This document shows positions 1-44,521 of a stretch of DNA of 44,521 nt, in pieces (the stretch's first letter is position 1; each line of letters begins with the position of its first letter). Under the pieces are notes generated by a model. It saw only the letters and a list, made by a program, of their open reading frames with translations, had not been told where the DNA came from and ran no database searches. Origin of the DNA: Alphaproteobacteria bacterium (lineage in GTDB: Bacteria > Pseudomonadota > Alphaproteobacteria > UBA9219 > RGZA01). The DNA lies in assembly GCA_021732145.1 (NCBI GenBank), contig JAKFVN010000011.1, positions 1 through 44,521 of the forward strand, read 5' to 3'. Made by a program: the position numbers and the translations under genes.

Positions 1-1
1 T

Positions 2-1093
2 TACTGTCGCGAAATCTCCGCAACGGGTACGGCATCTTCCTCTACCTATCTTCGTGGTGATGGCACATGGGCAACAGTATCGGTTGCGGCCACGCCGGCT
101 GGTGGCACGGGCGCAATTCAGTTTGCCAACGGCACAGCCTTTGCGGGCGATGCATCCAATCTCTACTGGGATAATACCGGCAAGGCGCTTGGCATCGGCA
201 CAGCAACGCTTGGCGCGTTTAGCCTGAATATCACCAAGAATTCAGCCAGCCGCACATTCATGGGAATTTTCAATACCAACGCAACGTCAAAGTCTGCCGC
301 GATTAATTTTAGCGCGGGCAGTGCTATCGGATGGGAAATTGGTTCCGATTACAGTCTGAACGGCGGTGACAATTTATACATCTACGGTGGTGGCTCTGGC
401 GCGCTTCGCATGCTTATCGATGCTGCGGGTACTGTCGCACTTAACAACGCTTCGCCAGCTGCCAGCGCCATTCTTGATATCGCCAGCACGACCAAAGGCT
501 TCTTGCCGCCGCGCATGACCACTACCAACCGTGATGCGATTGCATCGCCAGCGCAAGGTCTCGTCGTTTACAATACCACCACCAACGCGCTGAACGTGTA
601 TAACGGCACGGCGTGGGGGGCGGTTGGCGCGGGCGGCTCCAGCCAATGGACGACGACAGGATCGGATATTTATTATTCAACAGGCAAGGTTGGAATCGGC
701 ATTAACGCGCCGGCCGCCGCGCTCGATGTGGCGGGTGATATTCAATACACAGGTGTCATTACCGACGTTTCCGATAAACGTTTAAAGGCCAATATCAATC
801 CGCTGGCCGATGCGACGCTGGAAAAGATATTGAAGCTGCGTCCTGTTTCCTTCAATATGAAGGACAATCTAACCGCGCTTGAATTTGGTTTCATTGCTCA
901 GGAAGTGGAAGAAGTATTTCCAGACCTCGTCAAGACCGCCAACGACAAGGATCAGACCAAATCGGTCAATTATGTCGGTTTAATTGCGCCGCTGGTTAAA
1001 TCCGTTCAGGAATTGAGCGCAATGGTTCAAGACCTCAAGAAAGAAAACGAATTACTCAAGGCCCGCCTTCATACGATTGAAACAAAGCACTAG
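2..1093 (+). CDS. fibre-like secreted/surface protein with C-terminal peptidase S74 chaperone domain (5' end outside window)
   Basis: The frame is open from base 2, so the N-terminus lies upstream and only the last 363 codons are visible. The N-terminal part has short repeats typical of trimeric fibres (for example YLRGDGTWATV), followed by the block ILDIASTTKGFLPPRM and GLVVYNTTTNALNVYNGTAW, which recurs in tail-fibre-like proteins. The C-terminus is an S74 intramolecular chaperone domain. The motif SDKRLK carries the Ser (codon 770-772) and Lys of the family's self-cleavage dyad, followed by EFGFIAQEVEEVFPDLV and a coiled coil ending VQDLKKENELLKARL. In this family the domain drives trimerisation and then cuts itself off, which here would release about 107 residues. 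The gene is followed 12 bases later by a glycine-rich secreted protein. Fibre fold and cleavage are inferred from family knowledge. The target ligand and whether it is phage-derived or host-owned are unknown. Confidence 0.85.
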   Translation, partial: YCREISATGTASSSTYLRGDGTWATVSVAATPAGGTGAIQFANGTAFAGDASNLYWDNTGKALGIGTATLGAFSLNITKNSASRTFMGIFNTNATSKSAAINFSAGSAIGWEIGSDYSLNGGDNLYIYGGGSGALRMLIDAAGTVALNNASPAASAILDIASTTKGFLPPRMTTTNRDAIASPAQGLVVYNTTTNALNVYNGTAWGAVGAGGSSQWTTTGSDIYYSTGKVGIGINAPAAALDVAGDIQYTGVITDVSDKRLKANINPLADATLEKILKLRPVSFNMKDNLTALEFGFIAQEVEEVFPDLVKTANDKDQTKSVNYVGLIAPLVKSVQELSAMVQDLKKENELLKARLHTIETKH

Positions 1094-1105
1094 GAACTGC
1101 GCGTT

Positions 1106-2110
1106 ATGAAAAGAATTCTACTTCTTATTGCCGCGTTTATCTTTTTTTCACCTGCCGCGTTCGCGGCATGCGCATCGCCGACAGGCGTGCTGGGTTCGAT
1201 GAACTGGAACGGCACATCGTATAATTATTGCGATGGCACGAACTGGACGGCATTCAGCTCCGCTTCCCCTGCATCAACGCCGGCCGCTTACAGCTTTACC
1301 AACGTGACCGGGCAGCCGCTCAACGCCGCTATTACATCAAATACCATTACCATCACGGGCCTTGGCGCTATTCCGGTACTTGCAACGGCATCGGGCGTGG
1401 GGTCGCCGCAAATCAGTGTTGGCGGCGGCGCATGGGCAACCAGCGCGATTATTTTTAATGGGCAAACATTGCAGGTTCGCCAGACATCGCCAAACAGCAT
1501 CACCACTGCGCGTACTGCCACCATCAATGTGGGATCAGGCACGACCACATGGCAAATCACAACCCAAGGCGTTGTGCCGGGTTCACAAAACTTTACATCA
1601 TCCGGTTCATTCACTGTACCTGCATATAACACGCTCACTGTAACAGTGCGCGGTTCAGGTTCGGGTGGTTCGGGCGGTGGTTCTGCGTATCCTTGCGGTT
1701 ATAGCTGGTGCTATCCGGGCGGTAGCGGCGGTGGTGCCGGCGGCGCGGCAACATTCAACACAACCTTGATTGGCAATGGCGGATCATGGGGCGCGCAAGG
1801 CACAGGTTCAGGCGGCGATACCAACACAACGGGCGGCGGCGCTGCTGGCGGTGGTGGTGGTGGCCCCGGTTGCAGACCATGGGGTTATGGTTCTGTGTGC
1901 GGTAGCTCTGGCAGCTCAGGTTATGCTGGTGGCCGTGCGGTTAAAGCTTATACTCCTGCCATGTTGACGGGTGGCGCTTCGGTTCCGGTTGTGGTTGGTA
2001 ATGGCGGCGCAGGCGGCGGCGGCGGTTGCGCGTCATATGGATATAGCTCGATTTGCGGCGGGTCGGGCGGTACAGGCACCAAAGGTGACGTAGCAATTTC
2101 CTGGAACTAA
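1106..2110 (+). CDS. secreted glycine-rich protein (tail-fibre/adhesin-like Gly-rich domain)
   Basis: 334 residues. A clear Sec signal peptide (MKRILLLIAAFIFFSPAAFA) is followed by a short Cys-containing module with YCDGTNWTAF, then a Ser/Thr-rich beta domain. The last roughly 140 residues are extremely glycine-rich, with GGSGGG and AGGGGGG runs and Cys pairs spaced by Tyr/Trp (YPCGYSWCYPGG, CRPWGYGSVCG, CASYGYSSICGG). It ends in KGDVAISWN, an ending common in glycine-rich phage-tail and adhesin tip domains. The TAGGA ribosome site at 1091-1095 overlaps the stop of the S74 gene, so the two are probably co-expressed. Regular Cys pairs in the Gly-rich part suggest disulfide-stabilised loops, possibly a polyglycine-type fold. 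The role as a surface adhesin is inference; no enzyme motif is visible. Confidence 0.8.
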   Translation: MKRILLLIAAFIFFSPAAFAACASPTGVLGSMNWNGTSYNYCDGTNWTAFSSASPASTPAAYSFTNVTGQPLNAAITSNTITITGLGAIPVLATASGVGSPQISVGGGAWATSAIIFNGQTLQVRQTSPNSITTARTATINVGSGTTTWQITTQGVVPGSQNFTSSGSFTVPAYNTLTVTVRGSGSGGSGGGSAYPCGYSWCYPGGSGGGAGGAATFNTTLIGNGGSWGAQGTGSGGDTNTTGGGAAGGGGGGPGCRPWGYGSVCGSSGSSGYAGGRAVKAYTPAMLTGGASVPVVVGNGGAGGGGGCASYGYSSICGGSGGTGTKGDVAISWN

Positions 2111-2118
2111 TTTTGTTT

Positions 2119-2143
2119 CTTAAAGTTTCACTTTAAGTGTTTT
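2119..2143 (+). terminator. possible weak intrinsic terminator
   Basis: A perfect 8-bp inverted repeat (CTTAAAGT, loop TTC, ACTTTAAG) is followed by TGTTTT. It lies just after the glycine-rich protein gene and before the next ribosome site. The stem is AT-rich, so termination would be weak or partial. Confidence 0.4.
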
Positions 2144-2161
2144 GCGTGGATGGAGAATTGG

Positions 2162-2704
2162 ATGATTAGAAAAATAGCCCTGACGCTGATGGTATCTGGC
2201 GGGTTATTATTCGTCTCCGCGCTTGGCGCATATGCGCAAGAAGCGCCAACACAGGACGTTGCAATAGAGCCTGGAAAATCCCCGGAAGCCGGGATTGTTG
2301 CGCCGGTCGAGGTGAAAGATCCCGAAAAAGATCCCCCCAAGGCTAACGCGGGTCAACGCAAAATGGGCATGGGCGGTGATGGCGGTAGGGGCCGCGGCGC
2401 AGGTCGTCAGCAACCCCAAATCTCCATCTTTGCATTCCCTGGCGCAAAATGCCCTGCGGGTTCCGCCATCTACAAAGGCCCTGAAACAAAAATGGCTGCT
2501 TCCGAAAACGTGGTGTACTGCGTGATTGTGAAAGATGTGATTATTCTTCCTAAAACGGGTAGGGGCTGCGTTGGATTCTTGAAGCCATATAATGACGCCA
2601 GCGTAAAACCAGATGATGATGTTATCTGGTGCAAAAAAATCCCAGATGGCCCGGCCCCCGGCGCACAAAACGGTGGTAAGGGTAAAGTCAAAAAGGTATT
2701 TTAA
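2162..2704 (+). CDS. small secreted four-cysteine protein of unknown function
   Basis: 180 residues from the ATG at 2162. An in-frame ATG at 2150 is possible, but GGAG at 2152-2155 is correctly spaced (6 nt) for 2162. A Sec signal peptide (IALTLMVSGGLLFVSALGAYAQ) precedes an acidic/proline-rich linker and a Gly/Arg-rich patch (MGMGGDGGRGRGAGRQQ). The C-terminal domain of about 85 residues has four cysteines (AKCPAGS, VVYCVIV, GRGCVGF, VIWCKK), probably two disulfides in the periplasm. It ends in a basic tail. I recognise no family. It lies between the fibre-like genes and the haem protein pair with no long gaps, so it may be expressed with either group. Confidence 0.7.
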   Translation: MIRKIALTLMVSGGLLFVSALGAYAQEAPTQDVAIEPGKSPEAGIVAPVEVKDPEKDPPKANAGQRKMGMGGDGGRGRGAGRQQPQISIFAFPGAKCPAGSAIYKGPETKMAASENVVYCVIVKDVIILPKTGRGCVGFLKPYNDASVKPDDDVIWCKKIPDGPAPGAQNGGKGKVKKVF

Positions 2705-2711
2705 TCTATTC

Positions 2712-2730
2712 GCCGTTATCACCTGACGGC
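2712..2730 (+). other. small hairpin upstream of the P460-like gene
   Basis: GCCGT at 2712-2716 pairs with ACGGC at 2726-2730 across a 9-base loop. No T-run follows, so it is not a classical terminator. It lies 11 bases before the GGAG ribosome site at 2742-2745 and could affect translation or transcript ends. Confidence 0.25.
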
Positions 2731-2750
2731 TCACTTCATCCGGAGTATGC

Positions 2751-3731
2751 ATGACATTCCGCCACAAGCTTTTGCCACTGGCTGCTGCCAGTTTGTGTGT
2801 CGGTTTGTTTGCTTCTCTTGCGTTTGCTGAAAAACCAGTTCCACATGATCCCTATGCAGGGCTTGACCGCATGAACGGTTACAGCATCAAGGAATTTGCC
2901 GACTTCACATCGAAATGGACCTTCATCACCGTGCGCTATCGCAAAGATACTGGCGAAATGCGTTTGACCTATGCAAATGACAGCGCATGGAGAACCCTAA
3001 AGGAAGGTAATATCGATTACCCCGATGGTGCCATGTTTGCCAAAATCGGTTTGATGACTGCGGATGACCCGGGCTTTGTCTCCTCACTCGTTCCATCGGG
3101 CGCGAAGCGTTATCAGCTGATGGTGATGGATAGGGCGAAGAACAAAGACACCGATGGTTGGGGCTACGCCGTATTTGATGCAAATGGAACAACATTTGGC
3201 GATGACCCCATTGAAAAACAAAATGCCTGTCATGCCTGCCATAAAATGGTACCGGAACGCGGTTATGTTTTTTCGCAGCCCGTAAAGCTCAATATGGGCT
3301 TGCCGATGAAATTGAAAATCAATTCTAAGGATGATGAGCCAACCAAAACGCTGACCAGCCGTTTGAAATTTGAAACCACCAAGCTTGATGGTTTGCCGGA
3401 AAAGCTGGTGAAGGAATTGCCGGCAGGCGCAACCCAAATCCGTGTACTGCGCGGCGAACTTGAAAAAACAAACTTCCAGGGAACCTTTGGCGAGATCCGC
3501 CCATCCTTGGCAATGGAGTCACTAAAAAGTGATTTGCCCGCAGCGCTAGTCAGTGAGAATAAGCGTTTCTTCTCATTGGCGTTTAAAGATCCCGGCAAAC
3601 CAGCGTGCGAAATGCCCAATGGCAAGAAGGGCGTAAAAATGAAAGTCGTCTATGTTGAAGTTCAACGCGGCGAGAAAAAAAACAAAGATATCATCGAAAA
3701 TTTAAGTTACTGCGATGCGCTCAGCGATTAA
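2751..3731 (+). CDS. exported P460-like c-type haem protein (paralogue 1)
   Basis: 326 residues with a Sec signal peptide ending near LASLAFA. A conserved N-terminal half (TVRYRKDTGEMRLTYAN, then YPDGAMFAKIG) resembles the cytochrome P460 domain. The single CXXCH haem-attachment motif is C160-H-A-C163-H164 (NACHACHKMVPERGYVF). A further domain of about 150 residues, with two Cys, follows the haem motif. P460 family members bind covalent haem in the periplasm and some oxidise hydroxylamine; substrate and redox role here are unknown. A cross-linking lysine is typical of true P460, and K98 in GAMFAKIG is only a candidate. The start is supported by GGAG at 2742-2745. The gene overlaps the next paralogue by 17 bases, so translation is probably coupled. 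Confidence 0.78.
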   Translation: MTFRHKLLPLAAASLCVGLFASLAFAEKPVPHDPYAGLDRMNGYSIKEFADFTSKWTFITVRYRKDTGEMRLTYANDSAWRTLKEGNIDYPDGAMFAKIGLMTADDPGFVSSLVPSGAKRYQLMVMDRAKNKDTDGWGYAVFDANGTTFGDDPIEKQNACHACHKMVPERGYVFSQPVKLNMGLPMKLKINSKDDEPTKTLTSRLKFETTKLDGLPEKLVKELPAGATQIRVLRGELEKTNFQGTFGEIRPSLAMESLKSDLPAALVSENKRFFSLAFKDPGKPACEMPNGKKGVKMKVVYVEVQRGEKKNKDIIENLSYCDALSD

Positions 3732-4692
3732 AAAACCCTTCATTGCGGCTGCTTTAACACTCGCTTTGCTATGCGGTTATGCGGTTGCTGAACAACCAAA
3801 ACAGCCTGAAATGCATCATGATCAATTCGGTGGATTGGATTCCATGAACGGCATGAAGTTCAAGGATTATTCCGATTTTGCGACCAAATGGAATTTCGTC
3901 ACCGTACGCTACCGCAAAGATACCGGCGAAATGCGCCTGACCTATGCAAATGATGCGGCAATGAAAACGCTGATATCCGGCAGCATTGATTACCCTAAGG
4001 GTGCCATGTTCGCCAAAATCGGGTTGATGACGCAGGATGATCCTGGCTTTGTTTCATCACTTGTTCCATCCGGCGCACAGCGTTATCAGTTGATGTTGCT
4101 CGATAAAGAAAAATTCAAGGATACCGATGGCTGGGGCTATGCGTTATTCGATGAAACCGGAAAAACCTTTGATGGCGACCCGAAAGAAAAAGCTGAAGCC
4201 TGTCATGCGTGCCATAAAATGGTGCCGGAACGCGGCTATGTGTTTTCGCAGCCCGTAAAACTCAATATGGGTTTGCCGTTCAATATCAAAATGCAGATCG
4301 CCACGCCTGAGAAAACCATTGCCAGCCGCGTGGTATTTGAAACGGTGAAAGCTGAAACCTTGCCGGAAAAATTGAAGAAGGCAATGCCACCTGAATTTAC
4401 AGAAATCCGCTTGCTGCGCGGTGATATGGAAAAATCATTGTTCTACGGTACAATTGATGAAATTCGCCCAACGCTTGCGGTTGAATTGGTGCGCAGCAAT
4501 TTGCCAACCGCGCTGGTGGGCAAAGATGGAAAATTATTCTCAGCGGTAATTAAAACCAAGCAACCTGAATGTGAATTGCCTGATGGTAAAAAAGGCATTC
4601 AGGTTCGCGGCATCTTTACCGATGTGCCACGCGGCGAAAAAAATCCCAAGATTTTTGTACGGGACATTATGTTCTGCGAGCCAAAGTCCTAA
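3715..4692 (+). CDS. exported P460-like c-type haem protein (paralogue 2)
   Basis: 325 residues and a clear tandem duplicate of the preceding gene. It shares the order signal peptide, VRYRKDTGEMRLTYAND, YPKGAMFAKIGLMTQDDPG, the DTDGWGYALFDE region and the haem motif C163-H-A-C166-H167 within ACHACHKMVPERGYVFSQ. The C-terminal domain is more diverged but keeps the same blocks (LRGDMEKSLFYGTIDEIRP; PECELPDGKKG). The start lies inside the 3' end of paralogue 1 with no strong ribosome site of its own, consistent with coupled translation. The stop overlaps the convergent DUF1513 gene by 4 bases. The retained pair may form a heterodimer or have split functions; both are inference. Haem attachment would need a cytochrome c maturation system encoded elsewhere. 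Confidence 0.78.
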   Translation: MRSAIKKPFIAAALTLALLCGYAVAEQPKQPEMHHDQFGGLDSMNGMKFKDYSDFATKWNFVTVRYRKDTGEMRLTYANDAAMKTLISGSIDYPKGAMFAKIGLMTQDDPGFVSSLVPSGAQRYQLMLLDKEKFKDTDGWGYALFDETGKTFDGDPKEKAEACHACHKMVPERGYVFSQPVKLNMGLPFNIKMQIATPEKTIASRVVFETVKAETLPEKLKKAMPPEFTEIRLLRGDMEKSLFYGTIDEIRPTLAVELVRSNLPTALVGKDGKLFSAVIKTKQPECELPDGKKGIQVRGIFTDVPRGEKNPKIFVRDIMFCEPKS

Positions 4693-5960
4693 CCAAGGCA
4701 CATATGGCTATGTTCGCCTAAACGCACATTAAATGAACGCTCCGCAACAAACTCATGCGTGTCGCGTTTAAACATCATAAATCCGTTGGTGCATGACGCA
4801 ACATAATGCACGCCGTCCGGATGAAACGCCAATCCCTGTGGTTTTTCATACGCACTGAATGCTGCTGGCGCAAAGTTCTTCATTTCGCGCGGTGTTTTGA
4901 GTGACCCGACAGACATCGCAACTTCGCGTGTATTCGCTAATAAAAACTGCTGGTGCTTTTCATCCACCACCACGGTTGTGCCCGCGCTGGAAAAACGGTT
5001 TTCAGTAAACAGTTCCTGCGGACAGATTTTATGTTCGGTACCTTCAGCAAAAAACGGATTTTCCATTTCCTTGCCGCGGCGGTTTAAGAATGGCGGCAAG
5101 CGGGTTAAAAACACTTGCCCGCTTGCGGCGGGCGCCAAATGGCCTTGCGGGCCGTTGCGGTCGCTGCTTTGTCTATCAATCAACTTGTTTCCCGCAACAT
5201 CAATTACGCTGACACTGCCGGGATAAAACGTCATATCCTTTGCATCGCCATTGGGCGCATGCAGTTTCTTTGCATTTTCCTTGGCTAAATGCACATAGGG
5301 CCCTGATGAGTAATTGGAGCCATAATGCCCCACATATAATGTCTTTTTATCAGGAGTAAGGGCTAGTTCATGTGCCTGAAATCCGTGTGATTTAATCTCC
5401 GCCACTTTCTTCATCGTCTTGGCATCATAAATATCCACGCGGTCATATGCGCCTTCGCGCTGGTTGTTCACCGTAATCGCAACTTGCCCGTCGTGCATCC
5501 ACGGTATCATGTGTCCGCCAAACAATGTGTTGCTTTCGGGGAATATCACATGCGCAGGTTGCAGTGTTTCAGAATCCAGCGCGTAAAAATATCCGGGGTT
5601 GCCACGCGTCAAACATAAAATAGTTGTGCCGCTGAACATCGCATTGTGCAAACTGCCCGGCACGTAAACGCGGCGAATGCGTTTGCCATCTTCATCGGCA
5701 ACGGTAAGCAGCGTGCGTTTGTTTTTAAATTCGCTTTCCGGAATTTGCGCGAAGGGAATAGCCTGAATTGATTCTCCATTGCCCAATCCGATATTCATAG
5801 GGTGCGGCGTGGGCGATAAATCATCCATGTAAGGTGATGTTACGCAATAGCGAATGGGCTGTGCCTTCGCTTGTGCAACATGGTTGCCAGCCGCAAGAAA
5901 CACAGCGCTTGCAGCCATAAATTGTCGCCGTGATATGATAAAGCCAGCTTTGAATCCCAT
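4689..5960 (-). CDS. Tat-exported DUF1513-type beta-propeller protein
   Basis: 423 residues. The N-terminus has a twin-arginine signal (SRRQFMAASAVFLAAGNHVA), so a folded protein, possibly with a cofactor, is sent to the periplasm. The body resembles DUF1513 / seven-bladed propeller proteins: repeated blades such as GQVAITVNNQREGAYDRVDIYDA and the family-like block EIKSHGFQAHELALTPDKKT. The ending GEHSHMCLG contains His and Cys that could bind metal. DUF1513 genes are often found near periplasmic iron-uptake genes; here the neighbours are two haem proteins, convergent with a 4-base overlap. Function is unknown. The start at 5960 places the RR motif at residues 11-12, a normal n-region length. 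Confidence 0.75.
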   Translation of the reverse strand: MGFKAGFIISRRQFMAASAVFLAAGNHVAQAKAQPIRYCVTSPYMDDLSPTPHPMNIGLGNGESIQAIPFAQIPESEFKNKRTLLTVADEDGKRIRRVYVPGSLHNAMFSGTTILCLTRGNPGYFYALDSETLQPAHVIFPESNTLFGGHMIPWMHDGQVAITVNNQREGAYDRVDIYDAKTMKKVAEIKSHGFQAHELALTPDKKTLYVGHYGSNYSSGPYVHLAKENAKKLHAPNGDAKDMTFYPGSVSVIDVAGNKLIDRQSSDRNGPQGHLAPAASGQVFLTRLPPFLNRRGKEMENPFFAEGTEHKICPQELFTENRFSSAGTTVVVDEKHQQFLLANTREVAMSVGSLKTPREMKNFAPAAFSAYEKPQGLAFHPDGVHYVASCTNGFMMFKRDTHEFVAERSFNVRLGEHSHMCLG

Positions 5961-5983
5961 GCTTCAAAAATCATATAAAAACC

Positions 5984-6011
5984 TTAACATTTAGTCAAAG
6001 CTGGGTATGAT
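5984..6011 (+). promoter_or_regulatory. candidate sigma-70 promoter for the acyl-CoA ligase operon
   Basis: TTAACA at 5984-5989 and TATGAT at 6006-6011 are separated by 16 bases, about 28 bases before the gene start. They lie in the AT-rich 78-bp gap between two divergent genes. This is a consensus match by eye only. Confidence 0.4.
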
Positions 6012-6038
6012 ACAACAACTGAGTATGAAAGGTTTTTG

Positions 6039-7706
6039 ATGACTTATCCTCCCGGTATTAACTGGAACGCCCCGTTACCCGAATATCCCGCCCATGAAAT
6101 GCTGATGAAGACATCGGCGCGTTTCCCACGCCGCATCGCGCTCGATTTTTTTGATAAGGTCACCACCTATGCCCAACTTGAAAGTCAGGTAGAACATGCC
6201 GCAAAAGGCTTGCAGGAATTTGGAGTAAAAAAAGGAACCCGCGTCGGCCTGCTTCTGCCCAACACCCCATATTCGGTTATTTTCTATTACGCAATTTTAA
6301 TGGCGGGCGGTGTGGTGGTGAACCTCAATCCGCTTTATGCTGCGCGCGAATTGGAACATCTGATTGCTGATAGCGAAATGGAAATCGCCATCACGCTTGA
6401 TTTGAAAATTACTTACGAAAAAATCAGCAAGATGGTGGGTAAGACTGCGCTCAAACGCCTTGTTGTGTGCCGCCTGTGCGATGCGCTGCCGGGCGTAAAG
6501 GGCTTCCTATTCAGCCTGTTAAAGAAAAGCGAATGTTCCTTTATTCCGCGTGATAATTACCACGTCACCTATGATGCCATTATGAACAATAACGGCATGC
6601 CCGAAGCCGTTGCGATTGATGCACATAATGATGTCGCGGTATTGCAATATACGGGCGGTACAACGGGTATCCCAAAGGCTGCTATGCTAACCCACGGCAA
6701 CCTTACCGTGAATGCGCAGCAATCACGCCTGTGGTTCACCATGGCGAAGGAGGGCGAGGAAGTTTTGCTTGGTGTCCTGCCATTCTTCCATGTGTTTGCC
6801 ATGACCGTTGCGATGAATTTGGGCATTTTAATTGGTGCAACCATTGTCGTGGTGCCGCGCTTTGAATTAAAGCAAGTCGTGCATCTTATTCACCGCAAGA
6901 AACCCACGCTGTTTCCCGCCGTGCCCACCATCTATGCCGCCATCAGCAATTTCCGCCGCTTGGGCGATTACGATATTTCATCGGTCAAATACTGCATCTC
7001 CGGCGGCGCGGGCTTGCCCATCGACATCAAGCGCGCATTTGAAGCAGTAACCGGATGCGTGGTTGCCGAAGGTTATGGCCTGACCGAAAGTTCACCTGTT
7101 GCAACGTGTAATCCACTGGAAGGCACGAATAAGGCCGGGTCGATTGGTTTGCCATTGCCGGGCACCCGCATTGAAATCATCAGCATGGAAGACAAGAAAA
7201 CCGTGCTGCCAATGGGTGAGCGCGGCGAAGTATGCATTCTTGGCCCGCAGGTGATGAAAGCCTATTGGAAGAATGAAGCGGAAACAGCGGAAACGCTAAC
7301 GCCAACGGATAAAGGCATGCGCCTTCACACCGGCGATGTCGGCTATATCGATGAAGACGGCTATATCTTCATCGTCGACCGCATCAAGGACATGATTTTA
7401 TGCGGCGGTTATAATGTGTATCCGCGCAATGTGGAGGAGGCGATTTATCTGCACCCCTCCGTTGCGGAATGCGTGGTGGCTGGCCTTCCTGACCCTTATC
7501 GCGGCCAGACCGTGAAAGCATATATTGCATTAAAACCCGGAACCACGTTGACGCGCGATGCGTTGATGGCGTTCTTATCCGATAAGCTTTCGCCGATTGA
7601 AATGCCGAAGCTGGTGGAATTCCGCGACAGCCTGCCAAAAACCATGATTGGAAAATTATCACGCAAAGCATTGCTGGATGAAGAGAAGCAGAAAAAAAAC
7701 GGATAA
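6039..7706 (+). CDS. fadD: long-chain fatty acid--CoA ligase-like AMP-forming enzyme
   Basis: 555 residues from the ATG at 6039; a TTG at 6036 is in frame, but GAAAGG at 6027-6032 suits the ATG. This is an ANL-superfamily adenylating enzyme. It has the phosphate loop YTGGTTGIPKAAMLTH from about residue 204, the A5 motif EGYGLTESSPV, the HTGDVGYIDEDGYIFIVDR hinge region, GGYNVYPRNVEEAI, and the catalytic lysine region LPKTMIGKLSRKAL near the C-terminus. Length and motifs fit FadD-type fatty acyl-CoA ligases, which activate fatty acids with ATP and CoA at the inner membrane. It is the first gene of a tight operon with a radical SAM enzyme (9-base gap) and an FkbM-like methyltransferase. The operon partners suggest it may serve a specific lipid or modification pathway rather than beta-oxidation only; chain-length preference cannot be read from sequence. 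Confidence 0.85.
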   Translation: MTYPPGINWNAPLPEYPAHEMLMKTSARFPRRIALDFFDKVTTYAQLESQVEHAAKGLQEFGVKKGTRVGLLLPNTPYSVIFYYAILMAGGVVVNLNPLYAARELEHLIADSEMEIAITLDLKITYEKISKMVGKTALKRLVVCRLCDALPGVKGFLFSLLKKSECSFIPRDNYHVTYDAIMNNNGMPEAVAIDAHNDVAVLQYTGGTTGIPKAAMLTHGNLTVNAQQSRLWFTMAKEGEEVLLGVLPFFHVFAMTVAMNLGILIGATIVVVPRFELKQVVHLIHRKKPTLFPAVPTIYAAISNFRRLGDYDISSVKYCISGGAGLPIDIKRAFEAVTGCVVAEGYGLTESSPVATCNPLEGTNKAGSIGLPLPGTRIEIISMEDKKTVLPMGERGEVCILGPQVMKAYWKNEAETAETLTPTDKGMRLHTGDVGYIDEDGYIFIVDRIKDMILCGGYNVYPRNVEEAIYLHPSVAECVVAGLPDPYRGQTVKAYIALKPGTTLTRDALMAFLSDKLSPIEMPKLVEFRDSLPKTMIGKLSRKALLDEEKQKKNG

Positions 7707-7715
7707 GGTGTTCAC

Positions 7716-8720
7716 ATGCTGAAACTGCCTACGCTTGATGGTTTGAAAACTACAAAGGCCAAGCATGCGCTGCAACCCGGTGAAACCGGCATCGATCTTC
7801 ATGCTCTGACCACAGCCCCGTTCAAGGCCAAAGCAAAACGCGTGCAAAATTTCACACCGGGCGCGATTACCACCAATGAAGTGTGCAACCTTTCCTGCGT
7901 AATGTGCCATTTCAATGGGCCAAATGCAGTAAAGAAGGGCAAGCTGTTAAAGCCTGAAATGGTTCGAAAAGCGATGGATGAATATCCCGTTGGCTCGCAC
8001 ATCTATCTTGCATCGACGGGCGAATTCTTTCTTGACCCAAACGCGCTGGATCATCTGCGCTATGCAATTTCAAAGGGCTTGAAACCACAGGTATTGAGCC
8101 ACGGGCAGTTTTACACACCAAAACTGATTGATGAATTGCTGGCGATTGGCCTTCGTTCCTTCCGCATCAGCTGCGATGCGATTGATGCCAGTCATTATGA
8201 ACGCATTCGCCGTGGCGGAAAGCTTCAGGTTATCCTCGATGCGCTGGCTTACATCAATACGCGCCGTGCGGAATTTCCCGACCTTGATATCGAAATTGGC
8301 TGCACGCTGTTTAAAACCAATTTTCATCTGCAACCAAAATACGAGGATTTCTGGCGTGAGCACGGCGTGGATAAGGTGCATTTCAATGCCGAATATTTTG
8401 ATATGTTCCGTTACCGCAATTTGCTGGCAACACCAAAGAAACGTGTCGATTGTGCCATTCAGACTTACGTTCTGCCATCAGGCAAGGTTGCGCCATGCTG
8501 CGCGATGATTGTCTATGCGCACGACCACGACGTTAGCTGGCTGCCCGATTTGGAAACGCATACGCTGAAAGAATCCTACGATAAACTTTGCGATATGTAT
8601 GATGACCCCAAAAGCGAGCTCTCAAAATTATGTGCGAAATGCGATTGGTGGATTATGTTTGACCAAGACCCATCAGGACACAGCCCATATTTCCGCACCG
8701 CCGTATTAAACAAGAGATAA
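7716..8720 (+). CDS. radical SAM protein with SPASM-like C-terminal cysteines
   Basis: 334 residues. The radical SAM 4Fe-4S motif CNLSCVMC uses C57, C61 and C64 (CxxxCxxC). The glycine-rich SAM-contact region follows (ASTGEFFLDP), then a TIM-barrel-like segment. The C-terminal part has more cysteines (VDCAIQTYV, KVAPCCAMI, KLCDMY, KLCAKCDWW), consistent with an auxiliary SPASM/twitch cluster. Such enzymes use the 5'-deoxyadenosyl radical to modify peptides, sugars or other molecules. No small precursor peptide gene was seen beside it, so a RiPP role is not supported; a lipid or glycan substrate is equally possible. The ribosome site GGATAAGG overlaps the fadD stop, and the next gene starts 2 bases after this stop. 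Confidence 0.82.
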   Translation: MLKLPTLDGLKTTKAKHALQPGETGIDLHALTTAPFKAKAKRVQNFTPGAITTNEVCNLSCVMCHFNGPNAVKKGKLLKPEMVRKAMDEYPVGSHIYLASTGEFFLDPNALDHLRYAISKGLKPQVLSHGQFYTPKLIDELLAIGLRSFRISCDAIDASHYERIRRGGKLQVILDALAYINTRRAEFPDLDIEIGCTLFKTNFHLQPKYEDFWREHGVDKVHFNAEYFDMFRYRNLLATPKKRVDCAIQTYVLPSGKVAPCCAMIVYAHDHDVSWLPDLETHTLKESYDKLCDMYDDPKSELSKLCAKCDWWIMFDQDPSGHSPYFRTAVLNKR

Positions 8721-8722
8721 GC

Positions 8723-9748
8723 ATGGCAACCAAAGATACCGTTTATAATCCTGTGCTGCCTTATGCGTTCAGAAATATTGGCACATTTGGCCTGCCGGAT
8801 TTCATGTTCCTTGATATCGGCGCCAGCGGCGGGGTGGAACAGCATTGGCTGCCGCTTGGCGATAAATTCAATGCCATCGGCTTTGATGTGATTGTGGAGG
8901 AGGTGGCGCGCCTTAATGCCATCAACCCAAATCCGCGCATTAAATATGAAAATTATTTCGTCGGCTTTGAAGGCTATGAAGAATTGCTTTCCAAAAAATA
9001 CTTCGAAGACCGCATCGCATCGCGCAATAACGACCCGCAAAAGCGCACCAGCTATGAACGCGCATGGAAAGCGATGAACCTGAATTACACTGATGCGTAT
9101 TTTAACAATAACCAGAAAACATCGCTTACCGAAAACCGCATCTCGATTGATGCGTACACCAAGCAACACGGCATCGAGCAGGTGGATTTTATCAAGATTG
9201 ACACTGATGGCCATGATTACGAAGTGCTGCTGGGCGCTGAAGAAACGCTGAAACGTAGCGTATTGGGCGCTGCAATTGAAGTGCCGTTTCATGGGCCCGC
9301 ACACCCCCATGCCAATGTCTTTTGCAACATTGACCGCTTCATGCGCGAATTGGGCTTTTCACTGTGCGTGCTCGATAGCTATCCGTGCAGCAAGGGCGCG
9401 CTACCCGCGCCATTCACCTATAAGCTGCCGGCGCAAACCACCAAGGGGCAGATATTATGGGGCGATGCGGTCTATTTCCGCGATGGCGGCGATGTGACAT
9501 ATGCTGATAAATGGAAGTTTGATTTTGACAGGCAGCGCCTTCACAAGCTGTGTTGCCTTTATGAAATCATCGGCCTTGGCGATTGCGCGGCGGAAATCCT
9601 TCTGCGCCTGCGCGATACTACCGAATTCAAGCATGAATATAACGCGATGCTCGATTTACTGACGCGTGGCTTTGCGCAAAGCCTGCTCAGCTATGACAAT
9701 TACATCAAAGCGTTCGATGCAGACCCAACCCGCCTTTATCCGAAGTAG
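8723..9748 (+). CDS. FkbM family-like SAM-dependent methyltransferase
   Basis: 341 residues. An N-terminal SAM-binding motif FLDIGASGGVEQHW is followed by a typical acidic segment (AIGFDVIVEEV). The FkbM-family signature VDFIKIDTDGHDYEVLLGA lies near the middle and marks the catalytic core. The rest (about 100 residues) resembles the helical tail of longer FkbM proteins found in polysaccharide and lipid modification loci. FkbM enzymes methylate hydroxyl groups of sugars or polyketides; the acceptor here is unknown. The gene starts 2 bases after the radical SAM stop, so the three-gene operon is almost certainly co-translated, and a shared pathway is likely. Confidence 0.8.
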   Translation: MATKDTVYNPVLPYAFRNIGTFGLPDFMFLDIGASGGVEQHWLPLGDKFNAIGFDVIVEEVARLNAINPNPRIKYENYFVGFEGYEELLSKKYFEDRIASRNNDPQKRTSYERAWKAMNLNYTDAYFNNNQKTSLTENRISIDAYTKQHGIEQVDFIKIDTDGHDYEVLLGAEETLKRSVLGAAIEVPFHGPAHPHANVFCNIDRFMRELGFSLCVLDSYPCSKGALPAPFTYKLPAQTTKGQILWGDAVYFRDGGDVTYADKWKFDFDRQRLHKLCCLYEIIGLGDCAAEILLRLRDTTEFKHEYNAMLDLLTRGFAQSLLSYDNYIKAFDADPTRLYPK

Positions 9749-9789
9749 GGAAGACAAAACCTGAATGCGGCGTGTAAAAACGGAAAAAT

Positions 9790-9838
9790 GGTCTTGATTC
9801 CAAGCGAATAGCACATTCAAGACCCTTCCATTTTGTTC
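9790..9838 (+). terminator. possible terminator after the FkbM-like gene
   Basis: GGTCTTGA at 9790-9797 pairs with TCAAGACC at 9817-9824, followed by a pyrimidine-rich stretch with TTTTG. The loop is long (19 bases), so strength is doubtful. The rest of the 179-base gap before the next gene holds a possible -10 box TATAGT at 9850-9855 but no convincing -35. Confidence 0.35.
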
Positions 9839-9927
9839 CTGCGATTTGCTATAGTGGCCGTTAATGATTTGGGGGCGCCCCCTGAATCGTTGAATTTTGT
9901 GCAAGTTTTTTCGCCAGTTTTGGAACA

Positions 9928-11799
9928 ATGTTCATGCGCGTTTTGGCAGTCACTCTCGCGGCTTTGCTAAGCCTTTCATCAGGCAGTGCATTTGCAAGAA
10001 GCGATGTTATGCCCGCGCCAAAGAAAGCGCCCCGCGAACCCGTTCAACAGGTTACCCTTTACGAAGCTGCACCAGATTATACGCCGCCGCCAAAACCAAC
10101 AGGCTCGCTTAGCAATGCGATAAAAGTTGCCGCAAAGACCGCGCTTTCAAACGACCCCAATGCGTCGAAACCCGTAAAGCAATCAGCCAAGGAAATGGCG
10201 AAAGAAAGCATTGCAAAGGCAAACGCCAAGGAATTGGCGAAGCAAAGCATCGTGGGCAAGGAAGCCAAGGAATTTGAAGGTGTTGCCAAGGCATTGGACG
10301 GCGAACGCCTGATGATTGGCGAAAAGGAAATCCGCCTGTTTGGCATCGTAACCCCCGGCATTTCATCCAATTACGGCCCCCAGGCCCGCCAAAAGCTGGA
10401 TGCGATTATCAAGGGCGCGGTGCTGTGCAAGGTAACCGACAAGGATAAGGATGGTCGCCCCATCGCATTCTGCGGCACGGTAGACACGCCGGATTTGTCA
10501 TACGAAATGCTGCGCCAAGGCTGGGCGATGGTTGATCGAAAAGCGTTGAAAAACAATTCACTTGCCGAAGTTTATGAGAAAGTAGAGCAGGAAGCGCAAT
10601 CGCTGAACAAAGGGTTGTTTGCGCCAATGCCGATGGTGAATTCGGTTCCGATCAGCAACCCTTCCAATACCGTAACTGTTCCATTGGTTGCCCCGACAAC
10701 TGTGCAGGCGGCACAAGCAGCTGCTCAGCCATCTTCTTCCTCTTCCGCGCCAATTACGGCGCAACCAATAACAGCTATGGGCGCAAAGGTTGAAACCATC
10801 AAGGGTGGCTCGCGCCCGGCTGAAAGAGACCCGGTTGCGAGAGGTGAAGAACCGCGCACCGCGCTTTCATTAATTATGCCGGAAACAACGACAGCCACCA
10901 CAGCGACAAAGCCTGCTGAAGCACCAGCCGCAGCACCTGCACCGGTTACCGCCAAGCCAACGGAAGCTGCGCCAGCGCCAGCCGCAACCGCATCGTCATC
11001 TTCATCACCGCAAGGTGGCTTCATTGAACGCTACCAAGGCATTGTTGGCGGCGTGCTGTGGATTTTCGGCGCACTGGCTTTTGGCCTTGCCGCAGTTATT
11101 CGTGACCGCATGCAGCTTGCCGAAAAACGCCGCGCGTTGGCTGCTGCGCTTAACGGCGAATTAACCTCCGCGCGTCACATCTGCCGCACGCGCGCACGTG
11201 AACTTATTCGTCAGCGCCGCCTTGGCGAAGCAGAAAATCAACCGCGCCCATCACAACTTTGGCCGCGTATTCGCGCCGTGGTGTATCAGGCGCATGTGGG
11301 TTCCATCGGCCTGTTGGGTTCCGATTTGGCGCGCCGCGTTGCATCCGTGTATGGTCAATGCGCTGACTACGCCGCTTACTACCAGCAAACTGCCATGCAA
11401 CGACTGCCATCCGGCACGGCGGTAAGCGAAACATTGTCAACGCTGGCTGACCATATCGATAATATCCTGGATGGCTTGGCGCAGGTTGAATATACCGGCC
11501 GCCCATTCGTTGCTGAAATCATCGAAGATGTTGTCGCAACCGATGATGGCAGCGACCAGCAGCCAGAACCAACCGCAGAACAACAACAGCAAACCCGTAA
11601 TTCGGTGAACGAAGAAGCGCAGATTATCAAGGAACGCTTTGAACGTATGGCTGCATCCATGGTGGGTATGCTGGGCCGCAAACGTGAACCAAGCGTTGAT
11701 CCATCCGTTGCGCCTGCTGAAAATCCAGCGCCAGCGGTTGCTGAAACTGCAACGCAGGAAGCGCCAAGCGAAGAAGCAAAGCCATCACAGGCTGCTTAA
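9928..11799 (+). CDS. membrane-anchored protein with degenerate SNase-like domain
   Basis: 623 residues. A signal/anchor segment (residues 1-23) is followed by a Lys/Ala-rich helical stretch. An SNase-like (thermonuclease fold) domain spans about 115-235: VAKALDGERLMIGEKEIRLF then VTPG, KDGRPIAFCG and SYEMLRQGWAMVDR. A Pro/Ala/Ser-rich disordered linker leads to a transmembrane helix near 370-389 (GVLWIFGALAFGLAAVI), a helical C-terminal domain (390-540) and a Q/P-rich tail. Of the Staphylococcus SNase catalytic residues, the two arginines are present (R136, R177), but the general-base Glu is Gly (VTPG instead of DTPE) and the two calcium Asp positions are Glu and Val. It is probably not an active nuclease and may be a binding or scaffold protein with one part across the inner membrane. 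No partner is evident from the neighbours. Confidence 0.7.
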   Translation: MFMRVLAVTLAALLSLSSGSAFARSDVMPAPKKAPREPVQQVTLYEAAPDYTPPPKPTGSLSNAIKVAAKTALSNDPNASKPVKQSAKEMAKESIAKANAKELAKQSIVGKEAKEFEGVAKALDGERLMIGEKEIRLFGIVTPGISSNYGPQARQKLDAIIKGAVLCKVTDKDKDGRPIAFCGTVDTPDLSYEMLRQGWAMVDRKALKNNSLAEVYEKVEQEAQSLNKGLFAPMPMVNSVPISNPSNTVTVPLVAPTTVQAAQAAAQPSSSSSAPITAQPITAMGAKVETIKGGSRPAERDPVARGEEPRTALSLIMPETTTATTATKPAEAPAAAPAPVTAKPTEAAPAPAATASSSSSPQGGFIERYQGIVGGVLWIFGALAFGLAAVIRDRMQLAEKRRALAAALNGELTSARHICRTRARELIRQRRLGEAENQPRPSQLWPRIRAVVYQAHVGSIGLLGSDLARRVASVYGQCADYAAYYQQTAMQRLPSGTAVSETLSTLADHIDNILDGLAQVEYTGRPFVAEIIEDVVATDDGSDQQPEPTAEQQQQTRNSVNEEAQIIKERFERMAASMVGMLGRKREPSVDPSVAPAENPAPAVAETATQEAPSEEAKPSQAA

Positions 11800-11804
11800 A
11801 ATAA

Positions 11805-11816
11805 CTACAGTTGTAG
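11805..11816. promoter_or_regulatory. short palindrome before the GIY-YIG gene
   Basis: CTACA-GT-TGTAG is an inverted repeat located 5 bases after the upstream stop codon and 7 bases before the GIY-YIG start; it overlaps the region that would hold the ribosome site. It could be an operator or a translational hairpin; short enough to be chance. Confidence 0.3.
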
Positions 11817-11823
11817 GTGTTAT

Positions 11824-12249
11824 ATGAAGGCTTTAGTAAGTCTTGATAAAAATATGACTGAAGCAAAAAAATTGGTTGAGAAAATGCTCTTAACCAAACC
11901 AGTTTCCCTAGACAACAAAGAGAATATTCCTCAAGTGGGTGGAGTCTATCTTTTTTATGAAAATAGCGAAGACGGTGAATATAAGGAATTGTACGTAGGA
12001 CTTGCTAAGAATCTGCGAAGTAGAATTCATACAGATCATTTATCTAAAGAACTTAAAGCGACTATGAGCAGTCTTAGAAGAAGCCTTAACCAGTCACGAA
12101 AATTCGAATTTGGAAAAGGTATGCAAGATTGGTTTAAGAGCAAATGTATGATTGCTTATGTTGAAATTGAAAACCCAGATATGCGTAAGCTGGTTGAAGC
12201 GATGCTGATTGCATCACTTCGTTGCCCAAATCTTCAAAATAAATCTTAA
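11824..12249 (+). CDS. GIY-YIG nuclease-fold protein, AT-rich, likely acquired
   Basis: 141 residues. GIY-YIG hallmarks are visible: G40-V41-Y42 in QVGGVYLFYE, then Y57-V58-G59 in KELYVGLAKNLRSRIHTDHLS with the expected arginine. A downstream glutamate in MRKLVEAMLIASL fits the family's metal-binding Glu. The family includes nucleases of repair, restriction and homing systems; this one has no extra DNA-binding domain and may act alone or with an unknown partner. Base composition is visibly more AT-rich than the flanking genes, with codons such as AAA, TTA and ATA. The gene ends 2 bases from the 3' end of a convergent tRNA-Leu, a common integration site, which suggests acquisition by transfer. 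No integrase or att duplication was seen. Confidence 0.7.
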   Translation: MKALVSLDKNMTEAKKLVEKMLLTKPVSLDNKENIPQVGGVYLFYENSEDGEYKELYVGLAKNLRSRIHTDHLSKELKATMSSLRRSLNQSRKFEFGKGMQDWFKSKCMIAYVEIENPDMRKLVEAMLIASLRCPNLQNKS

Positions 12250-12251
12250 AA

Positions 12252-12336
12252 TGGTGCGGTCGAAAAGACTCGAACTTTCACAGGTTGCCCTACAGCGACC
12301 TCAACGCTGCGCGTCTACCAATTCCGCCACGACCGC
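12252..12336 (-). tRNA. tRNA-Leu(GAG)
   Basis: 85-nt cloverleaf on the minus strand. The acceptor stem GCGGTCG pairs with CGACCGC, discriminator A, and CCA is encoded (12252-12254). The D-arm is GCGGAATTGGTAGACGC, the long variable arm AGG-GCAA-CCT is typical of leucine tRNA, and the T-loop is TTCGAGT. The anticodon stem CAGCG/CGCTG holds the loop TTGAGGT; the anticodon GAG maps to 12300-12302 and reads CUC/CUU leucine codons. It faces the end of the GIY-YIG gene. Confidence 0.95.
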
Positions 12337-12355
12337 ACTTACTAGGTAGGGGGGT

Positions 12356-12385
12356 AATAAAAGGTTTTTTGCCCAAAAACGCAAG
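12356..12385 (-). promoter_or_regulatory. candidate promoter for tRNA-Leu
   Basis: On the minus strand, TTGCGT and a TTTATT/TTATTA box are separated by 17-18 bases, followed by a C-rich segment before the tRNA 5' end. This is a weak match by eye. Confidence 0.3.
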
Positions 12386-12391
12386 TCTTAT

Positions 12392-12405
12392 TAAGGCAAG
12401 CCTTA
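12392..12405. repeat. inverted repeat after the minus-strand HxD protein gene
   Basis: TAAGGC-AA-GCCTTA is a perfect 6+2+6 dyad, lying 3 bases beyond the stop codon of the minus-strand gene and upstream of tRNA-Leu. The 2-base spacer is too tight for a hairpin with the full stem; an operator-like site or a shorter hairpin is possible. Confidence 0.35.
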
Positions 12406-12408
12406 TAT

Positions 12409-13287
12409 TTATATATGGACAGTCAGGATATGGTCTAAAACCAGCCCCAAACGCTGGCCGCCCGTATATTGCGGCGAACCGTGCCACAGATGTTTGGGCC
12501 GTGTTTGCGCAATAAACACCATGTCACCGGGGCGCGCAGTCACGATGGACACGTCTTTCAGCAAAATCTGTTCTCTGCGCGTTGCCTGCAACAAGCGTGC
12601 ATGCTGGATGGCATCTGTATTTGCAATCTTCCACGCCGCATCCGATTGGCGCTGCGCAATGCGGTGCGTCTTGTTGCTTTGAACGCTGCCTTTTAGCAAT
12701 GTCGGCGGCAGGGGAAGCGGGTGATCTGCTTCAGCAATGCGTTTCGCTTCTTGAAATTCTGGGGTGGCACGGTTGCATGCTGCCTTTAATGCGCGTTCTT
12801 CAACAATTTTGGTGCCAACGCCAATCAGCGTAATGACGCTGCGCCATGGCAGTGCTTTATCTGGCGCTATTTCTTCGCCTGTGTCTTGGTGGTATCCAAA
12901 CAGCGGGCTAAAGCTGCCATCATAAATACTGCGGGTGGAGCAGTATGTATCGGGGAATGCAGGGTTGGCACGCTGGGCGATTTCCTTTAATGCCGAAAGC
13001 CATGCTTTTACATCCTTATAGGCTGGCGTTTCAACCAGTGCGGTATCCGAATTTACTACGCGCTCAATCAACTCGCTGGGGCTGGTTGGGCGTTCCGATT
13101 TAAATGAAAAATCGCGTGAGATTAGTTCAGGGCGCGCAGTGCAAATGACTTGCATGGCAGCTTCAAATGCGGCAGGGTCGGGGTGCCTTAAAATGACAAC
13201 GTCAACGTTTCTGGCAAACATCGCGTCCAGCGCTGATGCCGCATCATCAGTAATCAATAGTCCTTTAAGGGGCTGTTGGTTCGTCAT
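12409..13287 (-). CDS. uncharacterised protein with Fe(II)/2-oxoglutarate-oxygenase-like HxD...H...R pattern
   Basis: 292 residues, no signal peptide or membrane segment. I do not recognise the family with certainty. The pattern H133-Q-D135 (FGYHQDTGEE), H269 (KHLWHGSPQ) and R279 (GGQRLGLVLD) resembles the two-His-one-Asp iron site plus 2-oxoglutarate-binding arginine of cupin-fold oxygenases; the H-to-R spacing of 10 is typical. It also recalls DUF1826-like proteins. It contains two basic/helical stretches around 160-240. The gene is divergent from lipB and transcribed toward tRNA-Leu. A soluble oxygenase acting on an unknown substrate is an inference; a non-catalytic cupin cannot be excluded. 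Confidence 0.6.
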   Translation of the reverse strand: MTNQQPLKGLLITDDAASALDAMFARNVDVVILRHPDPAAFEAAMQVICTARPELISRDFSFKSERPTSPSELIERVVNSDTALVETPAYKDVKAWLSALKEIAQRANPAFPDTYCSTRSIYDGSFSPLFGYHQDTGEEIAPDKALPWRSVITLIGVGTKIVEERALKAACNRATPEFQEAKRIAEADHPLPLPPTLLKGSVQSNKTHRIAQRQSDAAWKIANTDAIQHARLLQATRREQILLKDVSIVTARPGDMVFIAQTRPKHLWHGSPQYTGGQRLGLVLDHILTVHI

Positions 13288-13360
13288 ATAAAATTTAAAA
13301 ATAATGTAAATATTATCGCTTCTGTTTACTAATTGGGCGTACGAAAGTAAAGTTTAAAAC

Positions 13361-13981
13361 ATGATTGAATGGCAATTAAGCCCTAAACCCGTTGAATATC
13401 TTGATGCCTTGGCGGCAATGGAAACGCATGTCGATGCGATGATTGCGGGCGATGCCGATGAAAAAATATGGCTATTGGAACACCCGCCGCTTTATACCAG
13501 CGGCACCAGTGCCGATGCGGCAGAGCTGTTGACCCCGCAGCGTTTTCCTGTTTATCCAACCGGCAGGGGCGGGCGTTACACCTATCACGGGCCCGGCCAA
13601 CGCGTTGCCTATGTGATGGCAGATTTGCGGGTGCGCGGGCGCGATGTGCGCGCCTATGTTCAAAATCTTGAACAATGGGTGATTGGTGCGCTGGGTGAAT
13701 TGGGCGTGAAGGCCGCGCAGCGCGATGGCCGCATTGGCTTATGGGTTGAACATAATGGCACTGAAGAAAAAATCGCGGCGCTTGGCGTGCGCATTCGCAA
13801 ATGGGTTGCGTATCACGGCATTGCAATTAACTTGAACCCTAATCTTTCGCATTTTGCCGGAATTATTCCGTGCGGCATTTCCAGTTACGGCGTGACATCG
13901 CTCAAAGCGCTTGGAATCGATGCAACACTGAATCAATTGGATGATGCGCTTAAGGCATCGTGGAATCGCGTTTTTAAATAA
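13361..13981 (+). CDS. lipB: octanoyl-(acyl-carrier-protein):protein N-octanoyltransferase LipB
   Basis: 206 residues, normal length. LipB moves octanoate from acyl carrier protein to lipoyl domains of 2-oxoacid dehydrogenases and the glycine cleavage H protein, the first step of lipoate synthesis in the cytoplasm. Family signatures are present: LLEHPPLYTSGTSA, PTGRGGRYTYHGPGQ, the lysine region KIAALGVRIRKWVAYHG and IIPCGISSYGVTSL with the catalytic cysteine. The gene stands alone and is divergent from the HxD protein gene; the 73-base gap between them is AT-rich and must hold both promoters. Confidence 0.93.
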   Translation: MIEWQLSPKPVEYLDALAAMETHVDAMIAGDADEKIWLLEHPPLYTSGTSADAAELLTPQRFPVYPTGRGGRYTYHGPGQRVAYVMADLRVRGRDVRAYVQNLEQWVIGALGELGVKAAQRDGRIGLWVEHNGTEEKIAALGVRIRKWVAYHGIAINLNPNLSHFAGIIPCGISSYGVTSLKALGIDATLNQLDDALKASWNRVFK

Positions 13982-14065
13982 GCAGAACCTTGCATTTTAA
14001 ATAAAAATTTATATTCGGTTTACAAACAATCACAAAAAAAATTGTATAAAAACAGTGCTATTTCA

Positions 14066-14084
14066 GCCTTATAAGGGGCTTTTG
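14066..14084 (+). terminator. possible weak terminator after lipB
   Basis: The segment GCCTTATAAGGGGCTTTT contains the palindrome CCTTATAAGG (14067-14076) and can form a short stem followed by TTTT. It lies about 85 bases after lipB in the 175-base gap before the diguanylate cyclase. A weak promoter-like pair TTGCAT (13990-13995) and TATTCG (14012-14017) lies in the same gap; neither is strong. Confidence 0.25.
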
Positions 14085-14156
14085 CCATTTCATCTTTTTT
14101 AAGGGTTTTCGCGCTAAATTTAACGTCTCAAACTGCTCTCAAAGATTGCCGCGTCG

Positions 14157-15278
14157 ATGTTCGAAGATTCCATTCAAAAAGCCAGCGAATACTCCAAGGC
14201 TGCATTGCTGCGCCTGGAATTTTTAGGCCTTGCGCCAACCCCGCAGAATTTTGAATTGCTGTATGCCTATGTCAGCGGCCGCTTGCCGCAGATTAAAGAA
14301 CTGGTCGATGGCGCGGTGCGTGGCAGCGGTTTTACAGCCGACCAGGCGCGCGCGATTTACGACAAGCACCTTGGCGCGGATAAGGAAAAAGAAGTGTTGC
14401 AGAATAACGTAAGGCAACTCTCCGAAGAGCTTGCCCGTGTGATGGAAGTTATTTCCACCGTGAATGAAGGCAACGCGCAATTCAGCGAAACCTTGAGCGG
14501 CTTTACCACCCATTTGAACAAGCCGTTATCGGTGGAAGAAATCCGCGCTGCCGTGAACAAGGTTGTGACCGAAACCAAGTCGATTGCAACCAAGAACCAG
14601 CAATTGCAGGAACAGCTTGAAAAATCATCCGCGCAAATCACCGTGATGAAGGAAGATTTGACGCGCGTTCAAAAAGAAACCCTGACCGATACGTTAACCG
14701 GTGTTGGCAACCGCAAGCATTTAAGCAATGAATTAAAGCGCCTGGTGCAGGAAGCAGAAGAGCAGAAATCAGCGCTTAGCCTGCTGATGATCGATATCGA
14801 CCACTTCAAGAAATTCAATGATACCCACGGCCATTTGGTTGGCGACCAGGTATTAAAGCTGGTGGCGCGCACCCTCATGGAAAACCTGAAGGGCAAGGAT
14901 TGCGTGGCGCGCTATGGTGGCGAAGAATTCGTGATTGTACTGCCGCAAACCAGATTAATGGATGCGCAGCGCGTCGCTGATGCCCTTCGCACCTCTGTTG
15001 CGCAAAAGAAAATCATCCGCCGCGATACCCATGCGACGCTGGGCCAGGTCACGGTTTCCATCGGCGTTGCGCAATACCATGCTAATGAACAGCTCTCCCA
15101 TTTCCTGAAACGCGCAGATGCTGGCATGTACATGGCCAAATCTGCTGGCCGTAACCGTGTCGTGGTTCAGGATTTAGACAGCATCACTATGGCTAAATTG
15201 CACGACCATAAAGGCAAGGAAGCCGACCGTTTCGATGATTTCGATTCGGATGGCGAAACCGAAGTTGCCGCCGGCTAA
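14157..15278 (+). CDS. diguanylate cyclase (GGDEF domain)
   Basis: 373 residues, cytoplasmic, with no transmembrane segment. A helical N-terminal domain (about 1-95; TPQNFELLYAYVSGRLPQI) leads into a coiled coil (about 140-180), probably for dimerisation. The GGDEF domain follows: TLTDTLTGVGNRKHL, LLMIDIDHFKKFNDTHGHLVGD and the active-site GGEEF at 254-258, all needed to make cyclic di-GMP from two GTP. The inhibitory I-site, normally RxxD five residues before GGEEF, reads KGKD, so product inhibition may be weakened. Cyclic di-GMP controls motility, adhesion and cell-cycle events in alphaproteobacteria. The gene is monocistronic in appearance, with uvrD starting 73 bases downstream. Confidence 0.9.
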   Translation: MFEDSIQKASEYSKAALLRLEFLGLAPTPQNFELLYAYVSGRLPQIKELVDGAVRGSGFTADQARAIYDKHLGADKEKEVLQNNVRQLSEELARVMEVISTVNEGNAQFSETLSGFTTHLNKPLSVEEIRAAVNKVVTETKSIATKNQQLQEQLEKSSAQITVMKEDLTRVQKETLTDTLTGVGNRKHLSNELKRLVQEAEEQKSALSLLMIDIDHFKKFNDTHGHLVGDQVLKLVARTLMENLKGKDCVARYGGEEFVIVLPQTRLMDAQRVADALRTSVAQKKIIRRDTHATLGQVTVSIGVAQYHANEQLSHFLKRADAGMYMAKSAGRNRVVVQDLDSITMAKLHDHKGKEADRFDDFDSDGETEVAAG

Positions 15279-15351
15279 CCACGCGGTTAAATCAGTCAAA
15301 ACCAGCCAAAATTCTCCTGTACCTTTTCGCGTTTTGTTCTATCTTTAGGAG

Positions 15352-17700
15352 ATGCAAAACGCCCTTATTTCTACTGATGATAATTACAAAACCGATATGT
15401 TATCGGGCCTGAACCCTGCGCAACGCTCCGCCGTTGAGGCGGTGGATGGCCCTGTTCTGGTATTGGCAGGTGCGGGTACCGGCAAAACCCGCGTGCTCAC
15501 CACGCGCCTTGCCGCGATTTTATTGAATGGGTTGGCATACCCCACGCAAATTCTGGCGGTGACCTTCACCAATAAAGCTGCACGTGAATTGCAGGAACGC
15601 GTTGCAGCCTTGGTTGGCGGCCCGGTGGAAGGCTGGTTTATCGGCACCTTCCATTCCATATGCACGCGCATTTTAAGGAAGCATGCGGCGCGTGTTGGCC
15701 TTAAACCTAACTTCACGATTTTAGATACCGATGACCAGTTGCGTCTCATCAAGCAAATCCTGGAAGCAGAAAATGTGGATACGAAGAAAACGCCGCCGCG
15801 CGCAGTCTTGGCCGTTATCGAGCGTTGGAAGGATAGGGGGTATGCTTCTGATAATGTCCCGCCCAGCGAAGTAACGCAAAGCGGGCTGTATCTGAAAGTC
15901 TATGGCATTTATCAGGAACGCCTTCGCACATTAAACGCCTGCGATTTTGGCGATTTGCTTTTGTATAATTATGTACTGCTTTTGAATAACGAAGATTTGC
16001 TTCAGGAATATCAGCATCGTTTTCGCTATATATTGGTGGATGAGTATCAAGACACCAACGTTGTGCAATATCTATGGCTGCGCCGTCTCACGCTCACGCG
16101 CGATGGTCAGGCGCGCAATATCTGCTGCGTGGGCGATGAAGACCAATCCATCTATGGCTGGCGCGGCGCGGAAATCGGCAATATTCTGCGGTTCGAGCAG
16201 GATTTTCCGGGCGCAAAGATTATCCGTCTGGAAGAAAACTACCGTTCATCCGGCCATATCCTTGGCGCGGCATCTGCGTTAATCGCGCATAACCGTGACC
16301 GCTTGGGCAAAACCTTATGGACGGCAGCCAGCGAAGGCGACAAGGTGCGCGTGCAATCGCTGTGGGACGGTGAAAGCGAAGCGCGTTTTGTGGGCGATGA
16401 ACTGGAATCCTTCCAGCGGCGCGGCATGTCATTGAACCAGATGGCGGTGCTGGTGCGCGCGGGCTTCCAAACCCGTGAATTCGAAGAACGTTTTTTAAAA
16501 ATTGGCGTGCCCTACCGCGTGATTGGCGGCCCGCGTTTTTATGAACGCCAGGAAATTCGTGACGCGATTGCCTATATCCGCCTTATCCTGGTGCCGGAAG
16601 ATGATCTGGCATTTGAACGCATCATTAATGTGCCAAAGCGCGGCCTTGGCACTGCCACTATTCAACACATTGCCATTCATGCGCGTGAAGCAAAAATCGG
16701 CATGCTGCAAGCCGTGCGCGAATTGCTGAATACCGACGCGTTTAAACCGAAAGTTCGCGCCACGCTGGAAAGCTTCATTCGCGCTTATGATGTGTGGGTT
16801 CAGCAATTGCCGGATTTGCCGCATACCGATTTAACCGAACGCGTATTGGAAGAATCCGGCTATATCGCGATGTGGCAGGCTGAAAAAACGCCCGATGCGC
16901 CAACGCGCCTTGAAAACTTGAAAGAGCTTATCAACGCGATTGCGGAGTTTGATAATCTGCAAAGCTTCATGGAACACGTTAGTCTGGTGATGGAAAAAGC
17001 GCGCGGCGAAGAACAGGAACAAGTCACGCTCATGACGCTTCACGCCGCAAAGGGTCTGGAATTCGATTTGGTGTTCCTGCCCGGTTGGGAAGAAGAAATT
17101 TTTCCATCCCGCCGTTCGTTGGAAGAAAACGGTATGAAAGGCTTGGAAGAAGAGCGTCGTTTAGCTTATGTCGGCCTGACCCGTGCGCGCGAACACGCCA
17201 TTATCAGCACGGTTGCCAACCGTCTTGTTTATGGGTCATGGACGAATGCCATTCCATCCCGCTTTATATCGGAACTTCCCGCGCAGCATATCGAAGCGAG
17301 TTCCGAAGCCGGCATGTTCAGCACCATGAACCGTGGTAGCTATTCCGAAGGCGGTTTCCGTAATATGCGCAGTGCATCAGCCCCGCAGGAATTTGCCCAG
17401 TCATCTTATAATGCGTCCTCATATAAAGGCGCTGCCTTTGGCAAATCCAATTATCCCGCACGACCAAAAGCCAACCTGATTGAAGGCCGCGCGCAGCGCA
17501 TTGATAACGTGCGCGGGGAGGGAGACGAAGAAACCTCCCGCAAGTTCAGCAAGGGTGACCGCGTATTCCATCAGAAATTCGGTTATGGCAATGTGGTGGT
17601 TATTGAAGGTGAAAAGCTGGAAGTGCAATTTGATATGGGCGGCACCAAAAAAATCATGGCTGACTTTGTCGTGCCCGAAGATTTAGCGGGGCAGTTTTAA
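15352..17700 (+). CDS. uvrD: ATP-dependent 3'-5' DNA helicase UvrD/PcrA
   Basis: 782 residues, superfamily 1A. Visible motifs are Walker A GAGTGKT (40-46), Walker B VDEYQDTN, motif III GDEDQSIYGWRGA, motif IV LEENYRSS, the TLHAAKGLEFDLVFLPGWE region and motif VI AYVGLTRAREH. The C-terminus has a Tudor-like domain (FHQKFGYGNVVVIEGEKLEV) that in PcrA/UvrD contacts RNA polymerase during transcription-coupled repair. It unwinds DNA in nucleotide excision and mismatch repair and clears recombinase filaments. The start is uncertain: AGGAG at 15347-15351 directly touches the ATG at 15352, unusually close; an in-frame ATG at 15397, just before the conserved LNPAQ block, is the alternative. prmA follows 15 bases later. 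Confidence 0.92.
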   Translation: MQNALISTDDNYKTDMLSGLNPAQRSAVEAVDGPVLVLAGAGTGKTRVLTTRLAAILLNGLAYPTQILAVTFTNKAARELQERVAALVGGPVEGWFIGTFHSICTRILRKHAARVGLKPNFTILDTDDQLRLIKQILEAENVDTKKTPPRAVLAVIERWKDRGYASDNVPPSEVTQSGLYLKVYGIYQERLRTLNACDFGDLLLYNYVLLLNNEDLLQEYQHRFRYILVDEYQDTNVVQYLWLRRLTLTRDGQARNICCVGDEDQSIYGWRGAEIGNILRFEQDFPGAKIIRLEENYRSSGHILGAASALIAHNRDRLGKTLWTAASEGDKVRVQSLWDGESEARFVGDELESFQRRGMSLNQMAVLVRAGFQTREFEERFLKIGVPYRVIGGPRFYERQEIRDAIAYIRLILVPEDDLAFERIINVPKRGLGTATIQHIAIHAREAKIGMLQAVRELLNTDAFKPKVRATLESFIRAYDVWVQQLPDLPHTDLTERVLEESGYIAMWQAEKTPDAPTRLENLKELINAIAEFDNLQSFMEHVSLVMEKARGEEQEQVTLMTLHAAKGLEFDLVFLPGWEEEIFPSRRSLEENGMKGLEEERRLAYVGLTRAREHAIISTVANRLVYGSWTNAIPSRFISELPAQHIEASSEAGMFSTMNRGSYSEGGFRNMRSASAPQEFAQSSYNASSYKGAAFGKSNYPARPKANLIEGRAQRIDNVRGEGDEETSRKFSKGDRVFHQKFGYGNVVVIEGEKLEVQFDMGGTKKIMADFVVPEDLAGQF

Positions 17701-17715
17701 TATGAGTTTGGTCTA

Positions 17716-18609
17716 ATGGCTGTTAAGTTTGTCTGGTCGCTAACCCTTTATGTTCCGCACAGCGTGATTGAAGATGCGTTGATGCTTCTGCCCGAAGGCG
17801 AGGTAGGGCAGACAGCCTTTAAGGCGGATGCCGAAGACCGCAGCGAAAACCCGTTATGGATGGCCGAAAGCCTGTATCTGGCGGAGCCTGATTTGACCAT
17901 CTGCCTGATGGAACTTTCCATTTTGGCGGGCGGCAATAACCACGCCGCTTATCGCCACGAATTACATAAGCTTCCCGCGCAAGGCTGGCTCAAAGCCAAC
18001 CAGGACAGCTTCGCGCCAATTGAAATTGGCCGCGTTGTCATTCACGGCGAAAAAGACCGCGCATCTATTCCATCGAACCGTATCAAAATTGAACTCGAAG
18101 CATCCTGCGCATTCGGCACGGGCGAGCATCCAACAACGTTTGGTTGCCTTACTGCGCTGCAAGGTTTGCATATCAAGCCCGACGCGCATGTGCTCGATTT
18201 AGGCGCGGGTTCCGCCATTCTTGCAATGGCGATGGCAAAGCTTTTCAAAACGCGCGTCGTTGCAACCGATATGGATGCGGATTCCGTGGTGGTAGCCGAA
18301 CATAATTGCCGCAAGAACGGCGTGGCGCGTTTTGTAAAAAACCGCAAGGCAATGGGCTTTGCCCACGGGGCTATCACCGCGCATAAACCCTATGATGTTA
18401 TTTTAAGCAATATCTTTGCACGGCCCCTTGCCAAGCTTGCACCGCAGATGCGCCGGCACCTCAAACCCGGTGGCCTCGTTATTTTGGCGGGGTTTCTGCA
18501 TAAAGACGTTGCCCGCGTAGCGAACGCCTATGCGTTGCAAAACATAGTGATTAAGCGCCGTTTACGCTTTGGCAATTGGTGTATATTAGTCTTAAGGAAG
18601 ATGGGATAG
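17716..18609 (+). CDS. prmA: ribosomal protein L11 methyltransferase PrmA
   Basis: 297 residues, normal length. PrmA methylates lysines and the N-terminus of ribosomal protein L11 with SAM. The N-terminal substrate-recognition domain is present but diverged. The methyltransferase core shows FGTGEHPTTFGCL, VLDLGAGSAILAMAMA, ATDMDADSVVVAEHN, ILSNIFARPL and LKPGGLVILAGF. The glycine loop GAGSAIL differs slightly from the usual GCGSGIL but keeps the fold. The gene lies 15 bases after uvrD and 9 bases before pepP, forming a probable three-gene operon. Confidence 0.9.
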   Translation: MAVKFVWSLTLYVPHSVIEDALMLLPEGEVGQTAFKADAEDRSENPLWMAESLYLAEPDLTICLMELSILAGGNNHAAYRHELHKLPAQGWLKANQDSFAPIEIGRVVIHGEKDRASIPSNRIKIELEASCAFGTGEHPTTFGCLTALQGLHIKPDAHVLDLGAGSAILAMAMAKLFKTRVVATDMDADSVVVAEHNCRKNGVARFVKNRKAMGFAHGAITAHKPYDVILSNIFARPLAKLAPQMRRHLKPGGLVILAGFLHKDVARVANAYALQNIVIKRRLRFGNWCILVLRKMG

Positions 18610-18618
18610 ATTAAAGAA

Positions 18619-24239
<5,621 letters not shown>

Positions 24240-24253
24240 GGAGCAATAGGTTC

Positions 24254-25177
24254 CTATTTCGGCGTTTCGGTTTTTGGCGTTTCGGTTCTGATCCACACGG
24301 GTTGAATAACCTCTCGCACGGAGGCTGGCCTTACGGTTTCCCGCGGCGCAGGCGCGGGTGCCTGTTGCGGCGGTGATGAACTGAACTGCTTTGAAATCCA
24401 GTTGGCGTCGTCATGCTGCGGTGACAGCCCTTTATCCTTCAATAATTCATAACTATCCTGATACCACTGGTTGCCGGGGTAGTTGTAACCCAATACGGCG
24501 GCGGCGGTTTGCGCTTCCTTTGGAATGCCAATCAGTAAATACGTTTCCACGATGCGGTGCAGCGCTTCGGGTGCATGGCTGGTGGTCTGGAAATCTTCAA
24601 TCACGCGGCGAAAACGGCCCAGCGCGGCAATGTATTGCTTTTGGTTTAAATAATAGCGCCCGATTTCCATTTCCTTGCCCGCCAGATGGTCTTTGGCAAG
24701 GCCGATTTTTAATTCGGCATCTCGCGCATAAGGGGTGCCGGGGAAGCGGCGCAATACATCACGCAGCTCATCCATGGCTTTCGCGGTATTGCCCTGGTCG
24801 CGGCGTACATCGCTGATTTGCTCATAATGGCACAGCGCCTTTAAATAATAGGCATAGGCGATTTGCGCATGGCCGGGATGAATTTGAATAAAGCGATTCA
24901 GCGTGTTAATTGCATCGTCATATTTGTAATTTTGGTAATGCGCAAATGCAGACATGATTTGCGCGCGCGATGCCCACTCGGAATAAGGGTGCTGGCGCTC
25001 CACTTCGTCAAACAGGCGCGCGGCTTCGGCAAAATTCTTTTGATCCATCGCATTGGACGCAGCCGAATAAAGCTGGTCAACCGACTTTTCGACATAAGGT
25101 TTGTCATTGGTGCTTTCGCACGATGCCAGGAAGATGAGCGCGAGCGCGATGAGGACGTGTTTGAGAGGCTTGGTCAT
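24254..25177 (-). CDS. bamD: outer-membrane assembly lipoprotein BamD
   Basis: 307 residues from the ATG at 25177; an in-frame ATG at 25201 would add 8 residues and cannot be excluded. A lipoprotein signal (MTKPLKHVLIALALIFLASC) ends at the lipobox LASC, so the Cys is lipidated and anchored in the outer membrane. Five TPR-like helix pairs follow, from SVDQLYSAASNAMDQKNFAEAARLF through EVERQHPYSEWASRAQIM, HPGHAQIAYAYYLKALC and RRFPGTPYARDAELKI. BamD works with BamA to insert beta-barrel proteins. The C-terminal tail is Pro-rich and ends in the repeat TETPKTETPK, encoded by a 15-bp tandem duplication. It lies between lpxC and recN. Confidence 0.92.
   Translation of the reverse strand: MTKPLKHVLIALALIFLASCESTNDKPYVEKSVDQLYSAASNAMDQKNFAEAARLFDEVERQHPYSEWASRAQIMSAFAHYQNYKYDDAINTLNRFIQIHPGHAQIAYAYYLKALCHYEQISDVRRDQGNTAKAMDELRDVLRRFPGTPYARDAELKIGLAKDHLAGKEMEIGRYYLNQKQYIAALGRFRRVIEDFQTTSHAPEALHRIVETYLLIGIPKEAQTAAAVLGYNYPGNQWYQDSYELLKDKGLSPQHDDANWISKQFSSSPPQQAPAPAPRETVRPASVREVIQPVWIRTETPKTETPK
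24261..24290. repeat. 15-bp tandem repeat at the 3' end of bamD
   Basis: Two adjacent copies starting GGCGTTTCGGTT (24261-24275 and 24276-24290) differ at two bases. They encode the TETPK repeats at the C-terminus of BamD. Copy number may vary by replication slippage without breaking the frame. Confidence 0.8.
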
Positions 25178-25245
25178 GGCTCGTTTATAGACGAATTTCA
25201 TGGCTTGAAAAAGCGCGAAAAGTGGCTGAAATCAGCGCAAAAACA

Positions 25246-26217
25246 TCACGCCGAAACGCGGGGTTCGGAATGCTGGGAACCAAAGCCCAGTGATTCGCCC
25301 AATGCCTTATGAATTTCCACTTTGGCATAGGCGCTGGGGTCTGCGAACAGAGCGCGGAGCAGCGCGTTGTTCAGCGCATGACCTGAACGATTGCTTTCCA
25401 TGTGCCCCAGAATAATACCGCCCGCCAATGCCACATCGCCTACCGCATCCAGCAATTTGTGGCGCGCCAATTCGTTGGTGGAGCGATAGCCGCCGGGATT
25501 CATGATTTTACCTTCGGCATCAATCAAAATCGCATTGCTGAAGTTTCCGCCCAGCGCGAGGCCTTTTGCATGCAGATATTCCAAATCGGTCTTGAAGCCA
25601 AAGGTGCGCGCGCTCGCAATATCCTTGATGAAATTGCCTTCCTCAAAATCGAAATAGGCCTGCTGTTCGCCTACATTATGCTGCGGGTAAGCGACGGTTA
25701 CGCTAAAACGCGGCGTTGGCGCGGGCAATAAACGCGCATACGCATCGCCGTGCTTGGCTTCAACCGGCTTGATGATTTTGATGAATTCACGTGGCGCTGC
25801 GCCGCAATCCACCACGCCTACGCCTGCAATCATATGCAGGAAGGGCAGGCTGCTGCCATCCATAATCGGCATTTCCGCACCGTTGATGCTGATGTGCGCA
25901 TTATCAATGCCGCTGGCGAATAATGCCGCCATCAAATGCTCGATGGTGCGCACTTCAACGCCATCGCCATTCAAAATCTGGGTGCACAGCGGAGTCACGC
26001 GTACGCCGCTCCAGATGGCAGGAACCAGATTGGTTTTATCCTTCACATCCGTGCGTTCAAAAATAATTCCGTAATTCGCTGGCGCAGGTTGAATGCTGAT
26101 GCGCACCGATTTTCCATTGTGCACGCCTTCGCCTTCACAGGACAAGGAAGCCGCCAGTGTTTTTTGGGTGCCCGATAGAACGGGGGAGGGAAGAAGAGGT
26201 TGCAAGTCGCCCAGCAC
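25246..26217 (-). CDS. lpxC: UDP-3-O-acyl-N-acetylglucosamine deacetylase LpxC
   Basis: 323 residues from a GTG start at 26217; no in-frame ATG lies nearby and the conserved region begins at about residue 17 (TQKTLAASLSCEGEGVHNG). LpxC performs the committed step of lipid A synthesis in the cytoplasm. Zinc ligands are H94 (TIEHLMAAL), H253 and D257 (RHKLLDAVGD); the catalytic base region is H280 (SGHALNN). Its position after ftsZ matches the order ftsZ-lpxC known from many proteobacteria. A terminator-like hairpin lies between ftsZ and this gene, and the 223-base gap may hold its own promoter. Confidence 0.93.
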   Translation of the reverse strand: MLGDLQPLLPSPVLSGTQKTLAASLSCEGEGVHNGKSVRISIQPAPANYGIIFERTDVKDKTNLVPAIWSGVRVTPLCTQILNGDGVEVRTIEHLMAALFASGIDNAHISINGAEMPIMDGSSLPFLHMIAGVGVVDCGAAPREFIKIIKPVEAKHGDAYARLLPAPTPRFSVTVAYPQHNVGEQQAYFDFEEGNFIKDIASARTFGFKTDLEYLHAKGLALGGNFSNAILIDAEGKIMNPGGYRSTNELARHKLLDAVGDVALAGGIILGHMESNRSGHALNNALLRALFADPSAYAKVEIHKALGESLGFGSQHSEPRVSA

Positions 26218-26374
26218 AAGGAATCCATAATTTCAAAAAGTTCTGATGGAGAAACTATCAAAGGGCGGTGGGCAACCAAAATCACTGGTGATGACGCTGT
26301 ATTACAATGGTAACCATCTGTGAAATAAGCATAAAATCCCGATTACCGCAGGCAGCATAAGGCCGGCAAAAGGC

Positions 26375-26415
26375 ACAAGAAAACGGCCCCCCAACATGCC
26401 TGATGCCGTTTGGCA
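26375..26415 (-). terminator. intrinsic terminator after ftsZ
   Basis: On the minus strand, AAACGGC (26405-26411) and GCCGTTT (26381-26387) form a 7-bp stem with a 17-base loop, followed by a short T-rich run (TTCTT). It starts about 30 bases after the ftsZ stop. It would end or attenuate transcription before lpxC. Confidence 0.5.
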
Positions 26416-26440
26416 AAAACCAAAGAGATTAGTTGGCCAA

Positions 26441-28114
26441 TTAATTGGATTGGCGGCGCAGGAATGCGGGGATTTCCAGCGTTTCTTCTTCTGAAGAAAG
26501 ACGCGGACGATCCGACGCATTCACGCCCAGTTCCTTGGCTGGCTGTGATGCGTGCTGTTCAACAGGCGCTGCTGGCACATCGCGCTTGCCGCCAAATTCA
26601 GCGATGCGTGCAAACAACGAACTGCTGCGCTTCGTGTTTTGCTTTTCATTCGATTGCACGAATGCCGTTTGCTGCTGCGTTTGCTGGGCCTGCGGGAATT
26701 GCGGCTGCGAACCCGATTGGCCAAAGGAGATAGACGCAGGTTGCTGAACGGCTTGCGGTGCTTGCTGTTGCTGTTCAGCGGCTGTTGCCTGGTTCATGAT
26801 GCTTTCAGCTTGCTTGGCGCGTTCGAGTAATTGATCCAGCGCAGCGCTTTGTGATGATACGGTGTGTGGCTGCGGTTGCTTTGCTGCGCCCCATGTGAAC
26901 GGGGAAGAGAAAGATGGTTGCTGCGCCGCAGGTGCTTGCTGCTGGGGTTGCGGTGCCGGGTTATAGAACGAAGCCTGTTGTTGTGGCTGTTGCTGCGTGC
27001 GTTGGGCTTGCTGTTGTGCTGCAACGGGCGCGGTGAAACCAGCATTGAAGGAAGCTTGCTGCGGTGCTTGATGTGAAGATTCAGGGGCGCGGAATTTGGA
27101 AGTGTTCAATCCCGACATGCCCACGGCTTGGCTGCGTGGCATTTCAGCTTGCGCATCAATACCGGTTGCCACAACGGAAACGCGCATGCGGCCATCCATC
27201 TTTTCTTCGAAGGTTGAACCGAAGATGATGTTTGCATCTGGGTCAACTTCTTCACGAATACGATTTGCTGCTTCATCCACTTCAAACAGGGTCATGTCAT
27301 AACCGCCAGTGATGTTGATAAGAACGCCGCGTGCGCCCTTCATGGAAACGTCATCCAGCAATGGGTTGGCAATCGCGGCTTCGGCTGCGTTCACGCTGCG
27401 CTTGTCGCCTGTGGCTTCGCCGGTGCCCATCATCGCCTTGCCCATTTCACTCATCACGGAGCGGATATCAGCGAAGTCAAGGTTAATCAAACCAGGCATG
27501 ACCATCAAATCGGTCACGCCGCGAACACCGGAATGCAACACTTCATCAGCCATGCGGAATGCATCGGCGAAGGTTGTTTTTTCATTGGCAATCCTGAACA
27601 GGTTTTGGTTTGGAATGATGATGAGGGTATCAACATATTGCTGCAATTCGGCAATGCCGGCTTCCGCCATGCGCATGCGGTGGGAACCTTCGAAATGGAA
27701 AGGCTTCGTTACCACGCCAACGGTCAAAATGCCGTGTTCACGTGCTGCTCTGGCAATCACGGGCGCTGCGCCTGTGCCTGTGCCGCCGCCCATGCCGGCG
27801 GTGATGAAAGCCATGTTGGTGCCTTCCAGATATGCGTTGATTTCATCAATTTGTTCTTCGGCGGATGCGCGTCCCACATCCGGCTTTGCGCCAGCGCCAA
27901 GCCCTCTGGTCAGGTTCACGCCAAGCTGCAATTTACGTTCCGACAGATTGCTGGAAAGAGCCTGGGCATCGGAATTCGCTACCACAAATTCAACGCCTTC
28001 CAGATTGGAGCGGATCATGTTGTTGACCGCATTGCCGCCTGCGCCGCCAACACCAAAAACGGTGATACGTGGGCGAAGCTGGGTTTGCATTTCTGGAACA
28101 GTAATTTGAATCAT
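26441..28114 (-). CDS. ftsZ: cell division protein FtsZ
   Basis: 557 residues, long for the family. The tubulin-like GTPase domain covers about 13-325: [14 protein letters not shown], the tubulin signature GGGTGTG (109-115), IPNQNLFRI and the T7 loop region [25 protein letters not shown] linker of about 210 residues, very rich in Gln, Ala and Pro, follows. The conserved C-terminal peptide [12 protein letters not shown] binds FtsA and other partners. FtsZ forms the division ring at midcell. The gene is separated from ftsA by a plus-strand small gene, so it likely has its own promoter in the upstream leader, which holds a GANTC cluster. Confidence 0.97.
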
Positions 28115-28196
28115 GGTGATGAATCCCTAGGTTGAATTAGGCGTTTGGATAAGGTTTTGAATCTGTATCGGGAAGGCTAAGCCGCGGCTCGGATTC
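28108..28196 (-). promoter_or_regulatory. cluster of four GANTC sites in the ftsZ leader
   Basis: GANTC sites lie at 28108-28112, 28121-28125, 28159-28163 and 28192-28196, four within 89 bases where about one per 256 bases is expected by chance. GANTC is the target of the CcrM adenine methylase of alphaproteobacteria. In Caulobacter the ftsZ promoter is activated by CcrM methylation together with GcrA, so similar cell-cycle control is plausible here. The first site overlaps the first codons of ftsZ. Confidence 0.5.
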
Positions 28197-28206
28197 GAAG
28201 CAAGGC

Positions 28207-28222
28207 CAAATCAGCTGATTTG
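28207..28222. promoter_or_regulatory. 16-bp perfect palindrome upstream of ftsZ
   Basis: CAAATCAGCTGATTTG is a perfect dyad located 93 bases before the ftsZ start and about 140 bases before the opposite small gene. Such a site can bind a dimeric regulator. No known regulator consensus is recognised. Confidence 0.45.
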
Positions 28223-28282
28223 CGTAATGATTGGCCCAAACCCTTAATAGATTGGCTTGTTCAACGGCAATACTAAGGCCGG

Positions 28283-28314
28283 TTTTGGTGCCCAGCTTTG
28301 GCACAAAATATGCT
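28283..28314 (+). promoter_or_regulatory. candidate promoter and hairpin before the small plus-strand gene
   Basis: TTGGTG (28285-28290) and TATGCT (28309-28314) are 18 bases apart, 49 bases before the gene start. The same segment forms an imperfect hairpin (TTTTGGTGCC with GGCACAAAA, 28283-28308). The match is weak and the two readings may exclude each other. Confidence 0.25.
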
Positions 28315-28362
28315 TCTTACCCTATGCGCCCCCATGAATGGAAAGGCGCGAAGGAGATAGGC

Positions 28363-28683
28363 ATGACCAGTGCAATTTCAGGCTTAAGCAGCTATTTTCC
28401 AGGCCAGACTGTAGGCCAGACTGTTAATTTAGCGTCGGCCAAAAAGAATGCCGCCCAGTCAGATCCTGCCGAGGAACTGGTAAAATATTCCCAGATGTCG
28501 GCGGCAGACAAAATCCGCTATCAATACCTGCGCGCCCGCAACCTGACCGAGGAAGACCTGAACGCCATGTCGCCCAAGATACGCGCGGATATTGAAAAGA
28601 AGATTGCCGAAGAAATCAGGAAAAACATGCAAAAGCTTGGGAATGCCAACCCGGTTGGCTTGAACGTCAATATTGTTGCCTGA
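28363..28683 (+). CDS. small helical protein of unknown function inside the dcw cluster
   Basis: 106 residues. The frame is open further upstream, but AAGGAG at 28351-28356 lies 6 bases before the ATG at 28363, so this start is preferred. The N-terminal 35 residues are polar and Gly/Ser/Gln-rich. The C-terminal half is a charged helical region (MSAADKIRYQYLRARNL, then EEDLNAMSPKIRADIEKK and IAEEIRKNM). There is no signal peptide or membrane segment. It is the only plus-strand gene in the 24-kb dcw block, lies between ftsA and ftsZ, and is antisense to any ftsA-ftsZ readthrough message. I do not recognise a named family. A link to division is suggested only by position. Confidence 0.75.
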   Translation: MTSAISGLSSYFPGQTVGQTVNLASAKKNAAQSDPAEELVKYSQMSAADKIRYQYLRARNLTEEDLNAMSPKIRADIEKKIAEEIRKNMQKLGNANPVGLNVNIVA

Positions 28684-28700
28684 CCTTAAGCCGGTTTTTC
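28651..28700 (+). terminator. possible terminator of the small plus-strand gene
   Basis: CCGG-tt-GGCTT (28651-28661) can pair with AAGCCGG (28688-28694) with a 2-base bulge, followed by five T (28695-28699). It overlaps the 3' ends of the small gene and of ftsA, which converge with 15 bases between them. Confidence 0.4.
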
Positions 28701-29970
28701 AAATCGCGTTTCTCAGCCAGCCGCCAATGCGGTCAAAGAACCCTTGGCTTGCGCTCAAATCCTGGCCAAAGCGCGGCATGCCGGCGACGGGGTTTGTGGT
28801 GTACGCAAGCAATCCCGCAATCGTCGCAAAGGCAGGGCCCGATGCGTTATCGCTTAAACCCTGCAATCGGTAGGGGCGGCCGATGCGCACCTGCTTATCC
28901 AGAATGCGCTGCGCCATTTCACGAATGCCCGGCAATTGACACGCGCCGCCCGTTAGAACCACGCGGCGGTTTACGGCCACGCTGCCTTCCGCTGCTTTCA
29001 AGCGGTCGCGCAGATGCTCAAATGTTTCTTCCAGGCGCGGCCCGATAATGCGGATGAGATGGGATTTCGGAATATGGTTGGCATGTTCCGGCGCTTCTTC
29101 GCCAACTTGTGGCACGTCAATCATCTCGCGCTCGTCCGATGAGCTGGAAAGCGCATTGCCGAACAAGGTTTTCAAGCGCTCCGCGTGATTAACCGGCGTT
29201 GTCAGGCCGCGCGCAATATCATTGGTCACATGCATGCCACCAATCGGAATGCTATCGGCATGCACCATTTGCTTGTCATTGAATAACGCGAATGTGGTTG
29301 TACCGCCGCCCATATCAATCAGCGTTGCGCCCAATTCCATTTCATCATCCACCAAGCAGGCAAGCCCGCTGGCGAAAGGTGAAACCACCACATGCTCCAC
29401 ATGAAGATGGCAGCGTTGTAATGCAGAGAGGAGGGTGCGGATAGGCGCATAATGCGCGGAAACCATATGAAGCTTGGCATTCAGGTTATCGCCGATCATG
29501 CCGCGCGGGTCGCGAATGCCGTTTTGTCCATCAATGGAGAAATCGGTGGGCACCAGGTGAATAAGCTCCGAACCTTCCGGCAGGTTTTCCTGCTGGCCCA
29601 TAGCAAGGGCGCGTTCAATGTCATAATCGCTGGCTTCGCGGCCGTTCAGGTTGATATGAATATCGGCGTGGTGTGATAAAAGTTTTCCGCCGGAGAAATT
29701 CACAATCACGCGGCTGATTTTTTCGCCGGCTACTTCCTCGGCATTATCCAATGTCGCATTAATCGCGTTTTGCGCGGCTTCCACATCCACGATGTTGCCG
29801 CCCTTCACCCCTTGCGAAATATGATGCCCAATGCCGATGACCCGCGTGCCGCCTTCCGCCGTGGTGCGCGCAATGAAACAGCAGATTTTGCTCGAGCCAA
29901 TATCCAGCGCGGCAAGAATATCGCCTTTGCTGCTGGGGCGTTTGCGGGCGGCTGAATGATCATTGGTCAT
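28699..29970 (-). CDS. ftsA: cell division protein FtsA
   Basis: 423 residues. FtsA is an actin-like ATPase that ties FtsZ filaments to the inner membrane and recruits late division proteins. The first phosphate loop ALDIGSSKICCFIA and second phosphate loop LIDMGGGTTTFALF are clear, as is the adenosine region VVLTGGACQLPGI. The last residues FFDRIGGWLRNAI form the amphipathic membrane-targeting helix. An N-terminal extension of about 16 polar residues precedes the actin fold. It starts 9 bases after ftsQ and is the last gene of the continuous ftsL-to-ftsA run. Confidence 0.96.
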   Translation of the reverse strand: MTNDHSAARKRPSSKGDILAALDIGSSKICCFIARTTAEGGTRVIGIGHHISQGVKGGNIVDVEAAQNAINATLDNAEEVAGEKISRVIVNFSGGKLLSHHADIHINLNGREASDYDIERALAMGQQENLPEGSELIHLVPTDFSIDGQNGIRDPRGMIGDNLNAKLHMVSAHYAPIRTLLSALQRCHLHVEHVVVSPFASGLACLVDDEMELGATLIDMGGGTTTFALFNDKQMVHADSIPIGGMHVTNDIARGLTTPVNHAERLKTLFGNALSSSSDEREMIDVPQVGEEAPEHANHIPKSHLIRIIGPRLEETFEHLRDRLKAAEGSVAVNRRVVLTGGACQLPGIREMAQRILDKQVRIGRPYRLQGLSDNASGPAFATIAGLLAYTTNPVAGMPRFGQDLSASQGFFDRIGGWLRNAI

Positions 29971-29979
29971 GGGTGCCTG

Positions 29980-30831
29980 CTATATCTTTGGGGATGACTT
30001 TTGATTTTTGGGCGGTTCAATCGGGTCGTTGGTTTCAATGATCATGCGGTCGGGCAGGCGCAAATCGACAGCGATAATGCTGCGCTCCATGATTTGCTGC
30101 TCGCTGATGGCTTTGTTCAAACGCTCCAGCGCCACGCTGACTTTTTCTTCCGGCAGTTTCACGACGATGCCATTATTCATGTGCAAATCCCAGCGGCGGT
30201 TGGAAACGCGCACGGCAGCGCGCAGCGGCGTGAGGATGGATTGGTAACGCAAGAGCTGCGCAATCAAATCCGCTGCATGCGTATTGGCGCCTTCACCCAC
30301 CACCAAGGGCAGCGACGGGGTTTCATCCTTGCCGATGTCGCGCAGCTCATGGCCTTCGCGGTCAATCAGCTTCACGATATTTTTGTTTTGCCATAGTGCA
30401 ATCGGTTCGCGTTCATAAAGGCGCACGAAAATCGTGGAGGGCAGGCGGCGTTCCACCACGCCGCTTTTCACCCATGAAATATCGCCAAGGCGTTTGAGCG
30501 CGTCATGCGGGTTGAACGCCAGAATGGGGGAGCCTTTTTCGACCTGCAGCACGCTGACAATCTGGTCTTTATCGGTCTGGTTGCGGCCTTCCACCAGAAT
30601 ATCTTCAACCGCAAACCCTGCTTTGCGGGTCATTTCCAGGCCATCGGCTGTCAGCAGTTCCACCTGCTTCTGGAACCAGCCCTGGCGCCACAGCACCAAT
30701 CCGCAACCCAATACGCCAAGAATGATAAAGATGACGCAGGAAAATAACGTCGTGCGCCAGTTCCACACCATTTCCGCAGAGCGCGGCGCGGGTCTGGGCT
30801 TTGAACGGCGAATGATAACTTTACGTTTCAT
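29980..30831 (-). CDS. ftsQ: cell division protein FtsQ
   Basis: 283 residues. A short basic cytoplasmic tail (MKRKVIIRRSKPRPAPR) precedes one transmembrane helix (LFSCVIFIILGVLGCGLVLW, about 29-48). A POTRA domain follows (about 75-145; VEDILVEGRNQTDKDQIVSV), then the FtsQ beta domain with VERRLPSTIFVRLYEREPIA. FtsQ joins FtsL and FtsB in the periplasm to control septal cell-wall synthesis. The gene lies 17 bases after ddl and 9 before ftsA, the standard dcw order. Confidence 0.93.
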   Translation of the reverse strand: MKRKVIIRRSKPRPAPRSAEMVWNWRTTLFSCVIFIILGVLGCGLVLWRQGWFQKQVELLTADGLEMTRKAGFAVEDILVEGRNQTDKDQIVSVLQVEKGSPILAFNPHDALKRLGDISWVKSGVVERRLPSTIFVRLYEREPIALWQNKNIVKLIDREGHELRDIGKDETPSLPLVVGEGANTHAADLIAQLLRYQSILTPLRAAVRVSNRRWDLHMNNGIVVKLPEEKVSVALERLNKAISEQQIMERSIIAVDLRLPDRMIIETNDPIEPPKNQKSSPKI

Positions 30832-30848
30832 GCTTTAATCGGGCGTGA

Positions 30849-31790
30849 TTAATCAGGTTGATGCGGGTGTTCGATAATCCATTGGCATAATTGCGCATAG
30901 GACATGCCCTGTGCGGCAGCTTGTTCCGGAACCAGCGATAACGGGGTGAAGCCCGGCTGATTATTCATCTCGAGGAAATAGAGGCTTTCAGCTTCGGGGC
31001 GGGATTCATCAAAACGCAAATCAATGCGCGCCACGCCGGAACAACCCAGCGCGGCATAGGCAACTTCCGCCATGCGCATCGCTTCTTTTTCAACCGCCAA
31101 TGGAATATGCGCGGGGCAATCATGCGTGGCATGGCCAGCTGTATATTTCACCGTGTAATCATAAAAGTCGGATGTGAATTTGATTTCCGTGACCATCATC
31201 GCCTTGCCGCCGATTAAGCCCACGGTCAATTCGCGGCCGGGAATATAACGCTCCACCAGCACGTCATGGCCATACACCCAGCCTTCGCGTGCCACATCAA
31301 AATTTTCGCCCTTGCGTACAATATGCACGCCAACGCTGGAACCTTCGTTCGTCGGTTTCACCACAAACGGTGCTTCAAACGGAAAACCGTTTTTCAAAAT
31401 TTCATCGCGCGTCATTACCTTGCCTTCGGGGCAGCGCACGCCGTAAGCGGAGACAATCTTTTTGGCAGTTGGCTTATCCATGCACATCGCCGAGCATAAA
31501 ACACCCGAATGGGTATAGGGAATGCCAAGGAATTCCAATACGCCCTGAATGCAGCCATCTTCACCGCCGCGGCCATGCAGCGCATTGAAAATCACATCGG
31601 GCTTACCCATCGGGTGCTGTAAAATAGATTGGAGAAGCCCAACCAAATCGCGCTGCACATCAATCGCGGTTACCTGGTGGCCCAAGCTTTTCAACGCTTC
31701 AACAATCAGTGCTCCGCCAGTCAGCGACACTTCACGTTCCGCCGACCAGCCGCCCAGCAGCACAGCAATTTTTTTAGGGGTAATCGTCAT
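30849..31790 (-). CDS. ddl: D-alanine--D-alanine ligase
   Basis: 313 residues, an ATP-grasp enzyme that makes the D-Ala-D-Ala dipeptide used by MurF. Signatures are the N-terminal LLGGWSAEREVSLTGG, FNALHGRGGEDGCIQG, the ATP-binding region PFVVKPTNEGSSVGVHIV and the metal site LYFLEMNNQPGFTPLS. It overlaps murB by ATGA, so translation is coupled. Length is normal for the bacterial DdlB type found in dcw clusters. Confidence 0.94.
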   Translation of the reverse strand: MTITPKKIAVLLGGWSAEREVSLTGGALIVEALKSLGHQVTAIDVQRDLVGLLQSILQHPMGKPDVIFNALHGRGGEDGCIQGVLEFLGIPYTHSGVLCSAMCMDKPTAKKIVSAYGVRCPEGKVMTRDEILKNGFPFEAPFVVKPTNEGSSVGVHIVRKGENFDVAREGWVYGHDVLVERYIPGRELTVGLIGGKAMMVTEIKFTSDFYDYTVKYTAGHATHDCPAHIPLAVEKEAMRMAEVAYAALGCSGVARIDLRFDESRPEAESLYFLEMNNQPGFTPLSLVPEQAAAQGMSYAQLCQWIIEHPHQPD

Positions 31791-32689
31791 TTCTTTCCTA
31801 ATCGTTTTATTTCCCAGCGCAATTCGATGCCGGATTGCTTTAAAACCCGCTCGCGCACTGTTTCGCCCAGCAATTCTAAATCATGCGCGTTAGCATCGCC
31901 CGTGTTTATTAAAAAATTGCAGTGCTGATTCGATACTTCCGCGCCGCCAATCCTTAACCCACGGCAGCCTGCGGCATCTATTAACTGCCACGCCTTGTTT
32001 CCCCCTGAAATATCTAAGGGTGGGTTGGCAAAGGTCGATCCGCCCGTATAGCTGCGAATGGGCTGGCTCATCTGGCGGCTATTCTGAATCTCTGCCATCT
32101 TGGCGCTGATGGCGCTCGCATCGCCTGCCTTGGTTTGAAACCGTGCGGAAAGAAAAATATGGTTTGGCGGCGTATTGGAATGGCGATAGGTAAAGCCAAG
32201 CTCTGCATTGGAAAGGGTTTTTATATTACCATGCCTATCCATCAGCCGCGCATCAATCACCACATCCTTAAACTCGCTGCCATAGGCACCGGCATTCATG
32301 AACAGCCCGCCACCCACGCTGCCGGGAATGCCGCTCATGAATTCAATGCCAGTTAAGCCAGCTTTTTCGGCCGTCTTGGCGACTTGTAAATCAACCGCGC
32401 CAGCACCAGCGGTAATCACGTCGCCATCCACGCTGATTTTTTTGAATTCAGCGCCAAGTCGGATAACCACGCCCGCAATCCCGCCATCGCGCACAATCAC
32501 GTTCGATGCAAGGCCAAGGATAGTGACGGGAATAAGCGGTGAAAGGTTTTTTAAAAACTGCGAAAGGTCGGCTTCATCGGCAGGCTTGAATACATAATCC
32601 GCATTGCCGCCAACCTTGAACCATGTGGAATCTTTTAATGGCGCATCCTTGATGATGGCGCCGCGCACCTCCGGCAACACCACACTCAT
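31787..32689 (-). CDS. murB: UDP-N-acetylenolpyruvoylglucosamine reductase MurB
   Basis: 300 residues, type II MurB length. This FAD enzyme reduces UDP-GlcNAc-enolpyruvate to UDP-MurNAc with NADPH. The FAD domain shows [30 protein letters not shown] and [21 protein letters not shown]. The C-terminal part has [20 protein letters not shown], where the Ser is the expected proton donor, and [17 protein letters not shown]. It overlaps both neighbours (murC and ddl) by four bases, so the three genes form a coupled unit. Confidence 0.95.
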
Positions 32690-34158
32690 GTCTGGTTAGC
32701 CGTTTTTTTTGGAGCGGTGGAATAAATCGCTTCTAACGCTTGCGGCAATTGCTGCGCCCAGCTGGTGATGTTACCCGCGCCAAGGCACACCACCAAATCA
32801 TTCGGGTTGGCAATATCGGCAATTAAATTCGGCAGTGCATCGGCTGAATCCAGCGCGTGCACATTGCGGTGGCCGTGCTTGCGCAAACCTTCCACCAATG
32901 CGTCGCGGTCAATCCCTTCCATCGGTTGCTCGCCTGCCGCATAGACATCGGCCACCACAACCGTGTCGGCTTCGTTAAAGCATGTGCAGAATTCATTGAA
33001 CAGGGATTGCAGGCGCGTGTAACGGTGCGGCTGCACAACCGCAATCGTACGCCCGATTCCGCCGCGCGCGCTTTGCGCGGCTGATAACACGGCCGCTATT
33101 TCAACGGGATGGTGGCCGTAATCATCAATCACCGTAATGTCATTCACAGTGCCGATTTTCGTAAAGCGACGCTTTACACCACTAAATTTCGCTAATGCTT
33201 CGCGCATGACTGGTGTGGCAATACCCAGCGCGCGGCTAACTGCAATGGCGGCAAGCGCATTTAAAATATTGTGTTGCCCATACATCGGCAAATCGATGCC
33301 AGTCACCGTTTCCGATGTGCCATCTTTCGGATTGGTAAAAATCACATCAAAGCGCGCGCCGAATGTGCCGGTTTCAATGTTGGCTGCACGCACATCGGCC
33401 TGTGCATTGGTTCCATAGGTAATCAAACGGCGGTCGGAAACGCGCGGGATCATCGCCTGAACTTCCGGATGGTCGGTGCACAAAACAGCAAAGCCATAAA
33501 ACGGAATGTTGCTGACGAAAGTGTCATAGGCTTTGCGCACCGCATCGAAATTGCCGTAATGCTCCATATGCTCCGGGTCGATATTGGTTACAACCGCAAC
33601 CGTCGCTGGCAATTTGGTGAATGAACCATCGGATTCATCGCTTTCCACCACCATCCATTCGCCGTCACCCAAACGCGCATTGGTGCCGTATGCGTTGATG
33701 ATGCCGCCATTGATAACGGTGGGGTCCATCTTCGCGGTTTCCAGTATCGCGCCAACCAGTGATGTGGTGGTTGTCTTGCCATGCGTGCCACCGATTGCAA
33801 TGGCCCATTTCAGGCGCATCAACTCGCCCAGCATTTCCGCGCGGCGCACAATCGGAATATGTTTTTCACGTGCGGCAATCAGTTCCGCATTATCTTTTTT
33901 AATCGCGGATGAAATCACGACCACGGTGGCATCACCCAGATTATTTGCATCATGGCTCGTGAACATTTTAATGCCGCGCTCGCGCAGGCGCTTGACGTTT
34001 GCATTCTCCGCTGCATCGCTACCTTGCACTGCATAGCCAAGATGGTGAAGGATTTCGGCAATGCCGCTCATGCCGATGCCGCCAATGCCAACGAAATGGA
34101 TTGCGCCAACCGCAAGCGGAATGCGTGTCTTGTTATGGAATGGTAAAACGGTATTCAT
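32686..34158 (-). CDS. murC: UDP-N-acetylmuramate--L-alanine ligase MurC
   Basis: 490 residues. MurC adds L-alanine to UDP-MurNAc using ATP, the first peptide step. Motifs are the N-terminal Rossmann region [21 protein letters not shown], the P-loop [15 protein letters not shown], the central [14 protein letters not shown] and the C-terminal [14 protein letters not shown] and [13 protein letters not shown]. It starts 30 bases after the murG stop and overlaps murB by ATGA. Confidence 0.96.
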
Positions 34159-34188
34159 TCAATGGCTCGGCAATTAGGCGGCTCTTAC

Positions 34189-35352
34189 TTAAGCAGCAAG
34201 GGTCTTTTCTGTTCCGCCCTCATTATAGCCTGCTTTTTGGCCATCATGCGAGAGGCCAATCATCTCGCACGCTAAATCCGCTAATTTACTGGCCGCATCG
34301 ACCTTTGCCATGTTCTTGGTGGCGGCTGCCGTCTTTATTAACGTAGCGGGCAGGGTAAGCAGCGATTCAAGCCGTACCGCCAGCGCTTCCGGCGTAAAGG
34401 CCGATTGCGGGATAAGCCAGGCACCGCCGGTTTCCGCCAAAGCTTCCGCATTGGCTTTTTGCTCGCCCGTTAAGGCGTGCGGGTATGGCACCAAAATGGC
34501 GGGGCGGCCAGCAACCGCCAGCTCTGAAACGGTGGATGCACCGGAACGGCAGATGGCCAAATGGCAATTCGCCAAACGTTCCGGAACGTCGTGAAAGAAT
34601 GTGGCCAATTCCACATGAATGCCATTTTCGCCATAAGCCGCGCGCACTTTTTCCAAATCATCCTTGCGGCATTGCTGGTGAATGATAAGACGCTTGCGCA
34701 GCGGTTCAGGCAAACGCATCACGGCTTTTGGAACTACATCGCTGAAAATCGTCGCGCCCAAACTTCCGCCGAGCACGAGCAAGGTAAGCGAACCGGTTTC
34801 CGAAACAGGCGGGTAGGGTGCATCATATAATGCGCGAATGGCAGGGCGCACGGGGTTGCCCGTCAACGCAATGCGCGTCTTGCTGTTTTCCAGCCCCTTT
34901 ACATTGGGGAATGATGTCGCAATCGCTTGCGCCAAGTGGGAAAGGATTTTATTGGCGCGGCCTACAACTGCGTTTTGTTCATGCAACATAACGGGCACGC
35001 CGCAGCGTGATGCTGCAAATACCGTTGGAACCGATGGGTATCCGCCAAACCCGACGACAAGCGATGGCTTATGCTTGCGTATTGCCAGCACGGCTTGAAT
35101 GGCGCCGATGCTCATTTCCAAAACGCCGCGTACCTTGCCAAAGAAACTGCTGCCAAGTCCCGCTGCATGAATACGCATCACTGGAACGTCTAACATGTCG
35201 GCGCTGAACTGGCCGCCGCGTCTATCGGTGACGAGGCATACATTTACATTCCGTTTCAGTAATTCGCGTGCCAGTGCTTCGGCGGGGAAGATATGTCCCC
35301 CCGTACCGCCAGCCGCAAGCATCACCAATGGAAATGAGGAATTATTCTTCAT
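34189..35352 (-). CDS. murG: undecaprenyldiphospho-muramoylpentapeptide GlcNAc transferase MurG
   Basis: 387 residues, GT28 family. MurG transfers GlcNAc to lipid I on the inner face of the membrane, giving lipid II. The donor and lipid loops are clear: LAAGGTGGHIFPAEALA at the N-terminus, GFGGYPSVPTVFAA, HEQNAVVGRANKI, and the UDP-binding CRSGASTVSELAVAGRPAIL. The C-terminal tail of about 25 residues after the last helix is slightly longer than in Escherichia coli. It lies 9 bases after ftsW. Confidence 0.95.
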   Translation of the reverse strand: MKNNSSFPLVMLAAGGTGGHIFPAEALARELLKRNVNVCLVTDRRGGQFSADMLDVPVMRIHAAGLGSSFFGKVRGVLEMSIGAIQAVLAIRKHKPSLVVGFGGYPSVPTVFAASRCGVPVMLHEQNAVVGRANKILSHLAQAIATSFPNVKGLENSKTRIALTGNPVRPAIRALYDAPYPPVSETGSLTLLVLGGSLGATIFSDVVPKAVMRLPEPLRKRLIIHQQCRKDDLEKVRAAYGENGIHVELATFFHDVPERLANCHLAICRSGASTVSELAVAGRPAILVPYPHALTGEQKANAEALAETGGAWLIPQSAFTPEALAVRLESLLTLPATLIKTAAATKNMAKVDAASKLADLACEMIGLSHDGQKAGYNEGGTEKTLAA

Positions 35353-35361
35353 GTATTCTCT

Positions 35362-36477
35362 TTACGTATTCTGGCCGTAATGTTTTCTCGTCAGGGATAA
35401 AAGCATACCCGCAGAAAGAGATAGTGCAAGAAGCGATGAACCGCCATAGGAAATAAACGGCAAGGTCATTCCTTTTGTGGGTAACAAATGCAGGGACGAG
35501 CCCATATTGATAACTGCCTGCAATCCAAATTCGGTGAGCAATCCCGCAACGCTAAGGAATATAAAGAAATTATTTTCATGGCGCAGCCGCCAAAAGCCGC
35601 GAAGGATGATAAAGGCGAACAGGGCAACGATGACGACGCAGCTAATCAACCCGAACTCTTCCCCCGCAACGGAAAAGATAAAATCGGCATGGGCATCGGG
35701 AATAGCCATTTTAATCTGGCCCTCACCAGGCCCAACGCCAAGCCAGCCGCCGCTATGGAACGCCTCTAGGGATTTCTGGATTTGGTAATTATCACCCACA
35801 TCGGGGTTGAGGAACCTATCCACGCGCGATGTCACATGCGGAAAGAAAAAATATGCCGCAAGAATTCCCGCAGCGCCCAGCCCGATGAAGCCCAGCATTA
35901 AAAAGAACGGCATGCCGGCTAAAAAGAACTGCGTTGCCCATACGATGGACACAAGGAATGTCATGCCCATATCGGGCTGCATCAGCAACCCTGAAACCAC
36001 GATGACATAAAGGATGATTGCAAATGTAAAGCCGGGGAAATTTTGCGTCTCCAGCCGCCTTGAAAACAGCCGCGCCGATAAAATAATGAAGCACGGTTTC
36101 AGGAATTCCGATGGCTGAATGGAAAGCCCCGGCAAATGGATCCAGCGCTTTGCGCCTTTAATCTCCACGCCCCAGAAATGCGTTGCGATAACCAGTGCGA
36201 ATGAAATGACCCCAACCACCAACGCCACCATGCGGATTTGCGATGGCGATAACAGCGAAAGACCAACCATCAGCACCACGCCAAGCAGTAATTGGAATAA
36301 ATGCCGTTCCACGAAATAATAACCGTCCTGCCCAATGCGCATCGCAACGGGCGGTGATGCCGCCTGAATAAGCAGCACGCCAACGATGAGTAGGATTGCA
36401 ATCGCGCCCAACGTCAAATGATCAACCGTCCACCACCAGCGGCCTAAAATCGATTGGTCGGAACGTGTAATCGGCAT
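35362..36477 (-). CDS. ftsW: septal peptidoglycan polymerase FtsW (SEDS family)
   Basis: 371 residues with about ten hydrophobic membrane helices. FtsW polymerises lipid II into glycan strands together with the transpeptidase FtsI. Family signatures are GAKRWIHLPGLSIQPSEFLKP, LMQPDMGMTFLV, the large periplasmic loop region GGWLGVGPGEGQIKMAIPD with the FIFSVAGEEFGL block, and PFISYGGSSLLALSLSAGM near the C-terminus. It lies 7 bases after murD and 9 before murG. Confidence 0.95.
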   Translation of the reverse strand: MPITRSDQSILGRWWWTVDHLTLGAIAILLIVGVLLIQAASPPVAMRIGQDGYYFVERHLFQLLLGVVLMVGLSLLSPSQIRMVALVVGVISFALVIATHFWGVEIKGAKRWIHLPGLSIQPSEFLKPCFIILSARLFSRRLETQNFPGFTFAIILYVIVVSGLLMQPDMGMTFLVSIVWATQFFLAGMPFFLMLGFIGLGAAGILAAYFFFPHVTSRVDRFLNPDVGDNYQIQKSLEAFHSGGWLGVGPGEGQIKMAIPDAHADFIFSVAGEEFGLISCVVIVALFAFIILRGFWRLRHENNFFIFLSVAGLLTEFGLQAVINMGSSLHLLPTKGMTLPFISYGGSSLLALSLSAGMLLSLTRKHYGQNT

Positions 36478-36484
36478 GCGTACC

Positions 36485-37858
36485 CTATAATGCGTTTACA
36501 AAGCGCGCGAATGCTTCGCCGCGATGTTCGTAATTATTAAACTGATCATAGGATGCACAAGCAGGGGAGAGAAGCACAACAGCATTTTCATCTCCCGCGT
36601 CGCGCGCTGCCTTGGCGGCTTCGTACACCGCGACTTCCAATGTGCCGCTAATGCTGGCGGGTGCCTTGCCGTTTAACCAAATAGCGAAATCATTCGCGGC
36701 AGCGCCGATTAAAAACGCATGTTTGATGCGCGGCATAAATGCTTCAAGGCCGTTGAGGCCCCCATCCTTGGCTTTGCCGCCCGCAATCCAGTAAATGGCA
36801 TCATAACAACCCAGGGCCTTGCTGGTTGCATCGGCATTGGTGGCTTTGCTGTCATTGATAAAGCGCACGCCGTCAATCGTGCGAATAAGCTGCTGGCGGT
36901 GCGGCAGGCCGGGGTAGCTGTGAATGGCTTTATTAATTGTCCCAATATCAACGCCCCCACCATTATTAGTAAGTGCATTGGTTGCAGCCAATGCCGCCGC
37001 TGCGTTCTGCCAATTATGCGCGCCGGGCAAAGTGGGGGCTGACGAGATGCTAAACAACTCCCCGCCATTATGATATAAGGTGGCGTTCACGCCGCTAATG
37101 CCGTTTTCCAATATGGTTTGGCTGCTAATACGTATAACTCGCCAATGTCCGGCTTTTTCGGCTTCATCAGCCACAGCGGCGCTGAATAAATCATCAACAC
37201 CAATCACCAGCACCTGCTTTTTGTTTGCGTTACGAAGCAGCATTTTCTTTGCGGCAACATAACCCGCAATATCGCCGTGGCGGTCAATATGATCCGGCGT
37301 AATGTTCAGCCACACCACCACATCGAATGCGGCGGATGGCGTCAGCTCACATTGAAAGGAAGACATTTCAATAACGTACACGCCGTTCTTATCAAGCGGC
37401 TTGAATGACAGTGTAGGGATCCCAAGATTACCGCCAACTTCATTTACGCGTTTTGCATTGGTCAAAATATGTGCAATGAGGGCCGTGGTGGTCGATTTGC
37501 CATTCGTACCCGTAATGCCGATATAGGTGGGGGCGGGCATGGCGCGGAACAGATATTCCACATCGCCCACAATCTCGACCTTATGTTGCTTCGCCAACGC
37601 CGCAACGGCATGGGGTTCGGGCAGGGTATGCGGAATGCCCGGCGATAAAATCAGGCTGTCTATCTTCGTCCAATCTGCTTTGGTCAAATCGGTGGTAGGA
37701 AAACCGGCATCTTCGGCTTTTTTGCGGCCATCTGCGCTGTCATCGCCCACCAACAATGTAGCGCCAGAATGGCGCAGCGCTTCCAGCGTTGCCATGCCCG
37801 ATTTGCCAAGGCCAAATACCGCGATTGTTTTTCCGCTTAAGCCCGAAAGTGCAATCAT
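36485..37858 (-). CDS. murD: UDP-N-acetylmuramoyl-L-alanine--D-glutamate ligase MurD
   Basis: 457 residues. MurD adds D-glutamate to UDP-MurNAc-L-Ala. Motifs are the N-terminal VFGLGKSGMATLEAL, the P-loop GITGTNGKSTTTALI, the central WLNITPDHIDRHG with a downstream Lys region, and the C-terminal INDSKATNADATSKAL and LLSPACASYDQFNNYEHRG. Length is normal. The gene is 3 bases after mraY and 7 before ftsW, in the usual dcw position. Confidence 0.96.
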   Translation of the reverse strand: MIALSGLSGKTIAVFGLGKSGMATLEALRHSGATLLVGDDSADGRKKAEDAGFPTTDLTKADWTKIDSLILSPGIPHTLPEPHAVAALAKQHKVEIVGDVEYLFRAMPAPTYIGITGTNGKSTTTALIAHILTNAKRVNEVGGNLGIPTLSFKPLDKNGVYVIEMSSFQCELTPSAAFDVVVWLNITPDHIDRHGDIAGYVAAKKMLLRNANKKQVLVIGVDDLFSAAVADEAEKAGHWRVIRISSQTILENGISGVNATLYHNGGELFSISSAPTLPGAHNWQNAAAALAATNALTNNGGGVDIGTINKAIHSYPGLPHRQQLIRTIDGVRFINDSKATNADATSKALGCYDAIYWIAGGKAKDGGLNGLEAFMPRIKHAFLIGAAANDFAIWLNGKAPASISGTLEVAVYEAAKAARDAGDENAVVLLSPACASYDQFNNYEHRGEAFARFVNAL

Positions 37859-37861
37859 GAT

Positions 37862-38950
37862 TTACCGCAGCTTTAATGTCGCAAGACCAATCAACGCAAA
37901 AATAAATGCAATAATCCAGAACCGGATGACCACGGTGGGTTCCGACCAGCCGCATTTCTCGAAATGATGATGCAACGGTGCCATTTTAAAAATGCGCTTG
38001 CCGGTTAATTTAAAACTCGCCACCTGCAACATGACCGACAGTGTTTCAATGACAAACAGCCCGCCCACAATCGCCAACACGATTTCATGTTTGGTAATTA
38101 CGGCAATGCTGCCAATTGCGCCGCCAAGGGCCAGCGAACCCGTATCGCCCATAAACACTTTGGCGGGCGGTGCGTTGAACCATAAAAAACCAAGGCATGC
38201 CCCAATCAGCGCCCCGCACAGCACCAGCATTTCACCCGCGCCGGGGATGTGATGCAGTTGCAAATATTTTGCAAAGTCGATGTTACCAACAAGGTATGCG
38301 ATTAAACCAAAACTGCCCGCCGATAAAATCAATGGTACGGTAACAAGGCCATCTAATCCATCCGTCAAATTCACGGCATTCGCTGCGCCCACAATCACCA
38401 GTACCGAGAACGCGATGAACAGGATTAAGCCAAGCTGGATCAGCACTTCCTTAAAGAACGGCACGGCCAGTGTATTCGCCAATTCCGGCGTTGCCTGTGC
38501 GCTGATAAAATAAGCGCCAATTGCGGCCACGGTTCCCTGCACGGCCAGACGCACTTTTCCGGATACACCCTTTGTATTGCGCTTCGTCAGTTTCAGATAA
38601 TCATCGGCAAAGCCAACCAGCCCGAAGGCAAGCGTAACAAACAGCACAATCCATACATAGGTATTGCTCAAATCTGCCCATAGCAGCGCGGCAATAAAAA
38701 ACGGTATCATGATGATGATGCCGCCCATGGTCGGCGTGCCCTTTTTCGCAAGATGGGTTTGCGGGCCATCTTCGCGAATGGGCTGGCCTTCGCCCTGCTT
38801 GCTTTTCAGCCAGCGGATAAGCTTGGGCCCCAGCCAGAATGCGAGGAGCAGGGTCGTTAAAATCGCGCCGCCGGTGCGGAAAGTGATATAGCGGAATAAA
38901 TTGAAGAAAATAAATTCCTTGCCGAGCGGGCTAAGCAATAAGTGCAGCAT
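37862..38950 (-). CDS. mraY: phospho-N-acetylmuramoyl-pentapeptide transferase MraY
   Basis: 362 residues with about ten membrane helices. MraY joins UDP-MurNAc-pentapeptide to undecaprenyl phosphate, forming lipid I. Key motifs are [18 protein letters not shown], the Asp pair in [39 protein letters not shown] and the magnesium/His motif [15 protein letters not shown]. Start and length match the family. It is 3 bases after murF and 3 before murD. Confidence 0.97.
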
Positions 38951-38953
38951 TCG

Positions 38954-40366
38954 TTATCCAGCTTTTTTGGTTTTTGAAACATCAAGGTTCAGCAACGCAT
39001 CCACGACCTTTTGCATGCCCACGCTTTTCGAACCCTTGACCGTTATCATATCGCCATCGCGCGCAGTGCTGGCAACGATTGGTGCAAGCTCCGCGCTAGT
39101 GAAGGCGTAGCCGCCACGAATCGCACCCGGCAAGGCATCGAACAAATGCTTCATGTGCTCGCCGCAGCAGAAAACCTGTGAAATGCCCGCATCGCTAATG
39201 GGGTTGGCAAGAGCAATATGAGAGCTTTGCGAATGCTCACCCAATTCGCGCATATCGCCCAGCACCAAAATGCGTCTGCCCTTGGGCTGCTTGTTCGCCA
39301 ATACCTTTATCGCCATTTCAACTGCAACGGGGCTGGCATTATAACTTTCATCAATCAAGGTGATGCTGCCATTTGCAATCGTGATTTGCTGCGGCGTGCC
39401 GCGGCCTTGCGCCAGCGTGAGGGTGCCAAGGCTTTGCGCGGCCTTGGCGACATCTGCGCCAGCCAATCCTGCTGCTAATAATACCGCCAATGAATTGGAG
39501 ACCCAGTGCATGCCCGGCGCACCGATGGTATAGTTTATTTTTTTGCCGAATAACGTCGCGGTCACTTCGCTGGTGTCGCTTTTTAATACGCAATGTTCCA
39601 AACGTGCTTCGGTGCCGTTCTTGCCGAAGGTCGCAATGGCATTAATGCCGTCATTCATCGCGCGCTGTTTCAAAAATTCGATGTATTCATTATCCGCGTT
39701 TAAAACCGCATGGCCACTGCGCGATAATCCTTCAAAAATCTCGGCTTTCGCGCCTGCAATTTCATCCAGTGAATTGAAATTGCCGATGTGAACGGGCGCG
39801 ATATTGGTAATCAGCGCAATGTCCGGGCGCACTTGCAGCGATAAGGGCCCTAATTCACCCACATGGTTCATGCCCAATTCAAATATGCCATATTGCGAAT
39901 GCTGCGGCATGCGCGACAGGCTTAATGGAACGCCCCAATGGTTGTTGAAACTTCCTTCATTCGCGTAAGTGGGTGCCTGCGCGGTTAGAACCTGGCGCAG
40001 CGCTTCCTTGCATCCGGTTTTCCCAACCGAACCGGTGACGGCAATGATTTTGGCGGTTGACCGCGTGCGGCCTGCTTGCCCCAAATCATGCAATGCGCGG
40101 AATGTATCTTCGACGACCACGCATTTATCGGCAGAGACACCCGTTGGAACAGAACTGACTATCGCGCCGCTTGCGCCGTTATTCAGTGCGTTTGCCGCAA
40201 AATCATGCCCGTCAAAATTCGGGCCATGCAGCGCGATGAATAAATCGCCTGTTTTGACGGCGCGGCTGTCAATTGCAACCGCGTTGGCGCTCCATGCGCC
40301 GGTGCATTGGCCTTTAGTCGCCGTTGCAATATCACTGCTATTCCATAAATTACTTACGCTGCTCAT
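38954..40366 (-). CDS. murF: UDP-N-acetylmuramoyl-tripeptide--D-alanyl-D-alanine ligase MurF
   Basis: 470 residues. MurF adds the D-Ala-D-Ala dipeptide to the UDP-MurNAc-tripeptide. The N-terminal domain has AIDSRAVKTGDLFIALHG. The P-loop is GSVGKTGCKEAL, a variant of GSNGKTT that looks usual for alphaproteobacterial MurF. The central domain shows NEGSFNNHWGVPLSL and FELGMNHVGEL, and the C-terminal domain has DESYNASPVAVEMAI and VLGDMRELGEHS. It overlaps murE by ATGA. Confidence 0.96.
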   Translation of the reverse strand: MSSVSNLWNSSDIATATKGQCTGAWSANAVAIDSRAVKTGDLFIALHGPNFDGHDFAANALNNGASGAIVSSVPTGVSADKCVVVEDTFRALHDLGQAGRTRSTAKIIAVTGSVGKTGCKEALRQVLTAQAPTYANEGSFNNHWGVPLSLSRMPQHSQYGIFELGMNHVGELGPLSLQVRPDIALITNIAPVHIGNFNSLDEIAGAKAEIFEGLSRSGHAVLNADNEYIEFLKQRAMNDGINAIATFGKNGTEARLEHCVLKSDTSEVTATLFGKKINYTIGAPGMHWVSNSLAVLLAAGLAGADVAKAAQSLGTLTLAQGRGTPQQITIANGSITLIDESYNASPVAVEMAIKVLANKQPKGRRILVLGDMRELGEHSQSSHIALANPISDAGISQVFCCGEHMKHLFDALPGAIRGGYAFTSAELAPIVASTARDGDMITVKGSKSVGMQKVVDALLNLDVSKTKKAG

Positions 40367-41832
40367 GCTGCTTTTCCATTCATTATATTCTTGGCAACTG
40401 CCACATCATCAAAGGGCAGGGTCTGGCTTCCGATAATCTGGCCTTGTTCATGGCCTTTTCCTGCTATTACCACGACATCACCTGCCGACATCATATTCAG
40501 CGCTTCCGCAATCGCATCGGCGCGGTTGCCAATCTCGGTTGCGCCACTCCCGCCAACTGAAAGCGCGCCTTCCATCACGGCCTTGCGGATGCTGGCTGCA
40601 TCTTCATTGCGCGGATTATCGTCGGTTACAATCACCACATCGGCGAATTTCTTGGCAATGCCGCCCATCATCGGGCGCTTGCCTGCATCACGGTTTCCGC
40701 CGCATCCAAACACACACATCAGGCGGTTTTGTGTATGCGGGCGAAGGGCCTGTAATACCTGTTCCAGCGCATCGGGCTTGTGCGCGTAATCAACATAGAC
40801 TGCGCCGCCTTTGTGCGCGCCAACCCATTCCATGCGGCCGCGCACGGGCTGCAATTTCGGCAGGCATTCGACAACCTTGGCTGGATTCTCACCACTCGCA
40901 ATCACTAATGATAATGCGCAGAGCACATTCGCGGCCTGAAACGCACCAACCAAATTAATGTGCGTGGAGAATTTCTTACCCGCGATATTCAATTCCAAAT
41001 CCTGGCCCAAAGCCCCATTGTGCGCATTGAAACTGCGCTTCACCAATTGCATATCGCTTGCCGCACTACCGTATGTCATCAGTTTAATGCCGCGCTTTTT
41101 CACAACCGCCACAACGTCAGGGAATTCCGCCATATCCGCATTTGCAATTGCCGTACCGTTTGCTGGCAGCAGATCATTAAATAAACGCAGCTTGGCGGCT
41201 AAATAGCTTTCCATCGTCTTGTGATAATCCAAATGATCGCGCGATAAATTGGTGAATGCCGCCAATCCCACATTCACGCCGTCTAAACGATATTGTTCCA
41301 AACCGTGGCTCGATGCTTCCATCGCCAGATGTGTAATGCGTTTATCGAGTGCCAGCATCGCTAAATCCTGATGCAGCGTAATGCTATCCGGTGTCGTCAA
41401 TGAACCATAGCGTTCAATGCCATCGCCAATAATGCCAAGCGTGCCAACGCTCGCACTTTTATGGCCCATCATCTGCCACAGCTGGCGCACAAACTGCACG
41501 GTGGATGTCTTGCCGCTGGTGCCGGTTACCGCTGCAATCGTCTTGGGCTGCACGCGGTAAAAACGTGCAGCGATTTTTGCAAGCGCAAGGCGCGGCTCAT
41601 CATGCGTAATAGCAGTAACTGATTTTGGAATGGTGCTTCCGGTTTGTGCCAGCACTGCCGTGGCGCCCGCAGCAATCGCGCCATCGATAAAATCGCGGCC
41701 ATCCACCTTATCGCCTTTTAATGCAGCGAATAAAAAATTGCCTGAAACAGTCTTGGAGTTCTGGCTGATGCCAGTAATGTCTTTATCTTCGCCAGATATG
41801 GCGCAGCCTTGTGCAAGTTCAGAAATCTTCAT
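40363..41832 (-). CDS. murE: UDP-N-acetylmuramoyl-L-alanyl-D-glutamate--2,6-diaminopimelate ligase MurE
   Basis: 489 residues. MurE adds the third stem residue. The motif DDNPRNEDA has the DNPR sequence that marks meso-diaminopimelate specificity, so the cell wall is of the usual Gram-negative type. Other motifs are the P-loop VTGTSGKTSTVQF, the carbamylated-lysine region NLSRDHLDYHKTMESYLAAK, VYVDYAHKPDALEQVL and FGCGGNRDAGKRPMMG. It starts 17 bases after ftsI and overlaps murF by ATGA. Confidence 0.96.
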   Translation of the reverse strand: MKISELAQGCAISGEDKDITGISQNSKTVSGNFLFAALKGDKVDGRDFIDGAIAAGATAVLAQTGSTIPKSVTAITHDEPRLALAKIAARFYRVQPKTIAAVTGTSGKTSTVQFVRQLWQMMGHKSASVGTLGIIGDGIERYGSLTTPDSITLHQDLAMLALDKRITHLAMEASSHGLEQYRLDGVNVGLAAFTNLSRDHLDYHKTMESYLAAKLRLFNDLLPANGTAIANADMAEFPDVVAVVKKRGIKLMTYGSAASDMQLVKRSFNAHNGALGQDLELNIAGKKFSTHINLVGAFQAANVLCALSLVIASGENPAKVVECLPKLQPVRGRMEWVGAHKGGAVYVDYAHKPDALEQVLQALRPHTQNRLMCVFGCGGNRDAGKRPMMGGIAKKFADVVIVTDDNPRNEDAASIRKAVMEGALSVGGSGATEIGNRADAIAEALNMMSAGDVVVIAGKGHEQGQIIGSQTLPFDDVAVAKNIMNGKAA

Positions 41833-41849
41833 AACAACTATCTATAAAC

Positions 41850-43622
41850 CTATTCGCCCTTAACCGCTACCGGCAGGCGTAATGTCTCGGTGATGCTATC
41901 GTCATTATCATCTACCGGGCTAATCCCTAGCAAGGGTGCAATTTGCGAAATAACGCGCCCAACGGTTGGCGCGGCCACCCAGCCCCCCGTGGCAAACCCA
42001 TAGCTTTCCTTGGTTCCCTTGGGTTCATCAATCATGATGAACACCACATATTTGGGGTCGTTCATCGGGAAGGCGGCAAGGAAGGATGAAAGCCGCGCAT
42101 CTTTCTTATACCCCTTGCCCGATTGCTTATCGGCTGTACCCGTCTTGCCGCCCACCACATATCCGGGAACATTGGCGGATTTACCCGTACCCGCCGTGAC
42201 CACCACGCGGTATAGCTGGCGCATCTGGTCGGATGTTATGGGTGAAACCACGCGCGTTTGCGGCAATGGGATGGCTGGATCGCGCTTAATCAGGGTAGGG
42301 GTGACCAATGTGCCGCCGTTCAGCACGCTGGCGGCGGCGCTTGTCAATTGCACGGCATTTACCGAAATGCCGTGGCCGTAAGAAACCGTCATCATGCTGA
42401 TTTCCTGCCAGTTGACTGGAATCATCGGCTTGCCCACTTCGGGAATTTCCAGCGGCGCTTGTTTGAGCAAGCCAAGCTTGCCCAAGAAATCACGCTGCGC
42501 ATTGATGCCGATTTTCTCGACAATCTGCACCGCGCCAATGTTGGAGGAGTGCAGGAAAATTTCCGGCACGTTGAGCCAGCGATGCATGGGGTGAAAGTCG
42601 TTAATCTTGAAGCGGCCAATGGAAATCGGCTTGGTGCAATCAAAGCTGCTGGAAACGCTAATCGCGCCGCGGTCGAGCGCCTGCGCCAATGTAAAGGTTT
42701 TAAAGGTTGATCCCATTTCATAAATGCCAAGGCTGGCGCGGTTGAAACGCTGATTGTCATTGGCCTTGGCAACCTCATTCGGGTCGAAATCAGGCAGCGA
42801 TACCATGGAAAGAATCTCGCCATTATGCGCATCCATAATCACGCCTGCGCCGCCAATGGCGTTAAAGGTTTTAATGCCTTCCGCCAGCGCATCACGCAAA
42901 ATGCTTTGCAGGCGGATATCCAATGCCAGTTGCAGCGACTGGTTCTTTTTTGTTAAAAATCCATCGAATGTTTTTTCAAGCCCCGCAATGCCCACATGGT
43001 CAATGCTGTTATAACCAATGATGTGCGCAGTCAGCGCGCCTTTGGGATAGAGGCGTTTTTCTTCAGGTTCAAACGAAAGCCCGGGAATGCCCAGCGCATT
43101 CACCGCATCCTGCTGCTTGGGTGGCAGATTGCGCTTAATCCAGATAAAGCGTTTCTTGCTGTTGAGTTCTTTTAGAATATCCGCGCCGTTCAAATCCGGA
43201 AAAACGGTCTTGAGTTTTTTAATCATGTCATTTGCATCAATGACAAGGGCAGGGTCGGCGGCAAGCGATGCCATTTGCAGCGATGTCGCCAGCAATTCAC
43301 CATTGCGGTCGACAATATCGCCGCGCGTGGCAATTGCGGCTTCGGGCGGGGGCGCGGCGTTCTTGGCTTCCGCATCGGTATTGAAAATCATCGTGTCGAA
43401 CAGGCCGTACACGATATACATGTATAAAAGCAGAAAGAGCGCACCAATGATAACAAGCCGCCCGCGGGCTTTTTCCAGCGCGGGCAGGGCCGCGGCCAGA
43501 CTGCGGCCATGCGGCGTTGTGTTCCAGCCGCTATTCGAAGGGTATTGAGGAAAGGCAGGGGCGCGATTTGATGCGTTTGGCTTTGCATTAAAAAAGCCAA
43601 ACAGACTCCCAAAAAAACTCAT
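41850..43622 (-). CDS. ftsI: septal penicillin-binding protein FtsI (PBP3, transpeptidase)
   Basis: 590 residues. A cytoplasmic region of about 50 residues, rich in Asn, Pro and Ser, precedes the single transmembrane helix (LVIIGALFLLLYMYIVYGLF, about 55-75). The periplasmic pedestal (TRGDIVDRNGELLATSL) leads to the transpeptidase domain with the active serine GSTFKTFTL (SxxK), the SSN triad in HSSNIGAVQIV and the KTG motif VGGKTGTADK. FtsI cross-links septal peptidoglycan and is a beta-lactam target. The start overlaps the ftsL stop by ATGA, so the pair is translationally coupled. Confidence 0.96.
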   Translation of the reverse strand: MSFFGSLFGFFNAKPNASNRAPAFPQYPSNSGWNTTPHGRSLAAALPALEKARGRLVIIGALFLLLYMYIVYGLFDTMIFNTDAEAKNAAPPPEAAIATRGDIVDRNGELLATSLQMASLAADPALVIDANDMIKKLKTVFPDLNGADILKELNSKKRFIWIKRNLPPKQQDAVNALGIPGLSFEPEEKRLYPKGALTAHIIGYNSIDHVGIAGLEKTFDGFLTKKNQSLQLALDIRLQSILRDALAEGIKTFNAIGGAGVIMDAHNGEILSMVSLPDFDPNEVAKANDNQRFNRASLGIYEMGSTFKTFTLAQALDRGAISVSSSFDCTKPISIGRFKINDFHPMHRWLNVPEIFLHSSNIGAVQIVEKIGINAQRDFLGKLGLLKQAPLEIPEVGKPMIPVNWQEISMMTVSYGHGISVNAVQLTSAAASVLNGGTLVTPTLIKRDPAIPLPQTRVVSPITSDQMRQLYRVVVTAGTGKSANVPGYVVGGKTGTADKQSGKGYKKDARLSSFLAAFPMNDPKYVVFIMIDEPKGTKESYGFATGGWVAAPTVGRVISQIAPLLGISPVDDNDDSITETLRLPVAVKGE

Positions 43623-44209
43623 GGTGCCAGGCGGTTCTTATTCTGTGCTTCGTTTGCCATATAACTATTAGAGAGGCCGAATGCGCTCACAACTTTTTGC
43701 GACCATGTCACTGCGGAAGGAAGCTTGGCATCTTCCTGCGTGTGCAGGGCAGCCAAAGCATGGTCATCATAAACGATTGGCTTGGCCAGCAAGCGCGGCG
43801 CAGTGGAACTGTCCGAGGGCTGGATTTGCAACCCATTGCTTGCCACGGCGGTGCCAGCGTTGCGGTAGGCAACCTTGGTGGTCACCTGGCGTTCGCTTAA
43901 GACCTGCGCGGGGATGGCAGCTTTCTTGGCAACCAGGTAACGCTGCGCGCGGCTGGATAATTTTTGCGGCTGGTTCAAATACGCCCATTCAGCGCGCAGC
44001 ACGCGAAGGCTGTCTTTTTCAGCGGCGATGTGGGCGTTGATGGAGGAAAGCTCGTTTTCTTTTTCACGAACGCTGGATGATGTTCCATACAGCATCGCGC
44101 TGACAGGGATCATGATGCACATCCATAACAGAACTACCTTCAAGGAGCTGCTGCGGCCCGCTTTTTTTGCAAAGGCATTTCTGGTAATTGCGTCGCGTAA
44201 AACCATCAT
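43619..44209 (-). CDS. ftsL: cell division protein FtsL
   Basis: 196 residues from the ATG at 44209; AAGGAG lies about 8 bases upstream. An ATG at 44215 overlaps the rsmH stop but sits almost on the ribosome site, so 44209 is preferred. A basic tail precedes one transmembrane helix (VVLLWMCIMIPVSAMLYG, about 25-45). A coiled coil follows (VREKENELSSINAHIAAEKD then LRVLRAEWAYLNQPQKLSSRA) ending in the family-like LSSRAQRYLVAKKA. The C-terminal 90 residues are polar and disordered, making it longer than the enterobacterial form. FtsL forms the FtsQLB complex. Identity rests on topology and position between rsmH and ftsI. Confidence 0.85.
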   Translation of the reverse strand: MMVLRDAITRNAFAKKAGRSSSLKVVLLWMCIMIPVSAMLYGTSSSVREKENELSSINAHIAAEKDSLRVLRAEWAYLNQPQKLSSRAQRYLVAKKAAIPAQVLSERQVTTKVAYRNAGTAVASNGLQIQPSDSSTAPRLLAKPIVYDDHALAALHTQEDAKLPSAVTWSQKVVSAFGLSNSYMANEAQNKNRLAP

Positions 44210-44211
44210 AA

Positions 44212-44521
<310 letters not shown>

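Follow-up and report, generated by a model that had tools for sequence, protein, structure and literature searches.

Gene organization at the ftsA-ftsZ junction

The window, that is, the whole 44,521-nucleotide stretch of alphaproteobacterial DNA analyzed here (contig JAKFVN010000011.1 of assembly GCA_021732145.1), carries on its minus strand the genes ftsW, murG, murC, murB, ddl, ftsQ, ftsA and ftsZ, followed by lpxC. The start of ftsZ (28114) and the end of ftsA (28699) enclose a 584-bp space, which holds a short plus-strand gene for a protein designated P0001, with its ATG at 28363 and its stop ending at 28683. The ends of this gene and of ftsA are separated by 15 bp. The family-level check of the FtsA assignment was made on the orthologue of the sister genus (G003). 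The first-pass annotation had described a 106-codon open reading frame at this position and on this strand, preceded by an AAGGAG ribosome site with 6-base spacing, as the only plus-strand gene in the dcw block and as separating ftsZ from ftsA; each of these statements is borne out, the surrounding dcw genes all being on the minus strand. A scan of the P0001 region for sigma-70 promoters and terminators returned none. The features of the locus are as follows.

26441..28114, minus strand: ftsZ, divergent neighbour of the P0001 gene
28115..28256, minus strand: ftsZ upstream region, almost unchanged in the alignment of the window's genome (G000) with its congener G002
28298..28315, plus strand: sigma-54 (-24/-12) promoter-like box TTGGCACAAAATATGCTT of the TGGCAY-N5-TTGC type, spaced exactly GG-N10-GC and located 65 nt upstream of the ATG
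28351..28356, plus strand: Shine-Dalgarno site AAGGAG, followed by six bases (ATAGGC) and then the ATG
28363..28683, plus strand: 106-codon gene for P0001, whose family, as yet unnamed, occurs in flagellated Proteobacteria (homologues, purifying selection)
28363..28461, plus strand: codons 1-33, low-charge N-terminal stretch rich in Ser/Thr/Gly/Asn/Gln, predicted to be disordered (AlphaFold2, composition)
28465..28641, plus strand: codons 35-93, core of four helices that bears the family motif (alignment, AlphaFold2)
28699..29970, minus strand: ftsA, convergent neighbour of the P0001 gene

The junction had initially been regarded as normally tight, a description which does not hold in this order, where it is loose or broken. 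About half of the ~22 evaluable genomes have no ftsZ near ftsA and carry other genes after ftsA, while in the linked genomes the gap ranges from 217 to 1702 bp. In the sister genus the two genes lie 322 bp apart and a P0001 homologue is absent. Among the ftsA downstream regions of the order (L050-L069), the genes which follow ftsA in the uncoupled genomes are of secA, dnaE, aminotransferase or efflux type, and the junctions that persist often hold other open reading frames counter to the dcw direction, such as one in G013 (118 aa) and one in G018 (181 aa). Since ftsZ and ftsA are uncoupled, ftsZ would be transcribed from the region 28115..28256, and the near-unchanged state of this ftsZ-proximal part of the intergenic space is what a separate ftsZ promoter at this place would lead one to expect. 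The 248-bp region upstream of ftsZ also contains GANTC sites at 28121, 28159 and 28192, the latter two of which are kept in G002; the density of such sites in the window is 1.1 per kb. In many Alphaproteobacteria GANTC is the word methylated by CcrM, and the sites may possibly reflect cell-cycle control of ftsZ.

Conservation and selection within the genus

All three genomes of the genus keep a gene of the P0001 family at the ftsA-ftsZ junction. The congener G002 has a full-length orthologue of 106 aa with 79% identity, and the third congener, G001, has a fast-diverged homologue with 38% identity. A gene of the family is thus present at the same junction in these two congeners and absent from it in the sister genus and beyond. 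Differences between the genes of the window's genome and G002 fall at codon positions 1, 2 and 3 in the numbers 14, 11 and 38 (dN ~0.12, dS ~0.82, dN/dS ~0.15), and the P0001 open reading frame is a real, selected protein-coding gene. FtsA is 97% and 91% identical to that of the window in G002 and G001, respectively, compared to 79% and 38% for P0001, from which it follows that P0001 evolves roughly seven times faster than FtsA. In G001, an addiction-module-like pair is inserted between ftsA and the P0001 family gene at this junction (L004, 760-1390), consisting of a Pfam dnstrm_HI1420 antidote and a Gp49-like partner which scores just below its cut-off.

Sequence, structure and distribution of the protein family

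The conserved part of the family members can be summarized as FLxYxxxSPAERxRxxxLxxxxLTEExLxxMSPEERxxIExxIxxxIxxK. In the AlphaFold2 model of P0001 the first third is disordered and four helices span residues 35-93 with a pLDDT of ~90 (70.6 overall), in agreement with the charged helical C-terminus recognized earlier. Among 50 members, the first 20 residues contain few charges, and S, T, N, G and Q account for 46% of them, compared to 26% in 19 control proteins. Such an N-terminus is compatible with a flagellar export tail.

P0001 belongs to an undescribed family without a public model. P0001 itself has no match in Pfam or NCBIfam at E values up to 10. Searches of Pfam, NCBIfam and PHROGs with the family members gave only scattered sub-threshold matches on which the members do not agree; the CCDC90-like, MepK and tail_comp_S matches were set aside for these reasons. 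A sequence search of the PDB produced nothing convincing, and the best structural matches (Foldseek, E 2.9; VIA-align, Z 3.8) are not meaningful for a small helical model. The literature search found no description of the family or of such an insertion between ftsA and ftsZ.

A scan of genome contigs with P0001 alone as query gave no matches. A first family profile, built from eight order-level members, finds the family in 9 of the 33 genomes of the order and in 30 of 289 sampled genomes of the class (~10% of Alphaproteobacteria), with one match per genome, and a second profile based on 27 members recovers the same set plus one weak case. The weak matches at L105 (G202) and in G101 are probably not true family members. 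A scan of named genomes extends the family to Oceanibaculum, Dongia, Desertibaculum, Azoarcus, Duganella/Rugamonas and many Pseudomonas, and a plasmid search to Agrobacterium, Rhizobium and Azospirillum. A phage origin was considered and set aside; the search of a phage collection gave no family match. The family is normally present in a single copy per genome. In G234, two adjacent family-like open reading frames lie on the same strand (L082, 1126-1489 and 1498-1875). The first matches the family weakly, and a single sigma-54-like box stands 49 nt ahead of it; the two may represent a tandem duplication.

A sigma-54 promoter-like box upstream of the family

The TTGGCACAAAATATGCTT box forms an island of identity between the window's genome and G002 in an otherwise diverged stretch. 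Boxes were scored against one fixed consensus (at least 20 out of 26) at positions -95 to -25 from the start codon. By this measure, a box within 95 nt of the start precedes 32 of the 38 family genes from Alphaproteobacteria, compared to 13 of the 190 neighbouring open reading frames (p ~1e-22); start codons were picked with a simple criterion based on the Shine-Dalgarno site, a source of noise. In the named genomes, the box precedes 70 of 82 family genes, including those of Pseudomonas and Azoarcus, mostly at 53-57 nt before the ATG, a count which overstates independence since many of the 82 come from close Pseudomonas relatives; the class sample is the cleaner one. The members from Oxalobacteraceae have no sigma-54 box, and a search of them for sigma-28 boxes gave scores no better than shuffles, except in L170 and, weakly, L175. 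Just ahead of their starts, the Oxalobacteraceae members L162, L170, L175, L176 and L201 share a palindrome-like sequence, TTACGCTATATTGCGTAA, in identical or slightly varied form. A search for enhancer or activator sites by word enrichment in the sequence preceding the sigma-54 box gave no clear motif.

In the window's genome, a strict pattern for the box yields 9 matches versus 1 in a reversed control, and a loose pattern 27 versus 4. A box was counted as gene-facing if it lay outside long genes and had, 50-82 nt downstream, a gene with a Shine-Dalgarno site; among the genes preceded by such a box are those of P0001, flgF, flgE, flbT, a GGDEF protein and two products of unknown function. Behind flgF lies flgG, and flbT, whose box is 50 nt before its start, is followed by a flaF-like gene and flagellin genes. 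P0001 therefore shares its promoter type with the Pfam-checked hook (flgE), rod (flgF) and flbT genes of the same genome. The GGDEF (diguanylate cyclase) protein (L254, 747-1445, G000:C27) has its sigma-54-like box 72 nt before the start. A 287-aa protein without a Pfam match (L256, 3-863, G000:C42) has one at 53 nt and is a candidate for another late-flagellar gene.

Co-occurrence with flagella and RpoN

In the class sample, the flagellar export gate FlhA is present in 29 of 30 carriers of the family compared to 137 of 259 non-carriers (p 5e-7, uncorrected for phylogeny). RpoN is encoded in the window's genome, in all 33 genomes of the order and in 30 of 30 carriers of the class sample. Sigma-54 correlates with flagella and exterior functions in general (PMC3162934), and this raises an alternative whereby P0001 would be a sigma-54-regulon protein that is not specific to flagella, serving for instance nitrogen, surface polysaccharide or c-di-GMP functions, and its association with FlhA would merely mirror that of sigma-54 with flagella. 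The box before the GGDEF protein agrees with such a role. Given this correlation, the discriminating comparison is the one within the 216 RpoN-bearing genomes, where the family still follows FlhA (29 of 153 genomes with FlhA versus 1 of 63 without, p 2e-4, uncorrected for phylogeny). The sole carrier lacking FlhA is G202, a 69%-complete genome with a weak match, whose congener G078 has FlhA; without this match the counts are 29 of 153 versus 0 of 63 (p 2e-5, likewise uncorrected). As the gene-facing boxes identified in the window's genome are also mostly flagellar, a non-flagellar role within the sigma-54 regulon is considered unlikely. FlhA occurs in all 33 genomes of the order and the family in only 9, so the family is dispensable for flagella and hence accessory.

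Discussion

The P0001 gene is probably an orphan member of the late, rod-hook class of the sigma-54 flagellar regulon (rough probability 0.68). None of the family members inspected lies beside flagellar genes, and the functional link is consequently drawn from promoter type and co-occurrence only. Further observations count against a flagellar assignment: most of the flagellated genomes of the order do not carry the family, sigma-54 also drives non-flagellar genes, as with the GGDEF protein here, the Oxalobacteraceae members lack the box and have no convincing sigma-28 replacement for it, and the search for an activator site gave no clear motif.

The location of the gene had initially suggested a lineage-specific cell-division factor, whose targets would be FtsZ or FtsA, encoded on either side of it. 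The specificity part of this suggestion stands, in that the gene is kept at the junction throughout the genus and there only, and the small, partly helical protein would suit such a role. The division part, however, is not supported. Homologues away from division genes had been named at the outset as a refutation, and every inspected member outside the genus is an orphan at an unrelated, non-division locus. Together with the absence of a homologue from the sister genus, the flagellar type of the upstream box and a divergence about seven times faster than that of FtsA, unlike a core divisome partner, this makes a division factor very improbable. A protein of the late flagellar programme that couples flagellum to division in this order, by acting on FtsZ or on division timing, would fit the sigma-54 box, the syntenic seat within the genus and the coupling of flagellar assembly to the cell cycle via FliX/FlbD in Alphaproteobacteria (PMC3096577), but the seat is not shared beyond the genus, and this reading has only a slight chance.

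Under the preferred assignment to the sigma-54 flagellar regulon, RpoN together with a flagellar enhancer-binding activator would activate the P0001 gene during rod and hook construction, the activator being presumably of the FlbD type in Alphaproteobacteria and of the FleQ/FleR type in Pseudomonas. With expression timed in this manner, P0001 would be present only during flagellar assembly, and its role would be confined to that assembly or its control. The helical core would then presumably interact with a flagellar protein or one of the export apparatus, and the polar N-terminus with its few charges could be a tail recognized for export or by a chaperone. The seat between ftsA and ftsZ would be incidental, since the junction in this order is an open site and ftsZ appears to have its own promoter region.

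Known flagellar proteins offer partial parallels. FliX is a small alphaproteobacterial regulator of flagellar assembly and partner of FlbD, with a low-complexity N-terminus followed by a helical part. P0001 is likewise small and alphaproteobacterial, with a sigma-54 late-flagellar link and a similar arrangement of low-complexity and helical parts, yet it has no Pfam FliX match at E values up to 10, and its family also occurs in beta- and gammaproteobacteria; the SPAERxR..LTEExLxxMSPEER motif is not known from FliX. FlgM, the exported anti-sigma-28 factor of the flagellar regulon, has ~100 aa, a disordered N-terminal half and a helical C-terminal half. P0001 resembles it in size, disordered N-terminus, helical C-terminal part and link to the flagellar regulon, but has no FlgM match in Pfam or NCBIfam at E values up to 10; its promoter is of the sigma-54 type, and a sigma-28 target like that of FlgM is not indicated for P0001. 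The small alphaproteobacterial flagellin regulators FlbT and FlaF share the small size, and the flbT box is of the same sigma-54 type; however, FlbT and FlaF are encoded in an operon with flagellin and have Pfam models, whereas P0001 is an orphan without one. P0001 may be an exported protein, a cytoplasmic regulator similar in logic to FliX or FlgM, or a chaperone. The favoured view, a small accessory factor that works at the export apparatus or by way of it, has perhaps one chance in three.

For the family as a whole, spread over alpha-, beta- and gammaproteobacteria and normally equipped with its own sigma-54 promoter, a role in flagellar assembly, either as an accessory component or as a checkpoint regulator, and possibly as an exported protein, is put forward tentatively and at somewhat less than even odds. 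Short genes that evolve fast and stand alone, at a distance from flagellar clusters, would explain why such a family has escaped notice.

The ftsA-ftsZ pair is thus often uncoupled in this alphaproteobacterial order, and, if the flagellar assignment is true, the location of a gene within the division cluster can be a poor guide to its function. Many Proteobacteria would then have an additional, so far unannotated gene family in their sigma-54 late flagellar programme, and the carriers of this family include culturable Pseudomonas and Azoarcus, which are open to direct testing.
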